This document shows positions 1 to 64,000 of a stretch of 64,000 bases of DNA, piece by piece; positions within the stretch are counted from its first letter, which is position 1, and the number at the start of each line of letters is the position of its first letter. This stretch comes from a bacterium (GTDB lineage: Bacteria > Electryoneota > Electryoneia > Electryoneales > Electryoneaceae): the NCBI GenBank assembly GCA_020444425.1, contig JAHLLB010000001.1, positions 124,001-188,000 of the forward strand. Direction: 5' to 3'. Under the pieces are notes generated by a model. That model was not told where the DNA came from. It worked only from the letters and a program-made list of their open reading frames with translations, and did no database searches. The position numbers and the translations under genes are program-made.

Positions 1-1761
1 GGAATCGGCATTCCCGAGCCGTGGATCACCTGAAACTTCCGTCGCCAGCCACATGTTGTTGCCGGCTTTCTCGAGACCGTCGGCGTTGGCGAAATCTGCA
101 AGCACCAGTTCACCGATCAGCAGTTCCTGCCCGTTGGTGAAGTTGCCCATGATCCGGCCATCGTAGTTGATGTCGATATCGGACAAGGTGCCCATCGCGT
201 AGCCGTCCTGGCCGACCAGTGTCGTCGAAAATGCCGCCGCGGTCTGCGTAATGCCGTTCATGCCGTTGAAGTCGCCGGCATTGAACGACAGGCTGACCAC
301 ATTCGTGCCGTCACCCGGATCGAACGAGAAGGTGTCGCCACCATCGTCAAACACCCAGTTGCGGAAGCTGCCGTCGGAGTTGAAGCTGACAAGGCCGGAC
401 GAACCGCCGACATTCACCGCCGGTTCATCCACCTCGGCTTCCCACATCCACTCGTTCGCGTTCGCCGTCTTGGTGAAGGTTACGTTCAGATTGTGCATCG
501 CACCCTTCTCGTCGTAGACCGCGATTGACGTGGAGTGCGTGGTCGCTTCAGTGTCGATGGACAGGGTGCCGGCGTTAAAACCATCCGCTGCGACGATGCT
601 GACTCCGCCACCACCGAGGTCGGTCATGGTGGTCATCAAGCCGGTCGCCGGATCGGGTTCGAAGCCGAGCGTGGTCGTGATCGTCGCGCCGGTGGCGGCG
701 TCGGTGAACACGTCCGTCGCGACCAGCGAGCTGGCCTGGCCGCTGTTGACCGTCACGTCCGCCGCGCCAAACAGATCACCGATGACCGTGGACGTTCCAC
801 TGTCAATCATGCGCACGTTGTACTCATTGCCGTCACCGGCGTACGTGCGCGTCACGTTGATCTGCTGGGCCACATCGTCGTATTCAAAATCGACACCGGA
901 CACCTGCGCGTTCAACTTGGTCAGCAGATCGCCGACGGTGGACTCATTGTCGAGACCAGTGATCGTAACCGTGGACTCATGGTTGGAACCGTCATCAACG
1001 ACAATGGTCAGATCATCCACACCGGTGAGACCAGCACCTGCGAGATCTGTCAGCAGGGTGTCCATGCCGAAACCGGTCAGCGTACTGCCAAGCGTGGAAT
1101 TGCTCGCGTTCTGTCCGGTGATGGTGATGTCGTGCGTACCGCCGAGACCGTTCGCCGCGATGCCCGCGACGCTGGTGACGCCGGTGGTGGTTGCATCGAC
1201 GAGAGACGCTTCCGATTCCGTCGCGTCGGCGTCAAGGTTGCTGTAGACTTCGACTTCGCTCGTCGCGCGTGCCGGAATCTTGCGTGCGAGCGGAATCTGC
1301 AACCCGGTCAGGGCGGTGTCTTCAATGACGCCGTCCTCGTTGGCCATGCGGCCAAGCACGGTTCCGATGCCGTTTCCGGCGATCATGTTGCCCGCGGCGT
1401 CAAGGGTGAAGTTACCGGCGCGGGTGAAGTAGGTCGTGTCGCCACCCTGCACCATGAAGAATCCATCGCCGAGCAACGCGAGGTCGGTGGCATAGCCAGT
1501 CGACTCGAGGCTGCCCTGGCTGAAGTTGTTGCTGATCGACTGCAACTGCACCCCGAGACCGACCTGGACCGGGTTGACCGTACCACGGTTGGTCAACGAT
1601 CCCTGGCCGGGACGGAGGATCTGGGAAATCGCGTCCGCAAAGTTCGCGCGCGACGATTTGAAACCGATCGTGTTGACGTTGGCGACGTTGTTGCCGACGA
1701 CGTCCATCATGATCTGGTGACTTTGCACACCAGTCACACCACTGTTCAATGACCGCATCAT
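1..1761 (-). CDS. flgE: Flagellar hook protein FlgE (C-terminus cut by window edge)
   Basis: FlgE polymerises into the external hook joining basal body and filament. The frame reads 587 residues from ATG at 1761 to the window edge without a stop. The N-terminus (MRSLNSGVTGVQSHQIMMDV, then VGNNVANVNTIGFK) is the flagellar rod/hook motif, followed by the FlgE-type stretch with LALLGDGFFMV near residue 95. A Ser/Thr/Asp/Gly-rich variable middle leads into a second conserved block (YDEKGAMHNLNVTFTK). AAGGAG lies 9 bases before the start, and a second ATG follows immediately (1758). It is the last operon gene in view, after a 376-base gap of low-complexity repeats. Hook proteins vary in length, so the long central domain is not unusual. 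Confidence 0.95.
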   Translation of the reverse strand, partial: MMRSLNSGVTGVQSHQIMMDVVGNNVANVNTIGFKSSRANFADAISQILRPGQGSLTNRGTVNPVQVGLGVQLQSISNNFSQGSLESTGYATDLALLGDGFFMVQGGDTTYFTRAGNFTLDAAGNMIAGNGIGTVLGRMANEDGVIEDTALTGLQIPLARKIPARATSEVEVYSNLDADATESEASLVDATTTGVTSVAGIAANGLGGTHDITITGQNASNSTLGSTLTGFGMDTLLTDLAGAGLTGVDDLTIVVDDGSNHESTVTITGLDNESTVGDLLTKLNAQVSGVDFEYDDVAQQINVTRTYAGDGNEYNVRMIDSGTSTVIGDLFGAADVTVNSGQASSLVATDVFTDAATGATITTTLGFEPDPATGLMTTMTDLGGGGVSIVAADGFNAGTLSIDTEATTHSTSIAVYDEKGAMHNLNVTFTKTANANEWMWEAEVDEPAVNVGGSSGLVSFNSDGSFRNWVFDDGGDTFSFDPGDGTNVVSLSFNAGDFNGMNGITQTAAAFSTTLVGQDGYAMGTLSDIDINYDGRIMGNFTNGQELLIGELVLADFANADGLEKAGNNMWLATEVSGDPRLGNADS

Positions 1762-1888
1762 GAGAAGGTTCTCCTTGTTTGGGCAAGTTGCCCCGGATAC
1801 ATCTCAGGGATCCTTCGATTGAGGACGGTTCCGCATCTGTCGGTTAGCAGAACCAAGGCCTCCTCACAGAGGTCCAGCCTTCCCTGTA

Positions 1889-2133
1889 CTCGTCTCTCGT
1901 CTCTAGTCACTGGTCTCTCGTCCAGCGAAACGGAGATTGTGAATTGCTTGTTTCGGGTCCATGTCCAAGTCTTCTGACTGAGCATGAACCGCGTTTCCAG
2001 ACGCTTGTCTTTGGTCTTTTGTCTTTCTCTCAAGTCTCAAGTCTCACATCTCAAGTCTGTTGTCTTTCGACTTCAGTTCGACTTTCGACTTCAGTTCGAC
2101 TTTCGACTTTCGACTTTCGACTTCTTTTCGACT
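1889..2133. repeat. Degenerate pyrimidine-rich tandem repeats between flgE and its upstream neighbour
   Basis: The 1762-2137 gap holds no credible gene. It carries two tracts of short word-like degenerate repeats: CGTCTCT/AGTC-type units at 1889-1923, and CAAGTCT units grading into tandem TTCGACT units at 2003-2133. On the minus (coding) strand they read AAGTCGA, starting directly after the TAA stop of the upstream gene. The rest of this flagellar operon is tightly packed, so the tract looks inserted. Related tracts occur at 6795-6845, 7288-7333, 14153-14290, 40641-40667 and 56466-56495. Confidence 0.75.
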
Positions 2134-2137
2134 TGTG

Positions 2138-2545
2138 TTAATCGATCAGTAACGCACTGTCGATCTGGGTAAACACATTTTCCCGTGCCTGCTCACCTTG
2201 CAGGGCGGTAATCACGGTTCGGTTTTCGACGCTGACGATCAGCGCGAGGTCGCGCATCAGGAAGAGCGATTCCTTCGCACCCTTGGCCTGAGCCTGGTCC
2301 ATCGCATTGCTGATCTTGGCCAAATCCTGCTGGTCGAGGCTGACGCCACGTTGCAGCAGACGCTGGCTTGCGTGTGCGCTGATGGTGACGTTCGGCGCGG
2401 ACGTGTTCGTGCTGGCCGAAGCCTTGCGGACAGCGTCCTTGAACGAGTCACCGGTGGCAGCGGTTGACGGTTTGTTGACAGATGTTTGTGGCTGAACCGG
2501 ACCGACACGTCCCAGGCTCGCCTGGATGCGCGGGTCGAGGTTCAT
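2138..2545 (-). CDS. Flagellar operon protein, TIGR02530 family
   Basis: This 135-residue protein matches the conserved 'flagellar operon protein' found between flgD and flgE in many bacteria. The family is recognised by the central ISAHASQRLLQRGVSL motif and the following D-L-x-K-I-x-x-A-x-x-x-A-x-x-K-G-A-K-E-S-L run, then an LALIVSVENRTVITAL strand pair. Residues 1-45 are low complexity and probably disordered. The start overlaps the flgD stop by 4 bases (ATGA), with GGGAGGTGG inside the end of flgD as ribosome binding site, so translation is coupled. The molecular role is not established; the position suggests hook assembly. Confidence 0.85.
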   Translation of the reverse strand: MNLDPRIQASLGRVGPVQPQTSVNKPSTAATGDSFKDAVRKASASTNTSAPNVTISAHASQRLLQRGVSLDQQDLAKISNAMDQAQAKGAKESLFLMRDLALIVSVENRTVITALQGEQARENVFTQIDSALLID

Positions 2546-3288
2546 GATCCACCTCCCAGCCCGATCAATCCGGCGATGTTCAGTCCATCGCCTTCATTGT
2601 CGTCGTCGGGGTTACGCAGCTCGAGCACGTCACCGAAGTACACCTTGACACCATCCACGACCAGCATCGCGCCGTTGGCGTCGTAACGCACGGCCTGAAT
2701 CGTGCCGATGACATACGTCGTCGCCGGGCTTTCGTTGCCGGCACTGTCGGTGGCTGTCACTTCGACGGTGTATTCGCCGTCCGCGAGCGTGTTGCCTTTG
2801 TTGTCCTCGCCATCCCATTCGATGGTGTGTTCGCCGGACAGGGTCTTGCCGAGTTCCATGCTGCGGAGCTCGTTGCCATCGCTGTCCAGGATGGTGACTT
2901 CGACGTCCTCAGCGAGATCATCCAGCTCAAATGAGATGTCGCTGCCTTCGCCGTCTGACACAACCACGGTATCGCTGTAAGCCTTGACATCAGTACCGAC
3001 CAGCGATCCGGCGAGGGTGTTGTTGATCGCCTGGGAGAGGATGTAGTCCGCCTGCAGGCTTTCCTGAAGAACGGCGGTCTGGTTCTGCATCTCTTCCAGG
3101 GTGGTGAACTGCGCCAACTGCGCCGTGTACTCGGTCGAATCCATCGGGTTCATCGGATCCTGGTTCTTCATCTGCTCGATCAGCAGTTGAAGGAACCCAT
3201 CCTTGTCGACGGTTCCGGACTGTACCTCGGTGTTGGTCATTGTCGCAGATCGACCAACGAGAGAATCAATCGACAGCGTATCGGCCAT
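2542..3288 (-). CDS. flgD: Flagellar hook capping protein FlgD
   Basis: FlgD forms the temporary cap under which hook subunits assemble. Evidence: the N-terminal FlgD domain around residues 28-65 (DGFLQLLIEQMKNQDPMNPM, then STEYTAQLAQFTTLEEMQ), the family signature. A C-terminal FlgD Ig-like/Tudor region follows, with HTIEWDGEDNKGNTLADGEY near residue 155, then repeated VEVTATDSAGN and YVIGTIQAVRYD. The length of 248 is normal. AAAGGAGG stands 8 bases before the ATG. A 207-base gap separates it from fliK upstream, and it is translationally coupled to the TIGR02530 gene downstream. Confidence 0.96.
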   Translation of the reverse strand: MADTLSIDSLVGRSATMTNTEVQSGTVDKDGFLQLLIEQMKNQDPMNPMDSTEYTAQLAQFTTLEEMQNQTAVLQESLQADYILSQAINNTLAGSLVGTDVKAYSDTVVVSDGEGSDISFELDDLAEDVEVTILDSDGNELRSMELGKTLSGEHTIEWDGEDNKGNTLADGEYTVEVTATDSAGNESPATTYVIGTIQAVRYDANGAMLVVDGVKVYFGDVLELRNPDDDNEGDGLNIAGLIGLGGGS

Positions 3289-3473
3289 AGGCCAATCCTC
3301 CTTTCACGAGGACCCGTAATCGCCAACTTCGTCCGTCCCCTGAAGCGAAGCGGCTGAAATTCTTACATGACCACTTTAACATTCAAGCAAACCACATGCC
3401 TTCACTACAATCAAAAGCTGGTGCGGTGTTGCTGGTTTCGCGCCCTGCGGAATGGGGTAGCATTCACCCCGAC

Positions 3474-3492
3474 CCGGGCAGGTTCTGCCCGG
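3474..3492 (-). terminator. Perfect hairpin just downstream of fliK (no U-tract)
   Basis: CCGGGCAG and CTGCCCGG form an 8-bp perfect stem with a 3-base loop, 3 bases beyond the fliK stop. No T-run follows on either strand, so it is a weak intrinsic terminator at best. A processing or mRNA-stabilising hairpin between fliK and flgD is equally possible. The remaining ~185 bases up to flgD show nothing clear. Confidence 0.45.
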
Positions 3493-3495
3493 TGT

Positions 3496-5631
3496 TCAGC
3501 CGGTATACTCAATCGTGTTCAAGCCGGTGCGGAGCGGCCGCTGTCCGCTATCCTCTCCGGGATCAACGTCCGCTTGTTCACGCCGGGACTGACCGTTGCG
3601 CGAGGTCGCGTTGCGTCGTTGCGCCTGACGTTCCGCCGCGTCACGCCTTTGCTGATCAGCAGTGGCATCCTGCTGCCGAGTCTGTCCGGTTTCCACCTCG
3701 ACCCGATCCACCTGGATGCCCTGGCTGCTCAGGTGTTCGCGCAACGCCGGCAGGTGCTGTTCGAGGCTGCGTGTCGCATCCGCGCGGTCCACGGTCATCT
3801 TGATGATGTACTTGCCGTTGCTGCGGATCACGTTCAGCAGCACGTTCCCCAGCTTCGCGGGCTTCAGCGCCACCTGCAGCCGGACAACTCCGTCGCCCTT
3901 CAGCACTTTCGCCTGCGAACTGACTTTCTGCATCAACTCCTGCAGGTTCTGGAGGCCTTGCGCGGATGAGGGCGCGCCCTTGCCCACCCTGGCTCCCAGC
4001 GCGGCGCTGAGGTTGTTGATCACGTTCGGCTTGGCGCCGGCCGGCTTGACGTCGGCGGCGTCCTCGGCGTGCATGGCTTTGGGTTTGCCGGTGTTGGTGG
4101 AGGTTGCGGATTCCTGTGCGCTCCGGGCGGACGGTTTCGCGCTCTTCTGCCCTGCCTTCGCCTGCTTCACACCTTCTGCGGACCGGTCGCTGGCCGTCGG
4201 GGCGGATTTGCCGGACGGTGCGTGCACATGCCAGCCGCTACGTTCCATCGAGGCGACGCGTGACCGGGCCTGCCCGGCTGAAGCTGCTGCGGCTGCGGCG
4301 GAACGTGTCCCGGTCTGGCTGGAGGCGGATTCGACGGTGACGGGGGGCTGGGTACTGGGTGCCGGTGCACGACTCTGCCGTGTGAACGCCCCACGATCCG
4401 CCTGGGCGGATTCTGGACGGGACGCCATCCGTGATCCGCGCCCCTGTCGTTGGCTCGAATCTTGTTCCGTCTGCTTTGCGAGCTCGGCGGCGGTTTCGTT
4501 GCTTCGTTCGACGGAGACATTGGACACGGCCTTCGGTGTCGTCAACTTTGACGCCGGTTGCAAGCCGCTGTCATCTTCACGCACCGTACCCGCACCGGAC
4601 CAGGCCGATGCTCGCGCGGTGCCGCCGGTTTTCGCGCGAAGTTGTGCGAGCAGGTCGGAACGGGTCGGCTGCGGACGGGCGCTCACGGAAACCTTTTGCG
4701 CGACCGGCTGATCCGCCTCGGACTTGTCAGCCAGCGCCGGTTTCTGCCCCATCTCGCTCTTGAATTCCGGCGAGGCGGCCTTCTTCGCGCTGATTTTACC
4801 CGCAGCTTTGGTCAGTTGCGCCACGGCCAGTTGCGACAGATCCAACTTCTGTGCGGACTTGACGCCTGCCTGTGATGCTGGTTTTGCATCGCCGTCGCCG
4901 CTGACCTTGGTTGTCTGGACGGTATTCGTGGACCGATTCACTTTCGGCGGCGCGAACGGTTTGACATCCGGACCGAACGGGCTTTTCAGTTCGATGTGCT
5001 TGCTGGCGTCCTGTCCTTCCCCATCCACCATCGCCCGGGCCTGGGCAACGAGACGGGCGGCGTCACCGTCCTGCGACCGTGCCATGTGTGTGCGAACCTC
5101 CTGCAACCACATGGACGGGTCTTCCAGTCCCTGTTCCTTGCGCTGCTCTTCCAGCCGTTTCTTGAGCACATAGGACCGGTTGCCGGGTGTTTCCACCTCT
5201 CCGCTGAGGATGCCGATGCGCAGCTGATCGGTCAGCAGCAGGTGCTCGGCGGCACGTTTCTTGAAACCAGTCATCAGCTGGGCGGTACCCTGGTTGCTGC
5301 TCAGTTGCATCTCGCGGCTAAGGTGCGGATCGTTGGTCTGCGGACGGCGTCCCCGGTGGCTTTCTTCCGTACGGCGCAGGCTGTCCGGATCGTCCGGATC
5401 GACGCTGTTGCCGAACTGGTCGACAAAGGGAATGCTGTCGAAGGTGACCGACGAGCCGCTACGCACCAGCGCCATCGGCTGGGTTTGTTGCTTGAGGCCG
5501 AAATCCGCCAGCAGGCGGGTGAACATGCCGGGCCGGGAGGAACGTGCACTACTCCCGGGCGACGGCGCGGAGGCAACGGTTGTATTCCGTTGCGTCGCGC
5601 TGTTCAGTTGGGTGTCGAGGCTTCCGTTCAT
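3496..5631 (-). CDS. fliK: Flagellar hook-length control protein FliK
   Basis: FliK measures hook length and switches export specificity from hook to filament substrates. Residues 1-530 are low complexity (Ser, Ala, Lys, Gln), as usual for FliK rulers. The conserved Flg_hook domain is at about 570-660: QLQVALKPAKLGNVLLNVI type sequence (here VRLQVALKPAKLGNVLLNVI), then LEQHLPALREHLSSQGIQVD. A polar Arg/Gln-rich tail follows. The length of 711 is long for the family, but the disordered ruler part varies freely. The start overlaps the stop of the upstream motE-like gene by one base (TGATG). The position between ylxF/motE and flgD matches the Bacillus-type fla/che operon. Confidence 0.92.
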   Translation of the reverse strand: MNGSLDTQLNSATQRNTTVASAPSPGSSARSSRPGMFTRLLADFGLKQQTQPMALVRSGSSVTFDSIPFVDQFGNSVDPDDPDSLRRTEESHRGRRPQTNDPHLSREMQLSSNQGTAQLMTGFKKRAAEHLLLTDQLRIGILSGEVETPGNRSYVLKKRLEEQRKEQGLEDPSMWLQEVRTHMARSQDGDAARLVAQARAMVDGEGQDASKHIELKSPFGPDVKPFAPPKVNRSTNTVQTTKVSGDGDAKPASQAGVKSAQKLDLSQLAVAQLTKAAGKISAKKAASPEFKSEMGQKPALADKSEADQPVAQKVSVSARPQPTRSDLLAQLRAKTGGTARASAWSGAGTVREDDSGLQPASKLTTPKAVSNVSVERSNETAAELAKQTEQDSSQRQGRGSRMASRPESAQADRGAFTRQSRAPAPSTQPPVTVESASSQTGTRSAAAAAASAGQARSRVASMERSGWHVHAPSGKSAPTASDRSAEGVKQAKAGQKSAKPSARSAQESATSTNTGKPKAMHAEDAADVKPAGAKPNVINNLSAALGARVGKGAPSSAQGLQNLQELMQKVSSQAKVLKGDGVVRLQVALKPAKLGNVLLNVIRSNGKYIIKMTVDRADATRSLEQHLPALREHLSSQGIQVDRVEVETGQTRQQDATADQQRRDAAERQAQRRNATSRNGQSRREQADVDPGEDSGQRPLRTGLNTIEYTG

Positions 5632-6308
5632 CAGATCGCACTCTTTTCGTAGGCCTGGGACAGGTATCGCGCCACTTCGGCGGCTCGTTCACGGGGCATC
5701 GCGGCGAGAATTTTCGCCGCCTGCCGTTGCCGCATCGTGATCAGCAACCGGGCGGAGGTTTTGCTGCCGAGGCCGTTGAGGACGGCGGCAGCTTCGGTCG
5801 GACGCATGTTCTCGATGATCTTGGAGAGACGCTTGGCGTTTGCCTGGTCGACACTGTCGGCGTCCGCACTCAGCATCGCCAGCAGGTTGGTCAATTCGTC
5901 AACCTTCTCCTCGGCTTCCGCGACCTGTGCCTGGGTCTCCTGGACATCTTCGATTACCGGGTCGGTTTTGGCGGTGGCAACGCTGTCCATCATTTCGGCG
6001 ATGGTTTGCGTGCCGCCCCCGGCAGCGGTCTGGATCTGCCCCTCTCCGTCCATCATCACCGCGCCGCTGTCGCCTTCAGCCGGCAGCATCAGCGGGCCAC
6101 CGGGGCGTGGCTGCTGGATCTGGGAGATGTCTTTCGTCAGATCAATCGGGGCGCGGCGTGCGGCTTCCTCAAGCGAATCCGCGATCGCCAGCGAATCGAG
6201 CATGCTGGTGTCGGTTTCCCCCTTCAGCATGAAGTAGCTGCCGCCGAGGGTGATCGCATACCCGACAACCAACACAATGATCAGGATCAACAATTGTTTC
6301 TTGCTCAT
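5631..6308 (-). CDS. MotE/YlxF-like flagellar protein with C-terminal MgtE_N-type domain
   Basis: 225 residues: one N-terminal membrane segment (about 6-27, LLILIIVLVVGYAITLGGSY), an Asp/Glu/Gln-rich periplasmic stretch with a predicted coiled coil near 120-145 (QAQVAEAEEKVDELTNLLAM), and a C-terminal helical domain (about 155-215). The last shows the IIENMRPTEAAAVLNGLGS and AAKILAAMPRERAAEVARYL repeats of the MgtE intracellular N domain. The same arrangement is seen in MotE, a MotC chaperone in alphaproteobacteria, and in YlxF between fliJ and fliK of Bacillus. Assigning it to this group is secure; its exact role here is inferred. The ATG overlaps the fliJ stop by 4 bases. Confidence 0.8.
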   Translation of the reverse strand: MSKKQLLILIIVLVVGYAITLGGSYFMLKGETDTSMLDSLAIADSLEEAARRAPIDLTKDISQIQQPRPGGPLMLPAEGDSGAVMMDGEGQIQTAAGGGTQTIAEMMDSVATAKTDPVIEDVQETQAQVAEAEEKVDELTNLLAMLSADADSVDQANAKRLSKIIENMRPTEAAAVLNGLGSKTSARLLITMRQRQAAKILAAMPRERAAEVARYLSQAYEKSAI

Positions 6309-6787
6309 GATCCGTATCCCGCACTAGGGTTCTGGCCGCTTGTAGACTCCGCGCGTGCCGCCGCACGTCCGCCGATATCATCCAGTGTGGCCTGTTGCTC
6401 TTTCAGGGCGAGTTGCATATGTTCCGCGCGTTTCTTCTCTTTCAGCCGGTCGAGGACCTTGCGTTCACGCGAAGCGTCCAGTAACTCCTGCCGCCGTTCC
6501 GCGACAGCTTTCTCCGCATCCCGGCATTTGTCGATCTGAACACGCAGCCGTTTTTCCAGTTCACGTAGCCAGCGATGGTGCTGCATGGCGGTCCCGGCGG
6601 TGACCGTTCCGCCGAGCATGTTCCGTTGTTCATTCGTCAGCTGCGCGATATCAGTTTGGATCTGATTTCTCACCGTTTCCAGTTCCGTCAGCACTCGCTG
6701 CGCCTCACCGAGCTTGCGCTGGGCTTCACGTTCGACAACCTCGCGGGCGTCGAGAACTTTCTGCAGGCGGAAGCGGAAACGTTTCAC
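6305..6787 (-). CDS. fliJ: Flagellar export chaperone FliJ
   Basis: FliJ is the coiled-coil stalk of the flagellar export ATPase and a chaperone-cycling factor. The 160-residue protein starts FRFRLQKVLDAREVVEREAQ, the typical FliJ N-terminus, and is helical and charged throughout (RELEKRLRVQIDKCRDAEKA). The start is GTG, and only a weak GAG precedes it, because the bases immediately upstream belong to the degenerate GGTTGTC repeat tract. The normal fliI-fliJ adjacency is broken by a 541-base insertion carrying a four-helix-bundle gene, so the native ribosome binding site may have been lost. Confidence 0.9.
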   Translation of the reverse strand: MKRFRFRLQKVLDAREVVEREAQRKLGEAQRVLTELETVRNQIQTDIAQLTNEQRNMLGGTVTAGTAMQHHRWLRELEKRLRVQIDKCRDAEKAVAERRQELLDASRERKVLDRLKEKKRAEHMQLALKEQQATLDDIGGRAAARAESTSGQNPSAGYGS

Positions 6788-6794
6788 GTTTGGT

Positions 6795-6845
6795 ACTCGG
6801 TTGTCGGTTGTCGGTTGTCGGTTGTCGGTTATCGGTGATCGGTAT
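6795..6845. repeat. Left inverted degenerate tandem repeat of the fliI/fliJ insertion
   Basis: Tandem GGTTGTC units (about five copies, decaying to GGTTATC and GGTGATC) lie directly upstream of fliJ. They are in inverse orientation to the CCGACTACC units at 7288-7333 on the other side of the four-helix-bundle gene, so the two tracts bound the cassette as imperfect inverted repeats. Confidence 0.8.
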
Positions 6846-6908
6846 TTAGCGCTTGGTACTCAGTTGTTTCTGGACATGGTCGCCATCACGAAAAACAACC
6901 ATTGCCAA

Positions 6909-7268
6909 CTAAGCTTGTTCTTTCACTTTCTGAATCAAACCGTAGATTGCTTTGGCAGTCCGAACGGCAATCGTACTCACTTGATCGTGTGCTTCCTGAC
7001 TGATAAACTTCAGTCTCATCGATAAAGACAATTGGTAGTCCAGTTCCCGAACAGATCCATAGGAAATGTGCAAAAAATGCAGAAGTTCTTTATTTGTCGA
7101 CCTAGCACAACCTTCAACGATATTAGAAGCAACGGAAACTGCTGCTCTTCTCATTTGATTGATCAGTCCAAATCTCTCTTCATCCGGCATCATCATTGTG
7201 ATTCGGTAGACTTCCAAGGCTAATTCGTCAGCCAGATCAAAAGCCTGCAAGTTGCGATGATCCTGCAT
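6909..7268 (-). CDS. Four-helix-bundle protein (S23 / TIGR02436 family) inserted in the flagellar operon
   Basis: 119 residues with the family hallmarks: HRNLQAFDLADELALEVYRI at the start, then ERFGLINQMRRAAVSVASNI and EGCARSTNKELLHFLHIS, then RELDYQLSLS. This family is best known from open reading frames inside intervening sequences of 23S rRNA genes and is related in fold to the Avd protein of diversity-generating retroelements; its biochemical function is unknown. ATG at 7268 is preferred over an in-frame TTG 18 bases upstream because AGAGGG lies 6 bases ahead. It reads in the operon direction but has no known flagellar role. The flanking inverted repeat tracts suggest a mobile cassette. 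Confidence 0.88.
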   Translation of the reverse strand: MQDHRNLQAFDLADELALEVYRITMMMPDEERFGLINQMRRAAVSVASNIVEGCARSTNKELLHFLHISYGSVRELDYQLSLSMRLKFISQEAHDQVSTIAVRTAKAIYGLIQKVKEQA

Positions 7269-7287
7269 GTTTGACCCTCTTTTCAAT

Positions 7288-7333
7288 TACCGACCACCGA
7301 CTACCGTATACCGACTACCATCTACCGACTACC
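7288..7333. repeat. Right inverted degenerate tandem repeat of the fliI/fliJ insertion
   Basis: Four CCGACTACC-like units. The fliI stop codon (TAG at 7331-7329, minus strand) lies inside the outermost unit, so the repeat itself supplies the end of fliI. This marks the likely insertion boundary of the cassette. Confidence 0.8.
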
Positions 7334-8684
7334 CAGAGAGCTCAATCACCTGCCCCCACGTCCCCTTCAAGTCAGCGCCTTCATTCATGTCCTGGATCAG
7401 GAAGTTCTCGATTTCGTCACGTTTATCAACCGCCCGGTCGATCCGTGGATTCGAGCCTTTCTTATACGCTCCGATGTTGATCAGGTCTTCATTTTCACGC
7501 CACACGGCCATGTCGGTCTGGACCAGTTTCGCGGCTTTCTTCAGTTCGTCCGGCACAACTTCGACCATCACACGGCTGATGCTTTGCAGCACGTCCACCG
7601 CCGGATAGTGTCCTTCGGTTGCCAGCTTGCGGCTGAGCACGATGTGGCCATCGAGGATCGAACGGACCGCATCCGCGACCGGTTCATTCATGTCGTCGCC
7701 TTCGACCAGGACCGTGTACAGCGCGGTAATCGATCCCTTGTCGCCACGTCCGGCGCGTTCGAGCAATTTCGGCAGCATCGCGAACACAGACGGCGTGTAG
7801 CCGCGTGTCGTCGGCGGCTCTCCAACCGCGAGGCCGATCTCGCGTTGTGCCATCGCCAGACGGGTGACCGAATCCATCATCAACATTACGTCTTTGCCCT
7901 GGTCACGGAAGTACTCGGCGATCGCAGTGGCGAGCATCGCGCCCTTGATGCGGATCAACGCAGGCTTGTCCGAGGTGACAACCACCACCACCGACCGTGC
8001 CAGCCCTTCCGGCCCGAGGTCGCGCTCGATGAAATCCCGCACCTCGCGTCCACGCTCACCGACCAGCGCGATGACGTTAACCTCGGCCTCGGTGTTACGC
8101 GCGACCATGCCCATGGTGACGCTCTTGCCCACACCGGACCCGGCGAAGATGCCGAATCGCTGGCCTTTTCCGCAGGTCAGCAGCCCGTCAATGGACCGAA
8201 TCCCCAACCCGAGCGGTTCGGTGACGCGTTGCCGCTTCAGCGGATGCGGCGGATCCGCGGTGATTGGAACCTGCGTCTCGGTGTCGAGCGGTCCAAGGTC
8301 ATCGAGGACGTTGCCCAGTCCATCCAGCACTCGTCCGAGCAAGCCTGGCCCGACTTTGACCGTAAATGGCCGACGCAAGGACCGCACGATCGACCCCGGC
8401 GCGATTCCGCTCAACTCGCCTAACGGCATGAGCAACACGTGATGGTCGCGGAATCCGACCACCTCGGCCAACCCCAGGCGCCGGTTCTGCCTGTTCAGCA
8501 ACTCACAGATTTCGCCAACCGACGCCTCCGGTCCGGAGGATTCAATGACCAGTCCGACCACACGCACGACACGTCCACGCGGCACAAGCGGCTGAGCAGC
8601 GTCCAGCAGCTCCTCATGGCTGCGGAACAGCTCTTCCAGTGCCGGCGGTTGCGCCAACGGTGCGAGGGACGGAGTGTCGGTCAT
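7329..8684 (-). CDS. fliI: Flagellum-specific ATPase FliI
   Basis: FliI is the hexameric ATPase at the cytoplasmic face of the flagellar type III export gate. Walker A is AGSGVGKS at residues 181-188; the Walker B/DSVTRLA stretch (VMLMMDSVTRLAMAQREIGL) and PPTTRGYTPSVF motif follow, all typical of FliI. The length of 451 is normal. The start overlaps fliH by 4 bases. The last residues (VIELSG) end in a stop codon contributed by the adjacent repeat unit, so the extreme C-terminus may have been slightly altered by the insertion. Confidence 0.97.
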   Translation of the reverse strand: MTDTPSLAPLAQPPALEELFRSHEELLDAAQPLVPRGRVVRVVGLVIESSGPEASVGEICELLNRQNRRLGLAEVVGFRDHHVLLMPLGELSGIAPGSIVRSLRRPFTVKVGPGLLGRVLDGLGNVLDDLGPLDTETQVPITADPPHPLKRQRVTEPLGLGIRSIDGLLTCGKGQRFGIFAGSGVGKSVTMGMVARNTEAEVNVIALVGERGREVRDFIERDLGPEGLARSVVVVVTSDKPALIRIKGAMLATAIAEYFRDQGKDVMLMMDSVTRLAMAQREIGLAVGEPPTTRGYTPSVFAMLPKLLERAGRGDKGSITALYTVLVEGDDMNEPVADAVRSILDGHIVLSRKLATEGHYPAVDVLQSISRVMVEVVPDELKKAAKLVQTDMAVWRENEDLINIGAYKKGSNPRIDRAVDKRDEIENFLIQDMNEGADLKGTWGQVIELSG

Positions 8685-9571
8685 GAAGCATCCTCACTGG
8701 TCGGGGGTTCTTCCTCAAGCAAGGCAATGTGCAGTTCTTCGAGGATCGTCTCAATGGTCGCGTCGATGGATCCGCCGTTGGTTTCAAGGATTACGCTGCC
8801 CCGGCTGACACGCTGGCTGGGTTGCACCTCGATCTCACGGATCCCCTCGCTGACGGCCTTCAGGTCCACTCCGGCCTCCGTCAGTTCGGCCTCATCCTCC
8901 GGGTTGCAGAGGATGGTGACGCTGGTTCGTTCGCTGGCCTGTCTCAACGCCTCTTTCGCCAACCGTGTCGCGACTTGTTCATGGTTCGCGGCGGCGTCAC
9001 CGACGACTTTCCGCGCGATCATTAACGCAAACCGTACCAGCTCGGTTTCCACCTGCTGGTAGTAGTCACTGGTGGCGTTGGTGATGGACTGCAGCACACG
9101 CTGGATATCGGTCAGCCGGGCCTCATGCTCGGCCTTCATCTCTTCCATCGTCTGCTGGCGGCCCTGTTCAATTCCGACCGCCAGGCCCTCGTCGTGCCCT
9201 TCTTGCTTCGCCTGCTTGACCTTATCCTGCGCGGCTTTCAGCTCCCGCTGCATGGATTGCAGTTCGGCTCTGTGCCGCTTCTCGCGTTCGTCAACGGTCT
9301 CGACCTTCATGATGCCGTACCTGGACGGATCGTATTCGATCCGGACCTCGTCCGGACGGTCGTCGCTGATCGTGCGCAACCGGGAATGGGTCACGGTTCG
9401 CATCGCGAGCGGCTCATCGTCCAGTAGCACCGAGGCTTCTTCGAGGGTATAGTTTCCCCGCAGCACGCGTGCCCGGCTTGCCGGATGCGCGGCTTCTCCC
9501 TCGACCGCCTGACCTGCTCCACGAAGCAGGCTGGAGCGGAACTGGCTAGACCATCTGGTCTTCAGATCCAT
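8681..9571 (-). CDS. fliH: Flagellar assembly protein FliH
   Basis: FliH binds and restrains FliI and docks it at the C ring. 296 residues: a variable N-terminus, a long charged coiled coil around 100-160 (REKRHRAELQSMQRELKAAQ, with Gly-spaced EGHDEGLAVGIEQGRQQ repeats), and the conserved FliH/HrpE C-terminal domain (VRFALMIARKVVGDAAANHE, then IEVQPSQRVSRGSVILETNG). The start lies inside the last 26 bases of fliG, and its stop overlaps fliI by 4 bases, so the three are tightly coupled. Confidence 0.93.
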   Translation of the reverse strand: MDLKTRWSSQFRSSLLRGAGQAVEGEAAHPASRARVLRGNYTLEEASVLLDDEPLAMRTVTHSRLRTISDDRPDEVRIEYDPSRYGIMKVETVDEREKRHRAELQSMQRELKAAQDKVKQAKQEGHDEGLAVGIEQGRQQTMEEMKAEHEARLTDIQRVLQSITNATSDYYQQVETELVRFALMIARKVVGDAAANHEQVATRLAKEALRQASERTSVTILCNPEDEAELTEAGVDLKAVSEGIREIEVQPSQRVSRGSVILETNGGSIDATIETILEELHIALLEEEPPTSEDAS

Positions 9572-10577
9572 GCGTGATCACAATTTGGCCTTCCTCTTCG
9601 AGGCGGCGGATGATGTCGATGACGCGCTGCTGAACTTCTTCCACTTCGCGCAATCGGACTGGACCCATGTAGTCGATCTCTTCTTCGATCATCTCGGCGG
9701 CACGGCGTGACATGTTTGCGAGAATCTTGCTCTTCAGTTCCTCGCTGGACGCCTTCAGTGCCATCGCGAGTTCCTTGTTGTCGACCTCACGCAGCACCTT
9801 CTGGATCGAACGGTCGTCCAGGTTGACCACGTCTTCGAAGACGAACATCAGGTTCTTGATTTCGCTGGCAAGGTCCGGGTTCTCTTTTGCGATGCCGGCG
9901 AGGATGTTCTTCTCGAAGCGCTGGCCGACGAGGTTCAAGATGTCGGCGGCAGTCTGGACACCACCGATCTGCGACGATCCAGAGCTGAAGTCGATGCGGC
10001 TTTCCAGCACCTTCTCAACGGCGGCAATGGTTTCCGGGCTGACTCGTTCCATCTGGGAGAGGCGGTACATTACGTCCACCTGTACCTGCGGGCTCAGTTC
10101 GGTGAGCACGTTCGCGGCCTGAACCGGGGTAACCTGCGTCAACACGAGCGCGATGGTCTGCGGGTGTTCCTTTTGCAGGAAGGCGATTAACTGGTTGGTG
10201 TCAACATTCTCCAGCACGTTGAAGCCCTTGATCTGCAGCGCCCGTTCCACGCGCTTGAGGATTTCCATTGCCTTGCCCTCACCGAGAGCGGCTTCAAGCA
10301 CTTCCTGAGCGTACTGCAATCCACCGGCGGCGATGTACTGTTGCGCCAGCACCATCTGGTGGAATTCCTGGTTCACCTCATGCAGCACAGAACTGGGGAC
10401 ACCGTCCATCATTGCGATTTCACGGCTGACCCGTTCTACCTCGCCTTCCGTCAGGTATTTGTAGACTTTGGAGGAAGCTCCCGCACCGAGCGACACCAGA
10501 AAGATCGCCGCCTTCTTGGTCCCGGACAGGTTCCCAATGCTCATCTCGTTGCCAGCTTGCTTCGCGACTTTCGCCAT
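9546..10577 (-). CDS. fliG: Flagellar motor switch protein FliG
   Basis: FliG is the rotor protein that meets the stator and sets rotation direction. N-terminal FliG domain (LSGTKKAAIFLVSLGAGASS), middle domain with the EHPQ motif (FLQKEHPQTIALVLTQV near 130), and C-terminal torque domain with FVFEDVVNLDDRSIQKVLRE and MSRRAAEMIEEEIDYMGPVR. Two consecutive ATGs (10580, 10577) follow GGAGG; 10577 gives the better 6-base spacing, and the upstream TTG is unlikely. The start overlaps or abuts the fliF stop. The length of ~343 is typical. Confidence 0.96.
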   Translation of the reverse strand: MAKVAKQAGNEMSIGNLSGTKKAAIFLVSLGAGASSKVYKYLTEGEVERVSREIAMMDGVPSSVLHEVNQEFHQMVLAQQYIAAGGLQYAQEVLEAALGEGKAMEILKRVERALQIKGFNVLENVDTNQLIAFLQKEHPQTIALVLTQVTPVQAANVLTELSPQVQVDVMYRLSQMERVSPETIAAVEKVLESRIDFSSGSSQIGGVQTAADILNLVGQRFEKNILAGIAKENPDLASEIKNLMFVFEDVVNLDDRSIQKVLREVDNKELAMALKASSEELKSKILANMSRRAAEMIEEEIDYMGPVRLREVEEVQQRVIDIIRRLEEEGQIVITHGSEDQMV

Positions 10578-10579
10578 CA

Positions 10580-12202
10580 TCAACCTCCAAAATCAACGAG
10601 CCACGTCTTCAGCAAACGGGCTGTCACTTCTGGCTTTTCTTCAACGAAATCAACCAGGCGTTGCTGCAGCTGATTCGCTTCGACCACTTCTTCCGGCAGT
10701 TCGCTGTCGAGATCGGGCAAGGCCAGCGCTTCACCACCGTCGCTGGAAGCTCCCGGCAGCGCCGGCATCGAACCGCCACCCGGCAATGATGCGATCCTGC
10801 GTTCCCACACCTGCCGCGCGGCGTTTGTCGACGCGGTCAGCAGGTTGCGCACATACAGCAGGATGCCAATCACCGCAGCCCCGATCAGGATGTTCCGCAG
10901 CATCATCGACCAGTTGTTCTTCAGCCAGTCCATGAAACCGCCGCCCGTGTCGAGCACTTCCGGCTGCTCGAATGGAATGTTGATCACGGAAATCTCATCG
11001 CCGCGATCCAGGTCCACACCCAACGCCCCGCGCACCGCCTGCTCGATCTTGGTCATTTCATCCGGTGTGCGTTCGAAGTAGGTGCGCTGCATCTCACCCT
11101 CTTCGGCTTCGACGTCACGGTAGACGCCATCGATCAGCACTGACGCCGAGATTCGTTCAACACCACCGGTGTTGCGGGTTTCCTGGGTCAGGGTCTTCGA
11201 AACTTCATAGTTGGTGATGTTGTTGGTCTCGAGCTGGCTTTCCGTGCTTTCCAGCGGGGGTTGCGTTGGATCCACCGGGTTGACCGATTGCGGCGTATTG
11301 ACGTTCATCGAGGTTTCGTTGATCTCCTCGGAACGAACTGCGGTCCGCTCGGGATCAAACAACTCACTCGTGATCTGGCTCTGAGTGAAGTCCAGTTCGA
11401 CGGATACTCGCACAATCGACTTGTTCGGCCCCAGTAACTGCTGCAGCATGGTCTCAACTTTTTGCGTCAGGTTGTTTTCGACCTGATTCTTCAGCTGCAT
11501 CTGGGAATTTGACATCGCCAGCAACGGATCGCCGGCCTGCATGTTCGAGAGCACGTTCCCGCGGCTGTCAACAATGGTGACCTTGTCGCTTTCGAGTCCT
11601 TCCACCGATGACGCGATCAGGTGGGAAATGCCGCTTACCTGAGCATCCTTCAGCGCGCTGCGTAACTTGAGGGTCACCGAAGCAGTCGCCGGTTTTTCCT
11701 GTTCCCGGAACAACGCGGCTTCCGGCAACACGATATGCACCCGCGCCTCATCCACCTCTTCGAGCGAACTGACGGTGCGCGACAATTCTCCTTCCAACGC
11801 CCGGCGGAAGTTCAATTTCTGCACAAACTCGCTCATGCCGAGGTTGGTCTGGTCGAAGATTTCGTAGCCCGTCGACCGCTGTGCCGGCAACCCTTCCTGC
11901 GCCAATTCGATACGTGCCTGGTACTGGTTCGCGCGAGGAACAAGAATCCGTGATCCACCCTGTTCCAACGTGTACTCGATACTGTTCTCATCGAGCCACT
12001 GGGTGATCTTGCCGGCGTCCTCCGGTGGCAGGTTCGAGAAAAGCGGAACCATTTCCGGCGTACTCGCCCAGCGCACCAGAACGATGATCACCAGCAACGT
12101 GACCGCAATCGCGCCACCGATCGTGACCCTTTGCGTCGTGGTCAGGTTGCGGAACAGGTTGGAAAGGCGTCCCGGCATCGATGTGTTCTGTCTTTCGTTC
12201 AT
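10580..12202 (-). CDS. fliF: Flagellar MS-ring protein FliF
   Basis: FliF builds the inner-membrane MS ring that houses the export gate. 540 residues: N-terminal membrane segment around 27-45 (VTIGGAIAVTLLVIIVLVRW), YscJ/FliF ring-building domain (MVPLFSNLPPEDAGKITQWL onwards, with ARVHIVLPEAALFREQEKPA), a FliF-C domain with RVSVELDFTQSQITSELFDP, and a second membrane segment near 440-460 (MMLRNILIGAAVIGILLYVR). The C-terminal cytoplasmic tail that binds FliG ends LLKTWLVDFGG. No clear ribosome binding site precedes ATG 12202, so MPGRLSN a few codons later is an alternative. Confidence 0.97.
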   Translation of the reverse strand: MNERQNTSMPGRLSNLFRNLTTTQRVTIGGAIAVTLLVIIVLVRWASTPEMVPLFSNLPPEDAGKITQWLDENSIEYTLEQGGSRILVPRANQYQARIELAQEGLPAQRSTGYEIFDQTNLGMSEFVQKLNFRRALEGELSRTVSSLEEVDEARVHIVLPEAALFREQEKPATASVTLKLRSALKDAQVSGISHLIASSVEGLESDKVTIVDSRGNVLSNMQAGDPLLAMSNSQMQLKNQVENNLTQKVETMLQQLLGPNKSIVRVSVELDFTQSQITSELFDPERTAVRSEEINETSMNVNTPQSVNPVDPTQPPLESTESQLETNNITNYEVSKTLTQETRNTGGVERISASVLIDGVYRDVEAEEGEMQRTYFERTPDEMTKIEQAVRGALGVDLDRGDEISVINIPFEQPEVLDTGGGFMDWLKNNWSMMLRNILIGAAVIGILLYVRNLLTASTNAARQVWERRIASLPGGGSMPALPGASSDGGEALALPDLDSELPEEVVEANQLQQRLVDFVEEKPEVTARLLKTWLVDFGG

Positions 12203-12274
12203 GCTGCGTCAACCCGTGGTATGCAGCCGGCTTCTCATTCGGCTGAGTAAGGTACAAAAAATGAGTGTCAGAAT

Positions 12275-12619
12275 CTAAACTTGCATCCGCATCACTTCTC
12301 GGTAGGCGTCGACGATCTTGTTGCGTACCTCCATCATCAGATGGAAGGAGGTTTGCGCTTCCTCGACGGCGACCATGACCTGGTGAACGTCCTCGATCTC
12401 ACCAGTCAGCATGCGGCGTGTGGCTTCGTGCGCGTTCTTCTGGATCGCGTCGACGTTGTGGATCAGACCACCGAGGGTTTCCCCGAATCCGGGACCACCG
12501 GACGTGCGGTGCGGTGCTGAGGTTGTCTGGCTGGTGTCCACCTCCGGGAGCCTGCCGAGACGCGGCAGTTCGGACGGGAAGTTTCCGACAAGTCCTTCAA
12601 CTCCGATACCATCAGCCAT
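12275..12619 (-). CDS. fliE: Flagellar hook-basal body complex protein FliE
   Basis: FliE links the MS ring to the proximal rod. The C-terminal half carries the family signature: FGETLGGLIHNVDAIQKNAH, then EDVHQVMVAVEEAQTSFHLM and EVRNKIVDAYREVMRMQ. ATG 12619 is chosen because AAAGGGAGA lies upstream and it gives a normal length of 114. A longer reading from 12727 lacks conservation and would run into the upstream gene. Confidence 0.94.
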   Translation of the reverse strand: MADGIGVEGLVGNFPSELPRLGRLPEVDTSQTTSAPHRTSGGPGFGETLGGLIHNVDAIQKNAHEATRRMLTGEIEDVHQVMVAVEEAQTSFHLMMEVRNKIVDAYREVMRMQV

Positions 12620-12653
12620 GGTTGTTCTCCCTTTATCTGCTGCAACTGCTTGT

Positions 12654-13070
12654 TTACGCGTACGTGTCGATGCTCCGTCCCAACCCCGGAGCGGGTGCCG
12701 GCCGTTGTGGAATCGCCAGCAAGTCATGGGTTGCAGGCGCGGTCCCCGGACGCGCGGCCCGGCTGCTGCTTGTCCCCGCCGAAACGGCTGCGTTGGCCTG
12801 TGTCGCGGTGGCGCGGTTCACTGCCAGCGGCTGACGTGCCTGCGCCAGCTTCGCCGCGAGGGCGGGATTGCGTGCCGCCATCGCCGCACGGGCGCGTTCC
12901 GCGGCGTCAGAGAACGGTGAATTGACGCGTGCGACGGGTTTCGTGCTGGTCAGGGCAGGAGTTGTAGTCAAAGAACGGGCGCGCGTTGCGTTGCCGGTCA
13001 TGCTCGGCTGGCGCATTCGCTGTTGTTCAATCAGGGCGGTGAACTGTTCCAATCGTGGGTCAACACGCAC
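12654..13070 (-). CDS. Hypothetical protein between flgC and fliE
   Basis: 138 residues, GTG start at 13070 with GGAG 9 bases upstream. It is Ala/Arg/Thr/Pro-rich and apparently disordered, with no signal peptide or membrane segment. A more structured start (DPRLEQFTALIEQQRMRQPS) and a conserved-looking end (LLAIPQRPAPAPGLGRSIDT) bracket the low-complexity middle. It fills the gap where flgC and fliE are usually adjacent, is codirectional and closely spaced (14 bases after flgC), so it is very likely co-transcribed. I do not recognise the family; a rod- or export-related adaptor is a guess from position only. Confidence 0.6.
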   Translation of the reverse strand: MRVDPRLEQFTALIEQQRMRQPSMTGNATRARSLTTTPALTSTKPVARVNSPFSDAAERARAAMAARNPALAAKLAQARQPLAVNRATATQANAAVSAGTSSSRAARPGTAPATHDLLAIPQRPAPAPGLGRSIDTYA

Positions 13071-13084
13071 CGTTACCAGCTCCG

Positions 13085-13585
13085 TCAGATTTCAAGCGCT
13101 CGCTTGGCCATGTTCTTCGCGGCGTCAATCGCCGACACATTGGCTTCGTAATTTCTCGTCGCCGCGATCATGTCCGTCATCTCGGTGATGATGTTGATCT
13201 TCGGACGGGCGACATACCCGAACTCGTTGGAATCCGGGTGGGACGGATCGTAGTAATAGTCCGGCGTCGAATCGTCACGGATTTCAAATTGCTTGACACC
13301 GGAGAAATCGCGCGCGCTGATGTTTGACCCGCCGGGACTCAGGTGCGAACCGCTGGTCGAACCGAGACCGAGACCGGATTCCGCATGATGCTGATTGCGG
13401 TAGATCTGCGCGTCGCGCACATCTTCCCTGAAAATGGAGATGCGCCGCCGGTACGGTCCGCCTTCATCGGTTCGTGTGGTGTTCACGTTCGCGATGTTTT
13501 CCGCGATCGCGTCCATTCTGCGACGGTTGGCGGCGAGGCCTGTGGCGCTGATATCAATGCTGGAGAAAAGTCCGCGTATTTCCAT
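13085..13585 (-). CDS. flgC: Flagellar basal-body rod protein FlgC
   Basis: FlgC is a proximal rod subunit. The N-terminus (FSSIDISATGLAANRRRMDA, then IAENIANVNTTRTDEGGPYR) is the rod-protein motif, and the C-terminus (NIITEMTDMIAATRNYEANV, AIDAAKNMAKRALEI) is the paired coiled-coil signature. 166 residues, slightly longer than usual because of an insert with DDSTPDYYYDPSHPDSNEFG. GAGGAGAG precedes the ATG. It lies 16 bases after flgB. Confidence 0.97.
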   Translation of the reverse strand: MEIRGLFSSIDISATGLAANRRRMDAIAENIANVNTTRTDEGGPYRRRISIFREDVRDAQIYRNQHHAESGLGLGSTSGSHLSPGGSNISARDFSGVKQFEIRDDSTPDYYYDPSHPDSNEFGYVARPKINIITEMTDMIAATRNYEANVSAIDAAKNMAKRALEI

Positions 13586-13601
13586 CGTTTTCCTCTCTCT
13601 C

Positions 13602-14009
13602 CTACTTCATACTTCCGAGCATGCGCATGCGCGTGAACAACCCGGCAGTACGCTTCGCAACCATGGAATACTGCATGCTGTTGGTCAGCATGGTCGATAT
13701 TTCACGTTCAATGACGACGCCGTTCGCGCCGTTCGCGTTGGCATTGTCTTCATCCTTCCACACCGAGTGCCGGACGTTGTTTGGATGGTCCGGATCGGCG
13801 GGTCCGAGCGGGCGCTCGATTCCACGATGTCCATGGCGATCCAGCGCTTTCGTCAGTTGCTTCTCAAAACTGACGCGGGTGGACGTGAAGCCGGGAGTGG
13901 ACGCGTTGGCGATGTTCGACGCGACGGCACGGTGACGGTCGGCGTACGCATCCAACGCGTTCTTGTACAGCGGAAGTGGGGTGTTGTTGTAAACCAATTC
14001 CCGAATCAT
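13602..14009 (-). CDS. flgB: Flagellar basal-body rod protein FlgB
   Basis: FlgB is a proximal rod subunit and the first gene of the operon. It carries YKNALDAYADRHRAVASNIA followed by NASTPGFTSTRVSFEKQL, the expected rod-protein N-terminus, and ends with the LTNSMQYSMVAKRTAGLF helix. ATG 14009 is chosen over an upstream in-frame start because CGGGAG precedes it by 7 bases and a sigma-54-type promoter lies 32-47 bases upstream. It has 135 residues, typical for FlgB. Confidence 0.95.
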   Translation of the reverse strand: MIRELVYNNTPLPLYKNALDAYADRHRAVASNIANASTPGFTSTRVSFEKQLTKALDRHGHRGIERPLGPADPDHPNNVRHSVWKDEDNANANGANGVVIEREISTMLTNSMQYSMVAKRTAGLFTRMRMLGSMK

Positions 14010-14040
14010 ACGGGTACTCCCGGTTTGCCGCAAACCAGTG

Positions 14041-14056
14041 AGCAACCCATATGCCA
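14041..14056 (-). promoter_or_regulatory. Sigma-54-type (-24/-12) promoter for the flagellar operon
   Basis: On the minus strand the sequence is TGGCATATGGGTTGCT, which matches the consensus TGGCAC-N5-TTGCW with exact GG-N10-GC spacing. The predicted start of transcription, about 12 bases beyond the GC, lies near 14030, giving a ~20-base leader that includes the CGGGAG ribosome binding site of flgB. RpoN control of flagellar class genes is well known in several phyla. No activator site was identified. Confidence 0.7.
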
Positions 14057-14152
14057 GTGGTAATAAATGGAGAAACAACGAGTTAGCGAGTGATCGAGAC
14101 TGGTACTCAGGGCAAGATGATCCGTGAGGGCGGAAAGGGATGCCGCTCTGGA

Positions 14153-14290
14153 TGTCCTGAGTCCTGAGTCTTGAGACTGAAAGACCTGGGATATGAGATG
14201 GTGGGCTACGCGCTACGGGCAGCGGTCTACGGTCTGCGGTTTGCCGGCTGTGAGCTGTGGGCTGGGACAGAGATGGAGAAGGAGATGAAA
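14153..14290. repeat. Degenerate word-like repeats upstream of the flagellar promoter
   Basis: The 14057-14499 gap contains no credible gene. This part holds degenerate units of the GTCCTGA/GTCTTGA type (14153-14175), followed by ACGCGCTACGG, GGTCTACGG and GGTCTGCGG units and a purine-rich stretch. It resembles the tracts at 1889-2133 and 40641-40667 in style but not in exact sequence. Confidence 0.55.
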
Positions 14291-14375
14291 TTGTTGACGG
14301 ATGTGATGATTGAGACTATGACAGATGTGTAGGTTTAAATGCTGACAGGTGTGTGGTGATGGAAAACATCTGGAC

Positions 14376-14485
14376 CCGCCGTGGAACGGCGGAGCGTGGT
14401 TAGCGTGTGGCTTCAGCCACACGAACGCGACACCCCCACCACTCCCCTGCCCCGTACCACCTCTGCCCGCGCCCTGTAAGGGCGC
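14376..14485. repeat. Cluster of three small REP-like palindromes
   Basis: Three perfect hairpins lie within 110 bases between nadD and the flagellar operon: CCGCCGT/ACGGCGG with loop GGA (14376-14392), CGTGTGGCT/AGCCACACG with a 2-base loop (14404-14423) and GCGCCCT/AGGGCGC with loop GTA (14469-14485). None is followed by a T-run on the minus strand, so none is a standard terminator, although the last is 14 bases after the nadD stop. Tight loops and clustering resemble a bacterial REP cluster. Confidence 0.6.
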
Positions 14486-14499
14486 AGCATTCCAACCTT

Positions 14500-15090
14500 C
14501 TACCGATACAGCTTCAGATCGTGAATAATCTTCAGGGCCGGTTGGGGAACCAGGAAGCGGACGGATTTTCCTTCGGCAACGCGTTGCCGCACCAGGGTCG
14601 AGGAAACCGCCAGCTCCGGAATCTCAACGGGACGGATGTGGTTTCGCACTTTGGGATCGGCGTCCTCGAGCTTCCACCCGGGACGGACGACTGCGGCGAT
14701 GTCCGCGCGCTCGAGGATCTCGTCCGGGTCTTTCCAGCGCAACAGGCTGTGTACGGAGTCGCCGCCGAGGATCAGGGTGAACCGGCGGTCAGGGTGCTCA
14801 TCGTTGAGACGGCGGAGGGTATCGACGGTGTAGCTGACGCCGCCGCGTTGGATCTCGTCATCTCGCACGAGGAAGTGATTGACACCTGAACACGAATCGC
14901 GCAACATCCTCAGGCGGAGGTCGGCGGGTGTGGTGTCATTGTCCTGCTTGAACGGGTTGACCGCGGTTGGCATGAACCAGACACAGTCCAGCGCGAGGGC
15001 GTCCCGCACCCATTCCGCAATCAACAGATGGGCGACAGTCGGCGGGTCAAAGGTGCCGCCGAACAGCCCGGTGGGAAGGGCATCAGTCAT
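14500..15090 (-). CDS. nadD: Nicotinate-nucleotide adenylyltransferase NadD
   Basis: NadD adenylates nicotinate mononucleotide to deamido-NAD in NAD biosynthesis. The nucleotidyltransferase motif GLFGGTFDPPTVAHLLIAEW at residues 8-27 contains the GxFxPxxxxH signature, and the C-terminal SSTLVRQRV corresponds to the ISSTxIR motif. ATG 15090 (MTDALPTG) is preferred to a TTG 18 bases upstream. It overlaps the bamD end by 8 bases, giving 196 residues, which is normal. It is the last gene of the lnt-bamD-nadD group. Confidence 0.94.
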   Translation of the reverse strand: MTDALPTGLFGGTFDPPTVAHLLIAEWVRDALALDCVWFMPTAVNPFKQDNDTTPADLRLRMLRDSCSGVNHFLVRDDEIQRGGVSYTVDTLRRLNDEHPDRRFTLILGGDSVHSLLRWKDPDEILERADIAAVVRPGWKLEDADPKVRNHIRPVEIPELAVSSTLVRQRVAEGKSVRFLVPQPALKIIHDLKLYR

Positions 15091-15916
15091 CTGCACCGAA
15101 GATGTCAAAGATGCTCTTGCCTTCCTTCTGTTCCTTCTCCAGCTGCTTGCGTTTGCTCTCTTTCACGTCCTCGATGCGATCGAGCACATCATCGCGATGT
15201 CCGCTTTCCGGGTAACGGTTGAGATAACCCTGCAGCGCGGCAAGTGCTTCGTCCCATTTCTTCTCATCCGCCCAACTTTCGGCTTTATGCAGCTGCGCGT
15301 CTTCGGCGTACTCAGAATCGTAGTAATCGTCCAGCACCGACTGGTAGTAGATGCGGGCGGCCTTGTACTGGCCCATCCGGTGGTACAGACGTCCCGCCCG
15401 GTATTCCTTCTTCGCCAGTTTGCTGCGGAGTTCCTGGATGCGTTCCTCGGCATCCGATACAAGCATGCTGCTGGGAAAATCTTCAATGAACAGCTGGAAC
15501 ATCTCCACCGCTTTTTCGGTGTAGATCTGTTCCTTATGGTACTTCGGCGAGAGTTCGTAGTAGCTGAGACCGAGCTTGTACTCCCCCTCTTCAACCAACC
15601 GGCTGCGCGGATACTGAGTGATCAGCTTCTCATACTCGCTGGCGGAGATGATGTACTCTTTCAACTCGAAGTGGCTTTCCGCGAGCAGCCACTGGGCGGA
15701 GTCTGCGAGGGTAGAACCGGCGTAGTTGATCAGGAAGATCTCGAGATGTTCGGAAGCGTCGAGATAGCGGCCACGCTCATAGTAGTCCTTGATCTTCGCC
15801 CATGCGGCGTCCATCGGCAGGTCGTCCACACCCTGCCGGCTGCAGCCGTTGACCATGATCAGGGACAGCATCATCAAAGCGATCAGAGATGGTAAAACCA
15901 GCGTCGTCCTGCGCAT
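15083..15916 (-). CDS. bamD: Outer membrane assembly lipoprotein BamD
   Basis: BamD is the essential lipoprotein partner of BamA in beta-barrel insertion. N-terminal lipoprotein signal (hydrophobic SLIALMMLSLIMVNG followed by Cys25), then TPR-like repeats: YYERGRYLDASEHLEIFLIN, ADSAQWLLAESHFELKEYII, EYEKLITQYPRSRLVEEGEY, MFQLFIEDFPSSMLVSDAEE. The C-terminal charged coil (KESKRKQLEKEQKEGKSIFD) is longer than in E. coli. The start abuts the stop of the upstream membrane-protein gene. It supports an outer membrane in this organism. Confidence 0.92.
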   Translation of the reverse strand: MRRTTLVLPSLIALMMLSLIMVNGCSRQGVDDLPMDAAWAKIKDYYERGRYLDASEHLEIFLINYAGSTLADSAQWLLAESHFELKEYIISASEYEKLITQYPRSRLVEEGEYKLGLSYYELSPKYHKEQIYTEKAVEMFQLFIEDFPSSMLVSDAEERIQELRSKLAKKEYRAGRLYHRMGQYKAARIYYQSVLDDYYDSEYAEDAQLHKAESWADEKKWDEALAALQGYLNRYPESGHRDDVLDRIEDVKESKRKQLEKEQKEGKSIFDIFGADD

Positions 15917-16291
15917 TCAACTGCTCCGAAGCGTAAACAGCAACCAGGTGGCGGTACCAACCCCCACCGTGATCAGGATGGGTCCGAGAACGGGCCAATA
16001 TGAGGGAGATTGTCCCTCAGACTCAACCTCGGCCTCCCCATTTGACCACTGCCATGTGCCCGCGTCTGCGTCCAACGGTTTTTCGATCCGAAGCACCGGG
16101 AGGACACTCAGACTAACCAGCAGGGGCCGAGGTAATGGCAATCGGGGGCTGAAGTCAACATCGTCTGAGCGAGTGGAAAGTTCCATCGCCGGGGAGACAG
16201 GTGACGGCGGCGTCAGGATTGAGCTGTCAGCCATCGCTGTGGAAGCGAACAGCATGACAGCCAGAACGATGTAGAGGAGCGGGCTTCTCAT
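15917..16291 (-). CDS. Small exported membrane protein between lnt and bamD
   Basis: 124 residues: N-terminal signal peptide (YIVLAVMLFASTAMA, cleavage expected after AMA), a Pro/Ser/Glu-rich middle, and a C-terminal membrane segment (WPVLGPILITVGVGTATWLL) followed by only six residues. The ATG overlaps the lnt stop (ATGA), which fixes the start; the longer frame further upstream is only a shadow of lnt. No family recognised. Its position between two envelope-biogenesis genes suggests an envelope role, by context only. Confidence 0.7.
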   Translation of the reverse strand: MRSPLLYIVLAVMLFASTAMADSSILTPPSPVSPAMELSTRSDDVDFSPRLPLPRPLLVSLSVLPVLRIEKPLDADAGTWQWSNGEAEVESEGQSPSYWPVLGPILITVGVGTATWLLFTLRSS

Positions 16292-17835
16292 CGCTGACTC
16301 AGGCGTTTGATCACCGACACGATCAAACTGAGCATAATCAATGCGCCCGCAGTCCACAAGGCCAGCTGGTTGATGTGCCAGCCCCAGGCGATGAACGGCG
16401 TGTCCACGGGCCGCTCGACCGTATGCACGATCACTCCGCGTTGATCCGATCCCAGCAGCCCGGCGAAACGGCCGGACGGGGTGACAAACGCCGAGATGCC
16501 AGTGTTTGTCGCGCGCACGAGACTGCGGCCGGTTTCGATGGAACGCATCCGACTCAGCAGCAGATGTTGCAACTGCTGGCCGGTGCCGGTAAACCACCCG
16601 TCGTTGGTCATGTTCAACAGGATGTCGGCGTCGAGATGCGCTGCCTGCCACCCAGCTTTCGGGAAGATGGCCTCGTAGCAGATCAGCGGTGAAACGCGCA
16701 AGCTGTCACCATTCACGCGGAACGGCCAGGACACGATCCCGTCTCCCGGCGCGAACTCCGCCTGGCCGAAGTCGAGGTTTCGCAAAAACGGGAACGCCCA
16801 CTGGAACGGAATCCGCTCCCCGAACGGCACCAGATACACCTTGTTGTAGACGAGAAACTGGTTCATTCCGCGCGGACGAATCAGGAATGCGGCGTTGTAC
16901 GGCGTTTTGGAATTGTCTTCGTGGAATTCGGCGAACCGTCCCCCGGTGACCAGCGTCGCATTGATCCGGTCAACCATCTTCTGAACGTAGCGCCTCCAGC
17001 GGTAGTCCTGTTCAAGGTACACCGGCGCGGCATTCTCCGGCCATACCATCAGATCGACGCTATCGGCGACATTGCCCGTGCTCAACGCGTCGTACATGTT
17101 CATCGAGTAGTCGTACCCGAGCTTGTATTTCCAATCCGGGTCGATGTTTCCCTGTACAATCGCGACGGTTGCGGCGTCTGTGCCAACGCTCTGGTCATGC
17201 ACGACCTGTTCGCGATGGTTGCCCCAGGTCCAGACCGAAACCAAAAGCAGGACCGTTAACGCGAGGCTCACCCAATGACGCCCGCCGATTGTGAGGATCG
17301 CGTTCAACAGAACGATGAAACCAGTCATCAGCACACTGCCGCCGAGAGCGGTCAGTTGTAACAGCTGGAGTGATTGGCCCTGTGTCAACGCGAAGGATAT
17401 CCACGGGAACGACCAGTCGCCGGATTGCCACACGACATCGCTGGCCATGTACAGGATCACCGCGAGCAGGTGTGCCCAGGAACCAAACGCACGCAACAAT
17501 TGACGATGCAGCACGGCGACCAGCCCGAACCACAACGAGAGTAGCCACGCCAATCCCAGCGCGGAAACGATGCTGACGGCTACATGTGTGCCGCTGTTCC
17601 AGGCGATCCAATACATCGTGCCGGCGTGCCAGACAAACGCGAAGGTGAACCCGAGCGTTTGCGCTTCGCGGCGGGATTCAGCGTGTTCGATGGCGCGGAA
17701 AAACGGAACCAGCCCGAACCAGGCCAGAGCGTACAGTGGGATTGGTGGAGTGGCGAGAATCAGCAGCAGTCCACTGATTGCGGCGAGCAGACGGCGTTTG
17801 GATCTGGATTGAACCTGCAGCAGACTGTCATTCAC
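16288..17835 (-). CDS. lnt: Apolipoprotein N-acyltransferase Lnt
   Basis: Lnt transfers the third acyl chain to the N-terminal Cys of lipoproteins in the inner membrane. About six to eight membrane segments fill residues 14-200, and a nitrilase-like domain occupies ~220-490. The catalytic triad is visible as Glu267 (VWPENAAP), Lys332 (VYNKVYLVPFGE) and Cys386 (PLICYEAIFP). A final membrane helix follows (FIAWGWHINQLALWTAGALI). The length of 515 is typical. It is consistent with the number of lipobox proteins nearby. Confidence 0.95.
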   Translation of the reverse strand: MNDSLLQVQSRSKRRLLAAISGLLLILATPPIPLYALAWFGLVPFFRAIEHAESRREAQTLGFTFAFVWHAGTMYWIAWNSGTHVAVSIVSALGLAWLLSLWFGLVAVLHRQLLRAFGSWAHLLAVILYMASDVVWQSGDWSFPWISFALTQGQSLQLLQLTALGGSVLMTGFIVLLNAILTIGGRHWVSLALTVLLLVSVWTWGNHREQVVHDQSVGTDAATVAIVQGNIDPDWKYKLGYDYSMNMYDALSTGNVADSVDLMVWPENAAPVYLEQDYRWRRYVQKMVDRINATLVTGGRFAEFHEDNSKTPYNAAFLIRPRGMNQFLVYNKVYLVPFGERIPFQWAFPFLRNLDFGQAEFAPGDGIVSWPFRVNGDSLRVSPLICYEAIFPKAGWQAAHLDADILLNMTNDGWFTGTGQQLQHLLLSRMRSIETGRSLVRATNTGISAFVTPSGRFAGLLGSDQRGVIVHTVERPVDTPFIAWGWHINQLALWTAGALIMLSLIVSVIKRLSQR

Positions 17836-17854
17836 GGGTTGGGCTCACCACGAG

Positions 17855-18331
17855 TCAAAGCGGCTGGTCAGCGTCAGCTGGATACTTGTTGTTCAGGCTG
17901 TCCAGGTATTCCTGAAGAAACAGCGTCGCAGCAACCCGGTCAACCCGTCCCTTGTCCTTCGAGGGCTTGCGTCCGATGGAGATCAGGGTTTGCTCCGCCG
18001 AGAAGCTGGACAGTCGTTCGTCGACGCACTCCACCGGCACACCGAGTTGTTCGCCGACTTCGTTGGCAAACTCCCGCGCTTTCTGCGCACTCTTGCCTTC
18101 GCTGCCGTCCATGTTGACCGGCAAGCCGACAACAATCAGGGAGATTTCCTCACGAGTCACGATCTTGCGGAGACGGTTCAGCAGTTCCGCGAGCGGCTTG
18201 GCGGGAAACGTGTCGAATGGACTGGCCAGAGACCGACCCGGATCCGAAATCGCGGCTCCGACTCGGACGGTGCCCCAGTCCAGGGCGAGAATTCTGCCAG
18301 TGTGGCTAATCTTGTTCGGCGAGCTCGTCAA
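17855..18331 (-). CDS. ruvX: Putative Holliday junction resolvase-like RuvX/YqgF
   Basis: RNase H-fold nuclease implicated in pre-16S rRNA 5' maturation. Motifs: ILALDWGTVRVGAAISD (first catalytic Asp), IVVGLPVNMDGSEGKSAQKA and VDERLSSFSAEQTL (second acidic motif), then KDKGRVDRVAATLFLQEYLD with the final Asp. It appears to begin with TTG at 18331, inside the last 26 bases of the HU gene, as no ATG or GTG lies nearer the conserved start. 158 residues. Confidence 0.9.
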   Translation of the reverse strand: MTSSPNKISHTGRILALDWGTVRVGAAISDPGRSLASPFDTFPAKPLAELLNRLRKIVTREEISLIVVGLPVNMDGSEGKSAQKAREFANEVGEQLGVPVECVDERLSSFSAEQTLISIGRKPSKDKGRVDRVAATLFLQEYLDSLNNKYPADADQPL

Positions 18332-18629
18332 GTGGCACTTTCAACGCGTTTCGCAACAGTTTGCCCGGTTTGAAATGGACCTTGCGTCGTGCAGGGACTT
18401 GAATGATTTCGTTCGTCTTCGGATTGCGTGCGTGCGGTTTCGATTTCGTCTCGCGGACTTCGAACACACCGAAGTCCCGAATCTCAATCCGCAGCTCGTT
18501 ATCGTCCGACGAAAGAATCGCCCTCAACGCCTGGAACATCTCATTGACGACTGCTGCAGTCACTTCGGGACGCTCCCCTGTCCTTTCGGTGACAACCTCT
18601 ACGACGTCTTTTTTAATGAACGTCCGCAT
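18306..18629 (-). CDS. HU/IHF-family DNA-bending protein
   Basis: 107-residue nucleoid protein. The N-terminus (IKKDVVEVVTERTGERPEVT) and the DNA-binding arm (RIEIRDFGVFEVRETKSKPH, then ARNPKTNEIIQVPARRKVHF, KPGKLLRNAL) are diagnostic. HU versus IHF cannot be settled from one gene. ATG 18629 is chosen because a GGGGGGGAT stretch precedes it and the conserved start is reached; a longer start at 18713 adds no conserved sequence. It lies 67 bases after relA/spoT. Confidence 0.92.
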   Translation of the reverse strand: MRTFIKKDVVEVVTERTGERPEVTAAVVNEMFQALRAILSSDDNELRIEIRDFGVFEVRETKSKPHARNPKTNEIIQVPARRKVHFKPGKLLRNALKVPLDELAEQD

Positions 18630-18696
18630 ACATCCCCCCCATTCCGGATGGTACGCTTCAGTCTGCCCGATCCTATATCTAATCATTATACGGACT

Positions 18697-20928
18697 TCAG
18701 ACCACGTCAGCAACGCTCACACGTTCAACTTGTACGACTCCCTTGATCTTTCCGATCCGGCTTCTCAACTTCGATAGATGAGACAGGGACCGCACCATCA
18801 GTACCAAATTCCCGATACCAATGGTTCCCTCCGTGCGCAAATTGACCTCCAGCGCGGAGATCGATTGCTTGCTGAGCACCTCGGCGATGTCGCGCAGCAG
18901 GTGTGCGCGGTCCTCGGTGACGATCCGCAGCCGTACCGGGAAGGTGTCGGTTGGACCGGCATCCCAGTCGACCTCGGTGATACGGTCTTTGTCCTTGCTC
19001 AGTTCGCTCATGTTGGGGCAGTCGGTGCGATGGACGACAATCCCGCGATTCTTCGAGATGTACCCGAGGATCGGGTCGCCGGGCAACGGATTGCAGCAGC
19101 GCCCGAACGTCGTCACCAGATTATCGCTACCCTTGATGCGCACACCGGACGACGATGTCGGCCCGACGCGCAACTTCTGCTTTTTGATGGCAACCTGATC
19201 AGACTGATCCTTACCGTTGAGGTTGATGTACTTGTCCACAACGGACCTGGCTTGCAGATCTCCGACACCAATTGCGGCCCACATGCTCTCGATGTCGTTG
19301 TGACCGAGTCTGTTCGCCAGTTCGAGCAGATCCTTGGTTGATGGTTTTTTCTTGACGCGCTGAACTTCGCGCTTGAACATGTCCTCGCCGAGCTGGACAG
19401 AATCCTCGAAATGCGCGCGCTTGTAGAACCGTTTGATTTTGGAGCGGGCACGGTGCGTCTTGACGAACCGTAACCATTCCACGTTCGGCTTGGACGTGTT
19501 ACTGGTAAGAATTTCAACGTTATCACCGTTGTGCAGCTCTTCGCTGAGCGGCACCATGCGGCCGTTGATTTTCGCGCCGAGGGTTGTCAACCCGACATCC
19601 GTGTGCACGGCGAACGCGAAATCCACCGGCGTTGATCCACGGGGGAGTTGGATCAGCTTGCCTCGGGGGGTGAAGACAAAGACTTCGTCGGTGAAGAGGT
19701 TGATTTTCAGCGTCCGCATGAATTCTTCGCTGGAATCTTCCTCTTTCGATCCTTCGATCAGTTGCCGGAGCCAGTTGTAGTATTCCATCAGGGCGGGATC
19801 TTCGTTCGCCGCCTTCTGATCACCTTTTTCCTTGTACTGCCAGTGCGCGGCGATGCCGGCCTCTGCGACAAGGTCCATCTCGTTTGATCGAATCTGGACT
19901 TCGACCACGTGACCTTCCCGGTCCAGCACCTTGGTATGCAGCGACTGGTACATGTTCGCCTTGGGCGTGGCGATGTAGTCACCGAATCGTTCCAGGATCG
20001 GGGTGTACATCCCATGCACGATGCCGAGCGCCCGGTAACAGGATGTCACATCATCGACGATAATCCGCACCGCGAGCAGGTCGAGGATTTCTTCGAACGA
20101 TTTCCCGCGCCGCTGAATTTTGTTGTAGATGCTGTAGAAGTGTTTCGCACGGCCAAAAACCTTGGCGTTCATGCCTTCCTGCTTCAGGCGATTTTGCAAC
20201 GGGTCGATGAACTTCAGCACGTGTTCTTCACGCTCTTCCCGCTTCATCGCGACCCGTTCCGCGATACGCCGGTACGCAATCGGGTCGAGCACCTTCAGCG
20301 ACAGGTCTTCCAGCTCCCACTTGACCTTACCGACACCAAAGCGATGCGCCAGGGGTGCGTAGATCTCCACGGTTTCCCGCGCGATTCGTTGCCGGGTTTT
20401 CGGGGGCAGGAAGTCGATCGTGCGCATGTTGTGCAGACGGTCGGCGAGTTTGATCAGGATGACGCGAAGATCCTGCGCCATCGACAGCAGCATCTTGCGG
20501 AAGTATTCGGCCTGGCGTTCTTCGTTGCTGCGGTGATCGTAACTCAGGGCGGACAGTTTCGTCATCCCCTCAACAAGCACGCCGACAACCGGTCCGAACT
20601 CGCGCGCAACGTCCTCAACTGTGACGCCGGTATCCTCAACAACATCGTGCAGCAACGCACCGATGAGCGTGGTCGCGTCCACATTGAGCGTCGACAGGAT
20701 CGCCATCACGCCGAGCGGATGCGTGATGTACGGCTCGCCGGAGATCCGCGTCTGGCCCTCATGCGCCTCGGCGGCGAACTCGAACGCACGCTCGATTTTC
20801 TCACGGTGCGGCGAATCCGGCTGCAGATTCGTCTTCGTTTCCATGATCATCGAGAAGCGCGCACGCGCCTCTTCCAGCGTGCTGATTTTGCCCTGCGTGT
20901 TTTCGATATGTTGAAGTTCCTGCGCCAT
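18697..20928 (-). CDS. Bifunctional (p)ppGpp synthetase/hydrolase RelA/SpoT (Rsh)
   Basis: Stringent-response enzyme that makes and degrades (p)ppGpp. HD hydrolase domain about 45-200 with intact HDVVED at 94-99 and His70 (YITHPLGV). Synthetase domain about 245-360 with GRAKHFYSIYNKI, DLLAVRIIVDD and VEVQIRSNEMDLVAEAGIAA. A TGS domain follows at ~410-470 (VFVFTPRGKLIQLPRGSTPV), then a zinc-finger-like CCNPLPGDPI motif and a C-terminal ACT domain (~665-740). Both catalytic halves look intact, so a long bifunctional Rsh is inferred. It starts 2 bases after the dnaB stop. Confidence 0.95.
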   Translation of the reverse strand: MAQELQHIENTQGKISTLEEARARFSMIMETKTNLQPDSPHREKIERAFEFAAEAHEGQTRISGEPYITHPLGVMAILSTLNVDATTLIGALLHDVVEDTGVTVEDVAREFGPVVGVLVEGMTKLSALSYDHRSNEERQAEYFRKMLLSMAQDLRVILIKLADRLHNMRTIDFLPPKTRQRIARETVEIYAPLAHRFGVGKVKWELEDLSLKVLDPIAYRRIAERVAMKREEREEHVLKFIDPLQNRLKQEGMNAKVFGRAKHFYSIYNKIQRRGKSFEEILDLLAVRIIVDDVTSCYRALGIVHGMYTPILERFGDYIATPKANMYQSLHTKVLDREGHVVEVQIRSNEMDLVAEAGIAAHWQYKEKGDQKAANEDPALMEYYNWLRQLIEGSKEEDSSEEFMRTLKINLFTDEVFVFTPRGKLIQLPRGSTPVDFAFAVHTDVGLTTLGAKINGRMVPLSEELHNGDNVEILTSNTSKPNVEWLRFVKTHRARSKIKRFYKRAHFEDSVQLGEDMFKREVQRVKKKPSTKDLLELANRLGHNDIESMWAAIGVGDLQARSVVDKYINLNGKDQSDQVAIKKQKLRVGPTSSSGVRIKGSDNLVTTFGRCCNPLPGDPILGYISKNRGIVVHRTDCPNMSELSKDKDRITEVDWDAGPTDTFPVRLRIVTEDRAHLLRDIAEVLSKQSISALEVNLRTEGTIGIGNLVLMVRSLSHLSKLRSRIGKIKGVVQVERVSVADVV

Positions 20929-20930
20929 GT

Positions 20931-22379
20931 CTAGAACGGGGTCTCCTGATCGCCGGTCGATTCCGGAACATCAGCGTCGCTGAAGATGCCTTCCTTGTCC
21001 TGGAAAGCAGCAAATTCACTCAGGAACGTCAGTTCAGCAACACCGGTCGGGCCGTTACGCTGTTTGCCGATGATGACTTCGGCGGTGTTGTCCAGCTCTT
21101 CGTCCGACTTCTTTTCAAGCTTGTCGTAATATGCCTGCCGGTAGACGAACATGACCACGTCGGCGTCCTGTTCGATCGCGCCGGAGTCCCGCAAGTCGGA
21201 GAGAATCGGGCGCTTGCTGCCGCCACGGGTTTCGACGGCACGGCTGAGCTGCGACAGCGCGATCACCGGAACGTCCATCTCCTTCGCCAGCCCCTTGAGC
21301 TGACGCGAGACCATCGCGATGAATTGCTGCTGGCTCTCAACACGGTTCGGCGGCTGCATCAGCTGCAGGTAGTCGAAGACGATCATCTCGCAACCGTACG
21401 TCATCTTCAGCCGTTTCGCTCGAGCTCGCACGTCGGTGATCGTCTGGTAGGCCGTATCGTCAATATAGATAGGAAGTTCGCTCAGTTTACCAACGCTGTT
21501 CGCAATCCGGCGGCCTTCCTCACGATTCCAATTCGCCTGGCGAACTTTCCACAAGGGAACTTTTGAATGGCTCGAGATCAGACGCATTGCGATCTGCTTT
21601 GCGCTCATTTCCAGCGAGACAACACCGACTGGCTTTTTTGAGTGAAGGGCGGCGTTCATCGCGAAACTCAACGCCAGTGCGGTCTTTCCCATCGAAGGAC
21701 GCGCGGCGAGAATCACCAGATCGGACGGTTGGAATCCACCCGTCAGTTTGTCCAGTGCCTTGAAGCCTGAGGTGATCCCGGTCAGTTGGCCGCCACGCTC
21801 CGAGATCTTGTGCAGTTCCTCGAGGGTTTCGTGGCCGATCTCCCGCATCGGACGGTAGGCGTGCCGGTCGCGATACTTTTGCAGATCGAAGAAGGAGGAA
21901 ATCGCTTCTTCGAGGACAAACTGCGGATCGGCGTCCGGATTGTAGACCTTTTCCGCGGTCTCATTGCTGACGGTGAAGATGGTGCGCAGGATGTACTTTT
22001 CCTGCACCACCTTGGCGTAGAACTCAACGTTGCTCGGGAAGGGCGTTGCGTCCTGGAGTTCGTCCAGGTACAAGTCGCCGCCGACGTTCTCCAGTTCGTT
22101 TTTCGCCTTCAGCGACTGGTTCACGGTGACCAGATCGATCGGCTCGTTCTGGTTGAACAGATCCTGCATCACCATGAAAATGATGCGGTGTTTCGGCCAG
22201 TAGAACGAGTCCTCGTGCACGAAGTCGACGATCTTCGAAAACGCGGTCGTGTCCACCAGCACCGCACCGAGCACGGATTGTTCCGCCTCATAACTCTGAG
22301 GCTGAACCTTGGTCGGCGAGGAATCCGGCTTCCCGTTTGTCGATTCCCGCTGGGCGGACTTGTCAACGCGTTCGTTCAT
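20931..22379 (-). CDS. dnaB: Replicative DNA helicase DnaB
   Basis: Hexameric 5'-3' fork helicase. N-terminal DnaB domain from ~30 (YEAEQSVLGAVLVDTTAFSK), then the RecA-like core with Walker A RPSMGKT at 227-233 (LVILAARPSMGKTALALSFA), the VVSLEMSAKQIAMRLISS motif, MIVFDYLQLM (Walker B) and ALSQLSRAVETR. The C-terminus (IIGKQRNGPTGVAELTF) is typical. The length of 482 is normal; no intein is visible. It lies 8 bases after the udg gene. Confidence 0.97.
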   Translation of the reverse strand: MNERVDKSAQRESTNGKPDSSPTKVQPQSYEAEQSVLGAVLVDTTAFSKIVDFVHEDSFYWPKHRIIFMVMQDLFNQNEPIDLVTVNQSLKAKNELENVGGDLYLDELQDATPFPSNVEFYAKVVQEKYILRTIFTVSNETAEKVYNPDADPQFVLEEAISSFFDLQKYRDRHAYRPMREIGHETLEELHKISERGGQLTGITSGFKALDKLTGGFQPSDLVILAARPSMGKTALALSFAMNAALHSKKPVGVVSLEMSAKQIAMRLISSHSKVPLWKVRQANWNREEGRRIANSVGKLSELPIYIDDTAYQTITDVRARAKRLKMTYGCEMIVFDYLQLMQPPNRVESQQQFIAMVSRQLKGLAKEMDVPVIALSQLSRAVETRGGSKRPILSDLRDSGAIEQDADVVMFVYRQAYYDKLEKKSDEELDNTAEVIIGKQRNGPTGVAELTFLSEFAAFQDKEGIFSDADVPESTGDQETPF

Positions 22380-22387
22380 GCAATAAC

Positions 22388-23302
22388 TCAGTTCCCGCGT
22401 GCTTCATCGAGCATACGCTTCATCTTTTGTACGTCCTCCCACGTCGGACGTTTCCAATTCGGGTTGCGTAACAGAGCAGCCGGATGGTACGTCACGATCA
22501 ATGGGATCCCATGATAGACAAGGTCCTGTTCACGCAATTTTGTCAATGATTCGTTGGTGCGGAGCAGGGTTTGCGCGGCGATCCGTCCCAGCGCCACGAT
22601 CAGTTTCGGCTGCAACAATTGCAGTTGCTTGAGTAAATGTGGCTCGCATTCGTGTACTTCCGACGGCAGCGGGTCACGGTTGTTCGGCGGCCGGCACTTG
22701 AGAATGTTGCAGATGTAAACGCCATCCCCACGCTTCAAATCCACCGCCGCGAGAATCTGGTCCAGCAATTTGCCCGCGCGTCCCACGAACGGCTGCCCGA
22801 TCTTGTCTTCCTCCGCGCCCGGGGCTTCACCGACGAGCACCAGATCGGCGTTCGGATCGCCAACTCCGAAGACAAAGTTCTGCCGTGTCGCACCCAACGG
22901 ACACTTCTGGCATCCTTGGATCGCCTGGTTGAACGCGTCCAGTTCGGAATACTCAGGAAATGGGTCGGTTAGCGTGAACACGTCCTCAGTGGCTGAATAA
23001 TCCGGGTCCGGCGCGCCTCGTTCCCACTGCGAAGCGGCTGCTGCGGACGCTGGCGCAGGCGTGGCCTGCTGCGGTGCCGAAGCTGGGCTGGCCGGTTGCG
23101 GTTTCTGGGCCGGTTTTGCGGATGCCTTTGGCCGGGTTTGCCGGGGTTGCGCGGCTTGCGTAGCGGGCTGTTCGGGCTGAGCTGGAGCGGATTTACGTTC
23201 CATCCGGGTCACTCCTTCCGCTGGCGCAGCCCAGAGAGTGGACCCGTTCTCGGCTTGTTGTGCGAGGTACCGCTGGAAATCCCGCTTCAGTCCGTCTTCC
23301 AT
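22388..23302 (-). CDS. Family 4 (Fe-S) uracil-DNA glycosylase
   Basis: Removes uracil from DNA in base excision repair. Residues 1-105 are an Ala/Pro/Gln/Ser-rich linker of low complexity. The catalytic domain follows: GCQKCPLG (two iron-sulphur Cys), VLVGEAPGAEEDKIGQPFVG (catalytic GEAPG), ICNILKCRPPNNRDPLPSEV (further Cys), and VTYHPAALLRN (motif 2). The arrangement is the family 4 UDG type first described in thermophiles. The long disordered N-terminus is unusual but common in deep-branching phyla. Confidence 0.92.
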   Translation of the reverse strand: MEDGLKRDFQRYLAQQAENGSTLWAAPAEGVTRMERKSAPAQPEQPATQAAQPRQTRPKASAKPAQKPQPASPASAPQQATPAPASAAAASQWERGAPDPDYSATEDVFTLTDPFPEYSELDAFNQAIQGCQKCPLGATRQNFVFGVGDPNADLVLVGEAPGAEEDKIGQPFVGRAGKLLDQILAAVDLKRGDGVYICNILKCRPPNNRDPLPSEVHECEPHLLKQLQLLQPKLIVALGRIAAQTLLRTNESLTKLREQDLVYHGIPLIVTYHPAALLRNPNWKRPTWEDVQKMKRMLDEARGN

Positions 23303-23415
23303 GGGTGGTAACGCAACAGTTGTGTTTGAAATGGGTTAGCTGAGGAATATACGACCCCAGCGATCAGCGTGCGTCACCGGGGGTGGATGGAAATGGAAAA
23401 ATGATGACGCTCGGC

Positions 23416-24654
23416 TCAGTCGAGCTTCATTCGCTCAAGGACTTGCCGTAACACACGTTCCGCGAGCTCTCGCTTGCCGCCGGACCCGAGTTCAATGCTC
23501 TCGTCAGCCGTAACCCAGGTCAACGCTCCCTCGTGCGCTCCGATGTTCGTCTCGCGGTTGAACAGGATCGCGTCCAGGTTTTTCCTCTGCAGCTTCTCGC
23601 GTGCGTAGTCGAGCGCGTCCGACACTTCAAGCGCAAACCCAATCGCCAGTCCCTTGACCGACTTCGCCGTAGTTGCGGCAATATCCGGATTCTCAACCAG
23701 TTCGATGCTGAACGTGTCGCCGTCCTGCTCCGTGCGTTTGAACTTGCCGTCAAAGGTTTGCGCCGGACGCCAGTCCGACACGGCGGCAACGTAAAACGCG
23801 ACATCCGCGTTTCCGGCATGTTGCTGCACGACATCAAGCATCTGCAACGTGGTCGGTGCGTAGTACTGGCAGGCACCCAACGGCGGTTCGACATCCATTC
23901 CGCCATGGACGAAAATCACTTCCGCGCCAAGATGCAATGCTTCCTCGGCGATGGCGGCACCCATCCGTCCACTGGAACGGTTGGTCAGCACCCGCACCTT
24001 GTCGATCGGCTCTTCGGTCCGGCCGGCGGTGATAAGTACAACCTTGCCTGCCAGGGGCTTGCTGTTGTGGAAATGGTCAACGATCCACGCTTCGATCTCG
24101 TCCGGTTCACTCATCCGGCCCTCGCCGGACTTTTCACCGGGCGCCGCCATCTCACCGGAATTTGGACCGTTGCATTTGATCCCGCGTTGCAGCAACGCCT
24201 GCATGTTCTCACGAGTGACGATGTTATCCCACATCGTCGGGTTCATCGCCGGGGCGACCAGGATCGGGCAAGTCGCGGCGAGCAGTGCGGTGGAAACCAG
24301 ATCATCGGCAATGCCATGCCGCAGTTTCGCCAGCATGTTCGCGGTCGAGGGTGCGACGACGATGAGCTCCGCCCAATGGGGCAGCTCGAGGTGATCGACA
24401 CGCGGTTCACCGCTGTCCGACCACATGGACGTGCTGACTCTCTGGCCGGAAATCGCGGCAAAGGTGGTGGGATGCACAAAACGGGTCGCGGAGTCGGTCA
24501 TCATCACCCGAACAGACGCGCCCCGCTTCAACAGACGGCGGACCAGGTCAACGGTCTTGTAGGCGGCAATGCCGCCGGTGACCGCGACTAAAATGCGCCG
24601 AGACTGGAGATCCCGGCGCATGATGGATTCGTTGTCGGAATCTTGACTAGTCAT
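23416..24654 (-). CDS. coaBC: Bifunctional phosphopantothenoylcysteine decarboxylase/synthetase CoaBC
   Basis: Two steps of coenzyme A biosynthesis. The N-terminal flavin-binding CoaC domain (ILVAVTGGIAAYKTVDLVRR) has His near ELPHWAEL, VVAPSTANMLAKLRHGIADD, and the PAMN motif (LVAPAMNPTMW), followed by EGRMSEPDEI. The C-terminal CoaB domain begins near residue 200 (KVVLITAGRTEEPIDKVRVL, TNRSSGRMGAAIAEEA) and ends LGSGGKRELAERVLRQVL. The length of 412 is normal. The start overlaps the rpoZ end by 8 bases; a second ATG 11 codons in is an alternative. Confidence 0.96.
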   Translation of the reverse strand: MTSQDSDNESIMRRDLQSRRILVAVTGGIAAYKTVDLVRRLLKRGASVRVMMTDSATRFVHPTTFAAISGQRVSTSMWSDSGEPRVDHLELPHWAELIVVAPSTANMLAKLRHGIADDLVSTALLAATCPILVAPAMNPTMWDNIVTRENMQALLQRGIKCNGPNSGEMAAPGEKSGEGRMSEPDEIEAWIVDHFHNSKPLAGKVVLITAGRTEEPIDKVRVLTNRSSGRMGAAIAEEALHLGAEVIFVHGGMDVEPPLGACQYYAPTTLQMLDVVQQHAGNADVAFYVAAVSDWRPAQTFDGKFKRTEQDGDTFSIELVENPDIAATTAKSVKGLAIGFALEVSDALDYAREKLQRKNLDAILFNRETNIGAHEGALTWVTADESIELGSGGKRELAERVLRQVLERMKLD

Positions 24655-25087
24655 TGAGATTCAGTTTGGATGGGAACGAGATCGGTGATTCGCCCGCACC
24701 CTTCTCCTCGTCATCATCAGCAGCAGACAGATCGAGCTTGCCTGGCATCTCCATGCCGGTTTCGACCATCTCAACCACTTCGACCGGCTTCGGCGATTCC
24801 GGGTACCGGACTTCGAGTTTGTCGGAAATCATCTCACGAAGCGCCAGCACACTCGGCTTCTCGAACTGCAACACCGGTTCGGACCGCATCATCGCGATGT
24901 CATCCAATGGACTCTCTTCTTCATCCATGGAATCTTCGAGCATCCCGACCTGGGTCAAGTAAGCATCCATTTCCTTGCGCTGCGCTTCCGCGAGCTGACG
25001 CGCGCGCCGTGCAACCGCGACGATGGTCTCGTAAATACCGCCACCACGGGCGTAGAAATCTTCAGCAAGGAACATCTCGTGCGACAT
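24647..25087 (-). CDS. rpoZ: RNA polymerase omega subunit-like protein with acidic C-terminal tail
   Basis: The N-terminal part (YETIVAVARRARQLAEAQRK) matches the omega motif in which the protein threads around the beta' subunit, and the gene order gmk-rpoZ-coaBC is the conserved one. At 146 residues it is longer than E. coli omega; residues 50-146 are Glu/Asp/Ser-rich and probably disordered. GGAGGTTGTTGC precedes the ATG, giving a clear start. The assignment rests mostly on the short motif and the gene neighbourhood. Confidence 0.78.
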   Translation of the reverse strand: MSHEMFLAEDFYARGGGIYETIVAVARRARQLAEAQRKEMDAYLTQVGMLEDSMDEEESPLDDIAMMRSEPVLQFEKPSVLALREMISDKLEVRYPESPKPVEVVEMVETGMEMPGKLDLSAADDDEEKGAGESPISFPSKLNLND

Positions 25088-25131
25088 GCAACAACCTCCA
25101 CTGGGGCGTTCTTCAATCTGGATCGGGAAGG

Positions 25132-25713
25132 TTACCGTTCTGCGAGGGCTTCGTTCACCGCGGCAACGGTTTCGTTGACGGCCTTCATCAGATCGTCATT
25201 CACGATGATCCGGTCGAACTGCTCCGCCTTCTCACGTTCCATATCGTACCGTGTCAGGCGGCGTTCGATTTCGTCCAGATCCTCTCGTCCTCGCGCGAGC
25301 AATCGTTCGCGAAGCACTTCCCGGCCAAGCACGTCAATATAGAAGAGGAAAGCGTCCGGAAAAAGGCGTTTCAGCGACAAAGCTCCGAGCACGTCGAGAT
25401 CGAAAATGACATCGGTGCCTGCTTCCAGCAGCGGCCGGACACGGGACGCGCGGGTACCGTACAGCTGCCCATGCACGTTTTCGTACTCAATGAAGTCACC
25501 CTCATCAATCGCCTGCTGGAATTGCTCGTGCGTCAGGAAATCGTAATCGACACCGTCCACCTCGCCCTTGCGCTGCGAACGTGTTGTCGATGAAACGGAA
25601 AACACCAACCCGTCGACCTGTTTCATCATCTCGTGGATGATCGTCGTTTTGCCCGCGCCGGACGGCGCGGAGAAAACAATCGGCCGTCCCCGCCGGGACA
25701 CGTCATGCGACAT
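25132..25713 (-). CDS. gmk: Guanylate kinase
   Basis: Converts GMP to GDP. Walker A is PIVFSAPSGAGKTTIIHEMM near residue 13; SVSSTTRSQRKGEVDGVDYD carries the GMP-binding residues and YGTRASRVRPLLEAGTDVIF the middle motif. ATG 25713 is selected by GGAG 10 bases ahead and the conserved N-terminus, giving 193 residues; an earlier start would read into yicC. It overlaps the yicC stop by 11 bases. Confidence 0.96.
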   Translation of the reverse strand: MSHDVSRRGRPIVFSAPSGAGKTTIIHEMMKQVDGLVFSVSSTTRSQRKGEVDGVDYDFLTHEQFQQAIDEGDFIEYENVHGQLYGTRASRVRPLLEAGTDVIFDLDVLGALSLKRLFPDAFLFYIDVLGREVLRERLLARGREDLDEIERRLTRYDMEREKAEQFDRIIVNDDLMKAVNETVAAVNEALAER

Positions 25714-26581
25714 TCTGTACCTGCTCCCGCAGCTTTTCCAGCTCTTCCTTGGCTTCCACAACATGCGTCGAGATCTCGGCATCGAGGACTTTCGAGCCGG
25801 TGGTGTTCACTTCGCGGTTCATCTCCTGCAGGATGAAGTTGAGCCGCTTGCCGACCAGACCACCTTTCTTCAACGCCTGGCGGAACAGGTCAATGTGGCT
25901 GGCGAGACGTACCAGCTCTTCGGTGATGTCAATGCGGTCGACGAGGTACGCCACTTCCTGTTCGAGGCGGCCATCGTCCACCTTGTCGGCGTCGATGAAC
26001 CGTTCGATCCGCTCCCGGATGCGTTCCAATGCCTGGTCTCGGTTCTCCACGGCGCGGGTCTTGATCAGCTCGGCCAGCTCCTGCATCCGGGTAAGCCGAT
26101 TCTGGAAGTCCTTCTCCAGGTTCGCCCCTTCCGCCTCGGCCATCTCTTCGAAGTGCGTGACCGCTTCCTCAACGCCGCGCAGCACCAGTTTCTGCCGTTT
26201 CTCGGCGATTCCCTCGTTCTCGCTTCCGGAGAGCATGTTCAGGTTGAACGCGATGTCGCGCGTGGTAACGTCGTGCTCAATGTTGGTCCGCCTGGCGATT
26301 TCGCGCAGCGACTCAACCAGCGCCTCGGCGGCACCCATGTCGATTTCAAGGCGCGACCGCTGTACATCTTCCCGCGGTTCTTCGACGAACACGTTCACCT
26401 TGCCGCGTTCGATGCGATTCTTGACCGCTGTGCGGATTTCGGAATCCAGCGAAAGCAGGGTGCGCGGCAAGCGGGTGGAAATATCGAGAAAGCGGTTGTT
26501 GACACTGCGAACTTCGACGCTGTAGCGAAGTCCGTCATCTTCGACTTCGGCGCGTCCAAAAGCGGTCAGGCTGCGAATCAT
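25703..26581 (-). CDS. yicC: YicC family endoribonuclease-like protein
   Basis: 292 residues beginning MIRSLTAFGRAEVEDDGLRY, the YicC_N signature (E. coli MIRSMTAFAR). The C-terminal DUF1732 part carries EEVAYLVDRIDITEELVRLA-like sequence (here QEVAYLVDRIDITEELVRLA), LKKGGLVGKRLNFILQEMNR, then EVNTTGSKVLDAEISTHVVE. Members have been linked to RNA turnover. ATG 26581 with GGGAG upstream is preferred to the ATG 21 bases earlier. Conserved pairing with gmk supports the call. First gene of the minus-strand housekeeping run. Confidence 0.94.
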   Translation of the reverse strand: MIRSLTAFGRAEVEDDGLRYSVEVRSVNNRFLDISTRLPRTLLSLDSEIRTAVKNRIERGKVNVFVEEPREDVQRSRLEIDMGAAEALVESLREIARRTNIEHDVTTRDIAFNLNMLSGSENEGIAEKRQKLVLRGVEEAVTHFEEMAEAEGANLEKDFQNRLTRMQELAELIKTRAVENRDQALERIRERIERFIDADKVDDGRLEQEVAYLVDRIDITEELVRLASHIDLFRQALKKGGLVGKRLNFILQEMNREVNTTGSKVLDAEISTHVVEAKEELEKLREQVQNVA

Positions 26582-26621
26582 CGTTGCGACTCCCTGTCCC
26601 ATTTATGAGTGAGAAGAATCA

Positions 26622-26627
26622 AGTATA
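26622..26627 (-). promoter_or_regulatory. Possible -10 element for the yicC-gmk-rpoZ-coaBC run
   Basis: TATACT on the minus strand, 41 bases upstream of the yicC start, in the 253-base divergent gap (26582-26834). No convincing -35 at 17 bases was found. Nothing else is clear in this gap beyond the GGGAG ribosome binding site of the plus-strand gene at 26835. Confidence 0.3.
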
Positions 26628-26834
26628 GTTTCGAGTTTATGTGGAAATGGAAAATCCACCTCCGCGAGACGTTGTGAAAGTGCCCTGTTTCGCTTGCTCA
26701 ACCGTTGCGCAGACACCACTTTACGAGTGCACGCCTTACACGTTCATCCCGGCGCGAGGGATCTGAACTTCTGACACGACGTAACTTGCGACCTCCGCAG
26801 CATCCCCAGCGTCGGCCACAACGCGGGAGACGTC

Positions 26835-28934
26835 ATGTCCACCTCTGACGCAACCGGTTCCACCCTCAACACACGCAATCGTCTGGCGCGTGAAGCTAGC
26901 GCCTACCTCCGGCAGCATGCCAAAAATCCGGTGGACTGGTATCCATGGGGCGAGGAGGCGATCCGTCGGGCACGGCGGGAAGATAAGCCGATCTTTCTCT
27001 CCATCGGCTATGCGTCCTGCCACTGGTGCCACGTAATGGAGCGCGAGGTGTTCGACAACGAGGAGATCGCCGCCTACCTCAACGAGCATTACATCTGCAT
27101 CAAGGTCGACCGCGAAGAGCGACCCGATCTCGACCGGATCTACATGGAAGCGGTACAGCTGATGACGCGTGGCGGTGGGTGGCCGTTGAGTGCCTGGCTG
27201 ACGCCGGACCTGCGACCCTTTTTCGGTGGAACCTATTTCCCACCCGATTCCTTTTACAACCTGCTGCAACGGTTGAGCTTTGCGTGGGACGAAAACCGCG
27301 AACAGATCGACGAAACCGCTGAGCAACTGCACTCCTACATCTCCCGCAACCCGATGAGCGTCAATCCGGAATCGTTCACGATGGACAACGTGAAAGACAT
27401 CGGGGAAACCGCGCTGAACATGATGGACAACCTCTACGGCGGATTTCAGGGCGGGATGAAGTTCCCGGTGCCACTGCGCTGGCAGTTTTTGCTGCACCTG
27501 TACCGCGCTACGGGAGATGAACGGTACGCGAAAGCCGTCCGTGACGCTCTGGTCGCGATGTCGTCCGGCGGATTGCAGGACCACATCGGCGGCGGATTCC
27601 ACCGCTACACGGTGGACGCATCCTGGACCGTCCCCCACTTCGAGAAAATGCTCTACGACAACGCACAGTTGGCGTCCCTGTACCTCGAAATGGCAGCCGT
27701 CTGTGATGACAAGGCGCTGTACAGCCGCGTCGCCCGACGCACACTGGACTTCCTGCTCAACGAGATGTACGACGAGGAGCAAGGCGGCTTCTACGCCAGC
27801 TTCGATGCCGACAGCGGCGGAGCGGAAGGTTCGTTCTACGTCTGGACTCCGGCGGAAATCAGGGCGGTTGTCGGTCCCACGGACGCGGACGCGCTGTGCG
27901 TGCTGTTCGGCGTGACGGAGGAGGGTAACTTCGATGGCAACCGCACGGTTCTCACCCGTCGCTATCCCTTCGAGGATGTGGTCACGCGCACCGGGCGCCC
28001 CCTGGAAGAACTTAAAGCACTGGTTGAAGAACACCGCAAGCCGTTGTATTACGCCCGTTCGCGCCGGATTCCGCCGACTCTTGACAAGAAAATCGTTACC
28101 TCCTGGAATGCACTGGCGGTTTCGGCCATGGTCCAGGGCTACCGCTATTTCGGCGATGAACGCTACCTCGAAGCGGCGGAACAAACCACCGCCTTCCTGC
28201 GCAAACACCACTGGCACGATCGCGCGCTGGTCCGTGCTTCGACGGAGGGGACAACCGCCGGCGACGGCATTCTCGACGACTACGCTTTCCTCGCCAACGC
28301 GTTGATCGACCTGTTCCAGGCAACCGGCAATGCTGATCACCTCGTCTGGGCGGATGAACTCACCGGCATCATGCAGCGACGATTCCGGCACGAGTCTGCC
28401 GGATTCTACCACACGTCGCGAAATACGGAAGCCCCGCTCGGACGGCAGATTGAAATCCTCGACAACGTGGAACCGAGTGGACTGTCAATGGCGCTGAAGG
28501 TGTTGCTGCGCATGTCGGCGTTGCGGGCTGATCAATCTTATATCGAACAAGTGACTACAGACATTGAGGCGTTTTCGGAAATTATCAAGAAAGCCGGACT
28601 TGAAATGGCTGGTTGGGTTGACGCCGCCCTGCTGCTGCTGAATCCGATGTATGAGCTGGTCATTGTCCGGCCGATCGAGACAACCGCCGAACTCCCGAAA
28701 CGATCTGAACTTCGCCAGAGTGTAGACGAGCTCCTGCCGCCCTATGTACAAGTCATTCCACTTGAGGACGACCTCCCCACTCCCGACTTGATGAATCTGC
28801 TTCCTGGAATCGGGGATAAACCCGCTCTGGACGGACAGATCACCGGGTACGTCTGCCAGCTTGGGCAGTGCAATGCGCCGACGGCATCCATTGACCAACT
28901 TAAGCAACAACTATTGGTCGAGTGGAAGAAATAA
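26835..28934 (+). CDS. DUF255 / thioredoxin-domain protein (YyaL, SPATA20-like)
   Basis: 699 residues. The N-terminal thioredoxin-like DUF255 domain ([20 protein letters not shown], then [20 protein letters not shown]) contains a CHWC motif at 62-65. An (alpha/alpha)6-barrel-like region follows ([40 protein letters not shown], then [20 protein letters not shown]). This architecture is that of bacterial YyaL and animal SPATA20; the enzymatic function is not settled, though N-acylglucosamine-epimerase-like folds are involved. GGGAG 6 bases upstream supports the start. Transcribed alone and followed by a strong terminator. Confidence 0.93.
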
Positions 28935-28966
28935 AGAAGAGTTCACACCTGCTAAACGTCTATCAG

Positions 28967-28990
28967 CGGCTCCGGGGGAGCCGTTTTCTT
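28967..28990 (+). terminator. Rho-independent terminator after the DUF255 gene
   Basis: CGGCTCC/GGAGCCG stem of 7 bp (28967-28973 with 28977-28983), loop GGG, followed by TTTTCTTTTTT. It is 33 bases beyond the stop codon. Confidence 0.85.
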
Positions 28991-29246
28991 TTTTCCGTTT
29001 TCTGAACTTTCTTTCAATTCAAGATCAGCATTATCAAAATATTGCATTGACATCAACGTAGCACCGGAGCACATTATTACAGAAACATCATAAATTCCCA
29101 GAATCGTTATATTTCGTATTAGATCGTGTTATATTTTTCACAGAAGGTGATCGTGCTCCAAGGGGGTCCGCACGATAACCCGGGGGGATTTCCAGAGTCC
29201 ACGGCTTCCACCTCGTGATGGAAGTATTCCGGGAGGGACCGCTCCA
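28991..29246 (+). promoter_or_regulatory. AT-rich upstream region and structured leader of the chemoreceptor gene
   Basis: No gene is seen here. The left part (to about 29140) is AT-rich, with a TTGACA at 29047-29052 but only a poor -10 (CATTAT, spacing 19). Nearer the start are two hairpins: ATCGTGC/GCACGAT (29150-29156 with 29170-29176) and CTTCCA/TGGAAG (29205-29210 with 29219-29224). No known riboswitch class was matched. GGGAGGGACC serves as ribosome binding site. Confidence 0.4.
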
Positions 29247-31523
29247 ATGAAGCGCAGTGTCAACACGAAACTACTCGCCTCAGTCTTCATCGCATTGATT
29301 GCCGCGATGGGACTCTCCATGTCGATCCTGTTCAGTGTCCAGCACAACCGTGAGGTGCAGGCAGCCGAAGACGAAGTCCTTTCGGTGTCTCACATGCTGG
29401 TACACTCGCTGGAATTCGCGATGAATGAGGGAATCTTCGAGTTCGATGATTTCCAGAAGGAAGCGGAAACGACGGGCCACACTCGTGAATTGCGCATCCT
29501 CCCCACCGAGGTGTTGGAATCTGGTGCGAATGCCAAGTTGGACGAGTTCGAGCTGGCCAGCTTCAACACTGCCGAGATTCAGATCACGCAGGAAGAGTTT
29601 AATGGCGAGTCGGTGGTCCGTGTCGCGACGCCGATGGTTGCCACCGGGAGCTGCATTGACTGTCACGGGGGCAATGTCGGTGATGTGATGTCGGTGGTCA
29701 GCATCCGTTCCTCGATTGACGAGAACATGCGCTCGCTGGCAGCGTTCCAAGTGAAAGCCGGCTTGATGATTATCGGCGCCATCGTGCTGACACTGGTGCT
29801 GATCTATTTCCTCGTCCGCCATTCCATCATTCGGAAGTTGAAGAACCTGGTATCCTTCTCGAACGATCTGGCGCGTGGTGATCTCACGACCACGATGCAG
29901 GAGTATGGCGAGGACGAAGTCGGCGAGGTTGCGAGTTCGCTGGCCTCTATTCACGATATGCTGAAGACCAAGGCGGAAGAGGCCAATTCCATCGCCAACG
30001 GGGACTTGTCGCTCAAGATCAAGGTTTTGTCGGAGCAGGACGAGCTCGGTTTCGCGATGCGCCGTGTCTCGGCAAACTTGCTGCAGATGCGGGATGAACT
30101 GGCCGACACCATCGAGCAACAGATCGCGGGCAACCTCGACAGCCGTTGCCGGACCGAGATCGTTGCCGGAACGTATCGTGAGCTGATGGAAGGCATCAAC
30201 CGTGTCATTGACGCGATTGTCGCGCCGATGATGCGCGCCGTGACTCTGCTGTCACAGTACGCCGAGGGTGATTTCAGCAAGAAGATGGACGATTTGCCTG
30301 GCAAGCAGATCGAGTTCACTCGGGCGTTAAACACAATCAACGAGAACCTCACCGAACTCTGCGGCGAGGGAATGCGGTTCATTACTGCGACCCGAAACGG
30401 CGAGCTGGGCCTCGAATTCGAGAATGACCGTTTCCACGGCACCTACCGTCAGATTGTGGAAGGCTTCAGCGAAGGTCTGGCGAATCTGAAAGCGCCGATC
30501 CGTCAGACGATCCGCATACTGGAAGCCCTGGCGCAGGGTGACCTGACCGAGTCCACGACAGGCGATTTCGTTGGCGAATATGCGATCTTGAACGACTCGC
30601 TGACGGCGACGCTGGATTCGTTGAACGAGATGATGGGGCTGGTGACGCAGAGCGTGGAATCGGTGACGGTCAGTTCGGATCAGGTATCGACGTCCAGCCA
30701 GTCAATGAGTGCCGGCGCGACCCAGCAGGCGTCCAGTCTGGAAGAGATCAACGCCGCGATGGTCGAATTGGATGCGCAAACGAAGGAGAACACGACCAAC
30801 GCGACCGAAGTACGCCGCCTCAGCACGCAGGCCCTGCAGTCAGCCAGAACCGGTGACGAGCAGATGGAGAGCATGCTCGGCGCAATGAAGGATATCACCG
30901 ACGATTCACAGAAGGTACAGCGCATCATCAAGATCATCGACGAGATCGCGTTCCAGACGAACCTGCTGGCGTTGAACGCGGCTGTCGAGGCGGCGCGTGC
31001 GGGTGTGCACGGACGCGGCTTCGCGGTGGTGGCGGAGGAAGTTCGGAATCTCGCACAACGGTCAGCCAAGGCGGCTGCTGAAACGAACGAGATCATCGAG
31101 GGAAATCTGGCCAGTGTGACGCGTGGATCGGACATCGCGCAGAACACCGCCGGGTCACTGAAGGAGATCATCGAAAGCATCGGCAACGTTGCGGATCTGG
31201 TCAGCGGAATCGCGAAGTCCAGCGAGGAGCAGACCAATGTCACCCACGACATCAGCTCATCGTTGAATCAAATCGATTCGATTACGCAATCGAACGCCGC
31301 CGTCGCCGAGGAAACCGCCGCTGCCGCCGAAGAACTGCATTCGCAGATCACGACATTGCAGGGAATGCTGGAACGTTTCTCATTGCGGAACGATGAGCAT
31401 GGCACGGTTGCATCCTCGCGGAAGGCCGTATCCGGTACATCCAGCAACGGAAACAGACGCTTGCACGGTCTGAACGATGACGATTTCGAGTTGGAAGATC
31501 TCAGTCTGTCTGATTTCGACTGA
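29247..31523 (+). CDS. Methyl-accepting chemotaxis protein with DUF3365-type haem-motif sensor domain
   Basis: 758-residue chemoreceptor. Membrane segments at ~9-31 and ~171-192 bracket a periplasmic domain of the DUF3365/Tll0287 type, which contains SCIDCHGG: a CxxCH c-type haem motif at 136-140. HAMP and HAMP-like repeats follow ([20 protein letters not shown], then repeated LAQGDLTE-type segments to ~480), and the C-terminal signalling hairpin has its conserved tip near 570-605 ([20 protein letters not shown], then [19 protein letters not shown]). Redox or gas sensing is inferred from the haem motif. No chemotaxis partner gene is adjacent; a terminator follows. Confidence 0.93.
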
Positions 31524-31560
31524 TGCACAGCTGTTGAGTTGACACGCACAATACGCGATA

Positions 31561-31593
31561 CGTCCGGCTTGGATCATAGCCGGACGTTTTATT
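31561..31593 (+). terminator. Rho-independent terminator after the chemoreceptor gene
   Basis: CGTCCGGCT/AGCCGGACG, 9-bp perfect stem with an 8-base loop, followed by TTTTATT. It separates the receptor gene from the convergent cardiolipin synthase gene. Confidence 0.88.
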
Positions 31594-31611
31594 CTCACTC
31601 GGTGGAAGGAT

Positions 31612-33126
31612 TTAGAGGAACGGACTCAACATCTTCGCGGCGTTCTGCACCACTTTTTTGACCAACGGTCGACTTGACCAGATCTCGTTGCTCACCCGGT
31701 CGCAGTGTTGCAGCAGGCTGTTCTGGTAGTCGCGTATCTCGCTGACGGCGGACTTGTCGTAGAGGACCAGCGTGAGTTCATAATTCAGCTCGAACGAGCG
31801 AATGTCGAAGTTGCCGGTGCTGACAAACGCCAGCCGGTTGTCGATGGTCAGGCTCTTGGCGTGCAGCAGGTCATTCCGGTACTGTTGAATCTGCACACCC
31901 ATGTCGAGCAGTTCGCGAAAATAAGCGTGTGACGCCATATCCACGAACGTGTGGTTGGAGTGCCCCGGTACGATCAGTGTGACCTTCACGTCGCGCAGAA
32001 TCGCGGAACGCAAGGAGTTCAGGATCGTCATGTTCGGCACCAGGTATGGTGTGGTCAGCACGACGCTTTCCCGGGCCTGATGCAACGCGGCAAGGATCGC
32101 CTGTAGAAAGTTCAGCTGGTCGTAATTTGGGCCACTGGGCAGCACCTGCACCGGAATCGTGGACGGGTTACCGTGTTCCGGAAACAGATTATCCTGCTGC
32201 AGATCCTCGCGGGTCTCAGCGTTCCAGTCCTGCACGAACACGGTCTGCAACTGGTTGACCACGGGACCGGTCACCCGCACCATCATGTCCAGCCAGTGCA
32301 ACTTGCCATTGGTATTGTAATCGGTGTCGACGGCGTTCATGGATCCAGTCCACGCCGTGTGACCGTCAACGATCACCAGTTTGCGGTGGTTGCGCAGATC
32401 CATGCGCACATACTGCCGCAACTTCGGTCGCATCGGGAAGAAATGATGGAAATCGATTCCGGCGGCCAGCAACCGTTCTTCCATCTCGCCGATGAACGGA
32501 GCTGAACCGCTGGCGTCCACCAGCACCCGCACCGCCACTCCCCGTTCCACCGCACGGCTCAACGCGCGCGCCAGCCGTTTCCCGGTCTCATCCTCAGCGA
32601 AGATGTAGAACAGGACGTGGATGTACTCGGTAGCGTTGTCGATGTCGGCGACCAGCCGGTCGAGGATGACAGGATGCAGGTCGAGGCTCTCAACGCTTTC
32701 CGCGGCGGTTACCGGCATGCCGCCGAGGTTCTCGACCAGTCGTGCGAACGGTACGAGGTCCGGCGGGCACTTAGCGTCCGGATGGGGGTCGAGTTTCCGC
32801 AACTCGTCCAGGATGATCCGGAATCGCCGTTGCAGGCGTTCGTGCTGTTCCCGGTAGGCTTTCGGCAGCTTGTTGTTCCCAAAGGTGAGAAACAACGGCA
32901 GTCCGAGCCACGGCATGAACAGGATGGTCAACACCCACGCCAGCAGCGAGGACGCTTCCCGCCGGTGCCGTACGAGCAGAATCGCCAGCGACACGATGCG
33001 CATCACCCAGCGGGCGGCGAGATACAGCACCGACGGTACCGCCGGAACCTGCAGTTGCCGCAATTGCGCCGCTGTCGGTGTTTGCACTCGCCGCAACGGC
33101 CACAACCGCTTCAGGAACCCGATCAT
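31612..33126 (-). CDS. cls: Cardiolipin synthase (phospholipase D superfamily)
   Basis: Joins two phosphatidylglycerols to cardiolipin at the inner membrane. Two N-terminal membrane segments (VMRIVSLAILLV; LLAWVLTILFMPWLGLPLFL), the second being the PLDc_N motif. Two HKD motifs: NHRKLVIVDGHTAWTGSMN (first) and LHAKSLTIDNRLAFVSTGNF (second). 504 residues, normal. Convergent with the chemoreceptor gene and transcribed alone. Confidence 0.93.
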   Translation of the reverse strand: MIGFLKRLWPLRRVQTPTAAQLRQLQVPAVPSVLYLAARWVMRIVSLAILLVRHRREASSLLAWVLTILFMPWLGLPLFLTFGNNKLPKAYREQHERLQRRFRIILDELRKLDPHPDAKCPPDLVPFARLVENLGGMPVTAAESVESLDLHPVILDRLVADIDNATEYIHVLFYIFAEDETGKRLARALSRAVERGVAVRVLVDASGSAPFIGEMEERLLAAGIDFHHFFPMRPKLRQYVRMDLRNHRKLVIVDGHTAWTGSMNAVDTDYNTNGKLHWLDMMVRVTGPVVNQLQTVFVQDWNAETREDLQQDNLFPEHGNPSTIPVQVLPSGPNYDQLNFLQAILAALHQARESVVLTTPYLVPNMTILNSLRSAILRDVKVTLIVPGHSNHTFVDMASHAYFRELLDMGVQIQQYRNDLLHAKSLTIDNRLAFVSTGNFDIRSFELNYELTLVLYDKSAVSEIRDYQNSLLQHCDRVSNEIWSSRPLVKKVVQNAAKMLSPFL

Positions 33127-33196
33127 TCAGAACTCCGCAACCTTGCCGAATTCAGTGAGTGTCCGGCAAACATAGTCCGGATTTATGAGCCCGGGG

Positions 33197-33754
33197 TTAT
33201 GCGTGCCGGATGATCTCGTCGGCGGCTTTGCGTGTCCGCGGCTTGTCGTCCAAGCCCTTGTAGGAATCCGGTACGTATGAATCGTCGGGATTGCGCTTAC
33301 CGATGGCGACCATCACGATCGGCTCGTCATCGTCCTCGAGACCGAAGTCTTTTCGGATCATCTCCGGTTTCCACCCTGCCATCGGCCGGGCAACGAGATC
33401 ATGCGCGGTGGCTTCGAGCATCAGGTTCATGGTTGACATGCCTGTATCGAAATGATAGTACTCTCTTCCGTCTCCCGGCTGGCAATCATTTTGCGCTTTC
33501 GCGTATCCAATGACCAATAATGGAGCAGTGATCGCCCAGCCGCGATTTCCTCCGGTGAGAGCTTCGCGTGCTTTCGCCAGCCCCTCTTCGGATTGCACGA
33601 AGAGATAGCGCCACGGCTGTTTGTTTGCGCAGGACGGGGTCAACCGGATCGCTTCAATCAGTGCGTTGACGGTGTCTTGCGGGAGCGGATCGGGCAGGAT
33701 CGCACGGGTAGCGTACCGGCCGTCGAGTAGTTTCAGTAGCGGACTATCGTACAT
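33197..33754 (-). CDS. Nitroreductase family oxidoreductase
   Basis: FMN-dependent NAD(P)H oxidoreductase fold. The start LLKLLDGRYATRAILPDPLP and the RLTPSCANKQPWRYLFVQ segment (FMN-binding PSxxNxQPW) are typical, as is the end HDLVARPMAGWKPEMIRKDF and EPIVMVAIGKR. ATG 33754 is chosen because GGAGGTGCTT lies just ahead of it; the ATG 12 bases upstream would include that site. 185 residues. Substrate not predictable. Divergent from pntAA across a 194-base gap. Confidence 0.9.
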   Translation of the reverse strand: MYDSPLLKLLDGRYATRAILPDPLPQDTVNALIEAIRLTPSCANKQPWRYLFVQSEEGLAKAREALTGGNRGWAITAPLLVIGYAKAQNDCQPGDGREYYHFDTGMSTMNLMLEATAHDLVARPMAGWKPEMIRKDFGLEDDDEPIVMVAIGKRNPDDSYVPDSYKGLDDKPRTRKAADEIIRHA

Positions 33755-33948
33755 AAGCACCTCCATAATGCGCTCTTGTTAACATGACCTAAATCTACAT
33801 TGTCTTACAACTTAATCACCATGCGGGTTTCACGGTTCGGGGCCCACTTGGAGGACTACTTGATTAATCACGGGTCAGCGTTTACTTTCTCAGCCTGCAA
33901 ACCCGCCGTACAAGCCAGAAAGCATTCACATACCGAGGGCATTCGAAC

Positions 33949-35148
33949 ATGATTGTCGGTGTTCCCAAGGAGTTGTTCCCGGGCGAGAAACGCGTCGCCA
34001 TGGTCCCGGACCTCGTTCCGATGCTGAAGAAGCGCGGAATCGATGTTCTCGTGGAGCAGGGCGCCGGTTTCGGTGCCGGGCACCTCGACAAGGTGTACGA
34101 GGAAAAAGGTGCGACGGTCACGGCCAGTCGGGACGAGATATTCCAGAAAGCGGATATCATCGTCCAGGTTCGTTCGTATGGTGGCGACGAGGATGCGTCC
34201 AAGGAAGACCTCGCACGCATGAAGGCCGGCCAGCTGGTTTGCGGTCAGTCGGACTCGCTGGGCAACGCGGAGAAGGCGAAGGAGTTCGCGGAAAAGAAGG
34301 TGAACCTGTTCTCGATGGAACTGGTTCCGCGAATCACTCGCGCGCAGAGCATGGACGTTTTGTCCTCCCAGGCAAACATCGCCGGTTACAAGGCTGTGTT
34401 GCTGGGCGCTGCCGAGTTGCCGAAGATCTTCCCGATGATGATGACGGCGGCGGGTACGATTGCCCCGGCGAAAGTTTTCGTCATCGGTGCTGGTGTTGCG
34501 GGTTTGTCGGCGATTGCGACGGCCAAGCGTCTCGGCGCTGTTGTGCACGCGTTTGACGTGCGTCCGGAAGTGAAGGAACAGATCGAGTCGCTCGGCGGGA
34601 AGTTCGTCGAGGTCGAGCTTGATACGTCCGAAGCCAAGGGCGAAGGCGGCTACGCGAAGGAACAGAGTGAAGAGTTCCTCAAGAAACAGCGCGAGATGAT
34701 GGCGAAGGTTGTTGCGGAGTCGGATGTGATCATTACGACCGCCGCGATTCCGGGACGCAAAAGCCCGGTGATCGTGACTGCGGACATGGTGAAGCACATG
34801 CATCCGGGTTCGGTAATCATCGACCTCGCCAGCGAACGTGGCGGCAACTGCGAGCTGACGAAGCACGGTGAGCGGATCATCGAGAATGATGTCGTCATCA
34901 TCGGCCCGTCGAACATCGTGTCGACGGTTGCGACGCACGCGAGCCAGATGTACGCGAAGAACATCCAGACCCTGTTGTTCCACCTCATCGACAAAGAAGG
35001 CAACTTCAACGTTGATATGAGCGACGAGATCAACGAGGGTTCGATGGTTGTGTATAGCGGGGAAGTCGTGCATGCACGTGTTCGTGACATCCTCGGCATG
35101 CCGGCGAAGGCGAAGCCGGCCGAATCCAACGATACGAAGGAGGCGTAA
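33949..35148 (+). CDS. pntAA: NAD(P) transhydrogenase alpha subunit, NAD-binding part (PntAA)
   Basis: Soluble dI domain of the proton-translocating transhydrogenase, which makes NADPH from NADH. Begins MIVGVPKELFPGEKRVAMVP (AlaDh/PNT N-terminal domain); AKVFVIGAGVAGLSAIATAK near residue 180 is the Rossmann loop, and the RQD-loop-equivalent QVRSYGG lies in between. 399 residues; the membrane part is on a separate gene immediately downstream, the split form common outside enterobacteria. GAGGG precedes the ATG. One-base overlap with pntAB. Confidence 0.96.
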   Translation: MIVGVPKELFPGEKRVAMVPDLVPMLKKRGIDVLVEQGAGFGAGHLDKVYEEKGATVTASRDEIFQKADIIVQVRSYGGDEDASKEDLARMKAGQLVCGQSDSLGNAEKAKEFAEKKVNLFSMELVPRITRAQSMDVLSSQANIAGYKAVLLGAAELPKIFPMMMTAAGTIAPAKVFVIGAGVAGLSAIATAKRLGAVVHAFDVRPEVKEQIESLGGKFVEVELDTSEAKGEGGYAKEQSEEFLKKQREMMAKVVAESDVIITTAAIPGRKSPVIVTADMVKHMHPGSVIIDLASERGGNCELTKHGERIIENDVVIIGPSNIVSTVATHASQMYAKNIQTLLFHLIDKEGNFNVDMSDEINEGSMVVYSGEVVHARVRDILGMPAKAKPAESNDTKEA

Positions 35149-35432
35149 TGGACCTCGTCATGCTGCTGACGGTCTTCGTCCTCGCGATTTTCGTGGGGTT
35201 CGAGGTGATCACCAAGGTACCGCCGACGTTGCATACGCCGTTGATGTCGGGATCGAATGCGATTTCCGGGATCACGATTGTCGGTGCGCTGCTGGCAGCG
35301 GGTGCCGCGGCGGAACACTCGACACACCTGGCGAAGACATTTGGTATGGTCGCGCTGGTGTTCGCCACCATTAACGTGGTCGGCGGGTTCCTCGTGACCC
35401 ATCGTATGCTGAAGATGTTCAAGAAGAAATAA
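35148..35432 (+). CDS. pntAB: NAD(P) transhydrogenase alpha subunit, membrane part (PntAB)
   Basis: 94 residues with three membrane helices (MLLTVFVLAIFVGFEVI; ISGITIVGALLAAGAAA; GMVALVFATINVVGGFLVT). It corresponds to the dII segment of the alpha chain that is fused to dI in E. coli PntA. The PPTLHTPLMSGSNAISGI loop is the recognisable family motif. Coupled to both neighbours. Confidence 0.95.
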   Translation: MDLVMLLTVFVLAIFVGFEVITKVPPTLHTPLMSGSNAISGITIVGALLAAGAAAEHSTHLAKTFGMVALVFATINVVGGFLVTHRMLKMFKKK

Positions 35433-35444
35433 GGGGCCGCAGAC

Positions 35445-37025
35445 ATGCTGAGTCATAGTGTAGTCAACATTGCCTACGTGGTGGCGGCGGTCCTTTTCAT
35501 CTTAGGATTGAAGGGCATGGCGCACCCGCGCACGGCGGTCAAGGGAAACCTGACCGGCGCGGTGGGTATGCTGATCGCCGTCCTCGCAACGGTTCTCAGC
35601 CCGGAATTCGGGTTGGATTGGATTTACGTTCTCATCGGTATCGCGATCGGTACCGTGATCGGTGCTGTCTTCGCCGTGCGCATCGCGATGACCTCCATGC
35701 CGGAACTGGTTGCTTTGTTCAACGGTTTCGGTGGTGCGGCTTCGATTGTGGTCGCCGCGGCCGAATTGGTCAAATACTTTGAACACGGCGCCGGTGCAGA
35801 GGTCAACATCACCCAGATGTCGATCGCGACCGTGTTGGCCGGGCTGATTGGTTCGGTGACGTTCTTCGGATCGTACATCGCATTCGGCAAGCTGGCAGAG
35901 TTCCTCGCCGTCAAGTGGAAGCTGTATCCGTGGCAGCGTCTGGTGAAATTCCTCGCCGCTGCCGTTTTCGTCGCCTTCGGTGCGTACATCGCCTGGGCCT
36001 ACAACTTCAGCGTATTCTCGATTCTGTCGCTCGTGTTCCTGGTGATCACAGCGTTGATCACGTACGCGAAGAAGGCAGTCTTCCCGGGCATGCAGGCGCT
36101 GAAACTTCTCGCCGCGATCGCAACGGTCGCTGTCGGCGTGATGATGGTCATGCAGACCATGGGCGTGATGACCTTTGCAGCCAACCCGATGGATCTGTTC
36201 TGGCTGCTGGTTGCGATTTCAGCTCTGCTCGGTGTGACGCTCACCTTCTCCATCGGTGGTGCGGACATGCCGGTCGTGATCGCGTTGCTCAACAGCTATT
36301 CGGGTATCGCCGCCGCGATGACCGGTTTCGTGATCAACAACACCGTGTTGATCATTGCCGGTTCGTTGGTGGGTGCGTCGGGTATCATCCTGACGAACCT
36401 GATGTGCATCGCGATGAACCGTTCGCTGACCAACGTTCTCTTCGGCGCGATGGGTTCGTCGGTGCAGGATGTGGACGTGGACGAGGTGTACAAGACGGTC
36501 AAGAGCACGTCCGCGGACGAAATCGCGATGATGCTCGAGATGGCGCAAAAGGTGCTGATCGTGCCGGGTTACGGCATGGCGGTATCGCAGGCGCAGCACA
36601 CGGTGCGTGACCTCGCCAACCTGCTGGAATCCAAGTGGGAGATCGAGGTGGTTTATGGCGTCCACCCGGTCGCCGGCCGTATGCCGGGCCACATGAATGT
36701 GCTTCTCGCGGAAGCGAACGTGCCGTATGACAAACTGCTCGAGATGGACACCGTCAACTCGATGATGGATTCGATTGATGTCGCCATCGTCATCGGCGCG
36801 AACGACGTGGTCAACCCCGTCGCGCGCACGGAAGGCAGCCCGATCTCCGGCATGCCGATCATCGACGTGGACAAGGCACGCACGGTCATCATGATCAAGC
36901 GTTCGCTGAGCCCGGGCTTCGCCGGTATCCCGAACCCGCTGTTCGCCGCCGAAAACGCGTTGATGTTCTTCAACGACGGCAAGAAGGCGTTCAACGAGAT
37001 CATCACGGCGGTGAAAGAGAGTTAA
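35445..37025 (+). CDS. pntB: NAD(P) transhydrogenase beta subunit PntB
   Basis: Membrane dII plus NADP-binding dIII domain. Membrane helices fill residues 1-320, with the conserved GGADMPVVIALLNSYSGIAA motif near 275. The dIII domain (VLIVPGYGMAVSQAQHTVRD, GVHPVAGRMPGHMNVLLAEA, IGANDVVNPVARTEGSPISG) is complete. At 526 residues it is about 60 longer than E. coli PntB; the extra length is a hydrophobic insertion around 165-210 (FLAAAVFVAFGAYIAWAYNF, SILSLVFLVITALITYAKKA) that would add two helices. Confidence 0.95.
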   Translation: MLSHSVVNIAYVVAAVLFILGLKGMAHPRTAVKGNLTGAVGMLIAVLATVLSPEFGLDWIYVLIGIAIGTVIGAVFAVRIAMTSMPELVALFNGFGGAASIVVAAAELVKYFEHGAGAEVNITQMSIATVLAGLIGSVTFFGSYIAFGKLAEFLAVKWKLYPWQRLVKFLAAAVFVAFGAYIAWAYNFSVFSILSLVFLVITALITYAKKAVFPGMQALKLLAAIATVAVGVMMVMQTMGVMTFAANPMDLFWLLVAISALLGVTLTFSIGGADMPVVIALLNSYSGIAAAMTGFVINNTVLIIAGSLVGASGIILTNLMCIAMNRSLTNVLFGAMGSSVQDVDVDEVYKTVKSTSADEIAMMLEMAQKVLIVPGYGMAVSQAQHTVRDLANLLESKWEIEVVYGVHPVAGRMPGHMNVLLAEANVPYDKLLEMDTVNSMMDSIDVAIVIGANDVVNPVARTEGSPISGMPIIDVDKARTVIMIKRSLSPGFAGIPNPLFAAENALMFFNDGKKAFNEIITAVKES

Positions 37026-37050
37026 CGTCTTCCAATAGTCATGCATTCGA

Positions 37051-37082
37051 AGCCGGGTCCCTAGTGATCCGGCTTTTTTTTT
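37051..37082 (+). terminator. Rho-independent terminator after pntB
   Basis: AGCCGG/CCGGCT stem, 12-base loop, then nine T residues. Ends the pnt operon. Confidence 0.85.
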
Positions 37083-37294
37083 GTTTCTGAACAATTGAAA
37101 AACAACCAATTGGAAAGTAGAATCCCTCCTAAAATAAACCTTGATTCAATTGGGATTCAACTGTCAGGCTTTTCTTCGATTGAACCGAGCAGCGATGCCC
37201 GCCTCCGGATCTCCCAACAGATTTGAAAACTGAACAACGTTTCCATTATATTTTATACGATGTGGGGTCATTCCTGAAAATGGAGGGTTTATGT

Positions 37295-38104
37295 TTGGTA
37301 AAATTTGTGTTTTTTTTGCTGGTTGTCGTTTTATTCATAGGTTGCGCTGAAAAGCCTGCATCTCCGGATCTGGTCAGTGCGCCGGATCACTCAGAGGTAT
37401 CGAAACAACGGGGATCCATCTCTGGAACGACAACTCGTGGGGTTGAGGTAACCATCGAGGATCCATCGACCACGCTTCGCGATTCACTGAATCGATCGAT
37501 TTACTCCTCGGAAATGACTCATGAAATCGCCTATGCCAATATTGACCAGTTTATCGCTGAAACCCAGTCGTGGCAGTCAGGTCTTCAGCAAGAGGCAACC
37601 TCTGGAAATCCCTACGAAACTCGCGATCTATCTACACTTTACAGCGCAATACTGCCCATTTCTCTCACTGCAAATGCTGGGCAGATTCAATTCACAGGTG
37701 GTGCTCGCGGCTTAAGAACGATGTCGATTGACACCACGCTAGTGGGCCAAATTGCCGATACGCTTCAGATTCCCACACCGAGCTCGGGTGACTACTGGAT
37801 CAATCCGGTTAACCTGACCGACCAACAATTCATTGCGTATTACACCTCGAAAGGATTCGAGGTTGCAAACCTCGGTGGATCGCTTTTTGAATTCAAGAAA
37901 GAAATAGAAACGGGTCCAATCATGTGGGTTGGTCAGTTCGACAGAACCTTGAACAAGTTCGTCAGCAATAGTTTTGATAGCGGAGGAACCGAGATTTTCA
38001 ACGGTGTACGTTATACGAATGCGATTGGCAACATTGTAGAGGACTGTCAGCTCATTGGACCGACGGGAAACGTCTACAGATTGAAGTCCGAAATCGATTA
38101 TTGA
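37295..38104 (+). CDS. Putative lipoprotein of unknown function
   Basis: Signal VKFVFFLLVVVLFIGC gives a textbook lipobox. TTG at 37295 is the preferred start, as GGAGGG lies 7 bases upstream and it yields a compact signal peptide; ATG 37280 has no ribosome binding site. About 269 residues in total: a Ser/Thr/Glu-rich stretch, then a mixed beta-rich region (YWINPVNLTDQQFIAYYTSK, MWVGQFDRTLNKFVSNSFDS). No family recognised. Base composition is visibly richer in A+T than the pnt genes, and the gene begins a run of three exported proteins. Confidence 0.75.
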   Translation: MVKFVFFLLVVVLFIGCAEKPASPDLVSAPDHSEVSKQRGSISGTTTRGVEVTIEDPSTTLRDSLNRSIYSSEMTHEIAYANIDQFIAETQSWQSGLQQEATSGNPYETRDLSTLYSAILPISLTANAGQIQFTGGARGLRTMSIDTTLVGQIADTLQIPTPSSGDYWINPVNLTDQQFIAYYTSKGFEVANLGGSLFEFKKEIETGPIMWVGQFDRTLNKFVSNSFDSGGTEIFNGVRYTNAIGNIVEDCQLIGPTGNVYRLKSEIDY

Positions 38105-38137
38105 ATCCTGGTCCAGAATAGATGAGGAGAACCGACC

Positions 38138-39340
38138 ATGAAGTCGCGACTTTGCATGCTTGTAGTCATTGCACTTCTTGTGATCCCGGGATCCGGGTTT
38201 GCACAGAATCCCGATGTTGCCTTTATTCACGGCCTTGACGGTAGCTCCTCCACCTGGAGTGCTGTGGCCAACGCCCTGAATACTTCATTGCTGATAGATC
38301 GAAGCACTCCTTCCTACACCTCCTATGCTTCGATTTCATCAACGGCAACTTCCTTGTATCCCAGTCTTCAGGACAATTCAATTGTGATCGGTCATAGCCT
38401 TGGTGGCCTGCTGTCTCGGCAGATGTATGTTACTCCGGCGAGCCACAACAAAGTCGGCAAGCTGATCACGGTGGGTACCCCGCACATTGGCGCGAAAATC
38501 GCAAACAACGTTGACAACGGCCTGGTTGGTGACTACGTGAATCTTTGGCTTCAGGAGCTTACGTACGGCCCCGCCTACGCGGCAGGATCGCTGTTGTTCG
38601 GTCCTGATTGGGCCTATGGATCGTACTGGGTCATTGAGTACGTCATGGGGAACATTGTCGACCAGGTTGGTGCCTACATTGAAGATCAATTTGAAGATAA
38701 CCGACCGGTGGTTGGCGATCTGCACGAAGCTTCCCAGTACTTGTACGGTTTAAATATGAGCGAATCCATGTACGGCAACACCATGCCCTCTGCGCGGTTC
38801 GCGTTGATCGGATATGAGACAAGTAATTCATACATGTCACATATCCGATTGATGGAATCAGCAGAAAACAACTCAGTCGAAAATGGGGCTTGGTTAGACG
38901 ACGTAATGGATTTCGCCAATTATTACTACTATGGGGCTGTAACTTATTGGTTATTATCTGATTACTACTATTTCGCTTACTTAGATACGTATAATCTGGA
39001 CTACTACTACTATTCGTGGTGGTACGGTCTGGTTGGTAATGCTTGGTATATTGGGTACAGTAACCTCGTTTATTACCAAGACATGGATTGGAGTTACCTC
39101 AACGGTTCACTGAGGCAAGATGGTGACGACCTGATTCTATATAATGATGATGGTCTGTTATCCACATATTCTCAGGGAGTACCTGCATTTTTCGATGACG
39201 GAAATCGTGTTTACTTTTTGCAAAACACAAACCACATCGAAGAAACGAAGAATACGTCCACAGTAAGAACGGGCTTAACCTACGTACTTACATTGCCTGA
39301 ATATGGTGTCCAGCGCCGTTCGCATTATCAGGAACAATAA
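38138..39340 (+). CDS. Secreted lipase/esterase of the alpha/beta-hydrolase fold
   Basis: 400 residues. Signal peptide MKSRLCMLVVIALLVIPGSG then FAQ. FIHGLDGSSSTWSAVANAL gives the HG oxyanion region and IVIGHSLGGLLSRQM the nucleophile elbow (Ser87), as in PGAP1/DUF676-type lipases; GTPHIGAKIANN follows, as in triacylglycerol lipases. From about residue 265 the protein becomes extremely Tyr/Trp-rich (NYYYYGAVTYWLLSDYYYFA and similar), an unusual composition. GAGGAG precedes the ATG. It probably forms an operon with the lipoprotein upstream and the propeller lipoprotein downstream. Confidence 0.82.
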   Translation: MKSRLCMLVVIALLVIPGSGFAQNPDVAFIHGLDGSSSTWSAVANALNTSLLIDRSTPSYTSYASISSTATSLYPSLQDNSIVIGHSLGGLLSRQMYVTPASHNKVGKLITVGTPHIGAKIANNVDNGLVGDYVNLWLQELTYGPAYAAGSLLFGPDWAYGSYWVIEYVMGNIVDQVGAYIEDQFEDNRPVVGDLHEASQYLYGLNMSESMYGNTMPSARFALIGYETSNSYMSHIRLMESAENNSVENGAWLDDVMDFANYYYYGAVTYWLLSDYYYFAYLDTYNLDYYYYSWWYGLVGNAWYIGYSNLVYYQDMDWSYLNGSLRQDGDDLILYNDDGLLSTYSQGVPAFFDDGNRVYFLQNTNHIEETKNTSTVRTGLTYVLTLPEYGVQRRSHYQEQ

Positions 39341-39397
39341 AGGTTATTGCAAGTTCTTCAGTTCACAAAAGAAACGAAACAAACGAAACGTTTCAGC

Positions 39398-40597
39398 ATG
39401 AAAGCTATCTTGCAAGCACGATCACGATCCGTTGTGGGGATTATTGCTATCTGTATTGTGACTGTCTGGAGTTGTTCGACAGGATCCAATCCAGAGCAGA
39501 GTGATGAGCCATTATCCCTAAGATGGAAAGTGCCTGCGGATAGCAGCCTGCAGACAACGTTTTCAAACACGACCCCACTTATTGTTGATAACACCACTGT
39601 CTTTTTCAGTGGTAAACGTCTTGAGCGAAGAAGCCTTGAGGATGGCACGCTTGTATGGAGTCACGAGTATTCAGAGGGAGGAGCATTTTGTTCACGAAAT
39701 GTTCTTCACGTCGAAGACATGATCGTGTTTCAAACAGGTGTGTCCCTCAAGGCTGTTCATTTGTCCGATGGCACGATTCACAATACAGTAGCCCTTTCTG
39801 GCTATTCACCGGTGGCATCCACGATTCTTACCTATGAAGAAGACAGGATCTTTGCAGGTGGGATAAATGAATTCGTGGTTTGGAACATCTCATCTGGTGA
39901 TATCGATCGTATTTCTCTTGAACCATATGCATCCGAGCAAATTCTGCCATATGTCTATCAGGTAATCCCGGATCCTGATACAGATCGACTTTATGTACCG
40001 TACGACTGGTGGGATGATGATGAAGGTAAAAGTAGGGGCGGTATTATCTGCTTATCAAACGATAATGATATGGTTTGGTCGATAAATATGAATCCTTGGA
40101 CATCAGATTCAAGTCGTCAAGTAGACAAAGGTTGTTACAGTGGATTGATAGAGGATGGACATCTGTTTGTAAATACACGAACATCTGTTTTATCAATAAA
40201 TAAATCTACTGGATCTATTCAATGGGAGACAGACTTGCTGGGTGGCTCGATGATTTACCTGGAACTTGCTTATTATCAGGGGCAACTATTTGCTGGCGAC
40301 AGCCAAGGCAAGGTCTACTGTTTTGACAGACTATCTGGTAGCAAGCTATGGCAGCAGGAACTACACTATGCTCTGACAACATCTTTTTCTTTCGCTGGTA
40401 ATCGTGTCTTTATCAGCACTTTCGCCAGAGAAGAAATGTGGGTATTGGATATCATGAATGGTGAGTTGTTCTGGTACAGTGGTGATGCGGAGTTTATGGA
40501 GCATGATCTCATATCACCAGTTGGGACTGGAAATGGAACTTGTGTTGTGGTTGGTAGCCAGTTTTCGTATTGCCTCAATATCTCTGATTCCTGGTAG
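39398..40597 (+). CDS. PQQ-like beta-propeller lipoprotein
   Basis: About 399 residues with lipoprotein signal (VVGIIAICIVTVWSC). Repeated strands of the PQQ/BamB type: LEDGTLVWSHEYSEG, INKSTGSIQWETDLLGGSMI, FDRLSGSKLWQQELHYALTT, LDIMNGELFWYSGDAEFM. Such propellers usually act as scaffolds; there is no evidence of a catalytic PQQ site. ATG 39398 chosen for the signal peptide; no strong ribosome binding site is visible. AT-rich composition is shared with its two upstream neighbours. BamB-like assembly function is possible but not supported by context. Confidence 0.8.
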   Translation: MKAILQARSRSVVGIIAICIVTVWSCSTGSNPEQSDEPLSLRWKVPADSSLQTTFSNTTPLIVDNTTVFFSGKRLERRSLEDGTLVWSHEYSEGGAFCSRNVLHVEDMIVFQTGVSLKAVHLSDGTIHNTVALSGYSPVASTILTYEEDRIFAGGINEFVVWNISSGDIDRISLEPYASEQILPYVYQVIPDPDTDRLYVPYDWWDDDEGKSRGGIICLSNDNDMVWSINMNPWTSDSSRQVDKGCYSGLIEDGHLFVNTRTSVLSINKSTGSIQWETDLLGGSMIYLELAYYQGQLFAGDSQGKVYCFDRLSGSKLWQQELHYALTTSFSFAGNRVFISTFAREEMWVLDIMNGELFWYSGDAEFMEHDLISPVGTGNGTCVVVGSQFSYCLNISDSW

Positions 40598-40640
40598 ATC
40601 TTAACCATCAAATCTCCCCAACAATCTGCCCATCATTTGC

Positions 40641-40667
40641 CAGTTCTCAGTGATCAGTACTCAGTAA
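40641..40667. repeat. Short degenerate repeat (CAGT/CTCAGT units)
   Basis: CAGTTCTCAGTGATCAGTAC followed by TCAGT: word-like units of the same style as the tracts near the flagellar genes, here just upstream of a terminator hairpin. Confidence 0.5.
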
Positions 40668-40673
40668 AACCTC

Positions 40674-40706
40674 AAGCCCGGTGGCAAATTAGCTGCCGGG
40701 CTTTTC
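40674..40706 (+). terminator. Probable terminator of the exported-protein island
   Basis: AAGCCCGG/CCGGGCTT, 8-bp stem (40674-40681 with 40696-40703), 14-base loop, T-run of four. Confidence 0.65.
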
Positions 40707-40796
40707 ATATTCAGCGGCTGGATGCATTGCCTGCTTCAGCCTTGGCGTGTAAATTCCAAAAAGTTGTTTATATGTACACCTATAGCGAGGCCGACA

Positions 40797-43289
40797 ATGA
40801 TCTTCTTTCGGCGAATTTCACTCACCCCCCTGCTGGTGCTTGTCACCGCACTACTCCTGCCATGTGATTCGATCTGGGCTCAGATCACCTGGAGCAACGG
40901 CGGCAACATCATCGAAACGTACTCCTTCGATGACGCCGTCTGCGTCGATGTGGACAATGACGGCGATGAAGATCTTGTAGCTGTTTCCTCAAGCTCCAAC
41001 ATGATCTTCCTGTACCTGAACGTGAACAGTGAGGACATTTTCGGCCTGCAGACCGTGCTCGCGGACAGCGTTCCCGGCCCATCCCTGCTCTGCTGCGAGG
41101 ACTTCGACGGTGATGCCGATATCGATATCGCGGTGGGCTGCAGCGGCGACAGTTCGCTGCTATGGTTCGTCAACGAAGATAATTCGGACGACTTCACCCT
41201 CGCTCAGGTACTGGATGCTTCCCTTCCGGGCCACAAGTCGGTATCGGCGGCGGACATCGACGACGACGGCGACCTCGACCTGCTGACCTCATCCGCTGGC
41301 GACAATACCATCCGCTGGTTCGCGAATGAAGACGGGCACGGCCAGTTCTCGCAAGGAATCGTGATCACAGACACGCTCGTGGCCGTGGTGGATGTGGACC
41401 CGGTTGACGTGGATGGTGACGGCGACATCGACCTCATCGCGGTAGCGCAAGGTATTGATCAAGCCATCTGGTACGAAAACACTACCGGATCTGGAGATTT
41501 CGAATTCGCTTCCGTCATCTCGGAATACACGGACGGTCCAGTCATCCATGCTGTCGATTTGGACGCCGATAACGATCCGGATGTGATCTGCCCTCATATG
41601 TTCTGGCCGAACTGGCTGATCTGGGTCGAGAATCTGGACGGACTGGGTGATTATTCCAGCACGCACACGATTGCCACGAGCACCTGGGATACGGTTTCCG
41701 ACATTGTCACGCCTGATGTCGATTCGGACGGCGATCCGGATGTCGTTTATTCCCTGGGTTGGCATGAGAACCTGGACGGATTGGGCACTATGGGTGAACG
41801 CAACAGCATTCGCCTGGGTGGTTCTGAATCAAAACACATTGATGACAGCGACCTGGATCTGGATGGTGACATTGACCTGGTTTCAGTGTCCTCTTTCAGC
41901 TCCATCTACCGCTTCATGAACGAGGATGGGCTGGGTTCATTCAGCGACAAGTACATCGTCAATCCGGGTGTTCGAGGTGTGCGTGAGGTGTACGCGTCCG
42001 ACTTAGACGGCGATGGCGACCTCGATATCGTTTCCGCGTCAGAATTTGATGATCGTATCGCATGGTATGAAAATCTCGACGACACGGGCCAGTTTGGAAC
42101 ACAACGCAATGTCACCACCCGATCGAATCATGCCCGGTTGATATTCTGCTGCGATCTGAACGGTGATGGCTTTAACGACATCGTCACCGAGTACAACTAT
42201 TACACCTCCATCGCGTGGTACGAAAACCTGACGGATGGAACGTTCGGTGATGTGCGAATGATCGCTTCCGGGCTGAACACTCCACAGGAAATCCGTACGG
42301 GCGATTTGGACGGTGACGGCGATTTGGACATCCTTTCGGCCTCGCTCGAGGATGACAAGGTCGCATGGTTTGAGAACCTGGACGGCTCGGGAACATTCGG
42401 AGCGCAGCATATTATCAACGGCAACGCCGATGGCGCGGCCTGTGTCTGGTGCGCGGATCTGGATGGTGACGGCGACCTGGACGTTCTCGCCGGATCGAAA
42501 TGGGATGGCATCATCGGCTGGTATGAAAACGATGGTCAGGGTGGATTTGGCGACGTCAACGTGCTTGCGGACACGGAACTGCGCGCGAGTTCAGTCGTTG
42601 CCGCCGATTTCGATGGCGACGGTGACCTCGATGTCCTCTCCACCGCCACCGAGTACGATAACGTGTCGTGGTACGAGAATCTCGACGGGCAGGGTGCTTT
42701 CGGTCCGCGCCAGGTCATCGCTACCGATGGCGCCGATCCGGAATACGCGCAATGCATCGACGTCGATCTGGACTTGGACCCGGACATCGTGCTCGACATG
42801 TTCAGCGAAAGCAACCTGTACTGGATCGAGAACACCGGCAATGGCACTTTCAGCCAGCTTCAACAGATCCGTGACATGAACGGTATTCGTGGTCTGCACT
42901 GTATCGACATTAACGCCGATACGTTCCCCGACCTGGTCGTCGGCAATATTTCGCAAATCACATTGCTTTTGCATGACGGACCGTCCGGGACGATTCAGAA
43001 ATCGCCGTCTGCAACGTTGCCCGGTTCCAGTAGCCTGGAGTCGATCTACCCCAATCCGTTTAATGGCAGAGTTTCGATCAAGGTACACCTTCGAACCAAA
43101 AGTCAACTCCGTGTGGCAGTTCTAAACACCCTCGGCCAGGTCGTCGAAACGCTGCAGGATGGCCGTGTAAATGCAGGTGAACACCAGTTCGTCTTCGATG
43201 GCTCACACCTCGCCAGCGGCGTATATTTCGTGCATGCCCTAGTGCCAGGCCAGCTGGACCAGACACGCAAAATCGTGCTGATGAAGTAA
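40797..43289 (+). CDS. Large secreted FG-GAP/VCBS repeat protein with type IX-style C-terminal sorting domain
   Basis: 830 residues. Signal peptide RISLTPLLVLVTALLLPCDS then IWAQ. About fourteen repeats follow, each with an Asp-rich calcium loop such as DLDGDGDLD followed by a WYENLDGxGxFG strand: the FG-GAP/VCBS propeller type. Residues ~745-830 are a Por-secretion-type sorting domain (SIYPNPFNGRVSIKVHLRTK, AVLNTLGQVVETLQDG, LASGVYFVHALV). ATG 40797 with GAGG 6 bases ahead is preferred. Likely exported and surface-anchored or released through a T9SS; binding partner unknown. Confidence 0.9.
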   Translation: MIFFRRISLTPLLVLVTALLLPCDSIWAQITWSNGGNIIETYSFDDAVCVDVDNDGDEDLVAVSSSSNMIFLYLNVNSEDIFGLQTVLADSVPGPSLLCCEDFDGDADIDIAVGCSGDSSLLWFVNEDNSDDFTLAQVLDASLPGHKSVSAADIDDDGDLDLLTSSAGDNTIRWFANEDGHGQFSQGIVITDTLVAVVDVDPVDVDGDGDIDLIAVAQGIDQAIWYENTTGSGDFEFASVISEYTDGPVIHAVDLDADNDPDVICPHMFWPNWLIWVENLDGLGDYSSTHTIATSTWDTVSDIVTPDVDSDGDPDVVYSLGWHENLDGLGTMGERNSIRLGGSESKHIDDSDLDLDGDIDLVSVSSFSSIYRFMNEDGLGSFSDKYIVNPGVRGVREVYASDLDGDGDLDIVSASEFDDRIAWYENLDDTGQFGTQRNVTTRSNHARLIFCCDLNGDGFNDIVTEYNYYTSIAWYENLTDGTFGDVRMIASGLNTPQEIRTGDLDGDGDLDILSASLEDDKVAWFENLDGSGTFGAQHIINGNADGAACVWCADLDGDGDLDVLAGSKWDGIIGWYENDGQGGFGDVNVLADTELRASSVVAADFDGDGDLDVLSTATEYDNVSWYENLDGQGAFGPRQVIATDGADPEYAQCIDVDLDLDPDIVLDMFSESNLYWIENTGNGTFSQLQQIRDMNGIRGLHCIDINADTFPDLVVGNISQITLLLHDGPSGTIQKSPSATLPGSSSLESIYPNPFNGRVSIKVHLRTKSQLRVAVLNTLGQVVETLQDGRVNAGEHQFVFDGSHLASGVYFVHALVPGQLDQTRKIVLMK

Positions 43290-43320
43290 GGAATAGACGA
43301 ATTGCTGGACTTACGAGAAA

Positions 43321-43347
43321 GGGGATCATCTGAGTTTGACGATCCCC
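43321..43347. terminator. Convergent hairpin between the FG-GAP gene and katG
   Basis: GGGGATC/GATCCCC stem with 13-base loop, extendable by AA/CTT pairs; lies between two convergent stops. No long T-run, so possibly a weak bidirectional terminator. Confidence 0.5.
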
Positions 43348-43375
43348 CTTGTAAACCTGCACAATGTGTATCAGC

Positions 43376-46027
<2,652 letters not shown>

Positions 46028-46630
46028 TTACAGCAGTTGCCGAACCATGCCTTCCAACTCACCACCGCGGGGTTTGTCATTGCTTTCAAAGCGGGCGACC
46101 AGGTTGCCTTCCCGGTCGAGGAGGAACTTGTTGAAGTTCCAGCTGATTTCACCGGGGAACGGCGAACTCTCGGTCAGGTACTCGTACAACGGGTGCTTAT
46201 CCTTCCCCTTGACGCTGATTTTTGCCATCATCGGGAAAGTGACATTGTACTCAGTGGTACAAAACTCGAGGATTTCCTGGTTCGTGCCGGGTTCCTGGCC
46301 CATGAAGTTGTTGGCCGGGAGCCCAAGGATGACAAGTCCCATTTCCTTGTAGGTCTCGTACAGCGACTGCAACCCCTCGTACTGGGAGGTGAAGCCGCAT
46401 TTGGACGCAACATTGACCAACACCACCAGCTTGCCGTTGTAATCGCGCAGCGTGGTGGTATCACCATGAATCGTCTCGATCGGATAGTCGAGATAGGACT
46501 GATCCTGGTTTACCTCGGGGTTGCTGACCACTTCATCCTCCGCCTGCAGACGGTTTACAAAAATGGCAGCACACATGATGCCGAGGGCCAGAGAAAGCAG
46601 GCCTAGTGCAAAACGTGTCCCGTTATTCAC
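46028..46630 (-). CDS. Exported/membrane-anchored glutathione peroxidase family protein
   Basis: About 200 residues. GTG 46630 with AGGAGGAGAT immediately ahead is preferred over a TTG upstream. An N-terminal hydrophobic segment (FALGLLSLALGIMCAAIFV) suggests membrane anchoring or export. The Gpx fold carries the Cys version: VNVASKCGFTSQYEGL (Cys78), VILGLPANNFMGQEPGTNQE, and WNFNKFLLDREG. Cys-type enzymes typically use thioredoxin rather than glutathione. Lies near katG, fitting an oxidative-stress cluster. Confidence 0.92.
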   Translation of the reverse strand: MNNGTRFALGLLSLALGIMCAAIFVNRLQAEDEVVSNPEVNQDQSYLDYPIETIHGDTTTLRDYNGKLVVLVNVASKCGFTSQYEGLQSLYETYKEMGLVILGLPANNFMGQEPGTNQEILEFCTTEYNVTFPMMAKISVKGKDKHPLYEYLTESSPFPGEISWNFNKFLLDREGNLVARFESNDKPRGGELEGMVRQLL

Positions 46631-46958
46631 ATCTCCTCCTGACAACAGGCACCGTGGTCACGCCCTCCTCACCCACGATGTACAGCTTGACGTTTCTATC
46701 CTTTTTGCCCAAGGATTTACCATGTTGTTCCGTGCGGGACGTAAACTGCACACAGCACGTCTGCCTTGATGTGCGCGGACGCACTTCTGAATCTCTCTGT
46801 TCCCTGCCGGGGATATTGTCGTAGCAACCCGTGGATGGTTTAATACGTGTACTGGGAATCCTAAATGTACGACCGTTACACCAAGAAAGTCCAATTTCTC
46901 GAAATATCGAAGTTACAGAAAAACACCAAGGTCCATAGTTGACTTGCTCGGAGCACTC
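46631..46958. other. Divergent gap between gpx and the NHL/thioredoxin gene
   Basis: No gene seen. It must contain promoters for both genes, but I could not identify convincing -35/-10 pairs. GGAG precedes ATG 46959. Confidence 0.4.
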
Positions 46959-48959
46959 ATGCTCGCAGCCGTTGCGCAGTTTACACGAAATTGCCCGACA
47001 ATTGTTTGTTACTTGTGGCTGTTCTTGTTAGGAGTACCTTTCACCCCTCAGTCTGGAGTTGCTCAACGCATGCCTCTTTACAAGCAAACCGTCCACGCAC
47101 CGGAGATTCCGTCGAACCTGGACTGGCTCAACACGGATCGGAAGCTGTCTCTCTCGGATCTGCACGGCAAGGTTGTCCTGCTCGATTTCTGGACGTACTG
47201 CTGCATCAACTGTCAGCATGTACTCCCGAAATTGGCACATCTTGAGGAGAAATACGGTGACGCGCTGGTGGTCGTGGGGGTGCACTCCGCAAAATTTCAA
47301 GATGAAGGGGCCAGCGAGAACATCCGCCAGGCGATCCTTCGCCACAACATTCAACATCCGGTTGTCAATGACCGTCAGTTTCAAGTCTGGAAAAGCTACG
47401 CTGTCCGAGCGTGGCCCACAATGGTCTTGATCGATCCGGACGGCTATGTGGTGTCCACCGAATCCGGGGAGTCTGCACCGGACAAATTCGACCCGTGGAT
47501 CGCCGGATTGATTGAGCATTTCGACGAACAGGGCATGCTCGATCGGACACCGTTAAACCTGACGAAAGAGAAAGACTTAGCGCCGGATAACTTGCTGGCA
47601 TTTCCGAGTAAAATCCGTGTTGATGAGGCAGGTGACAGGTTGTTCATTGCGGATTCAAATCACGACCGGATTGTAGTGGCAAACAGAGCCACTGGAGAGG
47701 TGCTGCAGCTGATCGGATCCGGCGAGTCGGGACTGAGTGATGGCAGCTTCAGCGAGGCACGTTTCAACCATCCGCAGGGAATGGAGTTGATCGGGGACGT
47801 GCTCTACATCGCGGATACGCAGAACCATGTGCTCCGTGCGGCGGATCTGGAAAACGAATCTGTCACAACCGTCGCTGGAACCGGCGAACAGGGTGGTTAT
47901 GGCCACGGTTCAGGCCGGGCGCTGGATACCCCGCTGGCCAGCCCGTGGGACCTGGTCTGGGACGGCGAACGGCTGTACATCGCGATGGCAGGCCCGCATC
48001 AGCTGTGGTATTACGATCCGACGGATGAACGTGTCGGTGTCTGGGCCGGAACCGGTCAGGAAGACTTGATTGACGCACCGTTGCTGGACGCCGCCCTCGC
48101 CCAACCCAGCGGCGTCACATACGACGGCCGGAACTGGATCTTCTTCGCCGACAGTGAAGTTTCGGCGGTGCGTGGTGCGCAAACCGACGACGGCGGTTTG
48201 GTCAACACGGTGATCGGGCACGGCCTGTTCGAGTTCGGCGACATTGACGGCGACCGGCTGAAAGCCCGCCTGCAGCATCCGCTCGGCGTATCGTACCACG
48301 ATGGCCTGATTTACGTCGCCGACACCTACAACAACAAAATCAAAGTCGTCGATCCCGGCGAACGAACCTCGCAAACCTGGGCCGGGACTGGCATCGGGGG
48401 GCTTAAGGACGGTCCGAAAGCCAAAGCCCGTTTCGACGAACCGGGCGGGATCGACGTTGCGGAAGACGGCACGGTCTACATCGCCGACACCAACAACCAC
48501 GCCATCCGTGTGATCGACCCGGACAGCGGCGAGGTACGCACGCTCGCGTTGACCGGCTTGACGAAGATGATGCCGCAGAAGGAATCCATCGACACGTCCA
48601 ACGCGATGACGTTGTCGAAGCAGACTGTCAGCGCCACGACGAGGACGCTCGACATCGACATGACCTTCCCGGACGGCTTCAAACTCAACGCTGCTGGCGG
48701 TTTGCAGCTGATGCTGGAGGGTGCATCCGCGAATCAGGACGACCTGTTCACAACCCATCTTCCGGCTTCGGTTCCGGTCACGTTGGAGGCAGGCGCATCC
48801 GAACTGATCGTCAGTTTCTCGTTTGTGTATTGCCGCGTAGACAACGAGGGCCTGTGCTATTTCGGCGACCAGGTTGCCCGGGTGCCTCTCGTGTGGGCGG
48901 AGGACGGCTCCGCGCCGAACACGATTCCGCTGACGATCACGGTTGATCACACCGAATAG
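46959..48959 (+). CDS. Exported thioredoxin-fold plus NHL beta-propeller protein (NHLRC2-like)
   Basis: 666 residues. N-terminal signal region (TIVCYLWLFLLGVPFTPQSG), thioredoxin/TlpA-like domain at ~50-190 with FWTYCCINCQHVLPKL (CINC at 82-85; the same CCINC appears in animal NHLRC2), then five to six NHL repeats from ~210 (DRLFIADSNHDRIVVANRAT, GDVLYIADTQNHVLRAADLE, DGLIYVADTYNNKIKVVDPG, DGTVYIADTNNHAIRVIDPD), and a C-terminal beta-rich domain like the DsbD N-terminal region. ATG 46959 with GGAG upstream preferred to a TTG 15 bases earlier. Periplasmic thiol-redox function is inferred. Confidence 0.9.
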   Translation: MLAAVAQFTRNCPTIVCYLWLFLLGVPFTPQSGVAQRMPLYKQTVHAPEIPSNLDWLNTDRKLSLSDLHGKVVLLDFWTYCCINCQHVLPKLAHLEEKYGDALVVVGVHSAKFQDEGASENIRQAILRHNIQHPVVNDRQFQVWKSYAVRAWPTMVLIDPDGYVVSTESGESAPDKFDPWIAGLIEHFDEQGMLDRTPLNLTKEKDLAPDNLLAFPSKIRVDEAGDRLFIADSNHDRIVVANRATGEVLQLIGSGESGLSDGSFSEARFNHPQGMELIGDVLYIADTQNHVLRAADLENESVTTVAGTGEQGGYGHGSGRALDTPLASPWDLVWDGERLYIAMAGPHQLWYYDPTDERVGVWAGTGQEDLIDAPLLDAALAQPSGVTYDGRNWIFFADSEVSAVRGAQTDDGGLVNTVIGHGLFEFGDIDGDRLKARLQHPLGVSYHDGLIYVADTYNNKIKVVDPGERTSQTWAGTGIGGLKDGPKAKARFDEPGGIDVAEDGTVYIADTNNHAIRVIDPDSGEVRTLALTGLTKMMPQKESIDTSNAMTLSKQTVSATTRTLDIDMTFPDGFKLNAAGGLQLMLEGASANQDDLFTTHLPASVPVTLEAGASELIVSFSFVYCRVDNEGLCYFGDQVARVPLVWAEDGSAPNTIPLTITVDHTE

Positions 48960-49060
48960 TCCGGTTTTTTCCCCGACAACTGCCTCATTGCGCGAGGCAG
49001 GCATTGGATAGTACCCTCCGTCACGAAAATGTACCACAAGCCAGACGACGGGAGACCTTG

Positions 49061-50380
49061 ATGCCTTGCATTGGAATGCGGTTGGAAACCAAGTCCAACC
49101 TGGAACGGCGCGCGCCGTTAACTCCGGACGATGTCCGTGATATGTTGCTGATCGACGGTATGGAAATCATCGTCCAGCCCTCGCCGTACCGTGTCTTCAC
49201 GGACGATGAATACGCCGCTGCCGGTGCGACGATATCTGAGGATATTTCAGGTTGCGACTTTGTCCTCGGGATCAAGGAAGTAAAAGGACCGTACCTGCAT
49301 CCAGGCAAGCCACACCTGTTCTTCTCGCATGTGATCAAGGGCCAGCCCTACAACATGTCGATGATGCAGGCGATTCTGGACAAAAAAGTCACCCTGCTCG
49401 ATTACGAAAAGGTCACCGATGAACGCGGCATCCGGCTGATCGCGTTCTCGTTCCAGGCTGGTCAGGCGGGCATGGTGAACGGTTTGTGGTCTCTGGGTCA
49501 ACGCTACAAAGCGATGGGCTACGACACGCCGTTGGCGAATTTGAAGCAGGCTTCGATGTACGAGGGTGGCTTGCCGGAAGCGAAAGCGGCGATTGCGGAA
49601 GCTGGCGCGAAAATCCAGCAGTTCGGCCTGCCGAAAGAGATCAGCCCGGTGGTCGTTGGGATTACCGGTGGACCGGGACGTGTCAGCCTCGGCGCGCAGG
49701 ATGTGCTGGCCGCATTGAACCCGACCAACCTCTCCCCCGCCGAGTTGCATTATAAACCGATGCGGGATGTGTTGACCAACGATCAGGTCTACCAGGTCGT
49801 ATTCGACATGCCGGACTTCCTCCGTCGCAGTGACGGCCAGCCCTACGAGTTCCAGGATTACCTCGCGAACCCGGACCAGTACGAAGGCTTCATGGACGAA
49901 TCGTTGCCACACCTGAGCATGCTGGTCAACGGCATTTACTGGGAAGAACGTTATCCGAAGCTGGTCACGCTCGAAATGCTGCGGGAGATGTTCGCGGACG
50001 GCAAGCAGCCGAAGCTGACCGTCATTTCCGACGTCACCTGCGACGTGGAAGGCAGCATCGAAAGCACCAAGGTCGCGACGTTGCCGGACAAACCGGTTTA
50101 TGTCTACAAGCCGGATACGGACGAGATCGTTTACGGCTTCGACGGACCGGGCCTGCAGATGATGACAGTTGACATTCTCCCGACCGAGATCCCGCGCGAA
50201 TCCAGCGAGCAATTCGGCATCATGTTGAAGCCGTTCCTGCCGGCGTTGGCGAGTGCGGATTACTCCGTACCGTTCGAGGAGTTGGATCTCCCGCCGGAGT
50301 TCAAGCGTGCGTTAATTGCGCACCAGGGCGAGTTGACCCCGGATTACAAGTATATCGAGGACTTTCTGAAGGTGGACTGA
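49061..50380 (+). CDS. Lysine-ketoglutarate reductase / saccharopine dehydrogenase-like protein (LKR domain only)
   Basis: 439 residues beginning MPCIGMRLETKSNLERRAPL with TPDDVRDMLL, the AlaDh/PNT-N fold in its LKR version; VLGIKEVKGPYLHPGKPHLF, FFSHVIKGQPYNMSMMQAIL and LLDYEKVTDERGIRLIAFS match the LKR half of animal/plant LKR-SDH. The Rossmann region VVVGITGGPGRVSLGAQDVL is present. No SDH half lies adjacent. GGGAGACCTTG precedes the ATG. Its substrate should be lysine or a related amino acid, by family only. TGATG overlap with the methyltransferase gene indicates coupling. Confidence 0.85.
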   Translation: MPCIGMRLETKSNLERRAPLTPDDVRDMLLIDGMEIIVQPSPYRVFTDDEYAAAGATISEDISGCDFVLGIKEVKGPYLHPGKPHLFFSHVIKGQPYNMSMMQAILDKKVTLLDYEKVTDERGIRLIAFSFQAGQAGMVNGLWSLGQRYKAMGYDTPLANLKQASMYEGGLPEAKAAIAEAGAKIQQFGLPKEISPVVVGITGGPGRVSLGAQDVLAALNPTNLSPAELHYKPMRDVLTNDQVYQVVFDMPDFLRRSDGQPYEFQDYLANPDQYEGFMDESLPHLSMLVNGIYWEERYPKLVTLEMLREMFADGKQPKLTVISDVTCDVEGSIESTKVATLPDKPVYVYKPDTDEIVYGFDGPGLQMMTVDILPTEIPRESSEQFGIMLKPFLPALASADYSVPFEELDLPPEFKRALIAHQGELTPDYKYIEDFLKVD

Positions 50381-51042
50381 TGGCGAAAGAGATGATTCAC
50401 TTGTTACCCGACGAATTGAACCAGTACATCGAAGACCATTTACCTGAACGGCCGGACGTGTTCCATGACATGGAAAAGCTGGCCGCGGAGAAGAAGTTTC
50501 CGATTATCGGCCCGCAGGTCGGTCAATACCTCAAGCTGCTGGCCTTGTCGATCAACGCGAGGCGCGTCTTCGAGCTCGGATCTGGCTTTGGCTACTCGGC
50601 GTTGTGGTTTGCGCTCGGTATGCCGGATGAGGGGCAGATTGTGCTCACCGATGAGCGTGAGGACAACCTCGAACAGGCGGAGAAATTCATGAGCCGCCTG
50701 TGGCAGAACGGCAAGGCCGACTTCCTCGCCGGCAACGCGCTGGACCATTTCAGCGCTGCCAAAGGCGCGTGGGACATCGTCTTTAACGACATCGACAAGG
50801 AACAGTATCCGGACACGATCGAGTTGGCGTACGAGAAACTACGTCCAGGTGGGTTCTTTGTCACCGACAACGTGCTCTGGGGCGGGACGGTGGTCAGTGA
50901 TCACTCGCATCCGTCCACCAGGGGCGTACTCGAGTTCAATAAGCGGTTGCGGGACCATCCGGGCTTCGAGAACGCGATCCTGCCGGTACGTGACGGCCTC
51001 GCGGTGGCGCGTAAAGTCACGGACGACTGGAAACCCTGGTAG
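50380..51042 (+). CDS. Class I SAM-dependent O-methyltransferase (family 3, catechol/caffeoyl-CoA type)
   Basis: 220 residues. [18 protein letters not shown] is the SAM motif [21 protein letters not shown] motif [22 protein letters not shown] the metal-binding Asp region, and [20 protein letters not shown] post-motif. Matches O-methyltransferase family 3. The substrate is not predictable. Translationally coupled to the LKR-like gene, and followed 23 bases later by rubredoxin. Confidence 0.9.
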
Positions 51043-51065
51043 CCAATACACGAAGGAACGGTCAG

Positions 51066-51275
51066 ATGGCCATCGAGATGTACAAGCCGGAAAACGGTGA
51101 CAGCAAGGACATGCGTCCCTTCCGTTGTGTGGTTTGTGGATACGTGTACGGTCCGAAGGTGGGCGATCCGGAAAACAACGTTCCTCCGGGAACGCCGTTC
51201 AGCGATCTTCCGGACGATTGGCTCTGCCCTCTCTGCGGCGCGGGCAAATCGTTGTTCACGGCGGTCGAGGAGTAA
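51066..51275 (+). CDS. Rubredoxin
   Basis: 69-residue one-iron electron carrier. Cys21 and Cys24 ([18 protein letters not shown]) and Cys54 and Cys57 ([15 protein letters not shown]) are the two CxxC knuckles. Residues 1-17 form a slightly longer N-terminus than usual. AAGGAAC precedes the ATG. A role in peroxide or superoxide reduction is plausible given katG and gpx nearby, but no partner reductase is in view. Confidence 0.95.
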
Positions 51276-51307
51276 CAAAACTCGATAGATACTCGCAGTC
51301 TATGAGC

Positions 51308-51337
51308 CCCTGTACGCGGATGCTACAGGGTTTTGTT
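51308..51337 (+). terminator. Rho-independent terminator after rubredoxin
   Basis: CCCTGTA/TACAGGG, 7-bp stem with 9-base loop, followed by TTTTGTT. Confidence 0.8.
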
Positions 51338-51461
51338 CGTTGTATTCTGTGAGTTACGAACTCTTGCTCCCGACAGGGGTGAGTGACCGGTGGTTTCATT
51401 GCCTTCAAACTTAGGCAAGACTATCTTTGCCGCAACTGGTAAACAATAGCGGCGACAGGAT

Positions 51462-51488
51462 CCCGTCCCGCACTGCGGAACGGGTTTT
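51462..51488 (+). terminator. Second terminator-like hairpin in the pdhA leader (possible attenuator)
   Basis: CCCGT-C-CCGC, loop ACT, GCGG-A-ACGGG: a 9-bp stem with one mismatch, then TTTT, ending 30 bases before the pdhA ATG. A terminator this close to a start suggests attenuation, or termination of upstream read-through with the pdh promoter overlapping it. Confidence 0.6.
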
Positions 51489-51517
51489 GTATCTCCGCGA
51501 GAAGGAAAGGAGTGGAC

Positions 51518-52588
51518 ATGCCGAGCAAGGTCATTGCACGGTTTGACGTGTCCTACCTGCAGATTCTTGATGAAAACGGCAAGGTGGACAAGGGGCTCGA
51601 ACCGAAGCTCCCGAGAGAAAAACTGCTCGAGATGTACCGTGTCATGATGCGGGCACGCCGTCTCGATGAACGTTTGCTGAAGATGCAGCGCCAGGGCCGA
51701 GTCGGCACTCTGCCGGTCAGTGTTGGCCAGGAAGCGTCGTCCGGCGCGGCGGCGATGGCGATGGCGGAAGAGGACTGGTTCGTCGGTTCCTATCGTGAGG
51801 TCGCCGGCCGTATCGCCATGGGCGAAGAGATGCACAAGCCGATGCTGATTTACGGCGGCTTTGAGGAAGGCAACTACAACGAAGACATTCCGCGTCTGCT
51901 GCCGTTAGCGGTGATTCTCGGATCTCAGATCCCGCACGCGGTCGGCATCGCCTACGCCAGCAAGCTGCGTGGCGAAAAGAGCGCGGTGCTGGCGTTTAAC
52001 GGTGACGGCGCGGCGTCCGAGGGCGACTGGCACGAAGCGTTGAACTTCGCCAGTGTGTGGAAATCCCCATCGGTATTTGTCGTCCAGAACAACCACTGGG
52101 CGATTTCGACGCCGCTGAGCAAGCAGATGAACAGCGAGACGATTGCCCAACGCGGGATTGCGTACGGCATGCCGTGCCTGCAGGTTGATGGTAACGACGC
52201 TCTCGCAGTTTACAAGGCGACGAAGGAAGCGCTCGACCGTGCCCGCAAGGGCGAGGGGCCGACGCTGATCGAAGCCCTCACCTACCGCATGCTGATGCAC
52301 ACCACGGCGGACGATCCGAAGAAGTACCGTTCGGATGAGGAAGCCGAGGAGTGGAAGAAGCGCGACCCGATCACCCGCTTCAAGATCTACCTCCAGGGCA
52401 AGAAACTGTGGAATGACAAGAAGGAAGCGGAGCTCGAGGAAGAGATCAAGCAGGAGATCGACGCGGCAGTGAAGTATTACGAGAACTTCAAGGAGTTCAA
52501 GCTGGATCAGCCGTTTGATCACCAGTTTGGCACCGAGGTCGCGTCCCTGGTCGAACAGCGCGCCGAATACAACAAGTACGCGCGGTAA
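51518..52588 (+). CDS. pdhA: Pyruvate dehydrogenase E1 component, alpha subunit
   Basis: Thiamine-diphosphate E1alpha of the 2-oxoacid dehydrogenase complex. The TPP motif is FNGDGAASEGDWHEALNFAS (GDG...N with VFVVQNNHWAIS); the phosphorylation-loop region ALTYRMLMHTTADDPKKYRS is typical. 356 residues; ATG 51518 with AAAGGAG 6 bases ahead preferred over GTG 51512. First gene of the complex operon. Pyruvate versus branched-chain oxoacid specificity is inferred from family resemblance, not proven. Confidence 0.93.
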   Translation: MPSKVIARFDVSYLQILDENGKVDKGLEPKLPREKLLEMYRVMMRARRLDERLLKMQRQGRVGTLPVSVGQEASSGAAAMAMAEEDWFVGSYREVAGRIAMGEEMHKPMLIYGGFEEGNYNEDIPRLLPLAVILGSQIPHAVGIAYASKLRGEKSAVLAFNGDGAASEGDWHEALNFASVWKSPSVFVVQNNHWAISTPLSKQMNSETIAQRGIAYGMPCLQVDGNDALAVYKATKEALDRARKGEGPTLIEALTYRMLMHTTADDPKKYRSDEEAEEWKKRDPITRFKIYLQGKKLWNDKKEAELEEEIKQEIDAAVKYYENFKEFKLDQPFDHQFGTEVASLVEQRAEYNKYAR

Positions 52589-52601
52589 GGAGGATTGATC
52601 A

Positions 52602-53582
52602 ATGCCTAAGCTTACGATGGTCCAGGCGATCAACCTCGCCTTGCACCAGGAGATGGAAAAAGATGAGTCCGTGCTCGTCATGGGGCAGGACATTGGCAAG
52701 AATGGCGGCGTGTTCCGTTTAACCGACGGTCTGCAGGACAAGTTCGGTGAGGATCGTGCCATCGATACGCCGTTGGCGGAATCCGCGATTATCGGGTCCG
52801 CGATCGGCATGGCGATCAACGGCTTGAAACCGGTCGCCGAAATCCAGTTCTCCGGCTTCAGCTACCTGACGCTGGGCCAGCTGGAAGGCAACGCGGCCCG
52901 TTTCCGCAACCGTACCCTCGGCAAATTCACTGTGCCGCTGGTGCTTCGGATGCCGTTCGGCGGTGGCGTGCGCGCACTCGAGCACCACAGCGAGAGCAAG
53001 GAAACGTATTATGCGCACACGGCCGGCGTGAAAACTATCATCCCCTCCACCCCACAGACCGCCTATCGTCTGTTGCTCGGCGCGATCCGTGACCCCGACC
53101 CGGTCGTGTTCATGGAGCCGAAGCACTCGTACCGTGCGTTCAAGGAAGAGTTCGAGGCGGACGGCGAGGCGATGGAACTGGGCAAGGCGCGAATCGTGCA
53201 GGAAGGGACCGACATCACGGTCATTTCCTGGGGCGCGATGCTGCACCGCACCGAAAAGGTCATCGAGGATGTGGTCGACAAGCACGGCGTCAGCGTAGAG
53301 CTGATCGACCTGCAGTCGATTGCCCCGATGGATGCGCAGACAATCGCCGATTCGGTGAAGAAAACTGGCCGCGCGGTGATCGTGCAGGAAGCGCAGAAGA
53401 CACTGGGCCCGGCGTCCGAGATTATCTCGTTGATCAACGACAACGCGTTGATGTACCTCGAGGCCCCGGTCAAGCGTGTCACCGGCTACGACATCGTGAT
53501 GCCGTACTTCGCCCGTGAAAACAACCAGATTCCGTCGATTGAACGCATCACGGATGCGATTGAAGAAACCTTGGCGTTCTAA
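52602..53582 (+). CDS. pdhB: Pyruvate dehydrogenase E1 component, beta subunit
   Basis: E1beta, 326 residues: LTMVQAINLALHQEMEKDES, GQDIGKNGGVFRLTDGLQDK, then AESAIIGSAIGMAINGLKPV, and the C-terminal transketolase domain (GTDITVISWGAMLHRTEKVI, VELIDLQSIAPMDAQTIADS). It pairs with the alpha chain 13 bases upstream. AAGGAGGATTGATCA precedes the ATG. Confidence 0.95.
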   Translation: MPKLTMVQAINLALHQEMEKDESVLVMGQDIGKNGGVFRLTDGLQDKFGEDRAIDTPLAESAIIGSAIGMAINGLKPVAEIQFSGFSYLTLGQLEGNAARFRNRTLGKFTVPLVLRMPFGGGVRALEHHSESKETYYAHTAGVKTIIPSTPQTAYRLLLGAIRDPDPVVFMEPKHSYRAFKEEFEADGEAMELGKARIVQEGTDITVISWGAMLHRTEKVIEDVVDKHGVSVELIDLQSIAPMDAQTIADSVKKTGRAVIVQEAQKTLGPASEIISLINDNALMYLEAPVKRVTGYDIVMPYFARENNQIPSIERITDAIEETLAF

Positions 53583-53593
53583 GGGAGGCAGAC

Positions 53594-54940
53594 GTGTTTG
53601 AATTCAAATTGCCTGACCTCGGAGAAGGCATCGCCGAGGGTGAACTTCTCAAGTGGTACGTTGACGAAGGCGGCACCATTGCCGAAGATGCCGACCTGAT
53701 GGACGTGGAAACGGACAAGGCGGCGGTGACCATCCCCTCCCCCGTGGCGGGCAAGGTGGTCAAGCTGAACGGCAAGGTTGGTGACATCCTCAACGTCGGC
53801 GACGTGGTCGTCGTGATTGATAACGGTTCCGGCGGTGCGGTTGCATCTGCTCCTGAACCGGCGAAGACGGAAGAAGCTGCCCCGTCCGCACAACCAGCGG
53901 CTGCAACGCAGGCTGCTCCGGCTCAACCCGCAGCAGCTCCGGCTGCCGCGCAAGCTCCGGCGGATCGCAAGCCGGGACGTCCGGTTCCGGCGGCTCCGGC
54001 AACACGGCGAGTGGCTCGTGAGCTCGGCTTGGATATCAACATCGTGCCAGGGACTGGTCCGGGCGGACGGGTGACGCAGGAAGACGTGCAGGCCTTCGCC
54101 AAGGGCGGCGCTCCGTCGGCGGCTGATGCTGCTGCGTCGGATACGTCCCAGGCTGCGGCCGAAAGGGTCGAGTTCGGCGAAACGGGCGGGATTCCGTTCT
54201 ACGAACTGGAAACGTTGCCCGACTTTGACGCCGAGGGTCCGGTGGAACGCGAGCAGATTCGTTCCATCCGCCGCAAGGTGGCGAAGAAGGTGGTCAGCTC
54301 GATGATCCTCGTGCCGCATGTCGCGCACATGGACGAAGCTGACGTCACCGAGCTGGAAGCCTTCCGTGCGAAGGAACGCAAGCGTCGTGAAGGCACACCG
54401 GGTGGAAAGCTGACCCTGATGCCATTCGTTATGCGCGCGTTGGCGTCATTGCTGAAGAAGTATCCGCAGTTCAACGCCAGCCTTGATCCGCATCGTAACG
54501 AGATCGTCTACAAGAAATATTATAACATCGGTTTCGCGGCGGACACTCCGCGCGGGCTGATGGTGCCGGTGGTCAAGGATGTCGACCGCAAGAGTATTCT
54601 ACAGGTTGGCAGCGAGATCAGCGAACTGGCGGGACAGGCGCGTGACGGGTCGATCGAAGCTGGGAATTTGCGTCACGGCACGATCACCATCACCAACGTC
54701 GGCCCCATCGGCGGCACCGGGTTGATCCCGACGATCAATTATCCGGAAGTGGCGATTCTCGGCATGGGCCGGACGCAGGAGAAGCCGGTGGTCCGCAACG
54801 GTGAGATCGTGATCCGCAAGATGCTGCCGTTGACATTGGCGTTCGATCATCGTGTCGCGGACGGCGCACAGGCGGCGTACATGGTCACCGAGCTGGTCCA
54901 CTTGCTCAGCGATCCGAACCAGTTGTTGCTGGAAGCGTAA
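53594..54940 (+). CDS. pdhC: Dihydrolipoamide acyltransferase (E2)
   Basis: 448 residues, GTG start with GGGAGGCAGAC ahead. One lipoyl domain with Lys42 in DVETDKAAVTIPSP; an Ala/Pro-rich linker (~85-125); an E1/E3-binding domain (PATRRVARELGLDINIVPGT, GPGGRVTQEDVQAF); and a C-terminal catalytic domain (IRSIRRKVAKKVVSSMI onward) with the active-site FDHRVADGAQA. A single lipoyl domain, unlike the three in E. coli AceF. The lipoate ligase gene downstream would modify Lys42. Confidence 0.95.
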   Translation: MFEFKLPDLGEGIAEGELLKWYVDEGGTIAEDADLMDVETDKAAVTIPSPVAGKVVKLNGKVGDILNVGDVVVVIDNGSGGAVASAPEPAKTEEAAPSAQPAAATQAAPAQPAAAPAAAQAPADRKPGRPVPAAPATRRVARELGLDINIVPGTGPGGRVTQEDVQAFAKGGAPSAADAAASDTSQAAAERVEFGETGGIPFYELETLPDFDAEGPVEREQIRSIRRKVAKKVVSSMILVPHVAHMDEADVTELEAFRAKERKRREGTPGGKLTLMPFVMRALASLLKKYPQFNASLDPHRNEIVYKKYYNIGFAADTPRGLMVPVVKDVDRKSILQVGSEISELAGQARDGSIEAGNLRHGTITITNVGPIGGTGLIPTINYPEVAILGMGRTQEKPVVRNGEIVIRKMLPLTLAFDHRVADGAQAAYMVTELVHLLSDPNQLLLEA

Positions 54941-54947
54941 GCGTAAC

Positions 54948-55016
54948 AGGGACACTTATTCCTTTGGTGTCCCTTTAAACTGGTATGCCGGGGACACTTA
55001 CGGAGTAAGTGTCCCC
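54948..55016. repeat. REP-like GGGGACACTTA palindromes between E2 and E3 genes
   Basis: Two palindromes: AGGGACAC/GTGTCCCT (54948-54974) and GGGGACACTTAC, loop GGA, GTAAGTGTCCCC (54990-55016, a perfect 12-bp stem). The same core recurs at 56624-56663 and 63391-63726. They may also act as hairpins that set relative E2/E3 expression. Confidence 0.85.
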
Positions 55017-55040
55017 TCAGCATGCACGTTGGAGATAGAC

Positions 55041-56459
55041 ATGGTCATCGGAGAATTGACCCAGGAGACGGATGTCCTGGTCATTGGCGCGGGACCGGGC
55101 GGGTATGTCGCCGCGATCCGTGCCGCCGACCTCGGGCTGGACGTCACCCTGATTGAAGAGCGGGACAAACTCGGCGGCGTTTGCCTGATCGAGGGATGTA
55201 TTCCGTCGAAAACGTTGATCCACACCGTCGAGCTGATGGATCACGTCAAGCAAGCCGACAGGTTCGGCATCTCGCATGAAAATGTCAGCATCGACATTGA
55301 CAAATTGCGCGCGTGGACACAGAGCGTAGTTGACGACCTCACCGGCGGTGTCAAGACATTGCTCGAGAAGCGCGGTGTAGATATTGTCAAGGGCCGCGCG
55401 GTCTTCACCAGCGACAAGAGCGTCCACATTGAGGGCGCGGGCAACATCGACTTCAAGCACTGCATCATCGCGACCGGTTCGCGCATCAACACCTTGCCGT
55501 CCGAGTATGACCTGCCGCTGTGGGATTCGGAAACGGCGTTGAATCTGCCGAGCATCCCGGAACGGTTGCTGGTGGTCGGCGGCGGGTATATCGGCCTCGA
55601 GATGGGCACAGTGTACGCCGGTCTCGGATCGAAGGTGACCATGGTCGAATTTGCAGAGCGCCTGCTGCTCGGTGCCGATCCGGACCTCGTCAAGCCGGTC
55701 ATCCGCAAGTGTGAGCAGCGATTTGAAAAGATCCTCACCGATTCGAAGGTGGTGAAGGTCGAGGAACACAAGGGTGGCGGATACGACGTCACCATCGAAC
55801 ACCATGGCAAGCAGACCGTCGAAACCTACGACCAGGTGCTGGTCGCCATCGGCCGCAAGCCGAACACCGACAACCTCGGATTGGAAAACACCGGCGTCGA
55901 GGTCAGCGAGCGCGGCTTCATCACGGTCAACGATCAGAATCGCACGACGGTCGATCACATCTACGCAATTGGCGACGTTTGCCGAGGGCCGGCCCTGGCG
56001 CACAAGGCCAGCCGTGAGGGCAAAGTGGTCGCTGAAGTGATCGCGAAGCATCCGAGCGCGTTCGACAATCGCGCGGTTCCGGCGGTGGTTTTCACTGCAC
56101 CGGAAATCGCGTGGACCGGCATCACCGAACGGGAAGCCAAGGACGAAGGCATTGAAGTCAATGTCGCCCGGTTCCCGTTGACTGCGCTGGGACGTGCAAA
56201 GACCATCGGCGAGACCGACGGCTTCATCAAGATGATCAGTGATCCGGTGACGAACATCGTGCTCGGTGTCGGCATTGTCGGCCCACACGCGTCCGAGCTG
56301 ATCGCGGAAGGCACGTTGGCGATTGAGATGGGCGCCACACTCGAGGATATCGCGGGAACCATTCACCCGCACCCGACGATCTCCGAATCTATCATGGAAG
56401 CGGCGGAAGTCGCAGCTGGCGATCCGGTGCATATTCTGCCACGGAAGAAAAAGAAGTAG
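55041..56459 (+). CDS. lpdA: Dihydrolipoyl dehydrogenase (E3)
   Basis: 472 residues. FAD motif VLVIGAGPGGYVAAIRAADL; redox disulphide Cys48/Cys53 in GGVCLIEGCIPSKTLI; NAD motif RLLVVGGGYIGLEMGTVYAG; ATGSRINTLP; C-terminal GTIHPHPTISE with the catalytic His-Glu pair. ATG 55041 has GGAG 6 bases ahead; longer reading from within E2 passes through REP sequence and is rejected. The last residues are Lys-rich (RKKKK). Completes the complex. Confidence 0.96.
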   Translation: MVIGELTQETDVLVIGAGPGGYVAAIRAADLGLDVTLIEERDKLGGVCLIEGCIPSKTLIHTVELMDHVKQADRFGISHENVSIDIDKLRAWTQSVVDDLTGGVKTLLEKRGVDIVKGRAVFTSDKSVHIEGAGNIDFKHCIIATGSRINTLPSEYDLPLWDSETALNLPSIPERLLVVGGGYIGLEMGTVYAGLGSKVTMVEFAERLLLGADPDLVKPVIRKCEQRFEKILTDSKVVKVEEHKGGGYDVTIEHHGKQTVETYDQVLVAIGRKPNTDNLGLENTGVEVSERGFITVNDQNRTTVDHIYAIGDVCRGPALAHKASREGKVVAEVIAKHPSAFDNRAVPAVVFTAPEIAWTGITEREAKDEGIEVNVARFPLTALGRAKTIGETDGFIKMISDPVTNIVLGVGIVGPHASELIAEGTLAIEMGATLEDIAGTIHPHPTISESIMEAAEVAAGDPVHILPRKKKK

Positions 56460-56465
56460 AACGGC

Positions 56466-56495
56466 AGTCTCTCGTCTCTAGTCTTTCGTCTCTCG
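56466..56495. repeat. Degenerate GTCTCT/AGTC repeat after the E3 gene
   Basis: GTCTCTCGTCTCTAGTCTTT followed by CGTCTCTCG: nearly the same words as at 1889-1923, tens of kilobases away. A further short run of the same style (CTCACATCTCAAATCTCAGA) lies at 56669-56697 before the lipoate ligase gene. Confidence 0.65.
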
Positions 56496-56505
56496 AAACA
56501 CACTC

Positions 56506-56534
56506 ATGCCACGGATTTCGGTCTGTGGCATTTT
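56506..56534 (+). terminator. Probable terminator of the pyruvate dehydrogenase operon
   Basis: ATGCCAC/GTGGCAT, 7-bp stem with 12-base loop, then TTTT. 46 bases beyond the E3 stop. Confidence 0.6.
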
Positions 56535-56623
56535 AAGCTACTGCGGTCGTTTCCACAGACAATTTGGCGCTACTGTATAGTTTTCAAGTGACGAGATCGG
56601 GGTACCGAAAACCGAGAACACCC

Positions 56624-56663
56624 ACAACCGGGGACACTTACTCCGTTAAGTGTCCCCGGTTGT
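56624..56663. repeat. Perfect 40-base REP-like palindrome upstream of the lipoate ligase gene
   Basis: 17-bp perfect stem (ACAACCGGGGACACTTA with its complement), loop CTCCGT. Same core and loop as the copy at 63408-63451 and, in reverse orientation, 54990-55016. Such GGGGACAC palindromes resemble REP sequences mobilised by RAYT (IS200-like, Y1) transposases; no such transposase is in the window. Confidence 0.88.
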
Positions 56664-56711
56664 GCGTCTCTGATCTCACATCTCAAATCTCAGATCTCCT
56701 ATCTTCCCCTC

Positions 56712-57362
56712 ATGAAAGACGACTCCACGTACCCCTTCCCGATCCACCGTTTCGAGGCGGACAAGGACCTGTTTGCCCAGGTCCGGCAAACCGGCGAACC
56801 GGTGCTGCGGATTTACCGTCCCGACGAAACCATGGTCGTGCTTGGCCGGTCGAGCAAACCGGACGTCGAGCTGCATGTTGACCGTATCCTGCTCGATGAT
56901 GTGCCGATCTACCGCCGTCCCGGTGGCGGCTGTTCAGTGGTGCTCGATCCGGGGAATGTGGTCGTCGCGGTGGTTTTACCCGCGCCGGGGTTGACGAAGA
57001 CGAAAGAGTGGTACGACCGCTGCACGTTCTGGTTGATCGACGCGCTAGCGAAAATGGGGATCGATGGTGTGCGCAAGGCAGGTATCAGCGACTTGGCGAT
57101 TGGCGACCGTAAAATCGCGGGTTCGGCGGTGTACCGGCAGAAGGATGTGTTCTATTACGCCGTCACCTTCCTCGTCGATCCGAACCTGGAGTTTATCCCG
57201 CGCTACCTTGCCCATCCACCGATGGAGCCGGATTATCGGCAGAGACGCGAGCACCTGGACTTTGTCATCGCGCTTCGGGACGCCATCGATCTCAACGACC
57301 CTGCCGATTTCGAACGTCGGTTGAACGAGGTGTTGGATTTACAGGATCTTATGCGGGATTAG
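56712..57362 (+). CDS. Lipoate-protein ligase / lipoyltransferase family protein
   Basis: 216 residues with BPL_LplA_LipB fold: VLGRSSKPDVELHVDRILLD, then YRRPGGGCSVVLDPGNVVVA (RRxxGGG motif) and IGDRKIAGSAVYRQKDVFYY with the expected ligand Lys. Attaches lipoate or octanoate to the E2 lysine. The C-terminal accessory domain of E. coli LplA is absent, so it may need a partner or work as a LipM/LipL-type transferase. Placed just after the PDH genes but behind a terminator and a REP palindrome, so probably separately expressed. Confidence 0.85.
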   Translation: MKDDSTYPFPIHRFEADKDLFAQVRQTGEPVLRIYRPDETMVVLGRSSKPDVELHVDRILLDDVPIYRRPGGGCSVVLDPGNVVVAVVLPAPGLTKTKEWYDRCTFWLIDALAKMGIDGVRKAGISDLAIGDRKIAGSAVYRQKDVFYYAVTFLVDPNLEFIPRYLAHPPMEPDYRQRREHLDFVIALRDAIDLNDPADFERRLNEVLDLQDLMRD

Positions 57363-57390
57363 GACGCGGAGAAATTGAATTCAGATGTGA

Positions 57391-57663
57391 TTATTTGCCC
57401 GGTGGAAACTGCGCTGAGGAGAGGTCTTCTGGACCGTCGAACACACCCGCCGCATCTTTGAAGCTGAACCTCGCTTCACCCGCCGACTGCATCCGCTCAC
57501 GCATCTCCTGAAGCAGGCGCAGCACGTCGTTTCGAGCGATCGCATAGCGCCCGCGTTCGCGCTTGGCAGGCAGTTTCCCAGAACGAATCCAATGACGAAT
57601 TGTCCCGGGCCGAACGTCGAGCGTTCGAGCGACTTCGGCGGCTGTCAGTGTCGAAGGTTGCAC
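57391..57663 (-). CDS. Small helix-turn-helix protein (MerR/excisionase type)
   Basis: 90 residues, GTG start. LTAAEVARTLDVRPGTIRHW followed by IRSGKLPAKRERGRYAIARN is a winged HTH_17/excisionase-type DNA-binding domain; the C-terminal ~40 residues are helical then disordered. Convergent with the lipoate ligase gene and lying after the ABC ATPase gene on the same strand (86 bases on). Target unknown; a local regulator or orphan element protein are both possible. Confidence 0.8.
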   Translation of the reverse strand: MQPSTLTAAEVARTLDVRPGTIRHWIRSGKLPAKRERGRYAIARNDVLRLLQEMRERMQSAGEARFSFKDAAGVFDGPEDLSSAQFPPGK

Positions 57664-57749
57664 GGTTGATCCAAGTGCTAAGTCAATCCCACCAGTGACA
57701 ATCTAAAGATAGGCATTGCGCACCAGCATCGCCATGCCTGGTGCCATAA

Positions 57750-58823
57750 TCAGCGAATCGCCTGATCATTCCCCTTGTCAAACAGGTGCGTCCGCTTCGG
57801 GTCGAAGTGGAAGATGGCTTCCTGCCCGAGTCCGTACTCGACGTTCGGCGCGACCTTGGCGATCACGCGTTTTTCACCGACGCGCACATGCAGGTACGTT
57901 TCCGCACCGAGCGGTTCGGCCAGTTCGGTCGTTCCGCGCAGCTCACCGGAGCCGTTGGTCGCCGCGCCCCACTTAAGATCCTCGGGACGGATGCCCATCA
58001 CCAGCGCTTTGTTGTCACCACCCTTCTTCTGCGCGTCGGTCAACGGGAAGCGCACCGTGCCCGCGGTAAACGCCCCACTCTGCACCGTTCCTTCCACGAA
58101 ATTCATCGTCGGCGACCCGATGAACCCGGCGACGAACAGATTGACCGGATGATTGTACAGCTCGATCGGCTCGGCGACCTGCTGCACCAATCCGTCCTTC
58201 ATCACCACGATCTTGCTGCCCATGGTCATCGCTTCAACCTGGTCGTGCGTGACGTAGATGATGGTCGCGTCGAGACGCTGGTGCAGTTCCATGATCTCGG
58301 CGCGCATGTGGTTGCGCAGTTTGGCGTCCAGGTTGGACAACGGTTCGTCGAAGAGGAACACTTTTGGCTTGCGCACAATCGCGCGGCCGAGCGCGACACG
58401 TTGCCGTTGCCCGCCGGAGAGTGCTTTCGGCTTGCGATCGAGGTAGCTCTCCAACTGCAGGATCTCGGCGGCTTCATCAACGCGGGCGTTGATCTCATCC
58501 TTCGGGAACTTGCGCAGTTTGAGGCCGAACGCCATGTTTTCACGCACACTCATGTGCGGATACAGCGCGTAGTTCTGGAACACCATCGCGATGTCTCGAT
58601 CTTTCGGCGCGACATTGTTGACCATCTTGCCGTCAATGGTGATCTTGCCCTTGGTGATGTCCTCAAGCCCCGCGATCATGCGCAGCGTGGTCGACTTGCC
58701 GCAGCCGGAAGGCCCCACCAGTACGACAAATTCCTTGTCGCGGATCTCAACGTTGACATCGTCGGCGGCGGTGACGTCGCCGTCATAGATCTTGTATACG
58801 TGTTCGAGGATGACGTCAGCCAT
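57750..58823 (-). CDS. Sugar ABC transporter ATP-binding protein (MsmK/UgpC/MalK type)
   Basis: 357 residues. Walker A VGPSGCGKSTTLRMIAGLED, Q-loop MVFQNYALYPHMSVRENMAF, signature LSGGQRQRVALGRAIVRKP, Walker B VFLFDEPLSNLDAKLRNHMR, and a C-terminal regulatory OB/TOBE domain (ALVMGIRPEDLKW). Energises uptake by the MalF/MalG-type permeases upstream in the same operon. ATG 58823 with AAAGGACAG ahead; the longer N-terminus is unsupported. It is the last gene of the alpha-glucan operon. Confidence 0.95.
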   Translation of the reverse strand: MADVILEHVYKIYDGDVTAADDVNVEIRDKEFVVLVGPSGCGKSTTLRMIAGLEDITKGKITIDGKMVNNVAPKDRDIAMVFQNYALYPHMSVRENMAFGLKLRKFPKDEINARVDEAAEILQLESYLDRKPKALSGGQRQRVALGRAIVRKPKVFLFDEPLSNLDAKLRNHMRAEIMELHQRLDATIIYVTHDQVEAMTMGSKIVVMKDGLVQQVAEPIELYNHPVNLFVAGFIGSPTMNFVEGTVQSGAFTAGTVRFPLTDAQKKGGDNKALVMGIRPEDLKWGAATNGSGELRGTTELAEPLGAETYLHVRVGEKRVIAKVAPNVEYGLGQEAIFHFDPKRTHLFDKGNDQAIR

Positions 58824-58846
58824 GTCTGTCCTTTGCCTCCAGAATG

Positions 58847-59479
58847 CTACTCGTCCAGGTACAACCCGCCGGTAGCTTCCATCCAATCGCAGATACGGTC
58901 GCACGCAGCTGTGATATTGTCGTCTGAAATATCGATCTCGATGTGCTGCAATTTCGTCCGCTGCAGCAACTTACGGAACTGCTCCTGCTCTTCGACGAAC
59001 GGTTGCAAGTCGTCATATTGCGACGGCTTCCCACTCACCTTTAACCGTTCTTCCCGTGCCGCAGCGAATGATTCCGGCGCCCGTGTCAGTAAAACCAGCC
59101 GGAAGTTGAGGTTAACCAGCCGTTCTTCCAGCCAACGGAAATCGAGCTCACGGTTCCGTTCCCGTTTTTGCACAACCATCGTCGACAGGTGAAAACGGTC
59201 GATAGTCCATGAATAATACCGTTGCAGCTCGAACAGCCGTACCCAGGTCTTGTACGTCTCCAACGCCTTCGCATCTTCATCAGCATTGAAATTGATCAGC
59301 CCGCGTCCCCACGGATGATTCGTAAACGCACACCATTCTCCCGAAATAATCGGCGAATGGTACCTGTATTTCTTTTGTCCGACGAAGCGTGGGTGCTCGT
59401 TCAATGCAAACGCGACATCGGTTTTATGCGTCAGGCGTGTGCCTTCCAGTATTACTTTCGGGACCAGCTTGCGGCCCAT
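58847..59479 (-). CDS. Thymidylate/deoxynucleoside-kinase-like protein with a non-canonical P-loop
   Basis: 210 residues. The start (KVILEGTRLTHKTDVAFALN) aligns by eye with the P-loop of thymidylate kinases (ILEGxDGxGKST), but the GK pair reads HK (GTRLTHKT). WTIDRFHLSTMVVQKRER resembles the DRxxxS motif of the same family, and the LEERLVNLNFRLVLLTRAPE strand fits the kinase core. It lies 23 bases before the ABC ATPase gene and after a small membrane protein, inside a sugar-transport operon. Function unknown; a degenerate or divergent kinase is my inference. Confidence 0.6.
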   Translation of the reverse strand: MGRKLVPKVILEGTRLTHKTDVAFALNEHPRFVGQKKYRYHSPIISGEWCAFTNHPWGRGLINFNADEDAKALETYKTWVRLFELQRYYSWTIDRFHLSTMVVQKRERNRELDFRWLEERLVNLNFRLVLLTRAPESFAAAREERLKVSGKPSQYDDLQPFVEEQEQFRKLLQRTKLQHIEIDISDDNITAACDRICDWMEATGGLYLDE

Positions 59480-59509
59480 GTGTCATCGTCTCCAGCTGCC
59501 GTGCGTTGG

Positions 59510-59854
59510 TTACCCGTTGTCTTTCTTGTCCTGCTTATCGCGTTCATTCAGAACTTCGTTGATCAGATCCTTCATCGCCTCGCGGTCGATCATGATCTGC
59601 GGTTCCTCGTTGCTGGAAGCGGAGCGTTTCCGTCCCGGCGCAGTCTCATTCGATTTCTGCACGATGCTCACACCCGACCAGCTCACCGAAATGACCACAC
59701 CGGCGAGAATGATGACGGCGACGAACTGATGGCTCGGTGTCATCGCTGAGTTCACGACCACATAGCCCAGCACGACCATGGAAAAAGCCAGCGCCAGAGC
59801 GATGAAGATGAGTGAATTCTTGGTCGGGTCCGTGCTGTTCGTAGGATCACCCAT
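59510..59854 (-). CDS. Small two-helix membrane protein in the glucan-uptake operon
   Basis: 114 residues: two membrane segments (LIFIALALAFSMVVLGYVVV; FVAVIILAGVVISVSWSGVS) and a charged cytoplasmic tail ending VLNERDKQDKKDNG. AAAGG precedes the ATG. No family recognised. Close spacing (31 bases from malG) suggests co-transcription. Confidence 0.65.
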   Translation of the reverse strand: MGDPTNSTDPTKNSLIFIALALAFSMVVLGYVVVNSAMTPSHQFVAVIILAGVVISVSWSGVSIVQKSNETAPGRKRSASSNEEPQIMIDREAMKDLINEVLNERDKQDKKDNG

Positions 59855-59885
59855 GATTGCCTTTCCCAGTCAAATGGAACGCCGT

Positions 59886-60719
59886 CTACTCTTTCACCCC
59901 GCCGAGCGTCAGCCCGCCGACCAGCCAGCGGTTGGCGACGAGGAACAACGCGACCACCGGCACCGACACCACCAGCGCGCCGGCAGCGTACAGCCCCCAC
60001 TCGGTCGACATTGACTGTTCGAACTGCTTCAATCCCAGCGGCAACGTGTACATCGTCGGATCCTGCAACACCTGCGCCGCAACAAGGTACTCCGACCACG
60101 CGCTCATGAAGCTGAACAATCCGGTAATGACCAGCGCCGGAGTCACCAGCGGCAGGATCACCTTGTAAAATGCGCTGAACCGGTTGCACCCGTCCACCAT
60201 CGCCGCCTCCTCCAGCGAGTACGGGATGGTGTCATAATACCCTTTCATCGTCCACACGCAAAACGGCATCGCGGTTGCTGAGTAGACGACGATCAACCCG
60301 AAGTACGTGTTCAGCAAATTCATTTTGCTGATGATGATGTACATCGGCAACAACAGCATCGTCGCCGGGAACATTTGCGTGGTCAGGATCGACAGCATCG
60401 CCGCTGTCCGTCCGATGAATTTGTAGCGGCTGATCGCATAGCCCGCAGTAGACGCCAAGGTAACACCGAGAATCGTCACCGCCAGCGAGACAAAGGTCGA
60501 GTTCCACAGCCAACGCAGGAACGGGCGTTCGGTGAACAGTTCGACGAAGTTGGACCACGTCGCGCCGTCCGGCACCAACGCCAGCGAGGTGCTCAACAGT
60601 TGATCGCCCGGCCGCAGCGAGATGCTGAAAACGCGCAGGATCGGATAGATCGCGATCAGCACGAAAATCAGCAGCACGGCGTAGATGAACAATCGTTTCA
60701 GCAATGGGTCTTTTTGCAT
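59886..60719 (-). CDS. malG: Maltose-type ABC transporter permease MalG
   Basis: 277 residues, six membrane segments, with the cytoplasmic EAA loop SLEEAAMVDGCNRFSAFYKV that docks on the ATPase. The N-terminus (LFIYAVLLIFVLIAIYPILR) and the C-terminal VANRWLVGGLTLGGVKE are MalG-like. GAGGGAATGAC precedes the ATG. Its partner is the MalF half of the fusion 434 bases upstream, separated by a repeat-bounded AT-rich element. Substrate (maltodextrin/alpha-glucan) is inferred from the GH57 neighbour. Confidence 0.92.
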   Translation of the reverse strand: MQKDPLLKRLFIYAVLLIFVLIAIYPILRVFSISLRPGDQLLSTSLALVPDGATWSNFVELFTERPFLRWLWNSTFVSLAVTILGVTLASTAGYAISRYKFIGRTAAMLSILTTQMFPATMLLLPMYIIISKMNLLNTYFGLIVVYSATAMPFCVWTMKGYYDTIPYSLEEAAMVDGCNRFSAFYKVILPLVTPALVITGLFSFMSAWSEYLVAAQVLQDPTMYTLPLGLKQFEQSMSTEWGLYAAGALVVSVPVVALFLVANRWLVGGLTLGGVKE

Positions 60720-60742
60720 GTCATTCCCTCACAGACTCTCTC

Positions 60743-61142
60743 AACCACGGAATACACGGAATAAACGGAAACGTCAACTGCCATTTAACCGCGAAAGACG
60801 CGAAAACAGCGAAAGAAAAGATAAAAGACAAAATTATTGGCTAAAAATAACTTATACAATACAATAATCATAAAACAACACTAATAATACAATAAATATA
60901 TTAATATTAACTAAAATAAACTCATCTTAATATAAGAACATGAATCGCTACATTTGTTATCCTGAGATCTATTTGTTTATCCCATCATTTTATCTTTTAT
61001 CCAATAGGCATTTTCTTTTATCTCAAATCTATTTTTCTTTTATCCAAAAGTATTTTACGCTTTTTCTCGCTCCTTTCGCGGTTCAAAGAGTCTTTTTCCG
61101 GGCGTTCCGTGTATTCCGTGTATTCCGCGTATTCCGTGGTTC
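60743..61142. mobile_element. ~400-base AT-rich non-coding element with nested inverted repeat ends
   Basis: Left end: AACCACGGAATACACGGAAT (60743-60762), then AACCGCGAAAGACGCGAAAA (60787-60806). The right end carries the same two modules in reverse complement and mirrored order: TTTCGCGGTT (61074-61083), then CCGTGTATTCCGCGTATTCC and CCGTGGTT (to 61141). The core (60827-61064) is strongly AT-rich, with repeated TTTTATC and TCTCAAATCTATTT words, and shows no coding frame. It splits malEF from malG inside an operon. The symmetric ends suggest an inserted MITE-like or relic cassette; I know of no named family. Confidence 0.6.
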
Positions 61143-61153
61143 AATCTTCCTTA

Positions 61154-63742
61154 TCAGTACACCGTTTCGGTCGCTTTGTTCGTCCTCAGGTAGTACACCC
61201 CGAAGGCGAGCAAGATGGCGAAGATGACCATGCTCATCGCGGCAGCGTAGCCGTAACGGTACAGATTAAACGCGCTCTTGTAGACGAACGAGACCAGGAT
61301 GTGCGTATTGTCGGACGGTTCGCCCGCATTCGAGACCAGCCAGATCACGTTCAGGTTGTTGAATGTCCAGACGGTCCCGAGCACAATCGCCGGTGCCATC
61401 ACCGGTTTCAGCAACGGCAGGGTGATGGTGCGCAACTTGGTCCACCAGCCCGCGCCGTCGATTTCTGCGGCTTCGTACAGTTGTGTCGGGATCGACTGCA
61501 GCCCGCCCAGCGCGACGACCATCATGAACGGGAACCCGAGCCAGACATTGGTCAGGATGACGGCGAGAAACGCTTCCGTCGGTGACCCCAGCCAGTTGAC
61601 CGGATCCATGTGCAGGAACCTGGTGATAACGAGGTTGATCGCGCCGTATTCCTGGTTGAACATCCCGCGCCAGGTCAACGCCGTAATGTACTGCGGCACC
61701 GCCCACGGCAGGATCAGCAATGTGCGGATGACACCACGTCCGGGCAGGACACGATGCAGCAGCAACGCGAGGAAGACACCAATCGTAACGTGGAACACGA
61801 TGTTGGAGACGGTCCAAATAATCGTCTTGCCAAACACCGACCAGAAACCGGGTTCAGAGAAGACCTTCACGTAATTCTGGAAGCCGATTACGTCCCACGA
61901 GAAGAAGTTGCGAAGCCCCATGTTCGACAGGCTGAGCACCACGTTATACGCGAATGGGTAGACGACGGTGATGAAGATGACGATGAACGCCGGCAGGATC
62001 ATCAGGTAGATGAACGAGCGGCTGCGCAGGTCTTTCACCAGCGCGATTAGCGGCTTGACCAGTACGATGAACAGTGCGAGCAGGCCGAGCATCGCGATCA
62101 CCTGCAGCACCGGCACATACCCCGCCGGTTCGATGACCTCGTTCATCTCGCGGATCTTGCGTTCCGCCTCGGACTGCATCGTGGCGGCGGCTTCTTCCGG
62201 GGTGACGGCCCCGCCGAGCACAGCCTGGTAGCTGGGCCGCATGGCGTCCCAGATCGCACGCAGTTCCGGCACCACCGGCATCGGCGTGCCAACCTCGATC
62301 TGCAACAGACTCCCGCGCATGATCGGGTTATCGGTGATGACCGGATCGTCCCGCAGGCTCAGCCGTGACGGCATGATGCCTGTCCTCGCCGCCAGTTCAC
62401 GTTGTTCCGGGGTGCTCATCAGGAAGCTGAGGAAGCGGTGTGTCGCGGCGAGTTTTTCTTCGGCAATGTTCACATTCAGCGAGAACCCGCGCGGGCTGAC
62501 CAGCGGCGAGGGCCAGCGCTGCGTCTCCTCGATGTACGGGATTCGCGCGACACCGATGTCGATGCCATCTTCGATGTAGGTCGCCCAGGACCAGTCACCG
62601 TTGATGATCATCGCCGCCTGGCCTTCCTTGAACAACGTGTGCGCGACTTCGTAGTCAGCGTTCTGCGGCGTGATCTTGTACTTGTCGCGAAGATCCTGGA
62701 CAAACTGCAGCGCGCGGACATTGGCCTCGGTGTCCAGCGTGGGACGGTACTGATCGTCCATCAGCTGCCCGCCGAATCCGGTGAAGAACGGGATGAAGAA
62801 GAACGGTTCGGTGAAATTCCAGACGAGACCGAAGCGGTCGGTTTTGGAATCGACGTCGAGGTCGAGTGTGTTCGCCTGCCCGATTTCAATCATTTCGGCG
62901 ATGGTCTGCGGCGGTTCGGGAACGAATTCCTTGTTGTAGACCAGCGTCAGGTGGTTGCCGAAACGGTCGGCGACCTGGTACAGGTAGTCGTCGTACCATA
63001 CCAGCGCCTGCGAATCGAGCTCTGCCAGTTCGGGTTCGGAGAAGATGTCCTCGAGCGGACGGATGATCCCCATGGTCGCGAACGGTCCGACCTGATCGGA
63101 GGGACCGTGGATCAGTTCCGGCCCACGTCCGGCGAGGGCGCTGTTCTGGTAACCGCTTCGCAGTTCTTCCGTTTCACGGTACAACGCAGTGATCTTGATG
63201 TCCGGATTCTGCTCTTCGAAGCGAGCGACCTGCTCGTCGAGAACCACTCGCTCGGCGTAGTTGAGCTGATGCCAGAGAGTGACCTCGGTGCGATCGTCCG
63301 ACTCGGCACAGCCGGTGAACAGGCCGACGGCGAGGAACAAGATCAGCGATACCAGGATCCACGACATAAATGTCGTGGGCATAGTAGACATGGGGACACT
63401 TACTCCGACAGACATGGGGACACTTACTCCGTTAAGTGTCCCCATGTCTGTCACGGACGTATCCACATCTTTCGGGGACACTTTGGGGACAAAGTGTCCC
63501 ATTTCCGATGACCGGTCGGATGCTGACGGTGACATCTTCACGTCTTTCGGGGACACTTCAGGGACAAAGTGTCCCATTTCCGATGACCGGTCGGATGCTG
63601 ACGGCGACATCCCCATGTCCGTCGGGGACACTTTGGGGACAAAGTGTCCCCTTTCCGATGACCGGTCGGATGCTGACGGTGACATCTTCACGTCTTTCGG
63701 GGACACTTCAGGGACAAAGTGTCCCCGGTTTTCACCCCTCAT
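61154..63742 (-). CDS. Fused solute-binding lipoprotein and ABC permease (MalE-MalF), with repeat-derived N-terminal extension
   Basis: 862 residues if read from ATG 63742, which overlaps the GH57 stop (ATGA) with GGGGG upstream. Residues ~6-117 are repeats encoded by the REP array. The native start appears at 118-121 (MSTMPTTFMSWILVSLILFL, lipobox FTGC). Residues ~145-530 are a MalE-type binding domain (VTLWHQLNYAERVVLDEQVA, AAMIINGDWSWATYIEDG). An extra helix leads into a MalF-type permease (LMILPAFIVIFITVVYPFAY, EAA loop YEAAEIDGAGWWTKLRTITL). Internal starts are ATG 63391 or 63382, neither with a ribosome binding site. It binds and transports an alpha-glucan, by inference from context. 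Confidence 0.88.
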   Translation of the reverse strand: MRGENRGHFVPEVSPKDVKMSPSASDRSSERGHFVPKVSPTDMGMSPSASDRSSEMGHFVPEVSPKDVKMSPSASDRSSEMGHFVPKVSPKDVDTSVTDMGTLNGVSVPMSVGVSVPMSTMPTTFMSWILVSLILFLAVGLFTGCAESDDRTEVTLWHQLNYAERVVLDEQVARFEEQNPDIKITALYRETEELRSGYQNSALAGRGPELIHGPSDQVGPFATMGIIRPLEDIFSEPELAELDSQALVWYDDYLYQVADRFGNHLTLVYNKEFVPEPPQTIAEMIEIGQANTLDLDVDSKTDRFGLVWNFTEPFFFIPFFTGFGGQLMDDQYRPTLDTEANVRALQFVQDLRDKYKITPQNADYEVAHTLFKEGQAAMIINGDWSWATYIEDGIDIGVARIPYIEETQRWPSPLVSPRGFSLNVNIAEEKLAATHRFLSFLMSTPEQRELAARTGIMPSRLSLRDDPVITDNPIMRGSLLQIEVGTPMPVVPELRAIWDAMRPSYQAVLGGAVTPEEAAATMQSEAERKIREMNEVIEPAGYVPVLQVIAMLGLLALFIVLVKPLIALVKDLRSRSFIYLMILPAFIVIFITVVYPFAYNVVLSLSNMGLRNFFSWDVIGFQNYVKVFSEPGFWSVFGKTIIWTVSNIVFHVTIGVFLALLLHRVLPGRGVIRTLLILPWAVPQYITALTWRGMFNQEYGAINLVITRFLHMDPVNWLGSPTEAFLAVILTNVWLGFPFMMVVALGGLQSIPTQLYEAAEIDGAGWWTKLRTITLPLLKPVMAPAIVLGTVWTFNNLNVIWLVSNAGEPSDNTHILVSFVYKSAFNLYRYGYAAAMSMVIFAILLAFGVYYLRTNKATETVY
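63391..63726. repeat. REP-like palindromes and four-unit 75-base tandem array inside the malEF reading frame
   Basis: A 19-bp perfect palindrome (63408-63426 with 63433-63451, loop CTCCGT) is followed by four units starting GGGGACAC at 63474, 63549, 63624 and 63699, exactly 75 bases apart. Units 1 and 3 share CTTTGGGGACAAAG and units 2 and 4 share CTTCAGGGACAAAG, so the array also has a 150-base higher order. Each unit contains its own GGGACACTT/AAGTGTCCC hairpin plus GATGACCGGTCGGATGCTGA. 75 is a multiple of three, so the reading frame stays open through the array. Confidence 0.92.
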
Positions 63743-64000
63743 TCGTCACCCCCGACCTGCATCGCCCCTCCCCCCTGTTCGCCGGGCTGGGCGGACTCCG
63801 GGTTGATCAGCACCGGAATCGGCGTGGTGCTGACCGGATAGCCGAGTGCCTGGATGTGGCTGCGGACAACTCCGAGGTGCGCACGGTAGAGTTCATCCCA
63901 CATCGCATCGCCGGAGCCAGTGTTCTGATCGGAACCGTACCACCAGAACCAGTCGGAACCCTCGGCGGCGTACATCGCCCGTTTCGCACGTTTCAGCTGG
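63739..64000 (-). CDS. Glycoside hydrolase family 57 protein (C-terminal end only)
   Basis: 87 codons enter from the right window edge and end at 63739. AMYAAEGSDWFWWYGSDQNT followed by DELYRAHLGVVRSHIQALGY matches the conserved C-terminal block of GH57 alpha-amylase/amylopullulanase-type proteins (EGSDWFWWYGDDH). The N-terminal catalytic domain lies outside the window. The stop overlaps the ATG of the malEF frame by 4 bases, so the two are one transcription unit: extracellular or periplasmic glucan cleavage coupled to uptake. Confidence 0.82.
   Translation of the reverse strand, partial: QLKRAKRAMYAAEGSDWFWWYGSDQNTGSGDAMWDELYRAHLGVVRSHIQALGYPVSTTPIPVLINPESAQPGEQGGGAMQVGGDE

Follow-up and report, generated by a model that had tools for sequence, protein, structure and literature searches.

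A gene-less, MITE-like element between malEF and malG that probably belongs to a family of array-ended GxxExxY cassettes

Results

The 399-bp insert found between malEF and malG, at positions 60743-61141 of the window (the whole 64,000-nt stretch of DNA analysed), is probably a gene-less, MITE-like member of a cassette family with 9-nt arrays and a GxxExxY gene, mobilised in trans. Dispersed paired copies, an empty orthologous site, ends in common with a GxxExxY gene, 9-nt arrays in two phyla and arms able to form a hairpin were observed in its favour. As judged from sequence, the family is defined by degenerate 9-nt words arrayed in inverted orientation at the two ends, which in gene-bearing members enclose one GxxExxY gene with a predicted PD-(D/E)XK motif.

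Structure of the element

The insert has a G+C content of 0.32, and both neighbouring genes lie on the minus strand. A sequence-only reading had described a non-coding element of 400 bases (60743-61142) with nested, mirrored modules at both ends and an AT-rich core, placed in a sugar-transport operon. This description was accurate, with the true right end at 61141 and the final base outside the element; modules A and B are each present at both ends in inverted, mirrored form, open frames inside 60743-61141 give no plausible gene, and the AT-rich core has malEF and malG at its flanks. The features are:

59886-60719, minus strand: malG-like permease, start 23 nt from the element
60743-60770, plus strand: module A, left copy, AACCACGGAATACACGGAATAAACGGAA, AACC plus 9-nt words
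60771-60786, strandless: spacer from left A to left B, differing between copies
60787-60815, plus strand: module B, left copy, AACCGCGAAAGACGCGAAAACAGCGAAAG, 9-nt words
60816-61064, strandless: AT-rich non-coding core, free of GxxExxY or IVP remnants and of a structure signal of its own
61065-61083, minus strand: module B, right copy, complement AACCGCGAAAGGAGCGAGA
61096-61141, minus strand: module A, right copy, five 9-nt words, end CCGTGGTT
61154-63742, minus strand: malE-malF fusion ORF, end 12 nt from the element

In the outer module A, AACC precedes (ACGGAATAC)n, a degenerate 9-nt word present three times on the left and, as complement, five times on the right; complementarity between the 28-nt outer arms, at 60743-60770 and 61114-61141, is 93%. 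The inner module B is likewise AACC-led, 9-nt periodic and inverted, with a word of the GCGAAAGAC type. In the right half of the core, at 60957-61045, about five degenerate TTTTATCC words were seen, possibly a third array type, with no clear mirror copy.

Folding, which had been proposed as a check for a structured RNA, revealed the whole element to be one long hairpin, with z = -8.2 as RNA (transcribed strand) and -9.1 as DNA. Across the nine gene-less copies of the source genome described below, z ranged from -7.3 to -17.5, and in all nine the signal came from arms of about 90 nt; the cores of all gene-less copies folded alone gave z near 0 and no structure signal. The possibility that the two arms of a copy evolve in concert was considered and dropped, since the own-pair versus cross-pair comparison was marginal (p = 0.03) and driven by a single locus, L067.

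Insertion between malEF and malG

Comparison of the malEF-malG junction revealed the element to be absent in 11 of 11 relatives, where the gaps are short with the exception of G005 (about 300 nt with an unrelated small open frame). The element is therefore an insertion and not a conserved leader, as seen from junctions compared between diverged relatives. A second case was found in the sister species G001, in which mutS and a gene X are separated by a 331-bp element with A ends and no gene; the two genes are adjacent or nearly so in the source genome and in G003, a member of another genus, with no element between them.

Target site duplications were sought by eye in the ten two-ended copies of the source genome, revealing no shared flank words, and the relatives are too diverged for an empty site to be defined at the nucleotide level. 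The motif GAGAG lies directly outside 5 of 22 ends in the source genome and 0 of 84 ends in other phyla. As a general target motif it was thus dropped, and its absence from the ends in other phyla points to local Shine-Dalgarno context.

Copies in the same genome

The source genome is represented by a 4.48-Mb assembly of 74 contigs that is 91% complete. Allowing at most two mismatches, module A was matched 54 times, as opposed to 0 times for a reversed-pattern control, so that its abundance is far above chance. Inward-facing pairs of the outer module, spaced 231-475 bp apart, were located at nine further places, beside unrelated genes, and further degraded or solo module-A ends are also present. 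The sequence-only reading was to be abandoned if the modules never recurred in pairs or if relatives conserved the region as a leader; paired modules were in fact found elsewhere in the genome, and the relatives lack the element at this site.

In total, the genome contains ten two-ended elements, of which nine, measuring 231-399 bp, have no gene, while the tenth, with 475 bp, encloses a GxxExxY gene, the sole one found in this 91% complete assembly. The outer arms of the gene-bearing copy differ from those of the window element at 0-1 of 28 bases (left word set). The malEF-malG element accordingly has inverted, AACC-led 9-nt arrays at both ends, as in the 9-nt-array/GxxExxY family as defined here, and its ends recur around a GxxExxY gene of this genome; because the malEF-malG copy itself is without the gene, we term it a gene-less member. 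The suggestion of a non-autonomous relative was borne out by these shared 28-nt ends, and also by a metagenome contig on which A ends flank a GxxExxY gene in truncated form.

The two-shell A+B design is common to all nine gene-less copies, is missing from the gene-bearing copy, and was also seen in the other genus (G003; L132, L133). Module B occurs in AACC-led and GTCC-led subtypes, and both ends of a copy nearly always agree. Between cores, homology was limited to short AT-rich matches, and traces of GxxExxY or IVP genes were found neither in the nine gene-less cores of the source genome nor in the core of the sister species. At one locus (L070:1140-1500), a solo A end precedes (AAATCTC/AAGTCTC)n heptamers, so that a 9-nt end stands beside a 7-nt array.

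The GxxExxY cassette and its protein

The GxxExxY cassette of the source genome is located directly downstream of gene X. At the same place, G003 has a GxxExxY gene that is 62-63% identical, bracketed by arrays of a different word (CGGATGACA type) that again match at both ends; at the corresponding site of G001 (L314, after position 1965), the contig ends in IS-like sequence that comes after a solo array AACCACGAATCACACGAATACACACGAATAAA. GxxExxY proteins conserve G28, G30, E33 and Y36 as well as D73...E83-x-K85, a PD-(D/E)XK nuclease signature. The 28-nt ends of the window element thus also bracket a nuclease-like gene that is no known transposase. A profile search against PDB returned two T7 endonuclease I sequences only, at sub-threshold E-values of 0.8-0.9, by which a link to junction-resolving nucleases may be taken as a lead, not as evidence.

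In the accessible text of the open-access literature searched, GxxExxY was not linked to repeats. The accessions PF13366, TIGR04256 and TIGR02436 were met there in the sole context of Arctic microalgae, and the array words were not found in print.

Module-A ends in other organisms

The exact 28-nt module gave no match in contigs of other genomes, and a looser module-A pattern was therefore used. It matched at least 115 DNA stretches, with hosts including Planctomycetes, Verrucomicrobia/Kiritimatiellae, Lentisphaerae, Proteobacteria, Chloroflexi and Methanosarcina. A-type pairs in other phyla are mostly short, gene-less inverted pairs of 60-400 bp with no nearby GxxExxY gene, which implies that ends and gene are often apart. 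GxxExxY was present at 2 of the 80 loci examined, i.e., in Nitrosomonas halophila, where the gene lies beside A-like, GTCC-led arrays with an almost identical word, and on metagenome contig L146, where A-type ends delimit a 269-bp element with the gene reduced to its N-terminal part. Since these loci were picked by DNA alone, the link between array and gene is independent in both. Directly upstream of the N. halophila gene, several near-identical array-hairpin units of about 150 bp stand in tandem (L138:2045-2960).

Array periods and gene classes in two phyla

GxxExxY and IVP (four-helix-bundle) genes with intact flanks were sampled from this phylum and one other and subjected to an arm test, in which the best inverted match between 330-nt flanks was compared with shifted controls in the same loci; earlier periodicity statistics had been too weak for the short GxxExxY arrays. 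Inverted arrays bracketed 22 of 25 GxxExxY genes (0 of 100 controls) and 45 of 49 IVP genes (4 of 196 controls). The dominant period was 9 for 13 GxxExxY and 2 IVP genes and 7 for 0 GxxExxY and 37 IVP genes (Fisher p = 1.7e-10 for period 9 versus 7 by gene class), the remaining GxxExxY arms having a best period of 8, 10 or 11. Similarity of the array word was correlated with protein similarity for GxxExxY (Mantel r = 0.47, p = 0.0002) and for IVP (r = 0.23, p = 0.0002), both values being uncorrected for loci that share a genome.

A cassette between fliJ and fliI (window 6800-7334), to which the malEF-malG element had been likened, has the following parts, and six other PF05635 copies are present in the genome:

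6800-6852, plus strand: border, 7-nt array (GGTTGTC)n
6909-7286, minus strand: gene for a four-helix-bundle (IVP) protein, TIGR02436/PF05635
7287-7334, plus strand: other border, inverted 7-nt array (ACCGACT)n

The likeness held for the design, with inverted degenerate arrays at the borders, and failed for the family, which is 7-nt/IVP as opposed to 9-nt/GxxExxY. As the fliI/fliJ cassette falls into the 7-nt class, the parallel was one between sister classes and not within one family; the malEF-malG element, with period 9 and no IVP remnant, is not a 7-nt-array/IVP cassette.

REP-like palindromes and RAYT genes

REP-like palindromes, GGGGACACTT...AAGTGTCCCC, occur in the window at 63407-63727, 54949-55015 and 56620-56667. 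The first of these positions is inside the N-terminus of the extended malEF ORF, so that the true start is probably further downstream. The RAYT (Y1_Tnp) loci L309-L311 bear 3-8 GGGGACA motifs each. A link of RAYT to module A was rejected, no A module being present at any of the seven RAYT loci of the genome.

Discussion

Period-specific arrays around two gene families point to small mobile cassettes of a class that has received little description. For movement, the cassette's nuclease may recognise the array ends in the form of cruciform DNA or of an RNA or ssDNA hairpin and, together with host repair or recombination, would copy or move any DNA between matching arrays, and gene-less copies with matching ends would spread in trans. 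The nuclease step by itself, with the GxxExxY protein acting on the array ends, is put forward tentatively, as something that could well be otherwise. Insertion would take place into narrow gaps between genes, in many cases immediately 5' of a Shine-Dalgarno stretch rich in GAGAG; in the present case, malG would be parted from malEF by a transcribed hairpin, a possible RNase III site, and an effect on the mal operon is possible as a secondary matter.

More broadly, bacteria may harbour two widespread, parallel classes of minimal mobile cassette, each with one small gene between inverted arrays, in which the protein class would fix the period (9 for GxxExxY, 7 for IVP), the word would drift with the protein, the arrays would be the recognition sites and gene-less copies would be moved in trans; we consider this an even-handed possibility that falls somewhat short of probable. 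GxxExxY and IVP are widespread families with no assigned biological role in the literature searched, and the near-universal bracketing by arrays among the sampled copies suggests acting on their own ends as a candidate role. A large class of intergenic repeats so far without explanation would be accounted for by array-bracketed cassettes. Mobile-element ends do not usually combine a fixed period with a drifting word and agreement between the two ends, and such a combination would amount to a new recognition logic.

Among other explanations, an immobile regulatory leader or attenuator of malG would fit the intra-operon position beside a Shine-Dalgarno sequence and the strong hairpin, but it is the least probable, given the absence from the junction in 11 relatives, the same element beside unrelated genes elsewhere in the genome and a scan of window positions 60000-62000 in which no Rfam family scored above gathering; a regulatory role through later co-option is possible. 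Mobilisation by a RAYT (Y1 tyrosine transposase), with the element as a repeat of the REP/BIME type, is hardly more credible; hairpins moved in this way are known (PMC3733652). Although the genome has seven Y1_Tnp genes and REP-like GGGGACACTT palindromes, module A was found at 0 of 7 RAYT loci, several of which bear GGGGACA motifs instead, it has no GTAG or CGTC tag, and the element measures 399 bp with two shells as opposed to 20-40 bp.

The malEF-malG copy could also have held a GxxExxY gene and lost it in place, as the sequence-only reading had proposed in its alternative of a decayed cassette. The ends common to gene-less and gene-bearing copies and the N-terminal gene remnant on contig L146 are in line with such decay; however, this proposal lost ground, and is now unlikely, with no GxxExxY or IVP trace in the malEF-malG core or the other cores. 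Moreover, the end-matched A+B design confined to gene-less copies suggests spread as gene-less elements. The main alternative to a nuclease acting on arrays is an RNA route, by which the hairpin would be transcribed with the host mRNA, processed by RNase III like the 23S rRNA intervening sequences (IVS) and propagated through reverse transcription. The 23S IVS form hairpins, contain an S23/IVP ORF and are processed by RNase III, and in Coxiella GACAGAT heptamers lie upstream of the ORF (PMC4990558); IVP is related to the DGR protein Avd, with which DGR reverse transcriptases co-occur (PMC8934634). The strong hairpin agrees with this route, but the cassettes contain no reverse transcriptase and the IVP/Avd link belongs to the 7-nt class, making it improbable for the malEF-malG element. 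Against mobilisation in trans as a gene-less family member, the explanation we prefer, stand the non-aligning cores, which are unlike a typical recent MITE burst, and the frequent separation of A-type ends from GxxExxY genes in other phyla.

Comparison with known systems

Like REPs and RAYTs with GTAG/CGTC tags (PMC3733652), the malEF-malG element is a dispersed intergenic palindrome; unlike them, it is untagged, larger and not associated with the RAYT genes tested, and is thus not of this type. Degenerate short tandem intergenic words are also seen in TAACTGA of Beggiatoaceae (PMC4679880) and GGGAATC of Xanthomonas (PMC4692102); in the available parts of these two papers, bracketing of IVP genes was not found, and the repeats are, unlike the element, of period 7 and mainly described as direct. 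With 23S rRNA IVS (PMC4990558), there is likeness in the size of a few hundred bp, the hairpin-forming inverted ends, the optional small ORF and the heptamers beside the IVP ORF. The malEF-malG element is not an IVS, as it lies in a protein operon between malEF and malG, not in rRNA, is of the 9-nt/GxxExxY class and lacks an ORF.

As in bacterial MITEs and small non-autonomous elements, the element is short, non-coding, dispersed and intergenic, with terminal inverted repeats, several copies, one of them gene-bearing with the same ends, and sites that are empty in relatives (malEF-malG and, as a second case, mutS-X). Unlike in MITEs, each end is made up of two nested shells of degenerate 9-nt words in tandem, the cores are not homologous, and the shared gene encodes a putative PD-(D/E)XK-type protein and no known transposase.
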